A stretch of 64,000 nucleotides of DNA from Dysgonamonadaceae bacterium. GTDB lineage: Bacteria; Bacteroidota; Bacteroidia; Bacteroidales; Azobacteroidaceae. The position numbers and the translations under genes were made by a program. The notes under the pieces were generated by a model. It had not been told where the DNA came from, did not search any database, and was given only the letters and a program-made list of their open reading frames with translations. Location: NCBI GenBank assembly GCA_031260045.1, contig JAIRKO010000051.1, forward strand, positions 52,330 through 116,329, given 5' to 3'. Of this stretch, positions 1 through 64,000 are shown piece after piece. Numbering within the stretch: the stretch's first letter is position 1; each line of letters starts with the position of its first letter.

Positions 1-122
1 TGCGGGATGACAAACGAATAATATTTTTCTAGCAATCGGTGATAATACCGGTTTCGTTTGTTCCACCGTTCCCGCTGATGCGCCGTATGGCGGTACAATT
101 CAAAAATATCCTTTTCTGTCAT
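1..122 (-). CDS. Class I SAM methyltransferase-like protein, N-terminal fragment (continues past left edge)
   Basis: Reverse complement from the ATG at 122 reads MTEKDIFELYRHTAHQRERWNKRNRYYHRLLEKYYSFVIP, open to the window edge; resembles N-termini of SAM methyltransferases. Confidence 0.55.
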   Translation of the reverse strand, partial: MTEKDIFELYRHTAHQRERWNKRNRYYHRLLEKYYSFVIP

Positions 123-207
123 TGTTTGTTCGTCGTTAAAATTGGGGTTGCAAATTTAGTGATTTTTTTCGGAATACATTCGTACAATTTTATTAAGAAA
201 TAATCAT

Positions 208-215
208 TATCTTTG
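208..215 (+). promoter_or_regulatory. Bacteroidetes-type -7 element (TATCTTTG) upstream of rplY
   Basis: Matches the TAnnTTTG consensus about 80 nt upstream of the L25 start. Confidence 0.5.
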
Positions 216-289
216 CACCGCTTTTTTAAAAATTCCGTGTGATGGGAGATTAGGAAGCATTTGTCTAATTTTGAGTAACACAAAAGAAA

Positions 290-904
290 ATGAAATCATT
301 TGAATTAAAAGGCTCTAAGAGAGAGCAAACAGGTAAAAAAGCCGCAAAGGCTTATCGGAAAGAATTGAATATCCCTTGTATTTTATACGGGGGGGAAGAG
401 GTGGTTCACTTCTCAGTAACAAAAGACAGCGTCAGAAAATTGATTTACACGCCGGAAGTCCAAATTGTAGATTTGACCATCGGAAAAACAAATTACAAAG
501 CCATCCTGAAGGAAACCCAATTCCATCCGGTAAGCGATGAACTGTTACATGCCGATTTCCTTCAAATATTTGAAGACAAACCGGTTGCAATCAAAATTCC
601 CGTCGAATTAACTGGCTTAGCCGAAGGGGTAAGAGCCGGCGGTAAACTTTCCCTGCAAACGAGAAAACTGAAAGTGAAAGGGCTTTACAAAGATTTCCCT
701 GAAAAATTAACGGTTAATGTCGAAAATTTGAGTCTGGGAAAATCCATTCAGGTAGGCGATATACATTTTGATAACCTCGAACTGTTAAACGCTAAAAATA
801 ACGTTGTGGCTACCGTTAAAACAACGCGGGCTGCGCGTGGTAGCAGCAGTAGCAGTGATAGTAGTAGCAGCGGTAGCGATACCAGTAGTGTTGCGGAAAA
901 ATGA
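290..904 (+). CDS. rplY: 50S ribosomal protein L25/general stress protein Ctc
   Basis: [35 protein letters not shown]...; L25/TL5/CTC family; Ser-rich C-terminal tail. Confidence 0.93.
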
Positions 905-1467
905 AATACTTGATTGTCGGGCTGGGTAATATCGGCAGCGAATACGAAAATACCCGCCACAACATAGGTTTTATGATATTGGACGCCTTAGTCGGGGCGT
1001 CCAATGTTGTGTTTGACGTTAACAAAAGGTATGGAGCCATTGCGGAAATGAAGTTGAAAAACAGGCATTTGGTTTTGTTAAAACCTTCCACGTATATGAA
1101 TTTAAGCGGGAATGCCGTTCGTTACCACTTGCAAAAAGAAAAAATCGAAACGTCCAATTTGCTGGTTGTGGTCGACGATTTGGCGCTTCCTTTCGGCGCT
1201 ATACGCTTGAAACCCAAAGGAAGCGACGCCGGACACAACGGACTGAAACATATTCAGGAAACTTTAGGCACAACCCAATACAGCCGGTTGCGGTTCGGAA
1301 TTGGGAACGATTTCCCGCCGGGTGAACAAATCAATTTTGTGCTGAATCCTTTCACCGAAGACGAACAGCAGCGTTTGCCGGAGAGAATAGCAATCGCTTG
1401 CGAAATGATTAAAAGTTTCTGTTTGGCGGGCGTAGAAACGACTATGAACTTGTTTAACAATAAGTAA
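901..1467 (+). CDS. pth: Peptidyl-tRNA hydrolase
   Basis: [28 protein letters not shown]... and [12 protein letters not shown] motifs; overlaps rplY stop (ATGA). Confidence 0.95.
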
Positions 1468-1504
1468 AAGTTCATATTAGGTTTAAATGCATAGCGACCA
1501 TAAA

Positions 1505-2188
1505 TTAAAATTTCATTTTATAAGCCGCCCCCAACGAAAAAACGCGAGGCTCATCGCCCGCCAAATATTCATCGCAACGAAGGAAGAAATCCAAATACGT
1601 TGTGCGGTCTAAACGCCAAGTTGCCCCGCCCTGCAATCGCAATTTTGTCAGCTCACAACCTCTGACCGGATCGTTCAGGCGCGTTGAAAAGTCGCAGGAT
1701 AAATAGGGTTTCCATGGAGAACCCCATATCATATAAGCCGCTTCCAGTTTATTTTTCATCGCATATTTGGGATTAATTTTATATTTGCCGCGACTTGCAT
1801 CTCTGTAAGTTTCCTGCAACCGTCCGCGCCACGATAGAATAAACGGCTCGAAAGTTTCTTTGCAGGAGAGATTGATGTAGCAGCGATGCCGCGATTCAAA
1901 AAGGCAGTCGTTATTATATAGATACAAAAAGGCATAGTAAACTCCTATCTTCGCTTTCCGGTCGAGAAACGTATAATCAATGCCCAAAGAAGCGGCGTTG
2001 CGGTCGAAACCAGCGCTGTTATTAAGCAGGCGCACCTCCTCTTTTCCCGTCACACTGAAAAAACGGTTAATTTCTTTTTCTGCTTCTATCGACAGAGAAA
2101 CGCCCCAATGGGGCGGGGTTTGGGAGAAAGAAGACAGGGAAAATAGTAATAATAAGAACACCTCCCACCGATTAAAACCGCATAACAT
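1505..2188 (-). CDS. DUF2490-like outer-membrane protein
   Basis: Signal-like N-terminus (MLCGFNRWEVFLLLLFSLSSFSQ), beta-rich, C-terminal AAYKMKF; start chosen at internal Met 2188. Confidence 0.6.
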   Translation of the reverse strand: MLCGFNRWEVFLLLLFSLSSFSQTPPHWGVSLSIEAEKEINRFFSVTGKEEVRLLNNSAGFDRNAASLGIDYTFLDRKAKIGVYYAFLYLYNNDCLFESRHRCYINLSCKETFEPFILSWRGRLQETYRDASRGKYKINPKYAMKNKLEAAYMIWGSPWKPYLSCDFSTRLNDPVRGCELTKLRLQGGATWRLDRTTYLDFFLRCDEYLAGDEPRVFSLGAAYKMKF

Positions 2189-2876
2189 TATCAATCGTGT
2201 TAATTTCGTCGGAATCGCTTTTGTAATAAACCTTAATGAAAGCGCAGTCGCGCAGAAAATCAATATGTCCTATTTCTACTTTCGTAATATTCAGTCCGGT
2301 TCTGTTTTTCAGGTCGGTCAGCAAATCATCATATCTGTCCGGCTTGATAAAATCAATCTTTTCGTAAAGAACAATCTTGTGAGACGTATGTTTCAAAAAT
2401 CGGTTGCTTTCCAACAGCCAGACGATGAAAATAAAAAGCAGATTCGCCGTAATCACGGAAGCGTGTGGAACTTCCATTGACAGCCCGTTTACGACTGAAA
2501 TGCCGATAACTACGAACAGATATGTCATTTCCCGGATTTGTACCGTTTCCGTTCGGTAACGAATCATTCCGAAGATGGCGAAAAGCCCCAGTGCGAAACC
2601 GATTTGCATCGGAATACTTTGTAAAAGAAATAACAGAAAAAAGACGGTTACGCTGAAAAGTATGAACGTGAAATAATAATCCTTTCTCCGGCTTTTCCTG
2701 TAATAGAAAAACTGAATAATTACCCAGCAAATAAGGAGATTAAATGCAAATCGCATTAACAGCATCCAGAAATTAGCGGCGTCAAATACGGCAACTTCCA
2801 TGAAAGTCAGTCCTTTTTCCGCTAATTCGGCGGCATGTTCGGCAGCAATTTGAGAATCGTAATCGGTTTGAATCAT
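2172..2876 (-). CDS. DUF4956 domain membrane protein
   Basis: Multi-TM protein with GLFAIFGMIRYRTETVQIREMTYLFVVIGISVVNGLS, typical of DUF4956. Confidence 0.8.
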   Translation of the reverse strand: MIQTDYDSQIAAEHAAELAEKGLTFMEVAVFDAANFWMLLMRFAFNLLICWVIIQFFYYRKSRRKDYYFTFILFSVTVFFLLFLLQSIPMQIGFALGLFAIFGMIRYRTETVQIREMTYLFVVIGISVVNGLSMEVPHASVITANLLFIFIVWLLESNRFLKHTSHKIVLYEKIDFIKPDRYDDLLTDLKNRTGLNITKVEIGHIDFLRDCAFIKVYYKSDSDEINTIDNVMRF

Positions 2877-2882
2877 GATATT

Positions 2883-3647
2883 TTATTGTATTAATTTATT
2901 AATAATCGCCCATTTACTTTTGAAACGGTTGTATTTAATATTGGAATCAGTCAGCACAATTCCCATGCAATATTTGCTGAAAGAGATTTTTTTAATCCGG
3001 AAACGATTCAATATCTCTTTGAAATCGGAATGTTGACAAGCGTTCTGTTTTAATTCGATAATCATCAGGTTATTCAGCGATAGCGTATTGTTGGTATGAT
3101 AATTTCGGAAAGACAGATGCGTATCAATCGTAATCCGTTCGGTCGCTTTATCGTTCACAAGAGTAATCCGGTAAAAATCATTAACCAGCGAAGGCGTTAA
3201 AATATCCGTATCAAACAGCGCATTTTCTTCCAGAAACTGCATTTCTTCCTTCAAATCCTCAATGGAAGCAAGATGGGACATGCCCACAGGCACACGCCTT
3301 TTGTTTGTTCTGCCTTTGTTGTTTTTATTTTTCACTTCCAGAAAGGACAGATTAGCATCCACATAAGAGCGAATACGTATTTTCTGCCGGTTCAATTTCC
3401 CGTTCTGATGCATCAGAAACATCTTCAAATCGGGCGTATCCAAATATTGCGTGCAATAGGGAGTAATCCGTGCGCCGTTGTTTACCTGCACGCGGAAAGA
3501 CGGCAACATCTCTTGCAAGAGTTGGGGCAACAGGGAAACCGGCGCGGCATACTTGGAATCAATCCTGTCCATCAGGCGGATATTTTCCATTTCATCCAAT
3601 GTGATTGCCTGCATTTTTCCCAGAACGCTATTTATAGGAATATTCAT
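2883..3647 (-). CDS. Polyphosphate polymerase (VTC) domain protein
   Basis: RMDRIDSKYAAP..., YLDTPDLKMFLMHQNGKLNRQKIRIRSY, FLEVKNKNNKGRTNKRR, IELKQ motifs; adjacent to DUF4956. Confidence 0.8.
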   Translation of the reverse strand: MNIPINSVLGKMQAITLDEMENIRLMDRIDSKYAAPVSLLPQLLQEMLPSFRVQVNNGARITPYCTQYLDTPDLKMFLMHQNGKLNRQKIRIRSYVDANLSFLEVKNKNNKGRTNKRRVPVGMSHLASIEDLKEEMQFLEENALFDTDILTPSLVNDFYRITLVNDKATERITIDTHLSFRNYHTNNTLSLNNLMIIELKQNACQHSDFKEILNRFRIKKISFSKYCMGIVLTDSNIKYNRFKSKWAIINKLIQ

Positions 3648-4053
3648 ACACTTTGGTAGAGTATAATTTCCCGTCGGGATTGTAGTTGTATTGGATTTTT
3701 TTCCTTCCATTGTCGTTATATTCATATTTGCGTATGCGGTAAAGTTTGTTTTTGTCGTTGTAAACATTCTCGCGAATACATCTTCCTGTGGAATAATCAT
3801 ACTCGAACGTAACCCTTTCTCGCTGACCGTAAACGGCATACTCGATTTCTTCCAGTTTGTAGCCGTTTTCGTCCCAGACGGTTAAATGATCCATCCATTG
3901 TCGTCTACCTTTGGCATCGGCATTCATTTCTTTGACGACTAAGTTTTTCTTCATCGCCCGTTTCTCTTCCGGAGTCAGAAACGGCGTTTGATATTGGGCG
4001 ATGCCGCCGCTTAAAGCGAATAGCATTAAGCCAATAATATATCTTCTTTTCAT
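3628..4053 (-). CDS. Hypothetical secreted protein
   Basis: MKRRYIIGLMLFALSGGIAQ signal-like start with YEYNDNGRKK repeats; contiguous minus-strand gene. Confidence 0.55.
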   Translation of the reverse strand: MKRRYIIGLMLFALSGGIAQYQTPFLTPEEKRAMKKNLVVKEMNADAKGRRQWMDHLTVWDENGYKLEEIEYAVYGQRERVTFEYDYSTGRCIRENVYNDKNKLYRIRKYEYNDNGRKKIQYNYNPDGKLYSTKVYEYSYK

Positions 4054-4056
4054 AAA

Positions 4057-4791
4057 TTATGCTCTTACAATAACGGTAAATTTTTCCGGCAATTCATATA
4101 AACTTTCCGGCTTTGTTATTTCAATTTCCTGCTTGACAGGCGTCAGTTTCCGGGTTTCGGGGTCTTCGCTCGTTACCCATATTTCATATTTTCCCGGCGG
4201 TATTTTTTGAAATATAAAAATACCCTGATCGCCCACCCTGATGCGTTCAAAAAACATCTCTTCGCCATAACGGTTGATGTAAACATCCGCGTCAATCGCC
4301 CACCCTTCGTCCGCTTTTTTCGTTCCATCGTAAAACAGCGCCCAAACGGAGCCTTTAATCATGGACGTTCCATACGCTTTCCCCGTATGAATAAAAAGCG
4401 TATCGGCTTTATTGACGCGGTCTTTGACATTCACATTTTGGGAAACTGCCGCTTTGCGCCCGTCGGGATATTCCGAATAGGAATAGACAATGTAATTTCC
4501 GTCCCTTAAATAATTGAAGCGATACAGACCTTTGTTATCTGTTTCAACATCATCGCCGAAATAATCAGCGTCATTGTTTCCGAAAATCAAATAAACGTCT
4601 TTCTTTGCCGCCGGAAAAGTATCGGTCTGAAAAGAAAAATTATCATCGGAATGTTCAATTTGATACACATAACCTTCCAGAGCGGACGAACCGCCTAAGC
4701 CTTCGTTTTTATTGCAGCCATGAAATAAAAACGATACAAAAAACAGGAGAAGAAAATGTTTCATACTCATAATAATTTTGGGTAGAGGCAT
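4057..4791 (-). CDS. Lipoprotein with carboxypeptidase regulatory-like (Ig-like) domains
   Basis: MKHFLLLFFVSFLFHGC lipobox; GLYRFNYLRDGNYIVYSYSE and GIFIFQKIPPGKYEIWVTSED. Confidence 0.65.
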   Translation of the reverse strand: MPLPKIIMSMKHFLLLFFVSFLFHGCNKNEGLGGSSALEGYVYQIEHSDDNFSFQTDTFPAAKKDVYLIFGNNDADYFGDDVETDNKGLYRFNYLRDGNYIVYSYSEYPDGRKAAVSQNVNVKDRVNKADTLFIHTGKAYGTSMIKGSVWALFYDGTKKADEGWAIDADVYINRYGEEMFFERIRVGDQGIFIFQKIPPGKYEIWVTSEDPETRKLTPVKQEIEITKPESLYELPEKFTVIVRA

Positions 4792-4808
4792 TACCCAAGC
4801 CGGATAAT

Positions 4809-7118
4809 TTAAATTGTGATTGATTTCGAGCTTCCTCCGGAATAGTTTCCTCCCGTGTTATAGCCGTTTACGGTGTTTCCGCCGCTAATGCTCCCGCCGG
4901 AAAACAGCGTATAAGAGCCGGAAACAAGGCGCGGATCGGAAAAAGTAACGGTTACCATTGTGCCGACCGTTGCGCCTGCAATCACGGGGATATTGAACAG
5001 CAGCAGCGTTTCACCGGTGGCATTTTTGATGGCGATGGCGCTACCTGCCGTCGCCTGAATTCGTACGGAACGCTGCGTTCCCGCCGGAGCAGTCATCGAC
5101 ATACTCCCCCCGTGCGTACCAACAATAATTCCTCCGTTGACCTGAAAGTTGCGTTCAGCGTCGAAAGCCTCGCCATCGCCGCGAACGCCATTGGCAATAG
5201 TTAGCCCGCCGTTAATTACGAGGGCGCCGTTGCTGTCTATCGCGTCCTGTCCCGATGCGGCGCAGAAGATATTTCCGCCGTTGATGACGATTCCCGTTCC
5301 GGCATTGATGCAGTCATCGTAAGTGCGGATGTCGATATTTCCGCCGTTGATGGTCAGCAACCCTTTGCTTTCAAGTCCTTCTCCGCCTTCGGTTTTTTGC
5401 GTGCAATTAATATAAATCGTACCGCTGTTGATTGTCATATTGCCTTCGCATTTGATGGCTTTCGGATTGGCATAGTCTGTGCCATTGTCGCCAAAACCGC
5501 CGCCGCCCGGACGTCCGCCGGGTCCACCGCCGCCGCCTTGTCCGCCGCTCGAACTCCCCGAAACGAAGAAACGTTCGCCCGACGTTGCGGCGTTCAGCGT
5601 GAGGTTGGCATTGTTGTCGCCGACAATGCCAACGGTGATTGTTCCTGCGGCATTGATACATTTTCCTCCTGTTCCCGAACTGCTGCAAGTGATATTTCCG
5701 CCGAGCAAGGAAATATTTTGGTCGCTTTTTATGCAGGCTGCCGTATAGGAATCGGGCAAGCCTGTTTCGGTAGTATAAACTTTTCCATTGCCTGCGGTTG
5801 TGATGTTAATTGTTCCGCCGCTGATTTCTATATTGCCGTCGGCGGATATTCCTTTGCCGCCGTCGGAAGAGTTTTTGCTTTCAATAAGAATATTTCCGCC
5901 CGTAACGGTTATATTTTTATCGCTTTTGATAGCCGTGCAATACGACGGGTCGTAGCCGCCGCCTATGGGTTCAAGCGTCGCAACGCCCGATGTAACAATG
6001 GATATGTCGCCGCCGTTGATGGCAATATTCTCTTTGCTGCCGATACCTTTCGACTGTGCGCCGGAAACGTTTATGTTTATCGCGCCGCTGTTGACGGTTA
6101 TTCCCGCGTCGGCTTTGATCGCTTTTATATCGTCGGCAGAGGACGCGATACGGAGACTTCCTCCGTTGATGGCAGCCGCGCCGCCGCCCGCATCTATTCC
6201 GTCGCCCGAAGCGCTAATGTTCAGCGAGCCGCCCGACTGCGTGAATCCGTCTTCGGCATGAAATCCGTCGGACGCTGCCGCCGTAACGGTTATGTCGCCG
6301 CTACGTATAACAATGCTTTTCTTACTGCTTGCAATGGCGTGTTTTGCCGCGCCGCTGACGTTGAGCCGTCCGTAGCCTTCAAATTCGAGAGAGCCGCTCT
6401 TGCTGATGAGCGTGGCGTTTTCCTCGTTGTCGGCGTTGTCGGTCAATATATTATTTCCTTTCAGTTCAACAATCGTTACGCCTTCGTTTTTCGTAATTTG
6501 GATGGGCGGAAGTTTCGATGCAGAGTTAATTTCTGCGCTGTTCAGCGTCAGGCGTATCGTGTTCGGAGCGGCTGCATTGTTCTGTATTTTCAGCGATCCG
6601 TTGGCGGTAACGCCCGAAACAAAAAACTCGACTGTTCCGGAAGCGGAAGATGCAAGGGTTACATCCGCGCCGTTTTTTGTTACGGTTATGCTGTTGTCGG
6701 AAGGAAGGTTTTCGACGGTTGCCTCATCGTTTGTATATATAATGCTGACGGCGCTTTCGTTTACCGTAACGGCTTGTAAAATAATATTCGGAACCGTAAC
6801 GTCGGCATCAACTGTCGTAATGCCGGAAACGATGCCCGTTTCATATCCGCCAAGCGTTACCACGATTTGGTAAGTTCCGGCGCTCACTCCCGTAATGATA
6901 TATTCGCCTGCCGCATTGACGGGCGACTGTCCCGCCTCGCTGCCGTCGGAAGCGTTCACAAGCATGACCGATGCGCCGCTTGCCGCGCCGCCGTCTGATT
7001 TGGTTGCTGTTCCGCTAATGCTGTATATTTGAGGCGTTTCTTCCGTTATATCGTCCGATTTGCAGGATTGAAAGAGAAAGCAATAAATAAAAAGAGGAAA
7101 TAAAATTGATTTGTTCAT
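4809..7118 (-). CDS. Carbohydrate-binding domain-containing (DUF4353-like) beta-helix lipoprotein
   Basis: Lipobox FLFQSC; Ig-like N-terminal domain; repeated ITVNGG/ININGG strands with DGFHAEDGF and GDGIDAGGG. Confidence 0.8.
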   Translation of the reverse strand: MNKSILFPLFIYCFLFQSCKSDDITEETPQIYSISGTATKSDGGAASGASVMLVNASDGSEAGQSPVNAAGEYIITGVSAGTYQIVVTLGGYETGIVSGITTVDADVTVPNIILQAVTVNESAVSIIYTNDEATVENLPSDNSITVTKNGADVTLASSASGTVEFFVSGVTANGSLKIQNNAAAPNTIRLTLNSAEINSASKLPPIQITKNEGVTIVELKGNNILTDNADNEENATLISKSGSLEFEGYGRLNVSGAAKHAIASSKKSIVIRSGDITVTAAASDGFHAEDGFTQSGGSLNISASGDGIDAGGGAAAINGGSLRIASSADDIKAIKADAGITVNSGAININVSGAQSKGIGSKENIAINGGDISIVTSGVATLEPIGGGYDPSYCTAIKSDKNITVTGGNILIESKNSSDGGKGISADGNIEISGGTINITTAGNGKVYTTETGLPDSYTAACIKSDQNISLLGGNITCSSSGTGGKCINAAGTITVGIVGDNNANLTLNAATSGERFFVSGSSSGGQGGGGGPGGRPGGGGFGDNGTDYANPKAIKCEGNMTINSGTIYINCTQKTEGGEGLESKGLLTINGGNIDIRTYDDCINAGTGIVINGGNIFCAASGQDAIDSNGALVINGGLTIANGVRGDGEAFDAERNFQVNGGIIVGTHGGSMSMTAPAGTQRSVRIQATAGSAIAIKNATGETLLLFNIPVIAGATVGTMVTVTFSDPRLVSGSYTLFSGGSISGGNTVNGYNTGGNYSGGSSKSITI

Positions 7119-7255
7119 AATGATTTAATATTTTAGGGAAGGCAAAGATAAAGCAAATAATAAAGAAGAAACAAACAATTTGTGTAAACGGTTGGATTGT
7201 TGGTGTGAACGGCAATTCAGTAAAGGTTTATGGCGAACAATTGCAGAACAAACCG

Positions 7256-7972
7256 TTACCCATTCTTAAAACGCTCCATTCTCCCCATAAATTCCCGAAG
7301 GTAACGCCTGCCGACAGGTAGTTTCTGCCCCTCAATAACAACCTGCGTGCTATTGAACGATTTGATTTTTCCCGCAGCAACAATAAACGACTTGTGTATG
7401 CGCACAAAATCAGACGCAGGCAGCAACGCTTCAACCGCTTTCATCGTCATGACCGGCATATAAGTTTTCTCTGCCGTTACGATTTTGATATAATTGTTGG
7501 CGGCTTCGACGTACAGGATAGCGTGGAGCGGCAATTGCATGTTTTGGTAATTATATTTAAAAGAAATGATTTTGCCTTCGGATATTTGTTGCGGACTGTT
7601 CTTTTGCTGCGCCGCAAGGAAACGCTCCTCCGCCTTGCCGCAGGCTTTCAGAAAACGCTCGAAATCAAACGGCTTAAGCAGATAATCGACCACGTCTAAT
7701 TCAAAGCCGTCGACGGCATATTCCCTATGTGCGGTCGTGAAAATAACCATCGTACCCTTTTGCAGGATTTGAGCGATGTTGACACCCGAAATATCAGGCA
7801 TACAAACGTCTAAGAAAATCAAATCGGGTTGCATGGAACGGATATACGAAATCCCTTCCACCGGATCGGTATAAGCGCCGAGCAGTTGAATGGAGGGCAA
7901 CTGGCTGCAATAATAAGTCAGCAGTTTCAGCGCCAGCGGTTCGTCGTCAATTGCGATGCATTTCATTTTCAA
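7256..7972 (-). CDS. LytTR family response regulator
   Basis: MKMKCIAIDDEPLALKLL receiver domain; C-terminal LytTR with VRIHKSFIV and VGRRYLREF. Confidence 0.92.
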   Translation of the reverse strand: MKMKCIAIDDEPLALKLLTYYCSQLPSIQLLGAYTDPVEGISYIRSMQPDLIFLDVCMPDISGVNIAQILQKGTMVIFTTAHREYAVDGFELDVVDYLLKPFDFERFLKACGKAEERFLAAQQKNSPQQISEGKIISFKYNYQNMQLPLHAILYVEAANNYIKIVTAEKTYMPVMTMKAVEALLPASDFVRIHKSFIVAAGKIKSFNSTQVVIEGQKLPVGRRYLREFMGRMERFKNG

Positions 7973-7989
7973 TATTATTTATTCATGTT

Positions 7990-9111
7990 TTACACAAGAG
8001 AAATTTGAAGTTCCACATGAAAAGCCGAACTGTCGGAGTCAATATTCAACGAATGCTGCTCCGGATAAGCCAGACACAGCCGCTTCCGAATATTTTCCAG
8101 CCCTACGCCTTCCGAAAGGTTTCGTTTGTTTATCTCCAAAACAACAGAATTGTCGCAGGTAAATTGCAAAACGCCGTTTTTCACCTCCACGCCGATATGG
8201 ATGAAACATTCGATATGGGCGCTTATGCCGTATTTAAAAGCGTTTTCCACAAACGGGATAAATGTGAGCGGCATAATCTCCCATTTGCCGAAATCGCCAT
8301 TTGCTTGAAACTGCAAATTAAACTTTTCAGACGCCCGAAAACTCTGTAGCCGGATATATTCTTTCAGCATTTTCATTTCCCGCCCCAGCGGAATACGGCT
8401 GTGATTGCTTTCAACGGTTACGAAACGCAGGAAATCGGAAAGCGACAGGATGGCTTCCGGCGCCTTGTCGTCTTTGCTCAAAGCCAGACAGTAAATGCTG
8501 TTCAGGCTGTTAAATAGGAAATGCGGATGAATTTGCGATTTCAAAAAAGAAAGTTCTGCCTGCACCATCGAATTTTCCAGCTCCTGCAAACGTTGTTTCT
8601 CGGCATACCACAAAGAAACAGTCTTCAGCCCCGTGCTTACGACAAAAACAATCAGAAACCGTATTGAACGGGCATATATGCCGATGCGCTCAACAATAAT
8701 GTGGGGAGAAAACCGGTCGCCGTCGGGCGGTGGAAAATGTGGTCGCCGTGGCGGCATATCCGGTCTGAAAGGCGGTTCCGACATAAAATGTACGAAATAT
8801 TGCCTGACGAGCCAGGGAACAGCAAAGCCAAAAAGTATGAACGCCGCAATCGTAATCGCCAAAAAGAGCGCTGTTTTTTTCTTCGACAGAAGACGGGGTA
8901 CAAAAACAGACCCGTTGAGATAAAAATAAACAATCAGCAACGAGTATTCCATCGCAATAATCAAAGGAAAGAAAATATCATTGACAGACCTTTCCACCAT
9001 AATACGCGGAATAGTAAGCCGGATGAAAAGCGCCCATACCGCTATATGCAAAACGGTGAACATCAATTTTTTATGCTTGGATAACAGGATATTCATTATG
9101 CAAAGGAACAA
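7990..9111 (-). CDS. LytS-like sensor histidine kinase
   Basis: TM N-terminus; LKSQIHPHFLFNSLNSIY (His_kinase) and VENAFKYGI (N-box). Confidence 0.92.
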   Translation of the reverse strand: MFLCIMNILLSKHKKLMFTVLHIAVWALFIRLTIPRIMVERSVNDIFFPLIIAMEYSLLIVYFYLNGSVFVPRLLSKKKTALFLAITIAAFILFGFAVPWLVRQYFVHFMSEPPFRPDMPPRRPHFPPPDGDRFSPHIIVERIGIYARSIRFLIVFVVSTGLKTVSLWYAEKQRLQELENSMVQAELSFLKSQIHPHFLFNSLNSIYCLALSKDDKAPEAILSLSDFLRFVTVESNHSRIPLGREMKMLKEYIRLQSFRASEKFNLQFQANGDFGKWEIMPLTFIPFVENAFKYGISAHIECFIHIGVEVKNGVLQFTCDNSVVLEINKRNLSEGVGLENIRKRLCLAYPEQHSLNIDSDSSAFHVELQISLV

Positions 9112-9150
9112 AAAAACGCATTATTTATAATAAGTATTTTGGAAATTTTT

Positions 9151-9158
9151 TACCTTTG
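9151..9158 (+). promoter_or_regulatory. Bacteroidetes-type -7 element (TACCTTTG)
   Basis: TAnnTTTG match upstream of the S4-domain gene. Confidence 0.5.
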
Positions 9159-9230
9159 TATCCATGCTTACCATTGGCATTGGCATCGCCTAAAGCAGGT
9201 AATCGCTATGATGCACATGAAATTGAAAAA

Positions 9231-9647
9231 ATGAGTTCTATGGAAGTAAGGATTGACAAATGGCTGTGGGCGGTAAGGATTTTCAAAACGCGAACCGTTG
9301 CGATAGAAGCATGCAAAAAAAACCGCATCACGGTGAATAACGCGCCCGCCAAACCCTCAAGGATGATTCGCATCGACGACGTCATTTCGGTACATAAACC
9401 GCCGGTTACCTATTCTTTCAAAGTATTGGGACTGACTGCCAACCGCATCGGCGCTAAATTGGTTCCGGAATACATGGAAAATGTTACGTCACCCGAACAG
9501 TATGAGATACTCAACTTGCAGAAAATAAGCGGATTTATCGACCGCGCAAAAGGAACGGGACGCCCGACAAAAAAAGAACGCCGCGACTTGGACGAGTTTT
9601 CGGCGCCGGCTTTTGCACCGAACATGGAGTTTGATTTTGACGAATAA
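9231..9647 (+). CDS. RNA-binding S4 domain protein (HslR-like)
   Basis: MEVRIDKWLWAVRIFKTRTVAIEACKKNRITVN. Confidence 0.9.
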   Translation: MSSMEVRIDKWLWAVRIFKTRTVAIEACKKNRITVNNAPAKPSRMIRIDDVISVHKPPVTYSFKVLGLTANRIGAKLVPEYMENVTSPEQYEILNLQKISGFIDRAKGTGRPTKKERRDLDEFSAPAFAPNMEFDFDE

Positions 9648-9652
9648 AAAAG

Positions 9653-10018
9653 ATGATTAAACAGTTGATTTTGGTTGGATTGGGAGGAGGCGTCGGAAGT
9701 ATGATGCGGTTTCTTGTTTCCAAAATTCCTTTTGCGCAGGGTTCATTTCCATGGGCAACGTTTGCCGTTAACATTGTCGGCAGCTTCCTTATCGGAATAT
9801 TGATTGGGCTGTCTGTCAGGCATCAAATTTTGAATGCGGATATGAAACTTTTGCTTGTTACAGGCTTTTGCGGCGGGTTCACTACTTTTTCGGCGTTTTC
9901 GGCGGAGAATGTTCATTTGTATCAGTCGGGGAATTATTTTTCGCTTGCCTTTTACATCCTGTTAAGTATTGTCGCCGGATTTGCCGCCGTGCTTTCGGGG
10001 CTGATTTTGGGCAAATAG
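9653..10018 (+). CDS. crcB: Fluoride channel CrcB/Fluc
   Basis: GGGVGSMMRFLVS, TFAVNIVGSFLIGIL and GFCGGFTTFSAFSAE motifs. Confidence 0.95.
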   Translation: MIKQLILVGLGGGVGSMMRFLVSKIPFAQGSFPWATFAVNIVGSFLIGILIGLSVRHQILNADMKLLLVTGFCGGFTTFSAFSAENVHLYQSGNYFSLAFYILLSIVAGFAAVLSGLILGK

Positions 10019-10063
10019 GAATGCAGGCAATATTACAAAAAACGAACTTGTAAAAGTATTGGA

Positions 10064-10825
10064 ATGAATCCAGAAAATATAAATAAACTTGAAAAATTGG
10101 TTGCCGACTATCAGCGAGCAATGCACGGGCAGGTAGATATGAAGAAATTCACCTGTTATGCAATAACTTACCATTCAACGGCTATTGAGGGCAGCACATT
10201 AACGGAGGGGCAGGTTTATAATTTACTCGACCAGGATATGCCCGCCAAAAACAAATCTTTTTCGGAACAACAAATGGTGATTGACCATCAAAAGGCCCTT
10301 GTTTATACGCTGAATACGGCAACAGGAAAAAAGCCGCTTACGGAGCAATTCGTTAAGGAAATCGGCGGTATGGTCGTAAAGAACACGGGCGGTATTTACA
10401 GCACGGCATTGGGAACATTCGACGGCACACGCGGCGACTACCGACTTGTTAATGTTCACGCAGGGGCGAGAACTTTCCCAAACCACATCAAAGTCCCCGA
10501 CCTTATGAAATCTTTTATTACTGAGTTGAATAAACGAATATCGGAAGCAAAAACTTTTCGGCAAAAATGTGAGGCGGCTTTTTATGCACACCATCAATTT
10601 GTGAGCATACACCCTTTTGCAGACGGCAACGGACGTACGGCACGCCTGATTATGAATTACATTTTGACTTGCTTTGATTTACCGATTTTCCATGTGTATA
10701 AAAGCAACCGCATTTCCTACATTCAGGCTTTGGAAAAAGCGAGAGAAACCGGGAATTTACAACATTTTTACAGTTTCATGTTTGGGCAGTATAAAAAGTT
10801 TTTGGGAAAAGAAATGAAATCGTGA
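10064..10825 (+). CDS. Fic domain protein (putative AMPylase)
   Basis: HPFADGNGRTARL Fic motif; N-terminal STAIEGS inhibitory-type motif. Confidence 0.92.
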   Translation: MNPENINKLEKLVADYQRAMHGQVDMKKFTCYAITYHSTAIEGSTLTEGQVYNLLDQDMPAKNKSFSEQQMVIDHQKALVYTLNTATGKKPLTEQFVKEIGGMVVKNTGGIYSTALGTFDGTRGDYRLVNVHAGARTFPNHIKVPDLMKSFITELNKRISEAKTFRQKCEAAFYAHHQFVSIHPFADGNGRTARLIMNYILTCFDLPIFHVYKSNRISYIQALEKARETGNLQHFYSFMFGQYKKFLGKEMKS

Positions 10826-10968
10826 AAATTACCCTGAATTAAGCGAAATTGAGGGTGTTTTTTATAAAAAGGGCTGATAGTCCGCTTTATCAAAGTAATT
10901 GCTTTCACAAATCAGCAGCAATTTTGAATGATTTTTACTGTTCCAATAATGTTCGTGTACATAAAGAA

Positions 10969-11008
10969 AAAGGGATTTCCTAATGAAAAGTTAGGAAAAT
11001 CCCTTTAT
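10969..11008 (-). terminator. Rho-independent terminator downstream of the tRNA genes
   Basis: AGGGATTTCCTAA...TTAGGAAAATCCCT hairpin with a T-rich run on the minus strand. Confidence 0.65.
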
Positions 11009-11009
11009 G

Positions 11010-11093
11010 TACTCGGAGCGGGACTTGAACCCGCACAACCGTAATGGTCACAAGATTTTAAGTCTTGCGTGTCTACCATTCCACCATCCGAGC
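11010..11093 (-). tRNA. tRNA-Leu (TAA)
   Basis: Reverse complement GCTCGGATGGTGGAATGGTAGACACGCAAGACTTAAAATCTTGTG...GGTTCAAGTCCCGCTCCGAGTA; anticodon TAA. Confidence 0.93.
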
Positions 11094-11125
11094 AGACCAT
11101 AAATTTACATACAAAAACGATCAAG

Positions 11126-11198
11126 AGCGAAAAACGGGACTCGAACCCGCGACCCTAACCTTGGCAAGGTTATGCTCTACCAACTGAGCTATTTTCGC
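11126..11198 (-). tRNA. tRNA-Gly (GCC)
   Basis: Reverse complement GCGAAAATAGCTCAGTTGGTAGAGCATAACCTTGCCAAGGTTAGGGTCGCGGGTTCGAGTCCCGTTTTTCGCT; anticodon GCC. Confidence 0.95.
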
Positions 11199-11262
11199 AT
11201 TTGCGGCTGCAAAGGTATAATTTATTTTTGTTTTTGCAAAAGTAAGATTGAAGCCGTCGTTA

Positions 11263-11386
11263 GACTTGTTGTGAAAACCCATTTAACTCTCTATTTTATA
11301 GTTAAATATTCCGCAAATCAAGTTGTCTTTTTCGCCTATTACGATATTGTTCTCGTGCTATGCTAAACCTTTTTGTTCTGCCGATG
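11263..11386. repeat. Copy A of a ~125-140 bp intergenic repeat (copy B at 23503-23644)
   Basis: Shared GACTTGTTG(T/C)GAAAACCCATTTAAC...CTTTTTCGCCT(A/G)TTACGATAT...CTCGTGC...AAACCTTTTTGTTCTGCCGATG. Confidence 0.8.
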
Positions 11387-11520
11387 GTTTGTTTTTCGGA
11401 AAATAGTGTTACTTTTGTCCGCGATAATTTAGTATGTTTACTAAATTAAGTAGGTGAGTTACAAGTAAAGGTAATTGATGCGTTTACTCGTAATTCAACT
11501 TGTAACTAAAATTATAAAAT

Positions 11521-12357
11521 ATGAAACAGTTAATTAGAAAATTTTTAGTGAATTTAAGAAAAGTCAAGGTGGTTTCCATCCCAAACAAAAGATGTCACAG
11601 GAACGACTCGGAGTTGGTTTTGGCGGAACGCTTGCAAAATCCAATTTTTTTGGAGCGTTACGGATACAAGGTGTATTCCCAAAACGATGAAGATGGGATG
11701 ATTGCGGAAATTTTTAACCGAATCGGCGTTACCGATAAGCGGTTTGTGGAGTTCGGCGTTCAAAACGGACTCGAAAGCAACGCGCATTTTCTGATTCACG
11801 GTGGGTGGAGCGGGATATGGATTGACGGCGATAAAAAAGCGGTCGACCAGTTGCGGTTGCTTTTCAGGAAGCCGATCGAAAGCGGGCGGCTGTTGGCGAT
11901 GAATGCGTTTATTACGATGGAGAATATCAATCAACTGATTGGCACAGCCGGAAATTGTCGGGGTGAAATTGATTTATTGAGCATTGATATTGATGGAAAC
12001 GACTATTGGATATGGAAATCCGTTGACTGCATCAATCCGCGCGTGGTTGTGATTGAGTACAACGCCAAGTTTCCCCCGTCGTTTGAATGGGTCATGGAAT
12101 ACAATGGCAAACACGCTTGGCAGGGCGACGACCAACAAGGCGCGTCGTTAAAATCGCTCGAATTGTTGGGCGTGGAAAAGGGCTATAGGCTGGTGGGAAC
12201 GAATAAAAACGGGGTGAATGCGTTTTTTGTGCGGCGGGATTTGGCGAAAAATTTGTTTCCCGAACCGGCGACGGCGGAGAATTTATATAATCCGGCAAGG
12301 TGGGATATGCAGTATGTTAGCGGGCATCCGACGAAGAAATATATTGGGAAGAGTTAA
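11521..12357 (+). CDS. FkbM-like putative methyltransferase
   Basis: FVEFGVQNGLESNAHFLIHGGWSGIWIDGDKKAVDQL and IDLLSIDIDGNDYWIW. Confidence 0.6.
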   Translation: MKQLIRKFLVNLRKVKVVSIPNKRCHRNDSELVLAERLQNPIFLERYGYKVYSQNDEDGMIAEIFNRIGVTDKRFVEFGVQNGLESNAHFLIHGGWSGIWIDGDKKAVDQLRLLFRKPIESGRLLAMNAFITMENINQLIGTAGNCRGEIDLLSIDIDGNDYWIWKSVDCINPRVVVIEYNAKFPPSFEWVMEYNGKHAWQGDDQQGASLKSLELLGVEKGYRLVGTNKNGVNAFFVRRDLAKNLFPEPATAENLYNPARWDMQYVSGHPTKKYIGKS

Positions 12358-12378
12358 AAGTTAATAAATCTTAATTTT

Positions 12379-12783
12379 TTGGTTAGTTGTTGCGTAATGC
12401 TTACATTTGTTCTCGAAATTTTTAATGAATTAAATTTTTGTCTTATGAAAAAGAATATTTTATTACTTGTTTTTGCGGCATTCGGTTTTTTTGCTCAGGC
12501 GGAGCAGATAGGGGAGCGGGAATTTGCGCCGGAGGAAATTGCCGTACACGGGGAGACTCACATAATAGGTTTTCCTAATATTGATTACACTTTTGCGTAC
12601 TTCAGATCTGAGAACATGGTAATAATCGCTGGCGTACCTCGTGATAATGGGACTGGCGTCCTCGTCCCCGAATATTGGGAGATTCTGGATATAGCGACTG
12701 CAGACCGGTTGCGGAATGAGTTGGTATCTCAGTGCTATGAGGCATGGGAGGAGGAATGGAGAAGATTGCCCAGAGAAGATTAA
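12379..12783 (+). CDS. Hypothetical secreted protein
   Basis: Signal peptide MKKNILLLVFAAFGFFAQAEQ from an internal Met, terminator immediately downstream. Confidence 0.5.
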   Translation: MVSCCVMLTFVLEIFNELNFCLMKKNILLLVFAAFGFFAQAEQIGEREFAPEEIAVHGETHIIGFPNIDYTFAYFRSENMVIIAGVPRDNGTGVLVPEYWEILDIATADRLRNELVSQCYEAWEEEWRRLPRED

Positions 12784-12810
12784 TCAAGTTAGATAATTAA
12801 TTATAAAGTA

Positions 12811-12840
12811 AAAAAACCGTGAAATTTCACGGTTTTTTTT
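12811..12840 (+). terminator. Rho-independent terminator
   Basis: AAAAAACCGTGAAATTTCACGGTTTTTTTT. Confidence 0.85.
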
Positions 12841-13076
12841 ATGAACGCCCCCCCCCCGCTCGGCGAAGTCTCTGACTACGTCGTGTTAAAAGCAAGCGAA
12901 ATATACTACATTTTTGTCGGTAACGCCCGATTTTTCTACATTTTTGTAGCCGTCAGCGACCCATTATAAGAATGTATCTGACAACGAAAATTATTCCTAT
13001 TCGTAATATATACAGCAATTTATATATACCTTACTACTTTCCTCTCATTGCGGCATAGCTTTTGAATTAAAAAACA

Positions 13077-13114
13077 AGCGTTAAGAACTAAGAATAAAAA
13101 CAGTTCTTAACGCT
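13077..13114 (+). promoter_or_regulatory. Perfect 13-bp stem-loop just upstream of nifB
   Basis: AGCGTTAAGAACT - AAGAATAAAAAC - AGTTCTTAACGCT, ending 8 nt before the nifB ATG. Confidence 0.6.
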
Positions 13115-13122
13115 TAGTTCAT

Positions 13123-14385
13123 ATGAAAGATTTATCTGTACATCCCTGTTTCAACGCGGAAGCAAAGCAAAAATACGCACGGGTGCATTTGCCCGTCGCG
13201 CCGAAATGCAATATCCAGTGCAATTATTGCAACCGCAAATACGATTGCTGCAACGAAAGCCGACCGGGCGTGAGCAGTACGGTGCTGTCGCCCCTTCAAG
13301 CCGTTCATTACCTGAAAGCCCTGAACGAAAAGGCGCTCAATATCAGCACGGTGGGGATAGCCGGTCCCGGCGACCCTTTTGCCAATCCCGAGGAAACGAT
13401 AATGACCGTGAATCTGCTCAAAAAGGAATTTCCCGGCATGCTCCTTTGCCTGTCGACAAACGGGCTTGACCTGTTTCCGCATATCGACGCCCTTGCCGAA
13501 GCGGGCGTTTCGCATGTAACGCTGACCATTAATTCGCTGAACCCCGACACTTTGGCAAAAATGTACCGCTGGGTTCGTTACAACCGTCGGGTGTATCGCG
13601 GCGAACAGGCGGGGCGGATTTTGCTTGAACAGCAATTAAAATCTATCGAACTCCTCAAGGCGAAAGGGATAACGGTGAAAATAAATACGGTGGTTTGCGA
13701 GGGTATCAACGACGGCGACGTGGAGGAAATTGCCGTGAAAACGGCTGCGCTGGGCGCCGATACGATGAATTGCCTGCCGCTCTATCCGGTGGAAAATACG
13801 GAATTTGCGCTACTGAAAGAACCGTCGAAGGCGTTGATGAAAACCCTCAAATCGCGCATTGCCGCCCATATTACGCCCATGACCCACTGTGCCCGTTGCC
13901 GCGCCGACGCTGCCGGACTGCTCGGTTGCGACAGCGCGGAAGCCATGCAAATGATTGGGCAATTTTCTACGCTGGTCGTAAACAAAGGCGAAGGACGCAC
14001 GAGGGTTGCGGTGGCAAGCAACGAAGGACTGCTGGTGAATTTGCATCTCGGCGAAGCCCGTAAAATGTACATTTTCGAGCAGTCGCGCAACGGCTATCAC
14101 TTCGTTGAAACGCGCAATACACCGCTTCCGGGCGGCGGGGAGGAACGATGGAAATCCTTAGCCGAAACGACGCTCGTCGATTGTCGGGCTGCCCTCGTGG
14201 GGGGTATCGGCGAAACGCCGATGCGAATACTGCATGCCAACGGGATAAAAGTCATACAAATGAGCGGGTTAATCGACGCCGGATTGGATGCCGTTTACCT
14301 GAACCAACCCCTGAAAACACTTTGCCGTAGCGATTATACCCGTTGCGGGGACGCTTGTCGCGGAACGGGCGCGGGGTGCGGCTAA
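13123..14385 (+). CDS. nifB: Nitrogenase cofactor biosynthesis radical SAM protein NifB, with C-terminal NifX/NafY-like domain
   Basis: HLPVAPKCNIQCNYCNRKYDCCNESRPGV, GIAGPGDPFANPEET; C-terminal VAVASNEGLLVNLHLGEA... and GIGETPMRILHANGIKVI. Confidence 0.96.
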   Translation: MKDLSVHPCFNAEAKQKYARVHLPVAPKCNIQCNYCNRKYDCCNESRPGVSSTVLSPLQAVHYLKALNEKALNISTVGIAGPGDPFANPEETIMTVNLLKKEFPGMLLCLSTNGLDLFPHIDALAEAGVSHVTLTINSLNPDTLAKMYRWVRYNRRVYRGEQAGRILLEQQLKSIELLKAKGITVKINTVVCEGINDGDVEEIAVKTAALGADTMNCLPLYPVENTEFALLKEPSKALMKTLKSRIAAHITPMTHCARCRADAAGLLGCDSAEAMQMIGQFSTLVVNKGEGRTRVAVASNEGLLVNLHLGEARKMYIFEQSRNGYHFVETRNTPLPGGGEERWKSLAETTLVDCRAALVGGIGETPMRILHANGIKVIQMSGLIDAGLDAVYLNQPLKTLCRSDYTRCGDACRGTGAGCG

Positions 14386-14493
14386 TAAATAAACAAGTTA
14401 CGAGTGAACGAGTTACAAGTAAAGGTGATTGATGCGTTTACTCATTAATATAATTTAATTTTGATTACTTCTTAACAACTAAATTTTGAGAAA

Positions 14494-14796
14494 ATGAAAA
14501 AGCCTGATTTTATGATTTTGGTCTGCAACTCCTATCGGGTTGCTGGCGATGCTCAGGGAGCGTGTAACAAACAGGGCGCCGCCTCGCTGGTGCAGTACAT
14601 CACGGAAGAGTGCGCCGACAGAGGCATTGACGCCGTTGTAACCACCACCGCTTGCTTGAGCGTGTGCAGCCAAGGTCCCATCGTGGTTGTGCAGCCCAAC
14701 AATTACTGGTATGGCGGCATTGACAAAGACAAAGTAGATGAAATACTTGACGCTTTGGAAGACGGAAAAGCAGTGGAGGATTATTTGATAACGTAA
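14494..14796 (+). CDS. Thioredoxin-like [2Fe-2S] ferredoxin next to nifB
   Basis: MKKPDFMILVCNSYRVAGDAQGACNKQGAASLVQYITEECADRGI...VTTTACLSVCSQGPIVVVQPNNYWYGGI; Cys pattern and length of Shethna-type ferredoxins. Confidence 0.88.
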   Translation: MKKPDFMILVCNSYRVAGDAQGACNKQGAASLVQYITEECADRGIDAVVTTTACLSVCSQGPIVVVQPNNYWYGGIDKDKVDEILDALEDGKAVEDYLIT

Positions 14797-14847
14797 ACTT
14801 GGTTCGGCGAAAGGCAGTCGGTACGTTGTGAAAACGCGGCGGCTGCC

Positions 14848-17298
14848 TTATTTTTTCAAAAATTCATATTCATATACTTTCGGCGTGATTTTCGCGGTCA
14901 GAATACGCAAGGCTTCGCGTAGGTTGCCGATCAGTTCGTTGTACTTTTCGTTTGTCGAACGGGGGTTCATTTTTCCCGTGCCGTTGCGTCCCTGAAAATG
15001 TTCCTTTATGTCGTACAGGGCGGCGTTGATGTTGCTGTTTTTTTGTGAATGGTAGTATTTCCAGAGTTCGCGTCCGGCGGCAAGGACGGCTTGGGCTTCT
15101 TTTGAAAATTCACATTTTTTCCCTTTCTTCCAGCCGGTTTTTGCATTCTTTTCTTCCGTTTCCAATTGCTCAAACAAATCGGCATAGGCATTTCGGATGA
15201 TTTTTCCGCTCAGGAAACTCGCCATAAAATGGCTGTCAAATCCCGTCGGCGCGCCGACCTCGCTTTCCGTAAACGGAATCCAGTGATTGACGCCTTCTTT
15301 TGCGGATACGTTCGTGTTAAATAGCGTATAGGCGAGGCAATTGTTTTGAAATTCAAAGTCCGTTTCCCATTTTTTGTTCGGGAAAAGGAACTGGTCGCGG
15401 TCGTTGAGCCAGTCGGCTGGGATGACTTTTCGGACGGTGAAGTAAATGCAGGCTTCGATTAGGTTGTTCGCCGTAATATACGTCCATCTGTTCGGATGGT
15501 TTTCGCAGTTTGTAATTCTTATAAAATTATTGTGTTGAAAATCGCTTCCGTATAAGCCGATTGCACCGATGTTGTTTCTGCCTTCCGTTCTTGTATGGTA
15601 TTTTCTGAACCAGTCCGTAATAAAAATATTTTCGTCGTAAGCGTAAAAAGTTTTGTTTCCGATGTGATTTGCCGTTTCATCAAAAATATCCAGCTTTATT
15701 TTGTCAATCTCCTTTTTACCGTCTAATTTCCAAATCATAAACCCAATCGGGAAATCGCCCGTAACATTATCGAAAGTATTCGCAGGGACAACAAATCCTT
15801 TTTGAAAATCGACTTTGAAAAAGTTGCGGAATTTCAAAAAATTGGGACCCTGCACAACTTTCAACTTTGAAAATTGCGCAAGCATTGCCGTATGACATTT
15901 GTCATATATTCTTGTTGAAAACTGTGCGGAAAGTTCTTTTGTGGCAATACCGATTTTATCTGCATATTCCACCCGTGTTTTTGTAAAAGAAACTCCGCGC
16001 TTGTTTATTCTGTTTTTATTTTGTGTTTCTTTTTTTGCTGTTTCCGCATACGGCGGATTGATGTAAATAATCAGCCGTTTGCGCAGTTGCGGGTGGTTGA
16101 TGATTTTTTGCAGGCTTTCGGGGAGTTTTGAAAAATCGTCGTTCAGGAAATCGAATTGGAAAACGTGTTCTTCGAGAAGATTTGCGCCGTTTTTGATGCG
16201 GTCGCGCATCACGTCCACGTCCTGTTTGTCGAGCGTTGAAGCCCAAATATGGTATTTATTGGTCAGTCCAGCGAGCAGGTTTCCGGTTCCGGCGGCGCAG
16301 TCCCAGACGTAATATTCGTCTTGCCAGTCGTCGCCCAGCAGGTCGGCAAGGTAGCGTTGGGAGAGTTCGACCCAGATTTGCGGGGTGAAAAATGAGCCTT
16401 TTCGCTCGCGCACATCCTGCGGCACAAGCAAATCGCGGCGTTCCACCATAAAATCCCAGTAATCTTCGTGTGGCGGGCGGTCGTATTTCGCCCAAAACAG
16501 AGCGTGAGCCTTTTGGTTGTCGGAAAAACCGGTGGTTAACAAACTTTCCATTCCGGTCTCGTTTATTTTCCTGTCTAATTCGTAATGGTTGGTTCGCAGC
16601 AACACAAAAAGTTTTTCTTTCAAGGTTTTATTTTCGTCTGAAAGCAGGTCGGCAAGGTAGAAGTCGCCGTCGATGATGCCGTGCTTTTTGGCAGCGCTCC
16701 AATCATTAACCTGAATGGTCGGTTTTACCGTTGCGCACCATTTGTTGTAAACGTGCAGGAAATTGTTTTTGTCGATTTTTATCGCCGTCGTTCCGGTTTT
16801 TCCGGCGATGAAATTGTTGTTGATAAAGCGGCGCAGTTCGCTGTCGTCGCGTTCAAAATAAAAGAGATAGGTTTGCTGCAGATTGTTTTCGACAATCTTT
16901 TTTATTTGCCCATGCACCTGCCGAAACTCTTTTGTGTCGTGATTCGACGGCGCTACATTCCAGTTGAAATCGTTTTGATAAAAAATATCCTGAATTTCGG
17001 AATATGGCACGAAAGCGATTTTTTCGCTGTCGTAACAGCCGAGAAACGAGGGTGGCAGTATTTTGTCGAAAGTCCGCGCCTTGCCGATAGTCAAAACGAG
17101 TTGGGCAAGCATGGCGGGAATGTTGGCGGGTTTTTGTTTTGCTTCTGCCCACAGCAAATATTCGTCATTGAAGTCAACGGCATTTTTCGGACGTTTGATT
17201 TTGACGGCAAAATCAATTTTACCCAAAATCTTCGTGCAGTCGAATTTTTGGAAATAGTTGGCGGCTATTGCGTTTTTTATTTCTTCTTCGGGAATCAT
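14848..17298 (-). CDS. Type IIG-like restriction-modification protein (N6-adenine methylase fused to a putative PD-(D/E)xK nuclease)
   Basis: VWDCAAGTGNLLAGL (motif I), IYINPPYAET (motif IV); N-terminal GKIDFAVK...LLWAEAKQ resembles a D...ExK nuclease core. Confidence 0.75.
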   Translation of the reverse strand: MIPEEEIKNAIAANYFQKFDCTKILGKIDFAVKIKRPKNAVDFNDEYLLWAEAKQKPANIPAMLAQLVLTIGKARTFDKILPPSFLGCYDSEKIAFVPYSEIQDIFYQNDFNWNVAPSNHDTKEFRQVHGQIKKIVENNLQQTYLFYFERDDSELRRFINNNFIAGKTGTTAIKIDKNNFLHVYNKWCATVKPTIQVNDWSAAKKHGIIDGDFYLADLLSDENKTLKEKLFVLLRTNHYELDRKINETGMESLLTTGFSDNQKAHALFWAKYDRPPHEDYWDFMVERRDLLVPQDVRERKGSFFTPQIWVELSQRYLADLLGDDWQDEYYVWDCAAGTGNLLAGLTNKYHIWASTLDKQDVDVMRDRIKNGANLLEEHVFQFDFLNDDFSKLPESLQKIINHPQLRKRLIIYINPPYAETAKKETQNKNRINKRGVSFTKTRVEYADKIGIATKELSAQFSTRIYDKCHTAMLAQFSKLKVVQGPNFLKFRNFFKVDFQKGFVVPANTFDNVTGDFPIGFMIWKLDGKKEIDKIKLDIFDETANHIGNKTFYAYDENIFITDWFRKYHTRTEGRNNIGAIGLYGSDFQHNNFIRITNCENHPNRWTYITANNLIEACIYFTVRKVIPADWLNDRDQFLFPNKKWETDFEFQNNCLAYTLFNTNVSAKEGVNHWIPFTESEVGAPTGFDSHFMASFLSGKIIRNAYADLFEQLETEEKNAKTGWKKGKKCEFSKEAQAVLAAGRELWKYYHSQKNSNINAALYDIKEHFQGRNGTGKMNPRSTNEKYNELIGNLREALRILTAKITPKVYEYEFLKK

Positions 17299-17443
17299 TC
17301 GGTTGAGCGTTTAGCGAAGCAAAAGTAGTAAAAATGGCGGTTATATGCAAAGGGTGGGGTTTCTTGCGGCATCGCCAGCGAAAGCGAAGCCTGAAGCAAT
17401 CGCGTGCCTCGTCCCTGCATGGTTCGCTGACGACGCGGTGAGT

Positions 17444-19129
17444 TCAGGAAAATTGAATAATACAAGCGCCCGTTTTCTCCAAATGAACGGAATAGCGCGA
17501 ATCCCGCGCAAGTGCGGCGGGCATTTCCTCCCCCGTCAAAAGGTTTTTTGCGGAAGTGATTGCTGTTTCGTCCGTTTTAAAATAGTTAAAAGCGGCTGCC
17601 GGTAGGAAAATTTCGACGTCGGCGTCTGATTCGTCAAAATTAGCGGCAATCAGCAGGAGTTCGTTTCCAGCGTGGCGCAGGAAAGCGTATTGCTTGTCGG
17701 GATTGAAAAACCGGCTGTGCGGATTGACGTACATCAAATCGAAAAATTTCCCCTCGCGAATGGCTTCCGACGTGTTGCACAGGTTGAGTAGCCGGATGTA
17801 AAAATCGCGCAACGTTTTTTGTTCAGCGGTCAAAAGGGCGGTGTTGATTTTGCCGCCGTTGTACCAGTTCCGCAGGGATTCGACGCTCCAGTAGTCAAAA
17901 ATGGTGGTGCGCCCGTCCTGTCCGCTGAAACCTTCCGCATCCATGCCTTTTTCGCCCAGTTCCTGCCCGAAATATATCATGATCGGATTTTTGTGCATCG
18001 CAGCCATAACAACCACAGCCGGTAACGCTTTCGTCGGACTGTCAGCGAAAAAAGGGGAGGCAATCCGCTGTTCATCATGGTTTTCGAGGAAATACAGCAT
18101 CCGTTCCTGAATATCTCCGACAGACAGCCAACATCCGGTGATTGCTTGGGCTGTTTGTCTGCCGCACACGATGTTGCGCAGGGTATCGTACAGCCCTGTT
18201 TTATCGTAGAGGTAATCAAATTTACCGTTCCATAAATAATTGCGGTATTGGTCGGGGTTGTAAATTTCGGCGATAAACAGCATGTCGGGGCAAACCTGCT
18301 TGACCGCACAGATTGCCCATCCCCAAAACTCCACAGGAACCATTTCAGCCATGTCGCAACGGAAACCGTCGACGTTTTTGGAAGCCCAGAACAGCAGGAT
18401 GTCGCGCATTTTGTACCATGTATCGGGGACAGGGTCAAAATACGTTTGTTTATCGTTTAAATAATCGACTCCGTAATTCAGTTTAACCGTTTCATACCAG
18501 TCGTTTTGACCGGGTTGGGCGGAAAAACAGTCGTTTCCCGTCGCTTTCGCCGGAAATTCGTGATAGGTTTTTCCGTCGGCATCCAAGTCAAAAGCAGGCG
18601 GAGTGAGGATTTGTCCCGGAATGTAGTAGAAATTATTGGCGGGCGAAAAAGTTGTTCCGACGTCGTCGTTTGCGCCCAAATCAACGGTATCGGCGGGTTT
18701 GGCGTCCGAACCGTATCGGCGCGCCGTGTGATTGGGGACGAAATCAATAATCATCTTCAGCCCAGCCCGGTGGGTTCGTTCGACCAGCGCCTCAAATTCC
18801 GCCATCCGGTTGGGAATATCGTCGGCTAAATCGGGGTCGACGTCGTAATAATCGCGGATGGCATAGAGCGAACCGGCTTTTCCTTTCACCGTCGCAGGGT
18901 GATTGCCGTTGATGCCGTATTCGGGATAGCCGGTTTGGGAAGCGTGTTCCAGTAAACCGGTGTACCAAACATGCGTGAACCCCATTTTACTAATTTCATC
19001 CAACACTTTCGGGGTAAACGCCGACATTTTCCCGCAACCGTTTTCTTGCAGGCTACCGTTGGGGATATTGGCTGTTGCCGTGTTGCCGAACAGCCTTGTA
19101 AACAGTTGATAAATGATGATTTTTTTCAT
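17444..19129 (-). CDS. Alpha-amylase family glycoside hydrolase (GH13)
   Basis: MIIDFVPNHTAR, GFRCDMAEMVP, FIAEIYNP, FLENHDEQRIAS. Confidence 0.92.
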   Translation of the reverse strand: MKKIIIYQLFTRLFGNTATANIPNGSLQENGCGKMSAFTPKVLDEISKMGFTHVWYTGLLEHASQTGYPEYGINGNHPATVKGKAGSLYAIRDYYDVDPDLADDIPNRMAEFEALVERTHRAGLKMIIDFVPNHTARRYGSDAKPADTVDLGANDDVGTTFSPANNFYYIPGQILTPPAFDLDADGKTYHEFPAKATGNDCFSAQPGQNDWYETVKLNYGVDYLNDKQTYFDPVPDTWYKMRDILLFWASKNVDGFRCDMAEMVPVEFWGWAICAVKQVCPDMLFIAEIYNPDQYRNYLWNGKFDYLYDKTGLYDTLRNIVCGRQTAQAITGCWLSVGDIQERMLYFLENHDEQRIASPFFADSPTKALPAVVVMAAMHKNPIMIYFGQELGEKGMDAEGFSGQDGRTTIFDYWSVESLRNWYNGGKINTALLTAEQKTLRDFYIRLLNLCNTSEAIREGKFFDLMYVNPHSRFFNPDKQYAFLRHAGNELLLIAANFDESDADVEIFLPAAAFNYFKTDETAITSAKNLLTGEEMPAALARDSRYSVHLEKTGACIIQFS

Positions 19130-19130
19130 G

Positions 19131-19221
19131 AGGAGTTGATGAGTAAACGAGTTGACAAGTAAACAAGTTGACGAGAGAGGGTGGCAAAACCGATCTCGTT
19201 TACTCGTTTACTTGTTTACTA
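19131..19221. repeat. Imperfect inverted repeat of TTTACTCGTTTACTTG-type units
   Basis: GAGTTGATGAGTAAACGAGTTGACAAGTAAACAAG...CTCGTTTACTCGTTTACTTGTTTACT. Confidence 0.6.
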
Positions 19222-20006
19222 ATCAACTCTTTAACAAATGAATCCGACAAGGCTTTTTGAGAATAACCGTAACCGATTTTAAAAATCTTTTCGGAATTAA
19301 CCAAATCGAAAGTTTTGAAATAGGCAACCTCCGTCATTTCTATGAGGACGTCGCACAGGGTGCGGTCGAGCAAAGTGTTGGTTCGCGACATGTAATGATA
19401 GGAACGTTCGGCAATTTGCATAATCGTTTTGTTATATTTTTTGGAAATAAGCGGGCTTACGTTGACGCCGATTATTTTATCGCAAACGCCGCGAATGACA
19501 GATACCGGAAAGTTCTTGAAAATACCGCCGTCCACATAATTGACGCCGTCGATAACCACCGGATTAAACAGGATGGGAATGCTACACGAGGCAACGATGG
19601 CGTTGATAAGCGGTCCGGAATCGAAAACTGTGCTTTTCCCCTCGTCCAGGTTGGTTGCGACGACCTTGAGCTGGATTGAGAGGTCTTCAAAGTTTTTGGC
19701 GTGCAAATGTTTTTTTAGGAAGCGCCTGAAGCCGGTCATCCCGAAAATAGCGGCTACCGGCATCTGAATGTCGGCAAATTCCCTGAAATCCTTTCCGGCA
19801 AACAGTTTGACTATTTCCTCCGGAGCATATCCGTCGGCATACAGCGCGCCTGCCAGTGCGCCCGCGCTTGTGCCGGAAATGATGTCGGGTTTCAAACCGA
19901 AGTCTTCAATGGCTTTCAGCGCGCCGGGGTGGGCAAAACCTCGCGCGCCGCCGCCGCTTAGCGCCAAGCCTAATTTGTATTTTTTATTTTCCGGTAGTTC
20001 GTTCAT
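19200..20006 (-). CDS. Patatin-like phospholipase (RssA-like)
   Basis: LGLALSGGGARGFAHPGAL, GTSAGAL (GxSxG), VDGGIFKNFPV (DGG). Confidence 0.93.
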   Translation of the reverse strand: MNELPENKKYKLGLALSGGGARGFAHPGALKAIEDFGLKPDIISGTSAGALAGALYADGYAPEEIVKLFAGKDFREFADIQMPVAAIFGMTGFRRFLKKHLHAKNFEDLSIQLKVVATNLDEGKSTVFDSGPLINAIVASCSIPILFNPVVIDGVNYVDGGIFKNFPVSVIRGVCDKIIGVNVSPLISKKYNKTIMQIAERSYHYMSRTNTLLDRTLCDVLIEMTEVAYFKTFDLVNSEKIFKIGYGYSQKALSDSFVKELISKQVNE

Positions 20007-20103
20007 ATAATCTGATTATTTTTGTAAGTACAAGTGCACTTGTATGCTATAAATTAATATATTAAGTATGTGTGAAAAATAAATTATATTTTTTTATTTT
20101 TAT

Positions 20104-20140
20104 GCTGGATTGCTTCACCGCTTCGTGGTTCGCAATGACG
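20104..20140. repeat. Dispersed intergenic repeat (GGATTGCTTCA...CGCAATGACG family)
   Basis: GCTGGATTGCTTCACCGCTTCGTGGTTCGCAATGACG; related copies elsewhere in window. Confidence 0.75.
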
Positions 20141-20181
20141 TTGCGACAAATTAATGCACCCAATCCGCGATGCGTTTAAAA

Positions 20182-20221
20182 TAAAAAGACTGCCGTTCCC
20201 ACTTGCGTAGGAACGGCAGTC
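20182..20221 (-). terminator. Rho-independent terminator of glnN
   Basis: GACTGCCGTTCC...GGAACGGCAGTC, T-rich on the minus-strand 3' side. Confidence 0.8.
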
Positions 20222-20235
20222 CGAGAAAAATTTTA

Positions 20236-22431
20236 TTACCTGATAAACAGCAATTCTCGATACTTCGGCAATGGCCATAATTCGTCGTCAACAATCAGTT
20301 CCAATTTATCGACATTGTAGCGGATTTCATCAAAATAAGGCAAAACCTTGTCGTGATAAGCAATGGCTTTTCCCCTTTCGCTTTCAATCTTATTCGCTAC
20401 TTTCCTTGCCTTAATCATCGCTTCTACTTTCGACTTGATGGTTGATATCCGTTGCGAAATTTCTTCAATGATTCCCAAATCATGCGCCGACAATTTGCTT
20501 GCTTTCGATTTGTCGAAAACCTTGTTGATTTTATAAACGTTGTCCAGCAGGGCAGATTGATATTTGGTTGCGGTCGGAATGATATGATTCATAACCAAAT
20601 CGCCCAAAACACGCGCTTCAATCTGTATTTTCTTCGTATAAGTTTCCCATTTCACCTCGTTACGCGCGTGCAATTCCCTTTTGCTGAAAACGCCGACGCT
20701 TTCAAACATCTTTACTACGGTGGAAGTTGTGTTGGCGTCAATGATAACGGGAACGCTCGTTTCTCCGTCCAAACCGCGTTTGGCGGCTTCTTTTTTCCAT
20801 TCTTCGCTATAGCCGTTGCCGTCGAAGCGAATGGGTTTCGAGACTTTGATGTATTCTTTCAACACATCGAAAATCGCTTTTTCTTTAGCCGATCCCGATT
20901 TGATTTTTTTATCTACGGTTTTCTTAAATTCAATTAGTTGAGCGGCAACAATTGCATTCAACGTAATCATACCGGAAGCGCAGTTGGCAGAAGAACCTAC
21001 CGCACGGAATTCAAAGCGGTTGCCGGTAAAAGCAAACGGCGATGTACGGTTGCGGTCGGTATTATCCAAAAGCACTTCGGGAATTTTGGTAACGCCAAGT
21101 TTCATTTTTTGTTTGGAATCAATCACAATCGCTTCTTCGCTGCGACTTTTTTCCAATTTATCCAGTACGGCAGAAACTTGCGTCCCCAAGAATGCGGAAA
21201 TAATGGCAGGCGGAGCTTCATTCGCGCCCAAGCGGTGAGCGTTTTGAGCCGTCATAATGGATGCTTTCAGCAAAGCGTTGTATTGGTAAACAGCCATGAG
21301 GATATTCACCACAAAAGTAATGAATTGCAGGTTTTCTTCCGGCGTTTTGCCCGGCGTCAGAAGACCTACGCCCGTATCTGTTCCCAGCGACCAGTTGTTG
21401 TGTTTTCCTGAACCGTTAACACCGGCAAACGGTTTTTCGTGCAACAGCAAACGGAAACCATGACGACGCGCAACTTTCTTCATAATCGACATAATCAGCA
21501 AGTTCTGGTCGACCGACAAATTGGTTTCCCCGAAAATCGGTGCTAATTCAAACTGGTTGGGCGCCACTTCGTTGTGGCGGGTTTTTACAGGAATACCATA
21601 TTTATATCCTTCAAATTCTATATCTTTCATATAAGCCTGCACGCGCGTGGGAATTGAACCGAAATAATGGTCTTCCAACTGTTGGTTTTTCGCCGATTCG
21701 TGTCCCAACAAAGTGCGTCCGGTGAGCATCAAATCAGGACGGGTAGCATACAAACCGTCGTCGACAAGGAAATATTCCTGTTCCCATCCCAAATATGAAT
21801 AGACTTTCTTCACGGCGGGGTCAAAATAACGGCAAACATCCGTCGCCGCTTTATCCACTGCATTCAAAGACTTTAGCAAAGGCGTTTTATAGTCCAACGC
21901 TTCGCCGGTGTAAGAAATGAAAACGGTGGGGATGCAAAGCGTATCGTCAACAATAAAAGCGGGGGATGATGGATCCCAAGCCGTGTAGCCGCGCGCTTCA
22001 AAGGTGTTGCGAATGCCGCCGCTTGGGAACGACGATGCGTCGGGTTCCTGCTGTGCAAGGAGTTTTCCCGAAAATTCCTCAATGATGGCGCTTCCCGGAC
22101 AGCCGGAATATTCGATAAACGAATCGTGCTTTTCGGCAGTGCTTTCGGTAAGCGGCTGAAACCAGTGGGTATAATGCGTTGCGCCTCTTTCCATCGCCCA
22201 CATTTTCATGCCTGCCGCTACGTGGTTAGCCAACTCGCGGTCTAAAGTTTCTCCTTTTTCAATCACATTGATAAGTTTATCCAAAGTTTCCTTAGATAAA
22301 TACTTAGCCATTTGATCCTTGTTAAAAACATATTTTCCGTAATAATCGGAAGTCAACTGTTCGGGCGCCGATACGGCAACCGCTTTCTTTTTATAAGCTT
22401 CTTCTACAGCTTTAAATCTTAATTTCGACAT
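20236..22431 (-). CDS. glnN: Glutamine synthetase type III
   Basis: MKMWAMERGATHYTHWFQPLTESTAEKHDSF, KTRHNEVAPNQFELAPIF, GVNGSGKHNNWSLGTD. Confidence 0.96.
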   Translation of the reverse strand: MSKLRFKAVEEAYKKKAVAVSAPEQLTSDYYGKYVFNKDQMAKYLSKETLDKLINVIEKGETLDRELANHVAAGMKMWAMERGATHYTHWFQPLTESTAEKHDSFIEYSGCPGSAIIEEFSGKLLAQQEPDASSFPSGGIRNTFEARGYTAWDPSSPAFIVDDTLCIPTVFISYTGEALDYKTPLLKSLNAVDKAATDVCRYFDPAVKKVYSYLGWEQEYFLVDDGLYATRPDLMLTGRTLLGHESAKNQQLEDHYFGSIPTRVQAYMKDIEFEGYKYGIPVKTRHNEVAPNQFELAPIFGETNLSVDQNLLIMSIMKKVARRHGFRLLLHEKPFAGVNGSGKHNNWSLGTDTGVGLLTPGKTPEENLQFITFVVNILMAVYQYNALLKASIMTAQNAHRLGANEAPPAIISAFLGTQVSAVLDKLEKSRSEEAIVIDSKQKMKLGVTKIPEVLLDNTDRNRTSPFAFTGNRFEFRAVGSSANCASGMITLNAIVAAQLIEFKKTVDKKIKSGSAKEKAIFDVLKEYIKVSKPIRFDGNGYSEEWKKEAAKRGLDGETSVPVIIDANTTSTVVKMFESVGVFSKRELHARNEVKWETYTKKIQIEARVLGDLVMNHIIPTATKYQSALLDNVYKINKVFDKSKASKLSAHDLGIIEEISQRISTIKSKVEAMIKARKVANKIESERGKAIAYHDKVLPYFDEIRYNVDKLELIVDDELWPLPKYRELLFIR

Positions 22432-22532
22432 TTTTACACTTTTTTCTTACGTTATTTTTTAATGATTTTTATTTTTTACAACCCGTTACGACAAAGCGAA
22501 ACCTTGTCGCAACAGGAAATAAATAACTTGAT

Positions 22533-23237
22533 TTACAGAGTAAATCCAAACACAAAGAACGGATCTTGCTTCTGAGGATTGAGGATTAGCTGCCCGAAAA
22601 CCGGCAAGGAAAAACTGTCCGTAATTTTAATTTCTCTATTTACTCTCAGGCTGATATTACACACCGCCGCCCGCGTTGCTGAGTAAAGCCCTTGCCCCGG
22701 CGTGAAGCCGACACTTGCATTCATATCGAAATTGTTAATGGAAAACGGTACGGTAGCTTCAATGTAAGTGGAATAGCAATTTTTGCCGTCTTCTTTCTTA
22801 TTATCGTTTCCGGCAAATATAACGCCTAAGCTAAGGCTCAACGGAAAAGATACCGTCTCCAGATTATAACCCACGCTTGCTTCCCAAAGGTGTGGCGTAA
22901 GGTCGTCATAGTGGAAATACTTCATAGGATTACCATCTTCTCCTGTCCACCAATAATCGGTGATTGCCACCGCCAAGTTGTCATTGCTGTATCCCAGAAT
23001 TAAATCAACTTCTTTATGGTCGTTGAACATAGCCGTACTCCCCCATGCCGACAATGAAAAATTGCCTAAGCTAAAGCTCATTGTGGGTTGAAAAGAGGCT
23101 CCCGCTTGATAAGTGCCGCGCCATACATACGTACTAACTACGTCTGTTCCTATCGAAAAATTCAAATCGCTCTTTTGCGCTTTAATGTTGTTGCATATAC
23201 ATGCCAAAATTCCTAATAATAAAATTAACTTCTTCAT
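22533..23237 (-). CDS. Putative outer-membrane porin-like protein
   Basis: Signal peptide, DVVSTYVWRGTYQAGASFQPTMSFSLGNFSLSAWGSTA, C-terminal aromatic beta-strand (FFVFGFTL). Confidence 0.6.
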   Translation of the reverse strand: MKKLILLLGILACICNNIKAQKSDLNFSIGTDVVSTYVWRGTYQAGASFQPTMSFSLGNFSLSAWGSTAMFNDHKEVDLILGYSNDNLAVAITDYWWTGEDGNPMKYFHYDDLTPHLWEASVGYNLETVSFPLSLSLGVIFAGNDNKKEDGKNCYSTYIEATVPFSINNFDMNASVGFTPGQGLYSATRAAVCNISLRVNREIKITDSFSLPVFGQLILNPQKQDPFFVFGFTL

Positions 23238-23502
23238 TTTAATACTGTTTTAATAAATTAATAAATAGATAGTTCAAAAAATAAATAACCCTTACAATCT
23301 TTTCACCTTGTCAATTAACAATACACTAATTAAATACGATGTTGGGTATTTTCACGCCGCAAAGTAAATCATTTTATTTTGATTGCACAAATTTTCACAT
23401 TATTTTGTTTGATTTCTTATTTGTATCGCATCATTTTATTTCTTAAATGGGTGTTGTGAGTTAACAAGAAAATGGGGTGCAATCGGTTTCGCTATCACTT
23501 AT

Positions 23503-23644
23503 GACTTGTTGCGAAAACCCATTTAACCCCCTATTTTCATAGTTCCTTATTCCACAAATCAAGCTATATCTTAATTACCCAAATCTTTTTCGCCTGTTAC
23601 GATATCGCTCTCGTGCGGTGCCAAACCTTTTTGTTCTGCCGATG
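23503..23644. repeat. Copy B of the intergenic repeat also at 11263-11386
   Basis: See copy A. Confidence 0.8.
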
Positions 23645-23740
23645 ATGTTGTTCTACTTTCATTCGCAGGCTTGAAATATGCCTGTTGTACGCCTTTTGCT
23701 TGCGGGTCATCCATCCAAAATCTTCCTTAAATAACGGCGA

Positions 23741-24847
23741 CTACATATATTTCTCCCCAAAAACCATATTCACATCCGCAACAAACTGTTTAATCCGCTG
23801 TTCGTCCGATTTTTTGCAAATCAAAAGAATACCGTCCGATTCGGCGATGATATAATCGTTAAGTCCCTGTATTACGGCTAATTTTTCCGCCGGCAAGGTA
23901 ACAAGGTTATCGGCGCTTTCGATAAAAAGCGCATCCCCTTTCAAGATGGCGTTCGCTTCCTCGTCTTTGCCCGCCAAATCATAAAGCGACCCCCACGTCC
24001 CCAAATCCGACCATCCGAAATCAGCCATTAACATATACACGTTATCGTCTTTTTCCATGATGCCGTAGTCGATTGAAATGTTCTGGCACATAGGGTATTG
24101 TTCTTCGATAAACGCAACTTCGGCAGGCGTATTGAATTTATCCAGCCCCCGATCGAAACGTGTGGTTATATCGGGCAAATGCCTGTGGAACGAATTTAAT
24201 ATCGTTTGAACATTCCAGATAAATATCCCTGAGTTCCAGAAAAATTCGCCGCTTTCGTAAAAAACCTTTGCCAGTTCGTAGTTGGGTTTTTCGGTAAAAG
24301 CCTTTACTTTTTGGATGTTATCGCTTCCGCCCTCTTCGGTTTGGATGTAGCCGTAGCCGGTTTCTGGACGATTGGGTTTTACGCCCAAAGTCAGCAAAGA
24401 CGGGAATTTATTTACGAAATTCAAGCCTGTTTGTATGTTTTTAAGAAAATTTTGTTCCTGTAAAATAAGGTGATCGGCAGGAGTAATCACGATATTGGCA
24501 TTGGGATTGATGGAGCGTATCCGGTAGGCGGCGTAGGCGATACACGGCGCGGTGTTCCGGCGGGTCGGTTCCAAAAGCATTTGACTGTCGGCGATTTCCG
24601 GCAGTTGCTGTTTCACCAAATCGGCATACATCCGGTTGGTTGCGATATAAATATTTTCCGCAGGGACGATTTGGGCGAAGCGGTCGAAAGTTTGCCGTAT
24701 CAAAGAGCGTCCGGTTCCGAAGAAATCTAAAAACTGTTTCGGTCTGTTTTCACGGCTAAAAGGCCAGAAGCGGCTGCCGATTCCGCCGCCCATGATTACA
24801 CAATAATTGTTTTTCATAAGTATACAAAATTTGTTTTTGCACTGCAA
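23741..24847 (-). CDS. manC: Mannose-1-phosphate guanylyltransferase
   Basis: VIMGGGIGSRFWPFSRENRPKQFLDFFG, PADHLI, FTEKP motifs. Confidence 0.92.
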   Translation of the reverse strand: MQCKNKFCILMKNNYCVIMGGGIGSRFWPFSRENRPKQFLDFFGTGRSLIRQTFDRFAQIVPAENIYIATNRMYADLVKQQLPEIADSQMLLEPTRRNTAPCIAYAAYRIRSINPNANIVITPADHLILQEQNFLKNIQTGLNFVNKFPSLLTLGVKPNRPETGYGYIQTEEGGSDNIQKVKAFTEKPNYELAKVFYESGEFFWNSGIFIWNVQTILNSFHRHLPDITTRFDRGLDKFNTPAEVAFIEEQYPMCQNISIDYGIMEKDDNVYMLMADFGWSDLGTWGSLYDLAGKDEEANAILKGDALFIESADNLVTLPAEKLAVIQGLNDYIIAESDGILLICKKSDEQRIKQFVADVNMVFGEKYM

Positions 24848-24981
24848 AAATACGACTTAAATTTTAAAATAAGAACTAAGAGTTAAGAACTAAAAACTAA
24901 AAATAATGATAACTCTTATGTTCTTTACTTCGCGCCTCCACGTCTTAGCGTACAAACAATCTGCACATCCAATCCCGAAAA

Positions 24982-25210
24982 ATTACATCTAATCTTGGAA
25001 AATTACATCTAATTCCGGAATATTACATGTAATCTCGGAAAATTACATGTAATTCTGGGATATTACATCTAATCATAAAATATTTACATGTAATTCTGAA
25101 ATATTACATGTAATCTTGGAATATTACATCTAATTTCGGAATATTACATGTAATCTTGAAATATTTAGATGTAATTTCGGAATATTACATGTAATTTTTT
25201 AAAATTATAT
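24982..25210. repeat. 20-bp tandem repeat array, ~12 units with a palindromic ATTACATGTAAT core
   Basis: ATTACAT starts at 24982, 25002, 25022, 25042, 25062, then ~25083, 25103, 25123, 25143 and further degenerate units. Confidence 0.9.
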
Positions 25211-25257
25211 GTCCCGCAAGAGAACTAAGAATAATGATAACTCTTGGTTCTTAACTG

Positions 25258-26286
25258 TTAACTATTAGTTCTTTCCAAAGAGTTCCAACCTTGTGCAACC
25301 AAAGCTATTTCCGTGCCGTCGCGGGCTATCAGGTTGGTTCCCTCTGCGGCGTCGCAAATGTTCCCGATGAGTTTAACGGCGTCGATACGCTCCATTTTCT
25401 CGTGCAGACTCAGGGGAACGGTGAACAGCAATTCGTAATCTTCCCCGCCGTTCAAAGCGGCAGTCGTCAGGTTCATGTTGAATTGTTCCGCCATCAGGGC
25501 GGTTTGGTAATCAATCGGGATGCGTTCTTCGTATATCCGGCAACCGACGCCGCTTTCCGTGCAGATGTGCAGCAGTTCCGACGAAAGCCCGTCTGAAACG
25601 TCAATCATCGAAGTGGGCAAAATACCGTTTTCCTCCAAAATGTGGACGACGTCTTTCCGCGCTTCGGGTTTTAACTGCCGTTCCAGCAGATATTCTTTTC
25701 CCGCAAAATCGGGCGTGAAATCTTTTTCACCGGCAAAAACGGCTTTTTCCCGTTCCAACAATTGCAAACCCATGTAGGCGGCGCCTAAATCACCGGAAAC
25801 GTAAATCAAATCGGTGTTTTTGGCTTTATTTCGGTAAACAATCCGGTCGCCGGAAGCTTCGCCGATGCAAGTAATACCGATGCAAAGCCCGGTGAGCGAC
25901 GCGGAAGTATCCCCGCCCACCAAATCCACCCCGTAAATCTCGCAAGCCAATTGCAAACCGGCGTAAAAATCCTCCAAATCCTCTACCGAAAACCGTTTGG
26001 AGATGCCCAACGCAACGGTAATCTGCCGGGGTTGACCGTTCATGGCGTATATATCCGAAAAATTTACAACCGCCGATTTATAACCGAGATGTTTGAGCGG
26101 CACATACGTCAAATCGAAATGAATGCCTTCCAGCAAAATGTCGGTCGTTACCAGCGCCTCTTTGTCTTTGTACGACAAAACGGCGGCGTCATCGCCGATA
26201 CCTTTGAGCGTACTGCTGTTTTTGATTGTTGTTTTTTCGGTCAAATGCTTGATTAGACCGAATTCGCCTAATGATGAGATTTCCAT
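25258..26286 (-). CDS. thiL: Thiamine-monophosphate kinase
   Basis: LGEFGLIKHL, GIGDDAAVLSY, TTDILLEGIHFD, VGGDTSAS, IDVSDGLSSEL. Confidence 0.94.
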   Translation of the reverse strand: MEISSLGEFGLIKHLTEKTTIKNSSTLKGIGDDAAVLSYKDKEALVTTDILLEGIHFDLTYVPLKHLGYKSAVVNFSDIYAMNGQPRQITVALGISKRFSVEDLEDFYAGLQLACEIYGVDLVGGDTSASLTGLCIGITCIGEASGDRIVYRNKAKNTDLIYVSGDLGAAYMGLQLLEREKAVFAGEKDFTPDFAGKEYLLERQLKPEARKDVVHILEENGILPTSMIDVSDGLSSELLHICTESGVGCRIYEERIPIDYQTALMAEQFNMNLTTAALNGGEDYELLFTVPLSLHEKMERIDAVKLIGNICDAAEGTNLIARDGTEIALVAQGWNSLERTNS

Positions 26287-26357
26287 TATTAATTAAGAAT
26301 TAAGTTATAATTTATATCTTTGACATGTTTGTAATCAGAAATTTTTTGAAATTTATA

Positions 26358-28352
26358 TTATTTATTTCTGTTTCTTTGTATCCGCACCGCATTCAGGATA
26401 GCCAGCAACGCCACGCCTACGTCGGCAAAAACGGCTTCCCACATCGTTGCCAATCCGCCTACGCCGAGCAGTAGCACGGCGGCTTTTACCGAAAATGCAA
26501 GCGTGATGTTTTGCCAGACAGTGCGCTTTGTCTGTTTTCCGATGGCGATTGCCAAGGGGATTTTGCTCGGCATATCGTCCTGTATCACCACGTCGGCGGT
26601 TTCGATGGTGGCATCGCTGCCCAGTCCGCCCATCGCTATGCCGACGTCGCTCAAAGCCACTACCGGCGCATCGTTTACGCCATCGCCCACGAAAGCGACG
26701 GTTTCGTTCCGCGCTTTTATTTCTTTTACCTTGTTCACTTTATCTTCGGGCAACAGGTCGCCGAAAGCGTGTGCAATTCCCAATTTTTCGGCAACGAATT
26801 TCACGACCGCCGATTTGTCGCCGCTCAACATGGTGGGTTTTACTCCTAATGCTTTCAGGCGGTTGATGGTTACTTTTGCGTCGGGCTTGGTGCTGTCGGC
26901 AATGGTCAGGTAGCCCGCAAACCGGCGGTCATACGCAACGGCGACAACCGTATAAACAATGTTGTTCGTATCCACATCGTAAACGATACCGAATTTGTCC
27001 ATCATCCTGAAATTGCCGACCAACAGTTCTTTGCCGTTCACAGTTGCCCGAAGTCCGTATCCGGCGAGTTCTTCGACGTTTTCCAAGCGGATATCGCGAT
27101 TTATTTCCCCGACAAAGTGATGAATTGCCGTTGCCACAGGGTGCGTGCTGTTGCTTTCGAGCGCATTAACCATTTGCAGGATTTTGTTTTCGTCAACATC
27201 CGGGCTGAAAACCGTTTCCTGTACCTTGAAAACGCCTTCGGTCATCGTGCCGGTCTTGTCCATCACCACATTTTGAACATTAGCCAGCATATCCAAAAAA
27301 TTGCTGCCCTTCACCAAAATACCGTTGCGACTCGCCGCCCCGATTCCGCCGAAATATCCGAGCGGAATAGAGATTACTAATGCGCAGGGGCAGGAAATAA
27401 CTAAAAATATCAGGGCGCGATAAAGCCATTCGGCAAATCGGTAGCCATCGACAAAAAAGTACGGCACGACGGTAATTGCAGCCGCAAGAGCAACGACAAT
27501 CGGCGTATAAATTCGTGCAAATTTACGGATAAACAGCTCGGTGGGGGCTTTTTGCGAAGCGGCGTTTTGCACGAGTTCCAAAATACGGCTCAACTTGCTG
27601 TCCTGATAGGCGGCGGTAACTTTCACCTGCACAACGGTATTCAGGTTTATCATGCCCGCCAGCACGGTTTCGCCTCTGCGTTTGGTGTCGGGCTTGCTTT
27701 CGCCGGTGAGGGCGGCGGTATTGAACGAGGCGGTTTCGGACAATAATTCGCCGTCAAGTCCGAGTTTTTCGCCCGGTTTGAGGCGGATGATATCGCCGAT
27801 TTTCACGTTTTCGGCTTTTACCGTTTGCGGTTGCCCGCCGTTCATGACGGTAACTTCGTCGGGACGCTGGTCAAGCAATGCGCTGATATTGCTTTTCGCC
27901 CGCTTGACGGCAAGCGTCTGGAATACTTCGCCCACCGCATAAAACAGCATGACCGCAACGCCTTCGGGGTATTCGCCGATGGCAAACGCCCCGATGGTGG
28001 CAATCGTCATCAGCAGAAATTCGGAAAAGACCTCGCCTTTGGCAATGCTCTCAAAAGCTTCTTTCACCACCGGCAAGCCGACCGGCGCGTATGCGGCAAC
28101 GTACCAGAGGATTCGTATCCAGCCCGCAAACCAGCTTGACGTGATAAAATTATCCAGCACAATGCCGGTAATTAACAGCAAAAAGGAAATAATCGCCGGC
28201 AAAAACAGGGTAAAAACGCTTCCATTCTCGCCCGAATGGTCGTGGTTATGCCTCGAATGGTCGTGGCTGTGGTTTGCCTTCTGATAAATTTTTTCTTCCT
28301 GTGTGCAGCAGAGTTGCCTACCCTGTGCATCGTAAATGTGTTTATGTTTCAT
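26358..28352 (-). CDS. Heavy-metal translocating P-type ATPase (Zn/Cd-type)
   Basis: His-rich N-terminus; ISCPCALVISIPLGYFGG (CPC), DKTGTMTEG, GDGVNDAP. Confidence 0.95.
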   Translation of the reverse strand: MKHKHIYDAQGRQLCCTQEEKIYQKANHSHDHSRHNHDHSGENGSVFTLFLPAIISFLLLITGIVLDNFITSSWFAGWIRILWYVAAYAPVGLPVVKEAFESIAKGEVFSEFLLMTIATIGAFAIGEYPEGVAVMLFYAVGEVFQTLAVKRAKSNISALLDQRPDEVTVMNGGQPQTVKAENVKIGDIIRLKPGEKLGLDGELLSETASFNTAALTGESKPDTKRRGETVLAGMINLNTVVQVKVTAAYQDSKLSRILELVQNAASQKAPTELFIRKFARIYTPIVVALAAAITVVPYFFVDGYRFAEWLYRALIFLVISCPCALVISIPLGYFGGIGAASRNGILVKGSNFLDMLANVQNVVMDKTGTMTEGVFKVQETVFSPDVDENKILQMVNALESNSTHPVATAIHHFVGEINRDIRLENVEELAGYGLRATVNGKELLVGNFRMMDKFGIVYDVDTNNIVYTVVAVAYDRRFAGYLTIADSTKPDAKVTINRLKALGVKPTMLSGDKSAVVKFVAEKLGIAHAFGDLLPEDKVNKVKEIKARNETVAFVGDGVNDAPVVALSDVGIAMGGLGSDATIETADVVIQDDMPSKIPLAIAIGKQTKRTVWQNITLAFSVKAAVLLLGVGGLATMWEAVFADVGVALLAILNAVRIQRNRNK

Positions 28353-28403
28353 ATAATTTCATGTTTAAAATACGGTGCAAAGGTAATATGCACAGCCGCG
28401 CAA

Positions 28404-28826
28404 CTAAGTTGCAAACTTCAAACACTCGCTGCAAATCCCTTTAATAACGAGATTTACGCTTTCAAAAAATAAACCTTCAGGCGCTTTAATTCCCGGAATG
28501 GCGATGTTTTCCAGACAAAAAGTTTTTCCGCATTTGCGACAGTGGAAATGTACGTGTAAATTGTCCAGCTCGCAATCGCAGCCGTCATTGCAAACAGCGT
28601 ATTTAATCGACCCTGAACCGTCGTCAATGCTGTGAATGAGCTTGTGTTCAAGAAATAAATGAATGGTACGCGAAACCGTCGACTTGTCGACCGTTTCCAG
28701 CGTGTATTCCAAATCGGTCATACTGAAAGCCCTGTCGAATCCGAACATTGTTCTTAAAATCAGGATGCGGATGGAAGTGGGTTTTATGCCGCGTTTTTCC
28801 AATATTTTTATGCACAGATCATTCAT
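28404..28826 (-). CDS. Fur-family metalloregulator (possibly Zur-like)
   Basis: LEKRGIKPTSIRILIL..., VDKSTVSRTIHLFLEHKLIH, HVHFHCRKCGKTFCLE. Confidence 0.9.
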   Translation of the reverse strand: MNDLCIKILEKRGIKPTSIRILILRTMFGFDRAFSMTDLEYTLETVDKSTVSRTIHLFLEHKLIHSIDDGSGSIKYAVCNDGCDCELDNLHVHFHCRKCGKTFCLENIAIPGIKAPEGLFFESVNLVIKGICSECLKFAT

Positions 28827-28835
28827 TTTACCATA

Positions 28836-29024
28836 TTAGCGTTTATATTTTTTTGCAAAAGTAAACAAAAAAGGGACGACCGGATCATCCCGCCAAAACG
28901 CTTCGCCGATGTTAAAGACAAATCCGCCTGTTTGTTTTCCGAATCCGTAGTCGATGCGGAGGTTTACATTGTGCTTGAACTCCCACCGCAAGCCGATACC
29001 GTAGGTAACGAGCATGTTTTTCAT
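28836..29024 (-). pseudogene. C-terminal remnant of a BamA/TamA-like outer-membrane protein
   Basis: LVTYGIGLRWEFKHNVNLRIDYGFGKQTGGFVFNIGEAFW resembles the last barrel strands; other part at 29529-30188. Confidence 0.6.
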
Positions 29025-29193
29025 CTTGAACCCCCTCTTATCCCTGACGAACGCATGTCCTCCCTTACTTGGTTCGCAAAATCACCTCCCCCTTGAAATG
29101 CTGCACTCCGCTGTGCTTTCAAATGTTCTCTGAAATTTCCTCCCTTACTTAAATCTCTCGGATTAATTGCCATGCTCTTTGTCTGTTATCTGT

Positions 29194-29460
29194 TTACATT
29201 CTTAGCGCTACCTGATAAACAACCCAACCTGTCCACGTTAATATGCCTGCTATGATGAGAAACCAATATATCTTATATATTATCTCCCCAAAAACAAACG
29301 GTAATATCACTAAAACTATTGTTATTACCACTCCATTCCTGTACCCATCCTCCGCCTCAAAAAACGGAGACCAGTTACTGCTAACTAAAATCATAGTGAA
29401 AAACACTCCTCCAATTAACATTATCACAGCACACAATAATTTGCTTATAAAATAGTTCAT
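29194..29460 (-). CDS. Hypothetical small membrane protein (~88 aa, three predicted TM segments)
   Basis: Hydrophobic ORF between the two BamA-like fragments. Confidence 0.4.
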   Translation of the reverse strand: MNYFISKLLCAVIMLIGGVFFTMILVSSNWSPFFEAEDGYRNGVVITIVLVILPFVFGEIIYKIYWFLIIAGILTWTGWVVYQVALRM

Positions 29461-29528
29461 CTCTCTCTTCCCTCCTAAAAATTAAATTAACCTTAAATAC
29501 TCACTAACATAAATACTGTTTATAACAC

Positions 29529-30188
29529 TTAAATATATATTCTAAATACGAAAATTCTATATATATAAATATAACATGTATAGAATTTTGCTCTTTTATA
29601 TATATATCGATGCCCTTCTATGTAGGAAAAGTCGTCTATTTTGGAAATATAGGTATAGGTGAAATCCAGCTTTCCGCCGACATACAAATTTCCCGACAAC
29701 CGGTATTGATAGTTTGCGTCAATCAGGATTTTTTTGCGCGTGTAATTGATGACGGGATTCGTTTTACAGGCGTCGTAGCTGATGCCCCAAAAGTTCAACG
29801 GCTTTGTGGTAAAAGCCACGTCGTAGGATAAAACCGATTTGCCGCCTTTGAAGTAGCAGTTCCCTTCGGCGGAAAGCAAGTAGAACCCCAGCAACGAGGC
29901 ATTGAACGTGATGGTTACATTGGACGGGCGTAGTGTTGAGTCGGTACGGTCGATGCGATACAGCTCCGACGCCATTCCCCCGATTCCAAAGCCTGCTTCG
30001 CGGGTATAGGAGGGCATTGCTACAAAACTCATGTCCAGTTTTTGCTCAAATGTCCGGTCTATATTTCCGTATATTAATCGGTTCCAGTACGAGTTCTTCT
30101 TTTTATTTGTCGGAGTTGTGCGAACGGTATTTCTTATTTCGTTACTTGCAATAGTCGGGATTTGTTTCTCCGATTGTTGATAGTACAA
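29529..30188 (-). pseudogene. N-terminal/central remnant of a BamA/TamA-like outer-membrane protein
   Basis: DRTFEQKLDMSFVAMPSYTREAGFGIGGMASELYRIDRTDSTLRPSNVTITFNASLLGFY; C-terminus runs into low-complexity AT-rich sequence. Confidence 0.6.
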
Positions 30189-30250
30189 CTGCTTTTTTCA
30201 TTTGAAATAAGTATGTGTGAACAAGTAAATTATATTTTTTAATTTTTATT

Positions 30251-30286
30251 CCGGATTGCTTCAGGCTACGTGGTTCGCAAAGACGA
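30251..30286. repeat. Dispersed intergenic repeat (GGATTGCTTCA family)
   Basis: CCGGATTGCTTCAGGCTACGTGGTTCGCAAAGACG. Confidence 0.7.
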
Positions 30287-32158
30287 GGATAGAATCGTTT
30301 CAGCAATCCCATCCGCATCCATGCCACACAAACGGTAGAGTTCGGGAATCGTTCCATGTTCAATAAAACGGTCGGGCGTCCCAATTCGCTTAATCGTCGG
30401 CGTGTAGCCGTTTTCCGTCATAAATTCCATGACGGCAGTACCCAAGCCGCCCTGAATGGTTCCGTTTTCGACCGTAACGATTCGCCGGAAATTTTTCCCA
30501 ACCTCGTGCAGCAATTCCGTGTCGAGGGGTTTTAAGTAAATCATATCGTAATGCGCCGCGTCCACTCCTGATTCTTTCGCCTTTTCGATGGCTTCGGCGG
30601 CGATGTTTCCTATCGTGCCGATGGTTAGCACTGCCGTTCCCGTCCCGTCTTTCAGCTTGCGCCCCTTGCCGACGGGTAGTATTTCAAACGGTTTTTCCCA
30701 GTTTCTCAACTCCCCTTTCCCGCGCGGGTAGCGAATGACAAAAACGCCCATTCTCGGACGGCTTGCGGTGAACATCAGGTTGCGGAGCGCGATTTCGTTC
30801 AGCGGGGAGGCAATGGTGAGGTTCGGAATGCAGCGCAGGTACGACAAATCGAAAACGCCGTGATGCGTTGCGCCGTCTTCGCCGACCAGTCCCGCCCGGT
30901 CGAGGCAAAGCACCATATTGAGTTTTTGCAGGGCGGCGTCGTGAATAACCTGATCGTAGGCGCGTTGCATAAACGCAGAATAAATGTTGCAGAACGGCAA
31001 TATGCCCTCCTTTGCCAGTCCTGCGGCATAGGTTACGGCATGACCTTCGGCAATGCCGACGTCGAAAGCGCGTTCGGGCATTTCTTTCATCAGGTAAATC
31101 ATGGAGCAGCCTGTGGGCATAGCCGGCGTAATGCCGACAATTCGCGCGTTTTCCTTCGCCAGTTCGACCAGCGTATAACCGAAAATATCCTGATAGAGTT
31201 GCGGTTCGTCTTTTGACTCCCGAACGGTTCGCTCGCCCGTTTCCTTGTTAAATTTTCCGGGAGCGTGCCAAACAGTGGCTTCCCGCTCGGCAGGTTCAAA
31301 ACCTTTGCCCTTGACTGTCCTGATGTGAAGCAGTTTGGGACCCGACATGTTTTTGATGTTGTTGATAATCCGCACCAGTCCGTTCACATCGTGACCGTCC
31401 ACCGGTCCGAAATAGCGGATATTGAAACCCTCGAATATGTTGTGCTGATGGGTCAGCAGGGCTTTCAAACTATTGTTGAAGCGCAGGATGGCTTCTTTTT
31501 TGCCTTCGCGGAAAAAGCCTTTTTCTTTCAATGAATTATATAGTTTATACCGGATTGCGTTGTAAGTTCGCGACGCTGTGATGTTCACCAAGTATTCGCT
31601 CATTCCGCCGACTGGTTTGTCAATCGACATATTGTTGTCATTTAAGATAATAAGCAGATTATTCGGCGTTGAAGAAGCGTTATTCAAGCCCTCAAAAGCC
31701 AGTCCGCCGGTCATGGCGCCGTCGCCGATGACGGCTACAATTTTCCGGTCGGTTTCATTTTTCAGTTTCATGGCGACAGCCATTCCCAAAGCGGCGGAAA
31801 TCGAATTGGAAGCGTGTCCGGCAATAAAAGCATCGTATTCGCTTTCTGCGGGATTCGGGAATCCGCCTATTCCACCGAATTTGCGAAGGGTTGGAAAGAG
31901 GTCGCGGCGCCCGGTCAGGATTTTGTGACCGTAGGCTTGATGCCCCACATCCCAAACGATGCGGTCGTGCGGCGTGTTGAAAGCGTAGTGCAGGGCAACC
32001 GTCAATTCAACGACGCCGAGACTGGAAGCAAAATGTCCGGGATTTTCGGCAAGCACTTCGATGATGTATTGCCTTAATTCCTTGCAGACCGCCGCCAATT
32101 CTTCGGGCTTCAGTAAACGTAAATCGGCGGGGGAATTGATTTGTTTTAGTAAGTTCAT
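30266..32158 (-). CDS. dxs: 1-deoxy-D-xylulose-5-phosphate synthase
   Basis: [69 protein letters not shown]. Confidence 0.96.
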
Positions 32159-32288
32159 TGTCGTTTTTTCAGAATATAGTTAATTTCGAGCCTGCAAAGT
32201 TACGTAAACAGGCACATATTTTTGTAATTTTGCGCGGTTAATTGATGTCGCTTATGCACAAATTGACACGAAAAAAATCAGTGAACGT

Positions 32289-33224
32289 ATGAAATTCAGA
32301 ACAGAGCTGTCCGTTTCAACCGGAGATTTTAAGATTTCACATTCCGACGCGATTGCGATGGCGGGTTCCTGTTTTACGGAAAATATCGCCGTAAAAATGT
32401 CGGACGCCGGTTTCAATATCGACGCCAATCCCTTTGGTGCGATTTACAATCCTTTGTCCCTGTCTTTGAATCTCAATCGCTTGATAGATGGGAAACCGTA
32501 TGCCAAAAATGAACTTTTCGAGGACAATGGGCTGTTTCACAGTTTTGCCCACCACAGCCGTTTTTCGGGTACGGATATTTCGGAAACTTTGGAAAAAATC
32601 AACTCGCGTTTGGCGTATTCATCGGCTTTTCTTCGGAAAGCAGGTATGCTCATCGTTACATTCGGGACGGCATTCGTCTACCGTTTGCGGGTGACGGGGG
32701 CGGTTGTTTCCAACTGCCATAAACTGCCGTCTTCTCGTTTTATTCATGAACGGACGGGGCTGGAAGATATTGCAGTGGAATGGAACAGCCTTGTCGAACG
32801 TTTGAAAGGGTATGCGCCCGAAATCAAAATCCTGTTTACAGTCAGTCCGTTACGCTACCTGAAATACGGATTTCACGAAAACCAGTTAAGCAAAGCAACG
32901 CTTTTGCTGGCGATAGAAAAAATAATCCGCAACAACCGCGATACATATTATTTCCCTGCCTACGAAGCCGTAACGGATGATTTGCGGGATTACCGTTTTT
33001 ATGCCGACGACCTGATTCATCCTTCCGAACAGGCGATTGATTATGTTTGGGAAAAATTTTCCGAAGCGTATTTCGATAAGGCGACGTTGCGGATTGCACA
33101 GGAATTTGAATCTGTTGAGCGGGCGTTGCGGCATGAGCCGTTTTATCCGGAATCGGCTGAGTACAGGGAGTTTTTGAGGAAAACAGAGGAGAAGAGGGCG
33201 CGGTTGTTGCGGAGGATTACTTAG
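32289..33224 (+). CDS. GSCFA domain protein
   Basis: IAMAGSCFTENIAVKMSDAGFNIDANPFGAIYNPLS; Bacteroidetes GSCFA family. Confidence 0.92.
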   Translation: MKFRTELSVSTGDFKISHSDAIAMAGSCFTENIAVKMSDAGFNIDANPFGAIYNPLSLSLNLNRLIDGKPYAKNELFEDNGLFHSFAHHSRFSGTDISETLEKINSRLAYSSAFLRKAGMLIVTFGTAFVYRLRVTGAVVSNCHKLPSSRFIHERTGLEDIAVEWNSLVERLKGYAPEIKILFTVSPLRYLKYGFHENQLSKATLLLAIEKIIRNNRDTYYFPAYEAVTDDLRDYRFYADDLIHPSEQAIDYVWEKFSEAYFDKATLRIAQEFESVERALRHEPFYPESAEYREFLRKTEEKRARLLRRIT

Positions 33225-33238
33225 GGATTTCCATTTTT

Positions 33239-33541
33239 TCAATCCCGCTTCAATTTCTTCAATGCTTGGCAGCGCCGATTTGTAGTTAAAGGGATTTGAA
33301 AAATCGGATGGTTTTCTAATTCGTCAGCAACTTGTAAATTTCGTTCGGAAAATCTGCTCATATCCGGAAAATCAGATCGCAACTCTTTACTCAACTGCTC
33401 AAAAAATCCGCATCCATCTGCCGAACAACAATATCGCGTCCCAAATCCCAATACAGGCGCAACAATTCGCTGTTTACTTTTATCGCAGCCTTAATCTGAC
33501 TTTGGCGAATACGTTGCTTCAATTCGCCCAGCCATTGTCTA
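33239..33541 (-). pseudogene. YhcG/DUF1016-type PDDEXK nuclease, N-terminal remnant with frameshift
   Basis: Minus-strand reading: WLGELKQRIRQSQIKAAIKVNSELLRLYWDLGRDIVVRQMD, then in another frame GFFEQLSKELRSDFPDMSRFSERNLQ. Confidence 0.65.
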
Positions 33542-33545
33542 TAAT

Positions 33546-34949
33546 TTACTGTCTTTTATTTGCATTTTGTAAAGTATAATTTACCGACCGGTTAACCGTA
33601 ATTTTTCCATCAACAATTTTAGCCCTGCCCTGCTCTATCAGCAAATCGCAGGCGGCATTCATGCAACGGTAATGTTGGAACTCGCCGCGCCAAAGCCGTA
33701 AACTTTCCTCGTTTCGGACAGCAAACCTTCCCTGCCTGCGCCGAAACAGCGGGAGAGAATTTTTATCATTGCTTCGGCAATTTCTTCTCGTATGCCGGCG
33801 GAATCAACGAGCGTTTGCGCATCCAAATCCGTTATTGCATCGTCGTTTGCCGATATAATTTGATATTGCGCATGAAGTTCGTTTTGTTTTTGAAAAAAAT
33901 GTGTTTGCCGCTGTTCGCACCGGGAAAACAATCTCGTCGCAAGCGTCCAGATGTGCAAGGATGCCGTTTACCTCAAAAATAGACTTGTCTAAAGGCGCGA
34001 TTTTGGCAACGAGCTGGTCGGCGTAATCGTTCAGTTTTTCCTTGTCGGATTGCAGAGCATCAAGTTTTCGGTAAACTTCGTCATTCAACTGAACTTTTTT
34101 TGCACAGAGTATTGCGTCCATCTGGCTTGAATCGGCGTCGACGACCTGAAACACGTCGCCCGGTTTCAAATGCCTGTCGAAATCGAAATTAACAAGTTCT
34201 TCCGATATTTTCCCGCAAGCCGTAGCATCGCCGCTTATTGCCCTGATAATGGAATTTTGTTTTACTTTGTCTTTATGTCGGATTAAATCCTTGTACATAT
34301 TGATTTTAAGGAAGGACAATAAACTCAAACCAACGTTGAAATTCACTTCCCACTGGGTGTGAGCAACAAGTTCCCTGATGCTTTTGAGGTAAGGTCTGAC
34401 ATCGGCAACATCATCGTCGAACGAGGGAAGCGAGAGTCCGAAATTGTTTTCCAATTTGTGGCAAAGCGTTGGATTGATAACGATTTCATCTTCGTGAAGC
34501 GAGAGAATATAGGGCGCGGCAATGGATTCGACCGTCAAAGTTACAGGTACAAGAATAATTGGAGAATTGAAATAAATATCGGAATTTACCGATTCCTTCC
34601 ATTTCAAAAAGCCGAACGACAAATATAGGATATTGGTGCCTTGTTCTTCGTTGGCGGTTCTTGTTCTGTCCCTCAAATACCTCAAGGTTTTTTGCATATC
34701 CGTGATATTCTGGTTGGTTTCCACGCTATATACGGTTTTTTCCGGCAAGTTTTCCGAAAACTCGTCATAGTCTGCCAATTCGTCGTAATATGGAAACACC
34801 AGCGGTTTTTCGTTCTGGACAAACGACTTCCAGAGCGAAGCGCAGTCCGGCGTTAGGATTTGCAAACTCGACCGTTTCGTTTCCCTGTAATATAACAAGC
34901 GGTTTCTTTTACCCAAGTCAAGCAACTTGTTTTTCCATTTTTCTGTCAA
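33546..34949 (-). pseudogene. Decayed DUF4011/DUF3320 superfamily I helicase (internal deletion plus frameshifts)
   Basis: Intact DUF4011 N-terminus (KWKNKLLDLGKRNRLLYYRETKRSSLQI) to DSSQMDAI; helicase motor missing; C-terminal DAQTLVDSAGIREEIAEAMIKILSRCFGAGREGLLSETRKVYGFG and MNAACDLLIEQGRAKIVDGKITVNR in other frames. Confidence 0.7.
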
Positions 34950-35053
34950 TATGGGAGTTATTCATTGCCAATACAATTAATTTGAAACACAAAGTTACTG
35001 TTTTTTTTCTCGAATTAAAGAATTTCCGGTACATTTGCACTCAATTCAATAAA

Positions 35054-35914
35054 ATGAAAATGAAAGAATTAAAGAGAGTCGCGGCAATCCATGACATTTC
35101 GGGGTTCGGAAAATGTTCGCTGACCGTTGCCCTGCCGATTATTTCAGCCGCAGGGATTGAAACTTCCGTATTGCCCACGGCTGTTTTATCCACGCATACG
35201 GGCGGTTTCACCGGTTTTACTTACCGCGACCTGACGGAAGACATTCAACCCATTACCGACCACTGGAAATCGCTGGGTATCGGATTTGACGCCATTTATA
35301 CGGGTTTTTTAGGCTCGTTTGAACAATTGGACTTGATAAGCCGTTTTTTCGATGCTTTCAAAACGCCCAACAACCTCATTCTGGTTGACCCGGTCATGGC
35401 GGATAACGGCGAACTGTACAAAATTTTCACGCCGGAATTTGCCGCCGGAATGAGCCGGCTGTGCAGGAAAGCGGATATCATCGTGCCTAACCTTACGGAA
35501 GCGGCTTTGCTGCTGGGCGAACCTTACAATCCCGGACCACACGACGAAAAATATATTTCCGAACTGCTCAAAAGATTATGTGCGCTGGGAGCCAAACAGG
35601 TAGTGTTGACGGGCGTATGCTTCAACGAAAAAGAACTGGGCGCCGCCGCTTATGACGCCGCAACGGGGGAAATCGCCTTTTCATTTGAGAACCGCGTGCC
35701 GGGTTATTACCACGGGACGGGCGACGTTTTCGGTTCCGCGCTTCTGGCGGCTGTGATGAACGGTTTTTCGCTGGGCGAAGCGACCGGAATCGCGGTTCGT
35801 TTCACCACTTCTGCTATCCGAAAAACGGCGGCTGCCGGTACCGATATCCGTTTCGGCGTTAATTTTGAGCAAACTATTCCTGAATTTTTGAAGGATTTGG
35901 GAATTGAAATCTAA
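35054..35914 (+). CDS. Pyridoxamine/pyridoxal kinase family protein
   Basis: KRVAAIHDISGFGKCSLTVALPIISAAGIETSVLPTAVLSTHTGGF, VDPVMADNG, GTGDVFGSAL; start set at 35054. Confidence 0.9.
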   Translation: MKMKELKRVAAIHDISGFGKCSLTVALPIISAAGIETSVLPTAVLSTHTGGFTGFTYRDLTEDIQPITDHWKSLGIGFDAIYTGFLGSFEQLDLISRFFDAFKTPNNLILVDPVMADNGELYKIFTPEFAAGMSRLCRKADIIVPNLTEAALLLGEPYNPGPHDEKYISELLKRLCALGAKQVVLTGVCFNEKELGAAAYDAATGEIAFSFENRVPGYYHGTGDVFGSALLAAVMNGFSLGEATGIAVRFTTSAIRKTAAAGTDIRFGVNFEQTIPEFLKDLGIEI

Positions 35915-35970
35915 AGTGTTTATGAATAAGAAAAGTAGATTTTCGGAAACTGTGCCTGTGAGAGGGTTTA

Positions 35971-36020
35971 TCGATTGCTTCAGGCTTCACTTTCGCAACA
36001 AATCTAATGACGCAGTGAAG
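35971..36020. repeat. Dispersed intergenic repeat (GGATTGCTTCA family)
   Basis: CGATTGCTTCAGGCTTCACTTTCGCAACAAATCTAATGACGCAGTGAAG. Confidence 0.6.
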
Positions 36021-36166
36021 TCAAAAGCCCGCCATTGAAGTTGCTTTATTTTTGGAATAGGGTGGGGGGAGGAGGTTTTCCCGTCAATTCCTTGTTGCGA
36101 CGGAAAAAGCCGCGCCCAACCATATTTGAAATAATATCGCTTGAAAATATATAATGGCAATGCATT

Positions 36167-37108
36167 TCATCCCTTTATCACTGCGGCTAATAATTTGTTT
36201 CTGAGACGTATTATTATATAACTATTATTGGCTTCTTTAATAATATTTTCCAAAACAACCGGATCATCAGGCAAATGATAGGTGCATATCGCCAATTTTG
36301 GGGCAAATTTTTTCAATACATTCGTTGCCCCGCGCAACATTTCCCGCTCGAATCCTTCTATATCCGCCTTGATAAAATCTACGCGCTTTAAGTTGTTTTC
36401 TTCAACGAACCGGTCGAGCGTGGTGATTGATATTTTTTCGGTACCGTCGCTACTTTCGGCGGTAACTTTGTTTGCCCCGCTATTGTTTTCGGAAATTGAA
36501 ATATTCATCTCACATTCCGCGCTGCCCAATCCTTTTCGGACGGGATAAATTTGCCCTTTTTCTACGTCATCGGGGTTGTTTAATTTTGCCGTTTCGCACA
36601 GAAGACCGAATGTTTCCGCCGTCGGTTCAAAAGCATAGCACACAGCGCCTTTCGCAACCGCATATGCACTGAAATCCCCAATCCAAGCGCCGACGTCGAT
36701 TACAATGTCGTTTTGTTTGATGGTTACATCGAAAGCGCCATCCGTATAACCGTATGGTCCCTCCATCATCAAACGGTCTAAATATTCAACGGTGCGCTTG
36801 TCGTAACGGTCGTTGTAAAAACAGTGAAACAGAAAACTGTCTTCAAACACCAGTTTCAATGTCCGCAATTTTTCTTTGTTGCCTGATATGTCGGGGAGTT
36901 TAACCCCGTTGAAATCAAAGAGGGAATTTTTCCCGTTTCGTTTTAACCATCTGTGTTTGAAAAGTTCGGCTTCTTTTTTTACGAAATAATTATGAAAAAA
37001 ATGCAGTTTCAATTCCCGCGCAACACCTTTCAGGAAATAATTGATTGTTTCTTTTAGCGTCCATCGTTTGTAGCGATAGCCGGTTAGCGTGTTCTGATAA
37101 AGTTTCAT
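36167..37108 (-). CDS. FkbM family methyltransferase
   Basis: DIVIDVGAWIGDFSAYAVAKGAVCYAFEPTAETFGLL and VDFIKADIEGFEREMLRGA. Confidence 0.88.
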   Translation of the reverse strand: MKLYQNTLTGYRYKRWTLKETINYFLKGVARELKLHFFHNYFVKKEAELFKHRWLKRNGKNSLFDFNGVKLPDISGNKEKLRTLKLVFEDSFLFHCFYNDRYDKRTVEYLDRLMMEGPYGYTDGAFDVTIKQNDIVIDVGAWIGDFSAYAVAKGAVCYAFEPTAETFGLLCETAKLNNPDDVEKGQIYPVRKGLGSAECEMNISISENNSGANKVTAESSDGTEKISITTLDRFVEENNLKRVDFIKADIEGFEREMLRGATNVLKKFAPKLAICTYHLPDDPVVLENIIKEANNSYIIIRLRNKLLAAVIKG

Positions 37109-37216
37109 TTTGTTTTATATTAAATTTCATTTTGGGGCAAAAATAGTGATTTTTTAGATATAAACCGAACTTTGTTTGAATGGGTGCAATTGTTGCGGGG
37201 CTGAATTATCGCACAC

Positions 37217-37250
37217 GTCATTAGCGAGGGTGAAGCCTGAAGCAATCCAG
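37217..37250. repeat. Dispersed intergenic repeat (GGATTGCTTCA family, inverted)
   Basis: GTCATTAGCGAGGGTGAAGCCTGAAGCAATCCAG. Confidence 0.7.
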
Positions 37251-37275
37251 AATAAAATTTTCACTTATCCTTAAT

Positions 37276-38409
37276 TTACAGCTCATTACCGTTGTTTTCA
37301 ACCGGCAACCAATCTTTCCACACCACTTCACAGCCTTGTCGTTTTACGGCGGCATACACCTCGTCCGGACTGCGATTGTCATTAATCGCAAACTGTTCCA
37401 ATTCGTCGGCATAAACGGCATAACCTCCGGGGTCAGTTCGCGAACCGGCGCTGAGCGAAGTAATCCCCAACCCTGCCATGTTTGTGCGGAAATTTTCGTT
37501 TTCCCGCGTGGACAAAGCAATCTCAATGTCTCGGTCGAAAATCCGGTATGCGAAAATCAATTGCGCCAATTCTTTATCGCTTATCGTTACATTGGGTTGG
37601 AACAAACCCTCGTGCGGACGTATGCGCGGGAAAGAAACCGAATATCGCGTTTGCCAGTAAGTTTTTTGCAGGTAGCGAAGATGCAGCGCCATCATCGTAA
37701 CATCCGTGCGCCAGTCTTCCAAGCCGATTAGGACGCCCAGCCCGATTTTATGCACGCCGGCTTTTCCCATGCGGTCGAAAGCGTCAAGCCGCCGGTCGAA
37801 TTTCGATTTCATGCCTTTGGGGTGGTAGGCTTTGTAGCATTCTTTTCGGTAAGTCTCTTGGTAACAGTAAACTGCGTTCATTCCCGCATCCGCCAGTTGC
37901 CGGTATTCCGGTTCGTGCAAGGGTTGTACTTCAATGGAAATAGAGGAAAAATAGGGTTTCACCAGTCGAATGGCGTTTTCGATGTAATCGACGCCGGCAT
38001 CGCGTGGATTTTCGCCGGAAACCAAGAGAATATGCTGGAAATCGCCGATTTTTTTGATGGCTTCCACTTCCTGCATGATTTGGCTGTCGGAAAGGATGAT
38101 GCGGCGGATGGGGTTGTTGCGATTAAATCCGCAATAAACGCAGTGGTTTGTGCATGAATTGGTTAGATAGAGCGGGATGTAAAACTGGATGGTGTTTCCG
38201 AACCGCTGTTGGGTATATTTCCGGCTCAGAGTAGCCATCGGTTCGAGGTAGGGCGCGGCGGCGGGCGATACCAGCGACATGAAATCGTCGATGTCGCGTT
38301 TATCTTTGCCTAAGGCTTTTTCTACGTCCGACGGGGTTTTTGCATTAATTCGGGCTTGGAAATCGTTCCAGTTGTATTGGGTAATTTGGGATTTGAAATC
38401 GTTATTCAT
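37276..38409 (-). CDS. thiH: 2-iminoacetate synthase ThiH
   Basis: LYLTNSCTNHCVYCGFNRNNPI radical SAM motif; ILLVSGENPRDAGVDYI; SAGSRTDPGGY. Confidence 0.93.
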   Translation of the reverse strand: MNNDFKSQITQYNWNDFQARINAKTPSDVEKALGKDKRDIDDFMSLVSPAAAPYLEPMATLSRKYTQQRFGNTIQFYIPLYLTNSCTNHCVYCGFNRNNPIRRIILSDSQIMQEVEAIKKIGDFQHILLVSGENPRDAGVDYIENAIRLVKPYFSSISIEVQPLHEPEYRQLADAGMNAVYCYQETYRKECYKAYHPKGMKSKFDRRLDAFDRMGKAGVHKIGLGVLIGLEDWRTDVTMMALHLRYLQKTYWQTRYSVSFPRIRPHEGLFQPNVTISDKELAQLIFAYRIFDRDIEIALSTRENENFRTNMAGLGITSLSAGSRTDPGGYAVYADELEQFAINDNRSPDEVYAAVKRQGCEVVWKDWLPVENNGNEL

Positions 38410-38436
38410 ATTATTTTAAGTTAATTCAAAATTGCT

Positions 38437-38529
38437 GTCATTGCCGGCGAAGCGGCGACCCGCACTCTTCCGCAAACCGTAGCTCGCTTTTCAGGGGATC
38501 CCGCGTCGAGCGCGGGATGATTGGGGCTT
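38437..38529. repeat. Dispersed intergenic repeat (GTCATTGC...GGGGATCCCGCGTC...GCGGGATGA family)
   Basis: Related to 43121-43203 and 50061-50120. Confidence 0.75.
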
Positions 38530-38717
38530 TTTAATTCCCATCGGCATATAGGCATGGTGCAAATGTAATCAAAAAATAAAAAATTATAAAAAAACGCACC
38601 CGTCACCAGCGAACCGCGCAGCGGTTTGCTTTGGATTGCCCTTCGACATATCAGGTTTTTACTTTAAAATATGTTGAATAACATATATTTTTTATTACCC
38701 ATATCAGTACTTTCTTT

Positions 38718-38725
38718 TACCTTTG
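38718..38725 (+). promoter_or_regulatory. Bacteroidetes-type -7 element (TACCTTTG)
   Basis: TAnnTTTG match upstream of the 38831 secreted protein. Confidence 0.5.
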
Positions 38726-38830
38726 CATTGTTTTCAAATATACGTTTATTGACATTTTGAAAACGCATACAAGCTAAAAAAAGTCATATAGCTATAAATA
38801 AAATAATTAAAAATATAAAAAATACATGTT

Positions 38831-41575
38831 ATGAAAAAGGTTGTATTATTATTTTCAGTAATTGCACTTTGTTGCAATGTGCACAGTCAATCGTATGAGC
38901 GCGTCTTAGGGAGCGGTACTTACAATTTAACAGGTTCCTACGACGGAGGACACTTTGTCGTACAGAAGGGTGCGGGTCGAGTTACTTTAAATTTAAGGGA
39001 TTTTCGCGTATGGAACGCTGATGATGGCGATGATGTGGATTACTCGTGTATTGATATAGAAGCCGGCAATCAAGTTACCATCAATCTTTATGGTAATAAT
39101 GTCTTAAAAGCAGGAGGCGCTAATGAGAAAGAAATAACCTTTTTCACCGAGTATTTCGTGCACGAGCAGCTGGTTGTTCTTCCGTTCTTGATTCCTAACC
39201 ATGGGGGCTTACCTGCTATTAGGGTTCATCCGGCATCGGAAGTATTTATTCACGGTCCCGGAAGATTAGAAGCGCGTGGGGGCGGCGGCGCTCCGGGAGG
39301 ATCCGGAATAGGCGGCGGCTGGCTTTATTATTACGGAGCGAGCGTTCCCGATTATTGGGAAATGGATTATCTATGGAATTTTGAACCTGTAAATGAAGAT
39401 CCGAGTTCCATAGAGGACTTACCTGAGTACTGTATAAGCACCCAGTTTTGGCATGCCCTGCCATACGATGATATGCTACGCTCCTCTAAATCTATCCCCA
39501 CTAAATATACTTGGGTGTCTCAAAGTTATGGAGCATGTGGAAAAATTCATATTAACGGAGGTACCGTCAACGCATATGGAGGAGGTCTGGAGGCTCCGGG
39601 AATAGGTCCTTCGGGTTTCCATACCAAAGGAGGTGAAATTGTTATCCAGCACGGCGCTACCGTTTACGCTCAAGGAAGTACTGGTGCGCCGGGTATTGGT
39701 TGTACGAACGTTGGTTACATACCTAAAATAGAAATAAGCGGCGGCGCTAACGTAACCTCAGTAGGAGGAGGAGTAGGGGCTCCGGGAATAGGCGGGGGGT
39801 CTACGAGTTATATTGAAGAGATTAGGATTTCCGACGCTAACGTTCGTGCAGAAGGACATATAGCTATAGGCGTAGGTGAAAACAGTAAGCTGAATCGTCT
39901 ATCTATAGACGGTTCTGATGTAGTTGCCGAAAGCGCTAATCAATATCCTGCGTTAGGCGGTTTAGACGCATCGCAAGTTGATGATATTTCATTGACGAAT
40001 AGCAAGATACTTGCAAAAAACGGTATCGGTAATGTCGGTAAGGTTAAAAGTGTAGTAATCGGTAAACTTACGATTGGCGGAGACCGTTTTATAAACTTGT
40101 TTGGCGGCATAGGAACATCCGGTCTTTATCATGGTCGGACTTTTGATTATTATTATAAGGGTGATCCTCTTTTTCTGAACATTAAGAGGAGTCCGTACTA
40201 CAAGATTAGCCTAGCGGACTATGTCAATACTTATCATTTACCTCAATTTAATGGAACTCCGGAAACCGAATTGGTTTATGAAATGTCAGGAGGAGTCAGT
40301 AATGCATCGCTAAGCACTTATGCGGTGTTTAAAGCCCCTCCGGAACAGAACCGGGGGGATATTGTAGCCGGCGGCTCTTTAATTTTAGAGAATTTATTAA
40401 CGGATAACTCCGACAACTTTAAAGTATTCTTAGGCGAAAGAGAATATAGAGAACCGCTAAGCGGCGCCGCACCGATTTTTACGCCTGGGTATAATTATAC
40501 TTTATTTACCGAATTAGATGATTTAGGTACAGCTCAACCAAATAATTTCGGTAAAGTAAAAATTTATAAAGACGGGTTCTTATTCTTGGAAGAAGCCAGC
40601 AGAACTACGACTAACAAATTTACTTATGTTTATCTCAATAAAATGAATGAGATTGAAGAAGATGACGAATTTGGCGATGTAGTAGCGATAAAAAAGAACG
40701 GTAAATATGGCTTTAGTGAATTGAACAAAAGTATTAACGTTGACGAATCCGTTATAGCCGAGATTAATTTGGATGGTGATATAGAAGCGCGCCGTCCCCA
40801 ACACGGAGCATTACATCTTAGTCCTTATTCCATAATAGATTTAATCATTGACGGAAATACTACGATAAACTCGATGGATAACGATATTGCCATCTATGTG
40901 CCTGAAACATCTGTTCTAAGGATTAAAGGAAGCGGTGATTTATTGGTCAACGGCTCTATAGAAGGCGGAGGAATTGTAATCATAGAAGAAGTAGATATTG
41001 AAGTAACCGAAGGAATAAACGGAAATGTTACCATCGAATCGGGTATCGTTCATGCGGCGATTAACAGCGGGAATCCTGTAATAATAAACGGCGGAAATAT
41101 TTACGAACGTATTGATAACGTTACGGATAAATATTCAACGCCGCTGTATCCGCTCACTTTATCTTTTAGTAAAGGTTTACCCGATAATTATAGTTGCTTT
41201 ATTAGAGGTAAACAATACAATTTGACCGGCGTACAATTTGATGCAAGCAAAAAACTTCATGTATATTTGCCCGGAGGCAAGTATGAAATAGGGGATATTT
41301 CGTTGGATCAATATTTTATCAATACGGAAAGATTTACCATGCCCGGCACGCAAGAAATTGATTTAACATTTAATGAAACCTTTCCTTTCCCTACGGGATT
41401 AAAAGAAATTTATCGTTCGGGGGATTACTTATATAATGACAATGCCGAAGACATATCAGTTTATACCTTGTCGGGGGCTTTGATTTATAAAGGAAAAGGG
41501 AATGAAATAAAACTGCCGAAGGGCGCGTTTATTGTGCGCAATTCTTCGGGGGCGGTTAAAAAGGTTGCGTGGTAA
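38831..41575 (+). CDS. Large secreted beta-helix-like surface protein with T9SS-like C-terminus
   Basis: Signal peptide; repeated GGGxGAPGIGGG/IxIxGGxVxAxGG motifs; C-terminal ISVYTLSGALIYKGKGNEIKLPKGAFIVRNSSGAVKKVAW. Confidence 0.7.
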   Translation: MKKVVLLFSVIALCCNVHSQSYERVLGSGTYNLTGSYDGGHFVVQKGAGRVTLNLRDFRVWNADDGDDVDYSCIDIEAGNQVTINLYGNNVLKAGGANEKEITFFTEYFVHEQLVVLPFLIPNHGGLPAIRVHPASEVFIHGPGRLEARGGGGAPGGSGIGGGWLYYYGASVPDYWEMDYLWNFEPVNEDPSSIEDLPEYCISTQFWHALPYDDMLRSSKSIPTKYTWVSQSYGACGKIHINGGTVNAYGGGLEAPGIGPSGFHTKGGEIVIQHGATVYAQGSTGAPGIGCTNVGYIPKIEISGGANVTSVGGGVGAPGIGGGSTSYIEEIRISDANVRAEGHIAIGVGENSKLNRLSIDGSDVVAESANQYPALGGLDASQVDDISLTNSKILAKNGIGNVGKVKSVVIGKLTIGGDRFINLFGGIGTSGLYHGRTFDYYYKGDPLFLNIKRSPYYKISLADYVNTYHLPQFNGTPETELVYEMSGGVSNASLSTYAVFKAPPEQNRGDIVAGGSLILENLLTDNSDNFKVFLGEREYREPLSGAAPIFTPGYNYTLFTELDDLGTAQPNNFGKVKIYKDGFLFLEEASRTTTNKFTYVYLNKMNEIEEDDEFGDVVAIKKNGKYGFSELNKSINVDESVIAEINLDGDIEARRPQHGALHLSPYSIIDLIIDGNTTINSMDNDIAIYVPETSVLRIKGSGDLLVNGSIEGGGIVIIEEVDIEVTEGINGNVTIESGIVHAAINSGNPVIINGGNIYERIDNVTDKYSTPLYPLTLSFSKGLPDNYSCFIRGKQYNLTGVQFDASKKLHVYLPGGKYEIGDISLDQYFINTERFTMPGTQEIDLTFNETFPFPTGLKEIYRSGDYLYNDNAEDISVYTLSGALIYKGKGNEIKLPKGAFIVRNSSGAVKKVAW

Positions 41576-41582
41576 ATTAGAT

Positions 41583-41648
41583 TTGTACGCGAAGACGCAA
41601 GGGCGCGAAGTTTTTATTAAAATAATTACTTCGCGCTTTTGCGTATAT
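41583..41648. repeat. Intergenic inverted repeat (GTACGCGAAGACGCAAGGGCGCGAAG...CTTCGCGCTTTTGCGTA)
   Basis: Similar sequence near 57515-57630 and 24930-24955. Confidence 0.6.
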
Positions 41649-41798
41649 TTAATGACGATTGCGGTTTTTATACCTTGCCTGCCGAAGTCTCCATTGTCTC
41701 ACAAAAATAACATCATGTTTTAGCTCACAGCAATCGCATAATAATTCGCATATATAAGAACTTTTGCGTAACTTTGGCGTTATAAAATCATCCGAAAT

Positions 41799-43079
41799 AT
41801 GCGTTACGTAAAATTTTTTATATTCTTTTTTGTTCCGTTTGTTATTCAATCACAAACACTTGCAGAAGCCGATAAATTATATGCCGGCAAAAAATACATA
41901 GCGGCGACGAAAATGTACGAGCAACTTTACCGGTTCGATAAAGCGGTCGAATCCCGTAAAATGCAAATTGCCACGCTCGAAAAAACGATAAAAACAACTA
42001 AAAAAAACAAAAAACAGGCGATTGCAAATATTGACGCCCTGAAATTGTCGTTAAAGAGAACCGAAAATTTAGCGAGAATGGTCAGCCGGTGCGAAGACGT
42101 TCAAATTATCGACAGCGTCGTTCTTGATAAAGCGAATTTTCTAAACGCCTACCTTTTAAGCGAAGAAGCCGGTACGCTCGAACAAACAGAAAATTCGATT
42201 ATCCACGAAAATCAAGTGAAAAATCGGCGGTTTTACGGGAAAAGCGGCAAAAATAACTTTTCCCGTTTATATACGCGGGTGAAAACGCAAACGGAATGGT
42301 CGGAAGAAAAACCGTTGAACATTCCGTTCGACTCGTTGACGAACGACAATTATCCTTTCGTAATGTCCGATGGATTAACGATTTACTATGCTTCTACCGG
42401 CAACGGTTCCATTGGCGGCTACGACCTGTTTGTCAGCCGTTATAATATGGACAACGATGCGTATTTGTCGCCAAAACAACTCGGAATGCCTTTTAATTCA
42501 ACGTTTAACGATTATATGATGGCTATTGACGAGTTTGCCGGCGTCGGCTATTTCGCTACCGACCGTTTCCAACCGGAAGACAAGGTCGTTATCTACACTT
42601 TTATTCCCAATGATGAGCCTTTATTTGTTGAAAATAAAGACTTTGCGGTTTTATCCGGCAGGGCGAAAATCAGTTCTATCAAAGATACCCGACGGCAGGA
42701 CGCAGATTACGGGGCGCTTTTGAAAAAAATCAAAGACGATGCGGAAAAAAACCGGCAACAGGAAGAAACAAAAGACTTTGTTTTTGTGATTAACGATGAG
42801 GTCGTTTATTATGATTTGCAGGATTTTCAAGACGACGGCGCCAAGCAATCCTACCTGCGTTCGCAGGAATTGCGGGCGCAAATTTCCGACACGGAAAATC
42901 AATTGGACGAGCAGCGGAAAACTTATGCCGGAAGCGACGCCGACCGGAAACAGGCACTCACACTGCCTATTCTTGAAAATGAAGTCCGGTTGGAAAACTT
43001 GTATGACGAATATAAGAAAGCGGCGGTGGATGCTCGGAATAGGGAGATTAGGAGGTTGAAAATTAGGAATGAAGAATGA
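41799..43079 (+). CDS. Hypothetical secreted protein with PD40/WD40-like propeller segment
   Basis: Signal peptide; NYPFVMSDGLTIYYASTGNGSIGGYDLFVSRYN. Confidence 0.6.
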   Translation: MRYVKFFIFFFVPFVIQSQTLAEADKLYAGKKYIAATKMYEQLYRFDKAVESRKMQIATLEKTIKTTKKNKKQAIANIDALKLSLKRTENLARMVSRCEDVQIIDSVVLDKANFLNAYLLSEEAGTLEQTENSIIHENQVKNRRFYGKSGKNNFSRLYTRVKTQTEWSEEKPLNIPFDSLTNDNYPFVMSDGLTIYYASTGNGSIGGYDLFVSRYNMDNDAYLSPKQLGMPFNSTFNDYMMAIDEFAGVGYFATDRFQPEDKVVIYTFIPNDEPLFVENKDFAVLSGRAKISSIKDTRRQDADYGALLKKIKDDAEKNRQQEETKDFVFVINDEVVYYDLQDFQDDGAKQSYLRSQELRAQISDTENQLDEQRKTYAGSDADRKQALTLPILENEVRLENLYDEYKKAAVDARNREIRRLKIRNEE

Positions 43080-43120
43080 AAATTAATTTGAGTTGCTATG
43101 CTTCGCCGGTAAATAACCCC

Positions 43121-43203
43121 GTCATTGCGGGCGTAGCGAAGACCCGCAAACCTGTAGTCCGTTTTGCAGGGGATCCCGCGTCAAACGCGGGATGACGGGC
43201 TTT
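43121..43203. repeat. Dispersed intergenic repeat (GTCATTGCGGGC...GGGGATCCCGCGTCAAACGCGGGATGACGGGC)
   Basis: See 38437-38529 and 50061-50120. Confidence 0.75.
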
Positions 43204-43222
43204 TCATTAATGAATTAGAAAC

Positions 43223-43687
43223 ATGGATATTATAATCGTTTTTGTATTGTGTCTAATCGGGATTCTCCTGATTTTGGTCGAGATATTCCTAATACCGGGA
43301 TTGACGGTTACGGCTGTGATGGGTGCTGCGTTTTCACTCGTCGGCGTTTATTATGCGTTCTGCAATTTAGGGGCTTTGGGCGGAAGCATTGCGCTCGTTT
43401 CTACGCTGGCGATTATAGCCGCCGCGTTTGTTTATTTTGTGAAATCTAATGCTTTGGACACGATTTCGCTGAAAACCGACAGTGATTCGACGGTGGCTTC
43501 GGGGGAGGCGCTGAATATTTCCGCAGGGGATGTGGGCGTCAGTATTTCGCGCCTGAATCCGATAGGAAAAGTTCGCGTAAACGACATCACGATGGAAGCG
43601 AAAGCGATGAGTGAATTTGTCGATGAAGACACGGAAATTGTAGTTTTGAAGGTGTCGCCGACACAATTAATAGTAAAACCCAAATAA
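43223..43687 (+). CDS. NfeD-like membrane protein
   Basis: TM N-terminus plus C-terminal OB-fold-like GDVGVSISRLNPIGKVRVNDITMEAKAMSEFVDEDTEIVVLKV; precedes floA. Confidence 0.85.
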   Translation: MDIIIVFVLCLIGILLILVEIFLIPGLTVTAVMGAAFSLVGVYYAFCNLGALGGSIALVSTLAIIAAAFVYFVKSNALDTISLKTDSDSTVASGEALNISAGDVGVSISRLNPIGKVRVNDITMEAKAMSEFVDEDTEIVVLKVSPTQLIVKPK

Positions 43688-43712
43688 AATAGGTGAGCAA
43701 ATAAAATTTTTA

Positions 43713-43808
43713 TGCTGGATTGCTTCAGGCTTCGCCTTCGCAATGACGCAGTGGGGGTTAAGTATTATCGCACACGTCATTGCGGGCGAGGCGGTGAAGC
43801 AATCCAGA
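43713..43808. repeat. Composite ~95-bp palindromic element of the GGATTGCTTCA family
   Basis: CTGGATTGCTTCAGGCTTCGCCTTCGCAATGACG ... CGTCATTGCGGGCGAGGCGGTGAAGCAATCCAG, opposed arms. Confidence 0.8.
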
Positions 43809-43845
43809 AAAAATAATATAAACAATTACTTAAAAAATGAATTAA

Positions 43846-44838
43846 ATGATGATTGAAGCAGCAGTATTTCTTTGGATTGTTTTGATTATAGCGGCAATTG
43901 TTTTGCTGTCTATATTTTTTTATTATGTGCCTTTCGTATTGTGGATCAACGCAAAAGCTTCGGGAGTAAGTATTTCTTTGTTGCAACTCTTTCTGATGCG
44001 GTTGCGGAAAGTGCCGCCCCCAGTGATTGTTAACGCGATGATTGAAGCGCACAAAGCCGGTTTGAAAAACATTACCCGCGACCAGTTGGAAGCGCATTAT
44101 TTGGCGGGAGGACATGTCGAAAGGGTCGTACACGCTTTGGTTTCGGCAGAAAAAGCGAACATTGATTTGTCTTTCCAGATGGCAACGGCTATTGACTTGG
44201 CGGGACGCGATGTATTTCAGGCTGTTCAAATGTCCGTAAACCCGAAAGTGATTGATACTCCGGCTATTGCCGCTGTGGCGAAAAATGGTATTCAGCTGTT
44301 GGTCAAGGCGCGTATCACGGTTCGCGCCAATATCAAGCAATTAGTTGGCGGCGCGGGCGAAGAAACCGTTATCGCAAGGGTAGGCGAGGGGATTATTTCC
44401 TCGATTGGTATGGCGGAAACGCACAAGGAAGTGTTGGAAAATCCGGACAGCATTTCCAAAGTGGTTTTGAAAAAAGGTTTGGACGCAGGTACGGCTTTTG
44501 AAATCCTGTCCATCGACATTGCGGATATTGATATAGGGAAAAATATCGGCGCCGAATTGCAGATGGATCAGGCGCAAGCCGATAAAAACATTGCCCAAGC
44601 CAAAGCGGAAGAACGCCGCGCAATGGCTGTCGCCCTCGAACAGGAAATGAAAGCCAAAGCGCAGGAAGCACGCGCCAAAGTGATTGAAGCGGAAGCGGAA
44701 GTGCCGAAGGCGATGGCTGAAGCTTTCCGGTCGGGTAATCTGGGTATTATGGATTATTACAAAATGAAAAACGTGCAGGCTGATACCGATATGCGGGAAA
44801 GCATTGCGCGACCGGTGAAACCGGCTGATAAACAATAA
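43846..44838 (+). CDS. floA: Flotillin-like protein FloA (UPF0365)
   Basis: [76 protein letters not shown]. Confidence 0.95.
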
Positions 44839-44906
44839 TGTGAGTGTTGCGTGTCGTTTCCGCTTTTGCGGAAATGACACATGGCGCCCGTAATTTGTAT
44901 AAGTTT

Positions 44907-45044
44907 ATGAGAGAAAAAATTTATTTCATGTACGGGGTTATTTTATTTATAGCCATATTCGGCAGCATTTATGCGACATGGATAGATAAAAATGCCGATT
45001 CTCGAAGAAGAAAACGTGAAGAGGCGGAAAAAGAAAATAAATAA
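44907..45044 (+). CDS. Hypothetical 45-aa single-TM protein
   Basis: MREKIYFMYGVILFIAIFGSIYATWIDKNADSRRRKREEAEKENK, tightly upstream of 45047. Confidence 0.45.
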   Translation: MREKIYFMYGVILFIAIFGSIYATWIDKNADSRRRKREEAEKENK

Positions 45045-45046
45045 TT

Positions 45047-45910
45047 ATGAAAATTTCCCCCGATCAACTTCCCATCAATACCGACGGCTCCGTTTTCCAC
45101 CTGCATCTGAAGCCGGAACAATTAGCGGATAAAGTGGTCATGATGGGCGACCCGGAACGGGTTCCTCTGGTGGCAGCTTTTTTTGATACCATTGAGTTTG
45201 ACCGGCACAGCCGCGAATTCCGAACCATCACCGGAACGTATAAAGGCAAACGTATCATGGCTTTGTCGCATGGAATTGGTTGCGATAACCTGGATATTGT
45301 CATGACCGAACTGGACGCTTTAGCCAATATTGACCTGAAAACGCGGGAAGTGAAACCTGATTTCCGTCCTTTGACTTTGGTCAGAATCGGCACTTGCGGC
45401 GGGTTACAGGCTTTCGCCCCGATTGGGTCGTATATTGTTTCCGAAATTTCGATGGGCATGGACGGACTGATTTTCTTTTACGAAGGGGGCGAACGGATTT
45501 CCGACGCCGAACTCTCGAAGAAATTCTCCGAACATACCGGCTGGGAGCCATTATTGGCGACGCCCTATTTTGTACATGCCGACAAGACTTTGGTCAATCA
45601 AATCGGATATGATATGGTGAAAGGCATCACCATCTCGGCGTGCGGGTTTTATGGACCTCAGGGGCGGAGCGTCCGTTTGGGTTTGAGCAGTCCGGGACGG
45701 AATAAATTGATAGAATCGTTTGAGTATCAAGGACTGAAAATTTGCAATTACGAGATGGAAAGCGCCGCTTTGTCGGGATTGGCTGCTTTGATGAGGCATC
45801 GGGCAATGACTGCCTGTTTGGTGATTGCGGGCAGGTATTCCAGCGGGATGAATACCGATTATAAAGGCTCGTTTGATGGGTTGATACGGAAGGTTTTGGA
45901 TAGGATATAA
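45047..45910 (+). CDS. Nucleoside (uridine-type) phosphorylase
   Basis: VVMMGDPERVPLVAAFFD, SHGIGCDNLDIVMTEL, LVRIGTCGGLQ, CNYEMESAALSGLA. Confidence 0.88.
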   Translation: MKISPDQLPINTDGSVFHLHLKPEQLADKVVMMGDPERVPLVAAFFDTIEFDRHSREFRTITGTYKGKRIMALSHGIGCDNLDIVMTELDALANIDLKTREVKPDFRPLTLVRIGTCGGLQAFAPIGSYIVSEISMGMDGLIFFYEGGERISDAELSKKFSEHTGWEPLLATPYFVHADKTLVNQIGYDMVKGITISACGFYGPQGRSVRLGLSSPGRNKLIESFEYQGLKICNYEMESAALSGLAALMRHRAMTACLVIAGRYSSGMNTDYKGSFDGLIRKVLDRI

Positions 45911-45923
45911 AATTGACTACGCA

Positions 45924-46154
45924 ATGAAAATGTTGGATAAGGATGTCGGCGACAAAGTAAGTTTTATTACTTTTATTATTCCCGAATTTGCCCGGTCATA
46001 CAAAATGAATATTCAGGATGCTTACCGCTATTTGAAGAAATACGGCGGAATCGACTATCTGGATAAATGTTGGTGGGCATTGCACACCGATAATCCGTTT
46101 TGGGTTGTAAGGGATATGTTTGAAATTTGCAGAAACAACGGAGGAATGCGGTGA
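45924..46154 (+). CDS. DUF3791 domain protein
   Basis: DKVSFITFIIPEFARSYKMNIQDAYRYLKKYGGIDYLDKCWWALHTDNPFWVVRDM. Confidence 0.8.
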   Translation: MKMLDKDVGDKVSFITFIIPEFARSYKMNIQDAYRYLKKYGGIDYLDKCWWALHTDNPFWVVRDMFEICRNNGGMR

Positions 46155-46837
46155 AAGTTTATCACGGAAGTTACGCGAAAATTGATATTATTGATCTCGA
46201 AAAATGTGAAATAGGCAAAGATTTTGGGAGAGGGTTTTACGTAACAAAAATCAGAGAACAGGCGGAGTTTTGGGCGGAGCGAAAGGGATTTTCCCACAAA
46301 ACAACAGGGTTTGTTACGGAATTTGATTTCAACGAAAATGCTTTTCAATATTTTCGATTGAAAGTATTGCAATTTGATAGTTATCATGAAGGATGGCTCG
46401 ACTTTGTAGCGATGAACAGGAACCCTAAAGCCGAACAACCTACTCATGATTACGATATTGTAGAGGGTCCTGTTGCGGACGATAAAATTGCAACCCGCAT
46501 CAGCGATTACCTGTCGGGAAAACTGTTGAAACGGGATTTTCTTGATGAACTGAAATTTGTCAGGGAAACGCACCAAATTTGTTTCTGTACCGCACGTTCT
46601 CTTCAAATGCTTGACCATGTGGAAAATTCCAAAGATATTTCTTCGGAAATAGCCAAAATCGGCGAGTCGCTGGTAGCAAAACTTATGATAGATAATGAAA
46701 TGGATGAATTGCAAGCCACAGATTTGTTTTACAACTCAAAATTTTTTTCTCGGCTTGCCGACGAAAACACAAAACTTTACAAAAAGTCGTGGCAGGAAAT
46801 TTATGAGATGCTGAAAAGGGAGATTACCGCTTTATAA
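46151..46837 (+). CDS. DUF3990 domain protein (ADP-ribosyltransferase-like) with C-terminal helical extension
   Basis: VKVYHGSYAKIDIIDLEKCEIGKDFGRGFYVTKIREQAEFWAERK; GTG start at 46151 overlaps the DUF3791 stop. Confidence 0.8.
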   Translation: MKVYHGSYAKIDIIDLEKCEIGKDFGRGFYVTKIREQAEFWAERKGFSHKTTGFVTEFDFNENAFQYFRLKVLQFDSYHEGWLDFVAMNRNPKAEQPTHDYDIVEGPVADDKIATRISDYLSGKLLKRDFLDELKFVRETHQICFCTARSLQMLDHVENSKDISSEIAKIGESLVAKLMIDNEMDELQATDLFYNSKFFSRLADENTKLYKKSWQEIYEMLKREITAL

Positions 46838-46838
46838 A

Positions 46839-49058
46839 TTACTTTATCACCTCAAACCGCGCAAACTTCAAAAGCATCTGCTTTTTCCCAAACCGCTCAA
46901 AATCAACGGTTGCCTTCGCATTTTCTTTCTCGCCCGTCAATTCCGTGATGATTCCCTTTCCGAAACGTTCGTGAAGAACGGCGTTTCCGATCGATAAATT
47001 ACCGATGCTTTGATGAACCGATACGGTTTTTTCTTCCTCAAGGAGGGATAATTTACGGGGATTCAGGTATAAATTCGATTCGGAAACGGCGTCGCCGGGC
47101 AAACGAAGAAAATTTTCGTCAATGTCCTTGATGAAACGGCTGGGCGTGCAAACTGTCGACCGCCCATGAAGGAAACGGTTTTTAGCATACGACAGCGTTA
47201 CGTTTTCCTTCGCGCGGGTAATGGCAACGTAAAACAGGCGCCGCTCCTCTTCAACTGCCTGCGGCGAATGTTTACTTCTTTCGGTCGGGAACAGGTCTTC
47301 TTCCAACCCGACCACAAATACATTCTTAAATTCCAAGCCTTTAGCGGCATGAACCGTCATCATACTTACGCGACCGGTTTCTTCCTCCTTGTCCATATCC
47401 TGATCTGTCAGGAGAGAAACTTCCGCCAGAAAATCGCCCGTTTTATAATCCGTCCGCCCTTCTTCAAGCCGCGAAGTAACAAATAAATACAGGCTATTTA
47501 CCAACTCCTCAATATTTTGAACGCGGCTCACTCCTTCCGGCGTTTGATCGTTGTAAAGTTCGCCGGACAAACCGGTTCTGCGGATAATTTCCACGCCGAG
47601 TTCATGCGCGTTTTGCGTTGCATTATCGCTGATAAATTCTTCTATCATGAGCCGGAAATTTTCCAGCTTCGCCGCCGTTCCCGCACGTATATCCAACTGA
47701 TATTCCAAAGGTCGGGCGATAACCGTCCAAAGGCTTACGCCGTGCAAACCGGCTGCGGAAATGATTTTGCCCACAGTCGTATCGCCGATTCCGCGTGCGG
47801 GGCAGTTGACGATTCGTTTAAAAGCCTCTTCGTCGCTGGGGTTGACGACAAGCCGCATGTAAGCGATCACGTCTTTCACTTCCTTCCGCTGATAAAACGA
47901 CAGCCCGCCGTAAATCCGGTAAGGAATATTTTGTTTGCGCAAAGCCTCTTCAAAAATCCGGCTTTGGGCGTTAATTCTATATAAAACGGCAAAATCCCGG
48001 TAGTCATATTGCCGGTGCATCCGCATTTCGGCAATCAGTCCCGCCACATTGTAACCTTCCTCATAATCGGAGTATGCGCCGACGACCCGTATTTTTTCCC
48101 CCGTTTCGTTTTCGGAAAAAACCGTTTTGGATATTTGCTCTTTATTATTTTTAATCAGGGAATTAGCGGCGTTGACAATGTTTTGCGTAGAGCGGTAATT
48201 TTGTTCCAGTTTGAAAAGTTTGCTTTCTGGATAGGTTTTTTGGAAGTTCAAAATATTTCCGATGTTTGCGCCCCTGAACGAGTAAATGCTCTGCGCATCG
48301 TCGCCGACTACACAAACGCGATGGTGTTCGGCGGCAAGCAAGCCGACAATTTCGTGCTGAACCGAATTGGTGTCCTGATATTCATCTACGAGAACGAAAT
48401 GGAATAAATTCCTGTAACGACTTAATATATCGGGATTTTCATTAAAAAGTAAGTAAGTATATAACAGCAAATCATCGAAATCAAGAACGCCCGAAGCGCG
48501 GCAACGCTGCCAATACGCAGCATAAATTTCGCAGATTTTATCGCGCTTGTAATATCTGTCGCTGTCGATTAATTCCGCGTCTTTGGCGTAAATATCAGGC
48601 GTGATCAGGGCGTTTTTCACTTGAGAAATTCGCGACTGCACGATAGATGGTTTATAAACTTTGTCGTCCAGCGCTTTTCCCTTGATTATCGACTTGATAA
48701 GGTTTTGCGAATCCTGCGCGTCGTAAATGGTAAAATCGGATTGGTAGCCGAATCTGTCGGCTTCCCTCCTCAGTATTCTCGCAAAAACGGAGTGAAAAGT
48801 ACCCATCCACAAATTACGCGCGGCATATTCGTCAACAATCGCCGCGATGCGGGATTTCATTTCCCGTGCGGCTTTGTTGGTGAAAGTGAGTGCGAGGATG
48901 TGGTAGGGTAATATGCCCTGTTTTAGCAAGTAAGCGATTTTGTATGTCAATACGCGGGTTTTCCCCGAACCGGCGCCGGCAATGACCAAACACGGTCCCT
49001 CGTTGTAGAGGACGGCTTCGCGCTGGCTGTCGTTTAGTTGTTGAAGAAATGTATCCAT
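46839..49058 (-). CDS. UvrD/PcrA-type ATP-dependent DNA helicase
   Basis: LNDSQREAVLYNEGPCLVIAGAGSGKTRVLTYKIAYLL, VDEYQDTN, VGDDAQSIYSFRGA, TVHAAKGLEF. Confidence 0.95.
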   Translation of the reverse strand: MDTFLQQLNDSQREAVLYNEGPCLVIAGAGSGKTRVLTYKIAYLLKQGILPYHILALTFTNKAAREMKSRIAAIVDEYAARNLWMGTFHSVFARILRREADRFGYQSDFTIYDAQDSQNLIKSIIKGKALDDKVYKPSIVQSRISQVKNALITPDIYAKDAELIDSDRYYKRDKICEIYAAYWQRCRASGVLDFDDLLLYTYLLFNENPDILSRYRNLFHFVLVDEYQDTNSVQHEIVGLLAAEHHRVCVVGDDAQSIYSFRGANIGNILNFQKTYPESKLFKLEQNYRSTQNIVNAANSLIKNNKEQISKTVFSENETGEKIRVVGAYSDYEEGYNVAGLIAEMRMHRQYDYRDFAVLYRINAQSRIFEEALRKQNIPYRIYGGLSFYQRKEVKDVIAYMRLVVNPSDEEAFKRIVNCPARGIGDTTVGKIISAAGLHGVSLWTVIARPLEYQLDIRAGTAAKLENFRLMIEEFISDNATQNAHELGVEIIRRTGLSGELYNDQTPEGVSRVQNIEELVNSLYLFVTSRLEEGRTDYKTGDFLAEVSLLTDQDMDKEEETGRVSMMTVHAAKGLEFKNVFVVGLEEDLFPTERSKHSPQAVEEERRLFYVAITRAKENVTLSYAKNRFLHGRSTVCTPSRFIKDIDENFLRLPGDAVSESNLYLNPRKLSLLEEEKTVSVHQSIGNLSIGNAVLHERFGKGIITELTGEKENAKATVDFERFGKKQMLLKFARFEVIK

Positions 49059-49143
49059 GAGCAAATAACGCATTAATCGGTCGGCAAAGATAGCAACTAT
49101 TTAATTTGCCGTCGATAAAAGGATGCATTTACTTCGTCAATTT

Positions 49144-50001
49144 TCAATTAAAGATTAACGGTATATCTTCTTTTTTGTTATTCGGGAAATCAAGCCCTTT
49201 AATCGGGTATTGATGCGGTGACAAAACCGTTGAATCAACGCCCAACGCTTTGTTGATGAAAGTAATTTCCAAAACCATCGGCAATTTTGTACCGTGAATC
49301 AGCCCTCCGTAACAGTTTCCGTGTACGTGGGCAATATCAAAATGAGTGGAAAACAGTTCCATTATTTCCTCAAACTTTTTCTCGGCAATATCCAATTCGT
49401 GAAACTCAACGGTCAAACCGTTTATTTTATCGAAAAACGGCACAAGTTGTGGAAGCGTTCTGTACTCCCAACTTTCAATGTCCATTTTGATGAAAACGGA
49501 AAGATTTTCAGGTTCTTCCTGTAAATTTTTAAAAACCGTATCCAAGCGGGTATATATTTTATCGTCTTTTTGTCCGAGAAATTTTGGATAATAGAAACGG
49601 TGTAATTTGCTTTTAAAAAATCGTTTGAAAGTTATGAATACCCATAAAAAATGTATCGCTCGCCACGCATATTTTTTCGTTCTTGGAATATTGCATGTCA
49701 ATATGTTTAATTGTGTTAGGGCAAAATGTTTCAAACTTGATTGCAGGAAATTTAAAGGTTCGGACGAGTAATCAAAAGCATGTAATTGTATCGCTTTCAA
49801 AGAATTTGAGTTGTTTCTTTGCTTTTGTGCCTTTTTGCAGAAATCGGCTTCAAAAGACCAGTCGTCGCAGATTCCGAAACTCAGCAAAATTTCGGTTTTT
49901 TCAATTTGGCTGGCTGAAAGCACATAGCCGCCGTCGGATTTTCTGCCGACACGTATCAGATCTTTTACAAGTATCGGACGTAATTTTTTTAAATCGTACA
50001 T
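49144..50001 (-). CDS. FkbM-like putative methyltransferase
   Basis: RKSDGGYVLSASQIEKTEILLSFGICDDWSFEADFCKK... and VFIKMDIESWEYRTLPQL. Confidence 0.65.
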   Translation of the reverse strand: MYDLKKLRPILVKDLIRVGRKSDGGYVLSASQIEKTEILLSFGICDDWSFEADFCKKAQKQRNNSNSLKAIQLHAFDYSSEPLNFLQSSLKHFALTQLNILTCNIPRTKKYAWRAIHFLWVFITFKRFFKSKLHRFYYPKFLGQKDDKIYTRLDTVFKNLQEEPENLSVFIKMDIESWEYRTLPQLVPFFDKINGLTVEFHELDIAEKKFEEIMELFSTHFDIAHVHGNCYGGLIHGTKLPMVLEITFINKALGVDSTVLSPHQYPIKGLDFPNNKKEDIPLIFN

Positions 50002-50060
50002 TTTTTATTGTGTTTATATTTAATTTAAGAAATCGTTGTCAGTTGCGGGCTTCAAAGCTT

Positions 50061-50120
50061 GTCATTGCGGGTCTCCGCTCCGTCCGCAATCCCCTGCAAA
50101 CCGCAGGATGACGGGCTTTT
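50061..50120. repeat. Dispersed intergenic repeat (GTCATTGCGGGT...GCAGGATGACGGGC, short form)
   Basis: See 38437-38529 and 43121-43203. Confidence 0.7.
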
Positions 50121-50163
50121 GCAATCCAGAGCAAATTACGCCGCAAAAGTAACAATAATTTCC

Positions 50164-50171
50164 TACCTTTG
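50164..50171 (+). promoter_or_regulatory. Bacteroidetes-type -7 element (TACCTTTG)
   Basis: TAnnTTTG match upstream of the MBL-fold hydrolase. Confidence 0.5.
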
Positions 50172-50226
50172 TCGCGTTTTCGATAATTTTATTCATAAAC
50201 GGCAAATTTATACTTCATTGAATCGA

Positions 50227-51015
50227 ATGGGATTAAAATTCCTGAGTTTAGCGAGCGGAAGCAGCGGAAATTGTTATTATCTGGGTACGGACGAATATGG
50301 TATTCTTATGGATGCAGGTATCGGAATACGCAGCGTAAAAAAAATACTTAGCGCCAATCAGATTAAAATGGAGCGGATTATGGCGGTGTTTATCACCCAC
50401 GATCATACCGACCATATTAGATCGGTCGGAAATCTTGCAGGGAAATACGGTATCCCCGTCTATGCCACGCAAAGAGTTCATGCGGGATTGGAAAACAAAA
50501 AACTTGACCTCTCCCGCCGGATTATCGAAAAAGGGGAGCCGGTTTGCATCAGGGATTTTAAGATTACGGCTTTTGAAGTTCCGCACGACGCCAGCGATTG
50601 CGTGGGATATTTGGTTGATTACAAGCGGAATAAATGGGTTTTGGCAACCGACGTCGGGCATATTACTAACACGGTCGGCGAATACATCCGAAAGGCTAAT
50701 CATTTGGTTGTTGAGGCTAATTACGACCGGGAAATGTTGCGTTGCGGCAAGTATCCCGAATATTTGAAAATGCGGATTTCCGACGGAAACGGACATTTAT
50801 GCAACTCCGAAACCGCCGAATTTTTAGCCGCCAACTTCGGTTTACACCTGAAAAACATCTGGCTTTGCCACCTGAGCAAAGAAAACAATCTTCCCGAACT
50901 GGCTTACAAAACAGTGGAAACGGCGATGTGCGCGCGCGGAATCCGCATCGGTAAAGATGTTAATTTGAATGTTTTGACGCGATTGACGCCTTCGGAGGTG
51001 TTTTGGCTGGAATGA
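50227..51015 (+). CDS. MBL-fold metallo-hydrolase (WalJ/YycJ-like)
   Basis: MGLKFLSLASGSSGNCYYLGTDEYGILMDAGIG, FITHDHTDHIRSVG; start 50227 rather than ORF start 50059. Confidence 0.92.
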   Translation: MGLKFLSLASGSSGNCYYLGTDEYGILMDAGIGIRSVKKILSANQIKMERIMAVFITHDHTDHIRSVGNLAGKYGIPVYATQRVHAGLENKKLDLSRRIIEKGEPVCIRDFKITAFEVPHDASDCVGYLVDYKRNKWVLATDVGHITNTVGEYIRKANHLVVEANYDREMLRCGKYPEYLKMRISDGNGHLCNSETAEFLAANFGLHLKNIWLCHLSKENNLPELAYKTVETAMCARGIRIGKDVNLNVLTRLTPSEVFWLE

Positions 51016-51177
51016 TACAGCCGCCGAGTTTGGTTTTTTTAATGCTTTTATTTTTTAAGAAATCCTGCACTTGAAATTACATTTTCACCTTAAAAAGTAG
51101 AATTATAAAAATAACACTGTACTTGCGGATTTATAAATACATAAGTATGTTTATTAATTTTTTGAAGAATTTAAATA

Positions 51178-51694
51178 ATGAAAAACAATTTAATAAATAA
51201 TTCGATGAAAAAGATTCTATTATTTGCATCTATGCTTCTGTTGCCTGCGGCAGTGGTAGTTATGGCGCAAGACAACGCCGTAATCGGCTATCCGCTGGTC
51301 ATCAACGCCGGCGATTACTATGCGCCCGGTAACATACAAATCACTTCCACTGGCAGTCTGGAAGTTTACGGATTTGGACGTGAAGTTGGGAGGAAAACTC
51401 AATGTAAGTGACGACTACGATACTGCGGATTCGTCCGAAACATGGGAAAATTTTCTCTCACAGAAGTTTAGCTACCGCAGTAAAAAAGTAACTACAGACA
51501 CGAACCGCATCTATAGCAAAAATGGCATCATTTACGCCGAATTTGACGGAACGCAGGAAGTGGTGGTATACACTCTTTCCGGAGGATTGGTGAAGAAACA
51601 AATTGCCGCCCGCGCGGTGCAGTTCGGCATCCCGCAAGGTTTCTATATAGTAACTGTCGGCGGGACAGTTTACAAAGTATTTGTTCATAATTGA
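51178..51694 (+). pseudogene. Small secreted protein with T9SS-like C-terminus, apparently frameshifted
   Basis: Signal peptide in the 51178-51411 frame; C-terminal VVVYTLSGGLVKKQIAARAVQFGIPQGFYIVTVGGTVYKVFVHN in the 51320-51694 frame. Confidence 0.5.
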
Positions 51695-51714
51695 TTTTTT
51701 GCTTTCGCGACATG

Positions 51715-51752
51715 AAAAAGGCGTTCCTCAAAAAAAAGGAATGCCTTTTTTA
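51715..51752 (+). terminator. Rho-independent terminator
   Basis: AAAAAGGCGTTCCT - CAAAAAAA - AGGAATGCCTTTTTTAT. Confidence 0.8.
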
Positions 51753-51928
51753 TATTTCTGTAATCGTAACTAATTACAAATTAGTCGGAATCTTGTTTGA
51801 AACAACCGAAATTGCGAAATTTTATGAGCCGGCGTGTAGCATATGTGAGAGCTTTTATGTACATTTGCCGAGTGTTCGGGAAAATGAAATTTCCGCATGC
51901 CCTTGATAAAAAAACAAATTATATACGT

Positions 51929-53693
51929 ATGAAAAAGGAATATAGTATTGCGCTCTTCATTATTACGCTTACGGGATTGTTATTGGTAACGCTTAGCGGC
52001 TCCGTGTTTTCCGGTTATCATTTTATGGATTGTTCCGGTTTTATTCTTTGGAAAGAAAATTTATCCAATACGTCTTTTTTTGAATGTCTGAAAAACAATA
52101 TTGAACAGGAAATGGGCGGACGTTTCCGGCCGGCGTGGCACTTCAACTCGTTGCTCAGAACATGGCTTTTGGGAGATAATATGCTTTTGCAGGGTTTTTG
52201 TCAACTGTTTTTAGTGATTTGTGCGGCATTTCTTGCCTATTTATTGGGACGTAAAATTAAATGGACGCATGGGGAAAGTTTATTGTTCGCGGGAATCTGT
52301 CTGATTGGAACGCAGTCGGCGATATTTTATCAAACTTTGGCTATCGAAACAACCGCGTTCGTCGTTTTGCTTTTGTCTTGGCATCTGATTTTAACATATT
52401 TTAAGGGGGGGGGGGGGGATTCTCTCTTACGCCGGATTCGTCATCCTTTCCGTACTGATGGCTTTGATGAAAGAGAATTTTACTCTGGTTTTACCTGCAA
52501 GTTATTTGTTTTATTGCATGCAGTATAACGAAAAATACCGGATTGGATTTTGGAAAACCGTATTACATACATGGAAAACGGGTTTATGGTTATTGCTCTT
52601 AACCGCAGGCTGCTTATGGGCGATTTTGACATTTGCCGGTAATGATTTTGGTTATGCCGGCGTAGGAGGTATTCACAGTCTTTTCCCATATGTAAAAAGC
52701 ACAATTTATTTGTATGGCATAAGCGGTTGTTTATTGGCATTTTTCATCGTAGCGTATTTATTCCGAAACGGCAAAATCAATTTCAAAAACTGGTTATTTC
52801 CCACTTTATTATTTTTGGCAATCACTCTTTCTCAAATTATTATTTACGGAAAATCCAATATTATTGATCGTTATTTGATACCGGCTGTAATGGCTTGCGC
52901 CTATTTTTCCATTTTTGTTTATCGTGAACTAAAACAACAAGACACATCCGTCAACAGGGTTTTATGGAAAAATGTCGGTCTGGTTTTAGGAATAGGGCTG
53001 TCGATTTTTTGCAGTCTTGTTGTTTTTTGTAAACCGCTTCAAGAAGGAATCATACGGATTGCCGTACAGTTACAAGGCGAAGTGATTCAAACGATGACTT
53101 CCGTTTCCAGCTTGCAATATTTATTGAGCAGTTTGTCCATCATCGGCATTTTCGGTTTGATAATCGGCGTTATTTTGGTGATATATGGTTTGATAAGAAA
53201 AAAATATTCTATTCATAAACTCTCGCAACTCTATCTGATTGGGCTGTTGCTTGTCTTGTTTATGAATGGCGGCTTAGCATTTGCCTCGTGCAAAAGATAT
53301 GCAATGAGGGGTTTTGCCATAGAAAACTTTCTGCAAACGATTATTGATAATTCCCATGCCGGCGACGCCATTTTGATTGCCGGTAATCCTTATGTGGATA
53401 TGGAAGGCGTAGCGACCGGTATTTCCACATGGCTGAGAAAACGGGAAAGGAACAATCTTTTTATTTGCCCGATAACGAACAATCCTCAGGAAGAAAAATT
53501 TATTTCCGGACTGAAAGATTTTTATCGCCAAAAGGATATAAATATCATTGAAAATAAAGAAGATATCAAAGTAATCGCCATTTTTCCCAGTTCGGAAATT
53601 GTTTTTGAAAACACCAACCGTTGGTTTGACGTTAATTCGTTTGACAGGTATGAGTTTACAGGAAATTATGTAGTATTTGTAAGAAAAAAATAA
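51929..53693 (+). CDS. Polytopic membrane protein (GT-C-like glycosyltransferase candidate), split by a 14-G tract
   Basis: Frame 1 (51929-52528) to FKGGGG at the tract; frame 2 resumes as GILSYAGFVILSVLMALMKENFTLVLPASYLFYC... to 53693; removing one G restores one ORF. Confidence 0.75.
52405..52418 (+). repeat. Homopolymeric G(14) tract inside a coding region
   Basis: Counted directly: TTTTAAGGGGGGGGGGGGGGATTCTC. Confidence 0.9.
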
Positions 53694-53697
53694 AACG

Positions 53698-53865
53698 ATG
53701 CACATCGCAAATCCCATCTACGACGCAGTCTTCAAATTCATGATGAAAGACGATTATTTTTTAGAAATTCAAGAAAAAGAACGGCTAATCGCTCAGCAAG
53801 ACAAAGCTATTAAAGAACAAAAGAAAAGAATTGCCGAACTGAAAAGGCAGCAAGCGCAAAAATAA
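53698..53865 (+). pseudogene. Internally deleted remnant of an Rpn/PD-(D/E)XK nuclease family transposase-like gene
   Basis: MHIANPIYDAVFKFMMKDDYF (N-terminus) joined to LEIQEKERLIAQQDKAIKEQKKRIAELKRQQAQK (C-terminal coil-like). Confidence 0.55.
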
Positions 53866-53893
53866 TACTCACCAGTAAACGTCAAATAAAAAT

Positions 53894-56419
53894 ATGAATA
53901 CAATCGCAAAAAAATTCGTACCGCACGTTATAGCAATCGCTATCTTTTTACTGCTCGTGTGCATCTATTTCGCACCCGCAGTATTTGAAGGAAAAACCAT
54001 TTATCAAGCCGATATGGCGCATGCTGCGGGAATGGGCGGAAGCCAGACAAAACAATATGAGGAAACGGCAAAACCGGGAGAATTCAGTACTTGGTCGGAC
54101 GCTATGTTTGGCGGAATGCCGTATAATGCGGGCTATGGACGCCCTACGCCGAGTTTGCCCGGCTTCGGATTAATAGGCTGGCCGATTCAACGTATCGGCT
54201 CCTTGAACGCAGGAATGGTTTTGATGGGACTAATCTGTTTCTACATTTTAATGTGCGTCATGGGAGTAAACCGGTGGCTGGCAATTGCCGGCGCCATCGC
54301 ATTTGCGTTCGCGTCCTATAATATCATTATCATTCAAGTCGGTCATATTACCAAAGCCTATGTCATGGCTTACATGCCGCTTACCATAGCAGGGATGTTC
54401 CTGCTTTTCAAGCGAAAGCGTCTGTTGGGAAGCCTCCTGTTTTTGTTGGGGGTCGCCTTGTCCGTCGCCGGTTACCATATTCAGATTACCTATTATCTGG
54501 TTCTTCTGTGCCTGTTTTTTTATATTGGTTACGTTATCGAAAAAATCAGGGAAAAGAAATGGAAAGAATGGGGTATAACCACTGCGATTATGACCGGTTG
54601 CGTACTGCTCGCCATGTTGCCCAACGTGGGATCGCTATATACCCAATGGGAATTGGGGAAAACTTCGCTCCGGGGACCTACGGAGTTAACTTCGGGCGCG
54701 TCTTCTTCCGACGAGGGAAAAGTATCCTCCGGCTTGGATAAGGAGTATGCTTTCCACTGGAGTCAAGGGAGAGCGGAGTTGCTGACATTCCTGATACCAA
54801 ATCTTTACGGCGGCGCTTCGGGCGGAACGTTAGACCGCTCCTCCGAGTTTTACCAAACCTTGCGCCGCGCCGGTCAACGCTTGGGCAAAGAAGTACAAGC
54901 GCCGACCTACTGGGGCGATAAGACGTTCACTTCCGGACCTGTTTATTTCGGCGCGGTCGTCTGTTTTCTGTTTGTGTTAGGCATGTTTGTTGTAAAAAGC
55001 CGGATGAAATGGTCTCTTTTTGCCGGCGCCGTTTTTCTCACGCTTTTGGCTTTAGGTCGACACTTGGACTGGTTTAATACCTTCTTTTTCTATCATTTGC
55101 CGATGTACAATAAATTCCGCGCGCCGGAAATGGCGTTGGTAATTCCGGGCTTGGTAGCTCCGATTATTGCTTTCTGGGGGATAAAGGAAATTGCCGACGG
55201 AAAAGTTGACGCGCAGTTGTTGAAGAAAGGACTTGTATGGTCGCTTTCCGCCTGCGGCGGCATTTGTTTGGCGGTGTGGTGGTTTCCCACGCTTTTCTTC
55301 AGTTTTCAATCCAACTATGATGCGCAATTCGAGCAACAGCCTTGGTACGACGCTTTAATCCACGACCGCGTCCATTTGGCTTCCGCCGATGCGTTCCGTT
55401 CGCTGGTTTTTGTTTTATTGAGCGCCGCTTTGGTTTTTATATTCATGCAGTTAAAGAATAAGAAGCAAGGCGTTTTAATGCTTGGGATAGGCTTTACCGT
55501 TCTTACGCTGGTCGATTTGTGGGCGGTTGATAAACGTTTCCTGAACGACAAACATTTTGTAAATAAAACGTTGGACGAGACTTATACGGAATCCGTCGCC
55601 GATAAGGAAATATTGAAAGACAAGTCCGTATCGTATCGCGTGTTAACGCTCAACAATCCGTTTCAGGAAACAACCGTTTCGTATTACCATCACTCCATCG
55701 GCGGATATCATGCCGTAAAACTGCGGCGTTATCAGGAATTGATAGACCATCGGATATCGAGGGAAATCAATACAATTATCGAATCGTTCCGCAAACCGCA
55801 GATTACGTTGGAAGACATACAGCAGTCGTTCGCTTTCACCCCCTCGTTGAACATGCTGAACACGCGCTACATTATTTACAATCCCGAATACCCGCCCATT
55901 GTAAACCCGCGCGCTTTCGGAAATGCGTGGTTTGTTCGCAAAGCGAAAATCGTAGAAAACGCCGACGCCGAAATTGCCGCCCTGAACGTAATCGACCCGT
56001 TGCAAACGGCTGTCGTGGACAAACGTTTTGCCGACGAACTGAACGGCTTCACCGAAGCACAACCCGATTCCACAGCAAGCATTACATTAGACAATTACCG
56101 CCCCAATCATTTGATTTATACCTCCAAAACAAATTCCGAGCAGTTGGCGGTATTTTCGGAAATTTACTACCAGCCGGGCTGGAAAGCGACTATCGACGGC
56201 AAGCCCGCGCCCCATTTCAGAGCGGATTGGACTTTGCGAGCAATGCGAGTGCCTGCCGGCGAGCATAAAATTGAGTTTGATTTTCGTTCGGAAGGCTATG
56301 TGGCGGCGGCTTACATTTCAACTTTCGGTTCTTTCGCGCTGTTGGTGTTGCTGATTATCGGAATTGGGTTTGTGATTTGGCGGGAAACGTTTGCGAAGCA
56401 AGTACGGATAAAAAATTAG
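53894..56419 (+). CDS. YfhO family large membrane protein
   Basis: 841 aa; many TM segments; C-terminal YYQPGWKATIDGKPAPHFRADWTLRAMRVPAGEHKIEFDF typical of YfhO. Confidence 0.85.
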   Translation: MNTIAKKFVPHVIAIAIFLLLVCIYFAPAVFEGKTIYQADMAHAAGMGGSQTKQYEETAKPGEFSTWSDAMFGGMPYNAGYGRPTPSLPGFGLIGWPIQRIGSLNAGMVLMGLICFYILMCVMGVNRWLAIAGAIAFAFASYNIIIIQVGHITKAYVMAYMPLTIAGMFLLFKRKRLLGSLLFLLGVALSVAGYHIQITYYLVLLCLFFYIGYVIEKIREKKWKEWGITTAIMTGCVLLAMLPNVGSLYTQWELGKTSLRGPTELTSGASSSDEGKVSSGLDKEYAFHWSQGRAELLTFLIPNLYGGASGGTLDRSSEFYQTLRRAGQRLGKEVQAPTYWGDKTFTSGPVYFGAVVCFLFVLGMFVVKSRMKWSLFAGAVFLTLLALGRHLDWFNTFFFYHLPMYNKFRAPEMALVIPGLVAPIIAFWGIKEIADGKVDAQLLKKGLVWSLSACGGICLAVWWFPTLFFSFQSNYDAQFEQQPWYDALIHDRVHLASADAFRSLVFVLLSAALVFIFMQLKNKKQGVLMLGIGFTVLTLVDLWAVDKRFLNDKHFVNKTLDETYTESVADKEILKDKSVSYRVLTLNNPFQETTVSYYHHSIGGYHAVKLRRYQELIDHRISREINTIIESFRKPQITLEDIQQSFAFTPSLNMLNTRYIIYNPEYPPIVNPRAFGNAWFVRKAKIVENADAEIAALNVIDPLQTAVVDKRFADELNGFTEAQPDSTASITLDNYRPNHLIYTSKTNSEQLAVFSEIYYQPGWKATIDGKPAPHFRADWTLRAMRVPAGEHKIEFDFRSEGYVAAAYISTFGSFALLVLLIIGIGFVIWRETFAKQVRIKN

Positions 56420-56442
56420 ATTATATTTTTGATTTTTTTATT

Positions 56443-56536
56443 CTGGATTGCTTCACCGCTACGCGGTTCGCAATGATGTGTACGATATTGCAGCCTCACC
56501 GTGTCATTGCGAAAGCGAAGCCTGAAGCAATCCGGA
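56443..56536. repeat. Composite ~95-bp palindromic element of the GGATTGCTTCA family
   Basis: CTGGATTGCTTCACCGCTACGCGGTTCGCAATGATG...GTGTCATTGCGAAAGCGAAGCCTGAAGCAATCCGG. Confidence 0.8.
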
Positions 56537-56569
56537 AAAATAATATAAATATAAACAATTACTTATTTT

Positions 56570-57463
56570 TTAACCTTTATCGCCGTATACATAAATCACG
56601 CTCGAATAATTTTTTGTCGTCCGAGCCTGCCTGTTGGAACGGTATCCCTGCCAAAGGCCGAGCGGCAAAGCGCACATCTTTCCCCGTCCTTTCAGTTCTT
56701 CGCTGAGGATGCTCACATAATATGCGTCGAATTTCATCGGCGCATACGTTTTCAATTTCATAGAATGATTACCCGCCAACGTGTTGATTGATTGCGGCGA
56801 AAAATGGGATAAATGACGAGGAACATCATACGCAGCCCAATGTTTCCCGTAATGAACGGCATCGGCAGAGAGCGGATTAGGAAGCGCCAAAATCAACAAC
56901 CCCGAAGGCTTGAGCAGGCTTTTCAGTTGAGCGAAAGAAGAACGGACGTCATGCAGATGCTCGAAAACATGCCACAAAGTAATAACGTCAAACTGCTTGC
57001 CGCTTGCCTCCGCCGCCTTGAGCGAAGGATAAATCGCCCGACCGACGCGGCTTTCCGCCTTTGAACGCGCCCCGGCGTCCACTTCCACGCCTTCCGTTTC
57101 CATCCCGCCTTCTTTGCATACGGACAAAAAATAGCCCGCCCCGCATCCAACGTCCAATAACTTTCCGCCTTTTGGCAAAAAACGTTCCACCAACCGTATT
57201 TTATTCTTCGTGTTCGTTTTCTGTACGAGGTGATACAGTTTATTGACAATCCCGCGTTTCGTTTCCGAATGAGAAACATAATCGGGCGTTTGGTAATATT
57301 TGCCGATTTCATCCGGCGAGGGCTGGGGAAGCGTCATGCCAAACAAACACGCCGGACATTTGCATATCCCGAACATCTCGCCGCTAATTCTGAAATCTTT
57401 GCAGTGAAACATAGGTGCATTAAGGGTTTCACCACACACCGGACATTGTATTTTTCTTTCCAT
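56570..57463 (-). CDS. Class I SAM-dependent methyltransferase with N-terminal zinc-ribbon-like segment
   Basis: IQCPVCGETLNAPMFHCKDF; GGKLLDVGCGAGYFLSVCKEGGMETEGVEVD; DVITLWHVFEHLHD. Confidence 0.9.
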   Translation of the reverse strand: MERKIQCPVCGETLNAPMFHCKDFRISGEMFGICKCPACLFGMTLPQPSPDEIGKYYQTPDYVSHSETKRGIVNKLYHLVQKTNTKNKIRLVERFLPKGGKLLDVGCGAGYFLSVCKEGGMETEGVEVDAGARSKAESRVGRAIYPSLKAAEASGKQFDVITLWHVFEHLHDVRSSFAQLKSLLKPSGLLILALPNPLSADAVHYGKHWAAYDVPRHLSHFSPQSINTLAGNHSMKLKTYAPMKFDAYYVSILSEELKGRGKMCALPLGLWQGYRSNRQARTTKNYSSVIYVYGDKG

Positions 57464-57726
57464 TTTTCGTTATTTTTATACAAATGTATAAGTATTTGTT
57501 GGAAATAACAAATATTTTTGTACGCACAGACGCGAAAACGCTAAGTAAAAGTGAAGAACTGATAATTGGCTAACGTCGAACGTTAATTCTTAATTCAATT
57601 TCGCGTCTTCGCGCCTTTGCGTACAATACTCCGCCCGCAATGACGGCAGCGCTTCATCACAGCAAAGACGGGGCGCACCCCGTCTCCAGCCCATCGAGAA
57701 AGAACATGAAAAAGAAAATCATTTAT

Positions 57727-58227
57727 CTAAACTCCGTGCTTTTTGCCCTTGATTAAATCAATGTCAATGCGGACGATTGCCGTCGCATGGAGGTTCGCTT
57801 TCGGAAACTCGAAGGTTTTGTCGGTAAATTGTTTTACAATCCTCGTCAGCGCGGCTGTTCTTTCCGCTTCGTCTTCGACGAACACCGCCTTACCGAAGCC
57901 GATAACCGTGCGGTGGCGGGCTTCAAAATCGCAGGCGCTGTCGCTTTCCACTACGCCGTGGTCGACGGATATTTCAAAACACACTTGGTTGTTGCGTTTC
58001 AGGATGTCGATTTTCGTTCCTGCGCGGGCGGAATGGAAATAAAGCGATGTGCCGTCGTAGGCATAAAACAGGGGAACGAGAAACGGCATGTTGTTGTCCG
58101 CAAGCGCAAGGCGCATCACCCGCGCAGAATAAACGATTTCGTCTATTTCCCTGCGGTCGGTAATTTCCCGTTCTTTGCGGCGCATTATGCCGTGCGGATG
58201 TTCCGCTTTGTGTTGCATATTGTTCAT
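57727..58227 (-). CDS. Pyridoxamine 5'-phosphate oxidase family protein (NimA-like flavoprotein)
   Basis: MRRKEREITDRREIDEIVYSARVMRLALADNNMPFLVPLFYAYDGTSLYFHSARAGTKIDILKRNNQVCFEI. Confidence 0.88.
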   Translation of the reverse strand: MNNMQHKAEHPHGIMRRKEREITDRREIDEIVYSARVMRLALADNNMPFLVPLFYAYDGTSLYFHSARAGTKIDILKRNNQVCFEISVDHGVVESDSACDFEARHRTVIGFGKAVFVEDEAERTAALTRIVKQFTDKTFEFPKANLHATAIVRIDIDLIKGKKHGV

Positions 58228-58337
58228 AAACTATGTTTTTCAAATTGTTTTACCGCTTCTCTGTGTTTTCTCCGTGTAATTTATTTATAACACAGCGTTA
58301 CGCAGAGATAAAAATACAAATTATAAAATAATCAGAA

Positions 58338-58769
58338 TTAATTAGGAACATTTTCATAAGTCAATCCTTTTTCTTCGCACAATCTACATACCTCATTGCA
58401 CAAGCGCAAAACCTTATCCCGGTCGTCATCCTGCGGCTCCCCATGATGATAATTATCGAGAAAACAAATGCCGAAAATGTGATCGAGCGAACGCACATCG
58501 CGGCTTGTTTCGTGCGGAACATCCATCAATTTATCCACCTCGTGCATCAGTCCGATAAAATTATGGCTCATCGGCTCCACGCCATGCCATTCGCATATCG
58601 CCACCAGATAACGTTCCAACGCTACGGAAGCCACATTAAACACCAAACTGCCCGCATAACCCGCATTTAAGAACTGAATCGCCCGCCGGTGATAGGCTTT
58701 CGCATCGCGGTAGTCCTGCTCGGACATGGTTTTCAAATCCGCCGTTGCGCCGTAATCGTCGTTTACCAT
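58338..58769 (-). CDS. HEPN-like small helical protein overlapping the anfK stop
   Basis: MVNDDYGATADLKTMSEQDYRDAKAYHRRAIQFLNAGYAGSLVFNVASVALERYLVAICEWHGVEPMSHNFIGLM; ATG at 58769 overlaps the anfK stop (58763-58765). Confidence 0.7.
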   Translation of the reverse strand: MVNDDYGATADLKTMSEQDYRDAKAYHRRAIQFLNAGYAGSLVFNVASVALERYLVAICEWHGVEPMSHNFIGLMHEVDKLMDVPHETSRDVRSLDHIFGICFLDNYHHGEPQDDDRDKVLRLCNEVCRLCEEKGLTYENVPN

Positions 58770-60154
58770 ACGCCCAGTACCCATTCTTTGTTATGTTTAT
58801 ATTCCATGTCCGAAAAAATAGCGTTCGCCATCCCTTCCGCCAGCCAAATCGCGCCGGCGTAACCGACAATCGGATGCCGGTAATGCCCCGCCCGGTCGTA
58901 AACCGGAAAACCGACCCGAAGCATCGGAACATTGCAATCAATGGAAACGAACCGCCCTTTGGAATGACCCAAAATAAGGTCAAGCGCAAGTCCCTGATTC
59001 TTAATGCGGTTTTCCAGTTCCCAAAGGTCGGCGTTGGTAACGATTTCCATGTCGAAATCGACGTTTTCCGTCATTTCTTTGACGCGGGGATCGTTGGCAT
59101 AATTAACATTGTCGTCGCCGAGCAGTAGCAGCACGGGCAACATTTCCAAATCAAGACAAAACTGCGCGAGACCAATCACCATATCGGGATTTCCGTATAT
59201 CGCCACGCGCTTGCCGGTAAGAAACATATGCGACACGTCGGCAATCGCGTCAATGGCGATGCCGCGTTTGCGGACGAGCGATTCGGGAATGGCTTTGCCG
59301 GTCATATTTTTTACATTTTGAAGAAAAATATCGGTATTGCGGATGCCAATCGGTGTAGGTCCAATCACCGCCGGCACGTCAAATTCGCTTTCCAAAAACT
59401 GTGCCGCCTTGCCGCCTTCGTAGCGGTTGAGGGCGATTGTCCCGCGAGCGTTGGCGGTGCCGCGCAGGTCGTCGATGGTCGTTTCGCCGTGCGACACGTG
59501 GTTTCCGTCGGGCATCAGCGGCGAATCGAAGGCTTCGATTTCAAAAAGGACGGTCGCTTCCACGTCCATTTCCGCGAGTAGGGATTTCAGTTCCGTCACG
59601 TCGCCCGGATTGACCCAGCCGGTAATGAGGTTGATTTTCCCGCTCGTTTCCCCTTCCCGCCGCGCAAAATAGCTGACAAAATCTTTCACCGCCACATCGT
59701 AGCCGCTAATCATGCTGCCCACGAAGCTCGGCGTGTGAATGGGAATGAGGTGAACCTCGCGCCCGGCATACTTTTCCTTGAGTAAACCGTTGTTCAGTTT
59801 CAACACCAGACCGTCGATGTCGTCGCCGATTACTTCGGTCGAACAGGTGGTGATAATCGGTATTACCTTAACGTGCGGATAGCGCATCAGCAATACGTCT
59901 ACGCCTTGCTCCACGCGATTAAGCGCGCCGAAAACCGCCGCGTCTTCATGCAGAGAAGAAGACGCCAATTCAAAACTTTCCTTGAAATGCTGAGAAAACA
60001 GCAGGCGAACAAACATCACGCAACCCTGCCCGCCGTGAACGATGCCGATGCAATCCTTAATGCCGATGCTCGCATACTGCGCTCCGGCAGGCTGGCAGGT
60101 AAATATGGGGTTAATAACCCCGATACGGTCTTTTGCTTTTATTTCACAATTCAT
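58763..60154 (-). CDS. anfK: Fe-only nitrogenase FeFe protein beta subunit
   Basis: GVINPIFTCQPAGAQYASIGIKDCIGIVHGGQGCVMFVRLLFSQHFKESFELASSSLHEDAAVFG; GPTPIGIRNTDIFLQN; short N-terminus; anfG just upstream. Confidence 0.95.
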   Translation of the reverse strand: MNCEIKAKDRIGVINPIFTCQPAGAQYASIGIKDCIGIVHGGQGCVMFVRLLFSQHFKESFELASSSLHEDAAVFGALNRVEQGVDVLLMRYPHVKVIPIITTCSTEVIGDDIDGLVLKLNNGLLKEKYAGREVHLIPIHTPSFVGSMISGYDVAVKDFVSYFARREGETSGKINLITGWVNPGDVTELKSLLAEMDVEATVLFEIEAFDSPLMPDGNHVSHGETTIDDLRGTANARGTIALNRYEGGKAAQFLESEFDVPAVIGPTPIGIRNTDIFLQNVKNMTGKAIPESLVRKRGIAIDAIADVSHMFLTGKRVAIYGNPDMVIGLAQFCLDLEMLPVLLLLGDDNVNYANDPRVKEMTENVDFDMEIVTNADLWELENRIKNQGLALDLILGHSKGRFVSIDCNVPMLRVGFPVYDRAGHYRHPIVGYAGAIWLAEGMANAIFSDMEYKHNKEWVLGVW

Positions 60155-60205
60155 ATTTTTAATGATTTAGTAATTTTTATAGTCTGTTTTACTTTTCCGG
60201 AAGTC

Positions 60206-60360
60206 GTCGAAACATCTTTAGTAATCATTGTCGAACCTTTAGCAGTCGTCGGAACATCTTTAGCAGTTATCGGCGAACCTTTAGCAATCGTCGTCGCATC
60301 TTTAGCAGTCATCGTCGAACCTTTAGCAGCCATCGGAACATCTTTAGCAGTCGTCGGCGC
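60206..60360. repeat. 21-bp tandem repeat, ~7 units, between anfG and anfK
   Basis: TTTA anchor at 60217, 60238, 60259, 60280, 60301, 60322, 60343; units alternate GGAACATCTTTAGCAGTCGTC / GTCGAACCTTTAGCAGTCATC-type. Confidence 0.92.
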
Positions 60361-60505
60361 ATGCCAGGAAGTCCGGATGACAAGTATTTTAGACGAAACG
60401 CCGCACCGTTTATTTATGACAGGTCGAATTTATCGGGATAACAAACGCTTGGCAGCGCCTCGCACCAACCAAGTGAACGCCGCACCATTCTTAGTTCTTA
60501 ACTCC

Positions 60506-60862
60506 TTAATATTTTTCTTTCGTCAGTTCCAAATTCAACGACCCCTTAATCATAGTATAGTCCATTTTTTCCTTCAAAAGGTGCATGACGGCAGCGATTT
60601 CCTCCTTCGTCATCTCTTCGACCCAAGGGAAATATTTTTTGAAAGCTTCGACCAGCGTGATGGCTTCGCTCCAATAGTACCGGTCGGCGTAGCTATCGTC
60701 GTCGCGGGCATTTTCGCCGCAGAGGATTTGCTTTGTTTTTTTGAGGATGCGTTCGTTTTGAATTTCCCTGTCCCATCCGCGCGAATTGTATTGCCAGAGG
60801 CAGTGTTTGGTGATGTACCATTCCAACTGCTTCATTTTTTCTGTTGCTGTATTTTTGTCCAT
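60506..60862 (-). CDS. anfG: Fe-only nitrogenase delta subunit
   Basis: MKQLEWYITKHCLWQYNSRGWDREIQNERILKKTKQILCGE...YYWSEAITLVEAFKKYFPWVEEMTKEEIAAVMHLLKEKMDYTMIKGSLNLELTKEKY. Confidence 0.95.
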   Translation of the reverse strand: MDKNTATEKMKQLEWYITKHCLWQYNSRGWDREIQNERILKKTKQILCGENARDDDSYADRYYWSEAITLVEAFKKYFPWVEEMTKEEIAAVMHLLKEKMDYTMIKGSLNLELTKEKY

Positions 60863-61023
60863 AAGTCTAAAATAATGATTAGTGATTAATTATTAATGAT
60901 TAATAAAACCGCCGCAATGACAGCTGCGGTGTGAAACCTCACAGCGTCATTGCAAACCGCATTTACTCGTTATACTATATGTAAAATAATACGAACTAAC
61001 TATGAAACATTCGTAATTAATCA

Positions 61024-62712
<1,689 letters not shown>

Positions 62713-63084
62713 TTACAGCGCATCGTTTCCGCGCTCTTGAGTCCGTATCCGCAAAGCCTCATCAGCCGGACAAACAAAAATTTTCCCATCGCCGATATAC
62801 CCCGTCCGGTTTTCCTGAATGATGCTGTCGATAATTTTCTCCACATCGCTGTCTTTTGCGACGATAACCAACATTCGTTTTGGAACGTATTTCATGCCCT
62901 GCACCTTTCCCTGCGCCAGCAGTCGCGGGGAAACGTCGATGCCGCTCAAAACGGTATTCAAGCCGCGCTGATTGCCCCTGCCCAATACGGGAATCGCCGT
63001 TACGGACGGCACTTCAAGCCTGTCGAGCGCTTTTTTTGTTGCCGCCATCTTGCTGGGGCGGATAAATGCGATGATTTCTTTCAT
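62713..63084 (-). CDS. nifI2: Nitrogenase-associated PII-like regulator NifI2
   Basis: MKEIIAFIRPSKMAATKKALDRLEVPSVTAIPVLGRGNQRGL... long T-loop insert ... YIGDGKIFVCPADEALRIRTQE. Confidence 0.93.
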   Translation of the reverse strand: MKEIIAFIRPSKMAATKKALDRLEVPSVTAIPVLGRGNQRGLNTVLSGIDVSPRLLAQGKVQGMKYVPKRMLVIVAKDSDVEKIIDSIIQENRTGYIGDGKIFVCPADEALRIRTQERGNDAL

Positions 63085-63098
63085 TTTGTACCTGTTTT

Positions 63099-63416
63099 TT
63101 AAAGTTCATTCGACCCTGTGCGCACCGTAAATACTTTTTCGACCGGCGAGATAAATATTTTACCGTCTCCCTCGTTCCCCGTATACGCTTTGAATTGGAT
63201 GATTTTCACCACTTCGTCCGCCGCCTCGTCTTCCGTAACGATGATGATTAGCGTTTTGGGAAGTTCGTCGTAATGCAGGTTTCCGACGGTGAGACCTTTT
63301 TGTTTGCCGCGCCCGAATACCGACATTTTCGTCATGGAGCAGAAGCCGGCTTCCGCCAGACCGTCGCTCACTGCGTCCGCCATTTCCGGGCGGACAATCG
63401 CTCTTATCATTTTCAT
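63099..63416 (-). CDS. nifI1: Nitrogenase-associated PII-like regulator NifI1
   Basis: MKMIRAIVRPEMADAVSDGLAEAGFCSMTKMSVFGRGKQKGLTVGNLHYDELPKTLIIIVTED...GNEGDGKIFISPVEKVFTVRTG. Confidence 0.94.
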   Translation of the reverse strand: MKMIRAIVRPEMADAVSDGLAEAGFCSMTKMSVFGRGKQKGLTVGNLHYDELPKTLIIIVTEDEAADEVVKIIQFKAYTGNEGDGKIFISPVEKVFTVRTGSNEL

Positions 63417-63434
63417 GTTCTTAACTTTTAGTTC

Positions 63435-64000
<566 letters not shown>

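Follow-up and report, generated by a model that had tools for sequence, protein, structure and literature searches.

A G14 tract splits a membrane-protein gene

The locus lies in a 64-kb stretch of DNA (hereafter, the window) from Dysgonamonadaceae bacterium GCA_031260045.1, contig JAIRKO010000051.1, whose 1.99-Mb assembly is labelled G000. At positions 51929–53693 on the forward strand, the window carries a membrane-protein gene that is interrupted, 5' of a conserved KEN motif, by a homopolymeric tract of 14 G (52405–52418, forward strand). The earlier note had described 14 consecutive G at these positions splitting a single open reading frame, and the sequence confirms both the run and its coordinates. 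The frame that opens at the ATG at 51929 comprises 163 native codons, the tract included, followed by 36 out-of-frame codons up to a stop, so that the product as assembled (51929–52528, forward strand) comprises 199 residues. Downstream of the tract, 424 codons are open in one other frame, within which an internal ATG would begin a 411-residue 3' part (52458–53693, forward strand), and the remaining two frames contain 36 and 17 stops.

The two halves fuse in silico when the tract holds 4, 7, 10, 13, or 16 G, giving proteins of 584–588 residues (586 at 10 G, 587 at 13 G, and 588 at 16 G), and a change of one base is enough to flip the predicted product, from 587 residues at 13 G to 199 at 14 G and 176 at 15 G. 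The prior claim that removal of one G would join the halves into a protein of ∼587 residues is thus borne out. Its assignment of 13 G as ON and 14 G as OFF is right for both lengths in silico, but 13 is not the sole ON length, as 10 or 16 G would restore the frame equally.

A YfhO-family membrane-protein gene (53894–56419, forward strand; Pfam YfhO, 4.5e-10) directly follows the tract gene and is probably co-transcribed with it. Between the two, a short open reading frame at 53700–53866 looks like a putative remnant of an inserted transposase/nuclease-type gene. Further downstream, on the reverse strand, the window encodes a nitrogenase component 1-type protein (58763–60154; PF00148, E 7e-110), which suggests a nitrogen-fixing symbiont.

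The encoded protein is likely a remote GT-C relative

No direct Pfam or NCBIfam match was obtained for the 587-residue protein, and no solved structural relative was found. However, a profile built from its orthologs and paralogs matched a 720-residue TMTC-like protein with TPRs from another family of the same order (E 5e-5; hhalign E 4e-6). The match spans residues 37–197, including an RFRP motif and the KEN motif just past the tract, and the 720-residue protein has a TMTC_DUF1736 match of its own that falls just below the cut-off. An AlphaFold model built from four sequences, too poor to be usable (pLDDT 40), showed numerous long helices together with a small α/β part at the C terminus. Because the profile matches a TMTC-like protein, the tract gene likely encodes a TMTC-like relative of the GT-C glycosyltransferases, at the level of remote homology. 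The previous description of the gene as membrane glycosyltransferase-like therefore holds insofar as a remote TMTC-type GT-C profile match exists, but not as a direct family assignment. In comparison with the TMTC-type protein O-mannosyltransferases (PF08409) and other GT-C proteins, the window protein shares (i) a polytopic architecture, (ii) the RFRP and KEN motifs, and (iii) the profile match, whereas it has no TPR tail, its DUF1736 region is unmatched, and it lacks a direct Pfam match.

The tract site and both gene halves are conserved between two species

The gene is present in three genomes of the genus, namely G000 itself, the Dysgonamonadaceae MAG Cc175_bin105 (G021), and Cd354_bin49 (G024), each of the latter two representing a species different from that of the window. 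The G024 ortholog is syntenic, with UvrD upstream as in the window, shows 84% amino acid identity, and carries a tract of 10 G at the same codon site, where it is likewise out of frame; the sequence 3' of the tract differs in G024, where a length of 9 or 12 G would restore the frame. The same site thus holds tracts of different length in two species (14 versus 10). The G021 ortholog is intact and 82% identical, with a different loop, devoid of any tract, at this position. Moreover, an intact paralog (G000:C9; 48% identity) is found in the own genome of the window. The YfhO-family gene directly follows the tract gene in all three genomes, with a gap of 5 bp in G024, where the intervening short open reading frame is absent.

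Between the two OFF alleles (window and G024), dN/dS is 0.17 on the 5' side of the tract and 0.21 on the 3' side, and comparisons with G021 gave 0.09–0.16; for the 3' part, the values across three comparisons are 0.14–0.21. The neighboring intact YfhO-family gene has a dN/dS of 0.13, which is close to the values of the tract gene. These ratios indicate that the gene is held functional by selection on both sides of the tract and, because both halves are at low dN/dS, that it is not dead in both lineages. The dS of the tract gene between the window and G024 (0.41) is below that of the adjacent YfhO-family gene (0.80), and the tract allele may therefore have been exchanged by recombination between lineages, in which case the two tract alleles may be less independent than their species.

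Three further tract sites are common to G000 and G024 in homologous genes, with lengths (G000/G024) of 9/9 (OFF/OFF), 11/13 (OFF/OFF), and 9/9 (OFF/ON). Both halves of these genes show low dN/dS, indicative of purifying selection, wherever it was computable, the most diverged pair being synonymously saturated.

Long G/C tracts exceed chance and recur in transferase genes

No other G run in the window exceeds 7, and C runs reach at most 10; this C10, intergenic at 12848–12857, is the sole other G/C run of at least 9. We derived a chance expectation from 79 kb of own-genome sequence not picked for tracts, in which G/C run counts drop about five-fold with each added base, and extrapolated it to the 1.99-Mb assembly. 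The whole assembly contains 17 G/C runs of at least 9 (lengths 9–18) versus ∼2.8 expected, and six of at least 13 versus ∼0.007 expected, so that the G14 exceeds chance. Runs of 8 G/C are absent from the own-genome loci sampled, which sets the long tracts off as a separate class. Runs of A are commoner than G/C runs in this genome, yet the longest are at most 12.

About 12 of the 17 own-genome tracts are located inside genes or at gene ends, and nearly all of the genes concerned serve the transfer of sugar, methyl, or acyl groups. Their Pfam matches comprise a hexapeptide acyltransferase, a SAM methyltransferase, two FkbM methyltransferases, a DUF268 protein, an NAD epimerase, a GT4 glycosyltransferase, a radical SAM protein, and an HpcH/HpaI aldolase in a sugar-type cluster. 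As assembled, they are in mixed states, some in frame and others out. The tract under study is thus one among many in its genome and, as described below, its genus, rather than a lone oddity.

Two own-genome tracts differ in placement. A C18 (L042:6236-6253; G000:C57) lies 5' of the point where a SusC-type receptor gene appears to start, outside its coding part, where a transcriptional rather than a translational switch is possible. Another G14 (L040:12482-12495; G000:C52) lies right where a methyltransferase-like open reading frame begins, and the genes upstream of it are similar to a cytosine-5 DNA methyltransferase and its partner.

Sequences flanking the tracts

The flanks of the window G14 were compared with those of tracts in L031–L042 (G000), L053–L095 (G024), and L134–L153 (G008, a tract-rich relative). 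The dinucleotide TA directly follows 12 of 17 long tracts (71%) in G000, 20 of 51 (39%) in G024, and 22 of 31 (71%) in G008, and follows ∼6% of short G runs in G000 and G024. Reading on from the tract, TAA is frequent in G000 and TACA in G008, across unrelated genes; SusC paralogy accounts for part of the TA excess in G008 only. We considered that the tracts might act as promoter spacers, with TA as the Bacteroidota −7 box, but rejected this, as the flanks hold no consistent TAnnTTTG/−33 pair and most tracts are intragenic. Hairpin-borne tracts were likewise rejected, since the flanking inverted repeats are no longer than those with shuffled partners. No Rfam element was found at the tract site, and sigma-70 promoters near the gene were not in excess over shuffled sequences.

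Tracts across the genus

Among 100 relatives searched, the number of tracts per genome within the genus ranges from 0 to 78. The near-complete reduced genomes G003 and G023 (1.2 and 1.0 Mb) have 19 tracts and none, respectively. In the 20 stretches of G008 that we read, which hold its 31 compared tracts, 13 SusC/TonB-type receptors (for example, L139:3903-7028) carry a tract of 10–13 G at a shared position within the signal peptide, in the context ..GGGVQ.LRAE or ..GGGANHLRAE. As assembled, six of them are in frame (ON) and seven out of frame (OFF), and Plug and barrel domains were found by Pfam in one intact receptor. These genes constitute a candidate array of independently switchable outer-membrane receptors. 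Tracts in G008 also affect genes for four polytopic membrane proteins, a methyltransferase, and a GT2 glycosyltransferase, with TPR matches in two of the three polytopic proteins scanned, and further targets in G024 include a PMT_2 protein, a DUF6044 membrane protein, a GT2, and a SusC.

We rejected a loss of mismatch repair as the origin of the tracts, since G000 encodes both MutS and MutL and most genomes of the genus have them (MutS in 37 and MutL in 35 of 41); MutS is also present in the tract-rich genomes G008, G029, and G031.

Interpretation of the tract

We interpret the G14 as a slipped-strand contingency (phase-variation) switch of a polytopic, probably GT-C-type gene, and give this reading, which is drawn from sequence comparisons, a probability of roughly 85%. 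By the proposed mechanism, replication slippage would add or remove single G residues and thereby shift the frame, with 10, 13, or 16 G yielding the full-length protein (ON) and 14 G the 199-residue truncated product (OFF). Because a single-G gain or loss shifts the frame, the population would be expected to be a mixture of ON and OFF cells that differ in one surface-glycan (or glycosylation) step. The earlier note had put the locus forward as a candidate of this kind, and its proposal gains support from (i) the interspecies comparison, with G14 versus G10 at the same site and selection on both halves, and (ii) the genome- and genus-wide set of tracts in surface-type genes of mixed ON and OFF state. 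Points that speak against a switch are that both known tract-bearing alleles of the gene are OFF, that the G021 ortholog manages without a tract, that MutS and MutL would restrain slippage, and that the two tract alleles, if exchanged by recombination, may be less independent than their species. Poly-G phase variation is, however, known in mismatch repair-proficient Neisseria.

That both tract-bearing alleles are out of frame, and that the intact paralog might cover the function, would also fit a simple pseudogene, in which the tract expanded by chance, the gene became fixed OFF in its lineage, and decay has been only recent. We regard this as unlikely, as 424 codons remain without an in-frame stop on the 3' side, where dN/dS between the OFF alleles is 0.21 at a dS of 0.42; as the same site is retained in two species at differing lengths; and as many other tract genes are alike, some of them ON. 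The run length could instead be an assembly or sequencing error that conceals a fixed in-frame tract, given that several sequencing chemistries are prone to errors in long G runs and that the records of the relatives are metagenome-assembled. A run of 14 bases nevertheless fits well inside a short read, a tract occupies the corresponding codon site in the independent G024 assembly, and, because other runs of the same genome are in frame, a systematic error is not indicated. Even a wrong length would leave a long, hypermutable G tract, and we hold this explanation to be very improbable.

Conservation of the gene despite the frameshift, together with the capacity of long homopolymers to promote polymerase slippage, could also be accommodated by recoding, whereby the G run would induce transcriptional slippage or ribosomal frameshifting that restores the frame at expression. 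Recoding would favor one tract length, whereas the length varies across species and paralogs; most of the programmed slippage sites that are known consist of A/T runs; and the site has no Rfam element. There is accordingly hardly any room for it in our assessment. A pseudogene, a run-length error, and recoding each explain less of the evidence than does the phase-variation switch.

Beyond the single locus, we consider it likely that this genus of uncultured Bacteroidales possesses a poly-G phasome that spans the genome, with slippage independently switching enzymes for surface glycans and entire sets of SusC/TonB nutrient receptors. Its habitat is probably the insect gut, which we infer, and the hosts of such a slippage phasome would then be probable gut symbionts and not vertebrate pathogens. 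Furthermore, if this reading is true, many "pseudogenes" in MAGs of this kind would be switched-off genes.

Comparison with known phase-variation systems

The slippage device itself is that of a classical poly-G contingency locus, known from other phyla, and the more interesting part is the genus-wide set. The poly-G/C contingency loci that make up the phasome of Campylobacter and Helicobacter have been reviewed (PMC8355987; for H. canadensis, PMC2823697). The present tracts resemble them in (i) the occurrence of G tracts in coding sequences for glycosyltransferases, methyltransferases, and other surface-modification proteins, (ii) ON/OFF switching by one-base slippage, here proposed, and (iii) the many loci per genome. 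They differ in belonging to another phylum, in the presence of both MutS and MutL, and in having SusC/TonB receptors among the targets. The hemoglobin receptors HmbR and HpuAB of Neisseria meningitidis contain poly-G in the reading frame (PMC3786947) and, as outer-membrane receptors, are similar in this respect to the SusC set of G008. In contrast to these proteobacterial genes, the G008 set comprises at least 13 SusC-type paralogs of one genome, each with its tract in the signal peptide.

In Bacteroidota, phase variation has so far been described almost wholly via DNA inversion, and we found no precedent for poly-G phase variation in this phylum in the literature searched, subscription papers being outside its scope. 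In its passages on Bacteroides, the review PMC11868660 presents invertase systems and names no homopolymer system; it cites the invertase-driven SusC/SusD phase variation of Bacteroides fragilis (Nakayama-Imaohji et al. 2009). As outlined there, the B. fragilis system shares with ours the phylum and the kind of target, namely SusC outer-membrane proteins and surface polysaccharide, whereas it operates through inversion by a site-specific recombinase and homopolymer slippage is proposed for G008 and the window. If the reading is true, the tracts would represent a homopolymer-based equivalent, from within its own phylum, of the invertase-driven surface variation of Bacteroides, and a similar kind of surface diversity would be reached there by a different mutational route.
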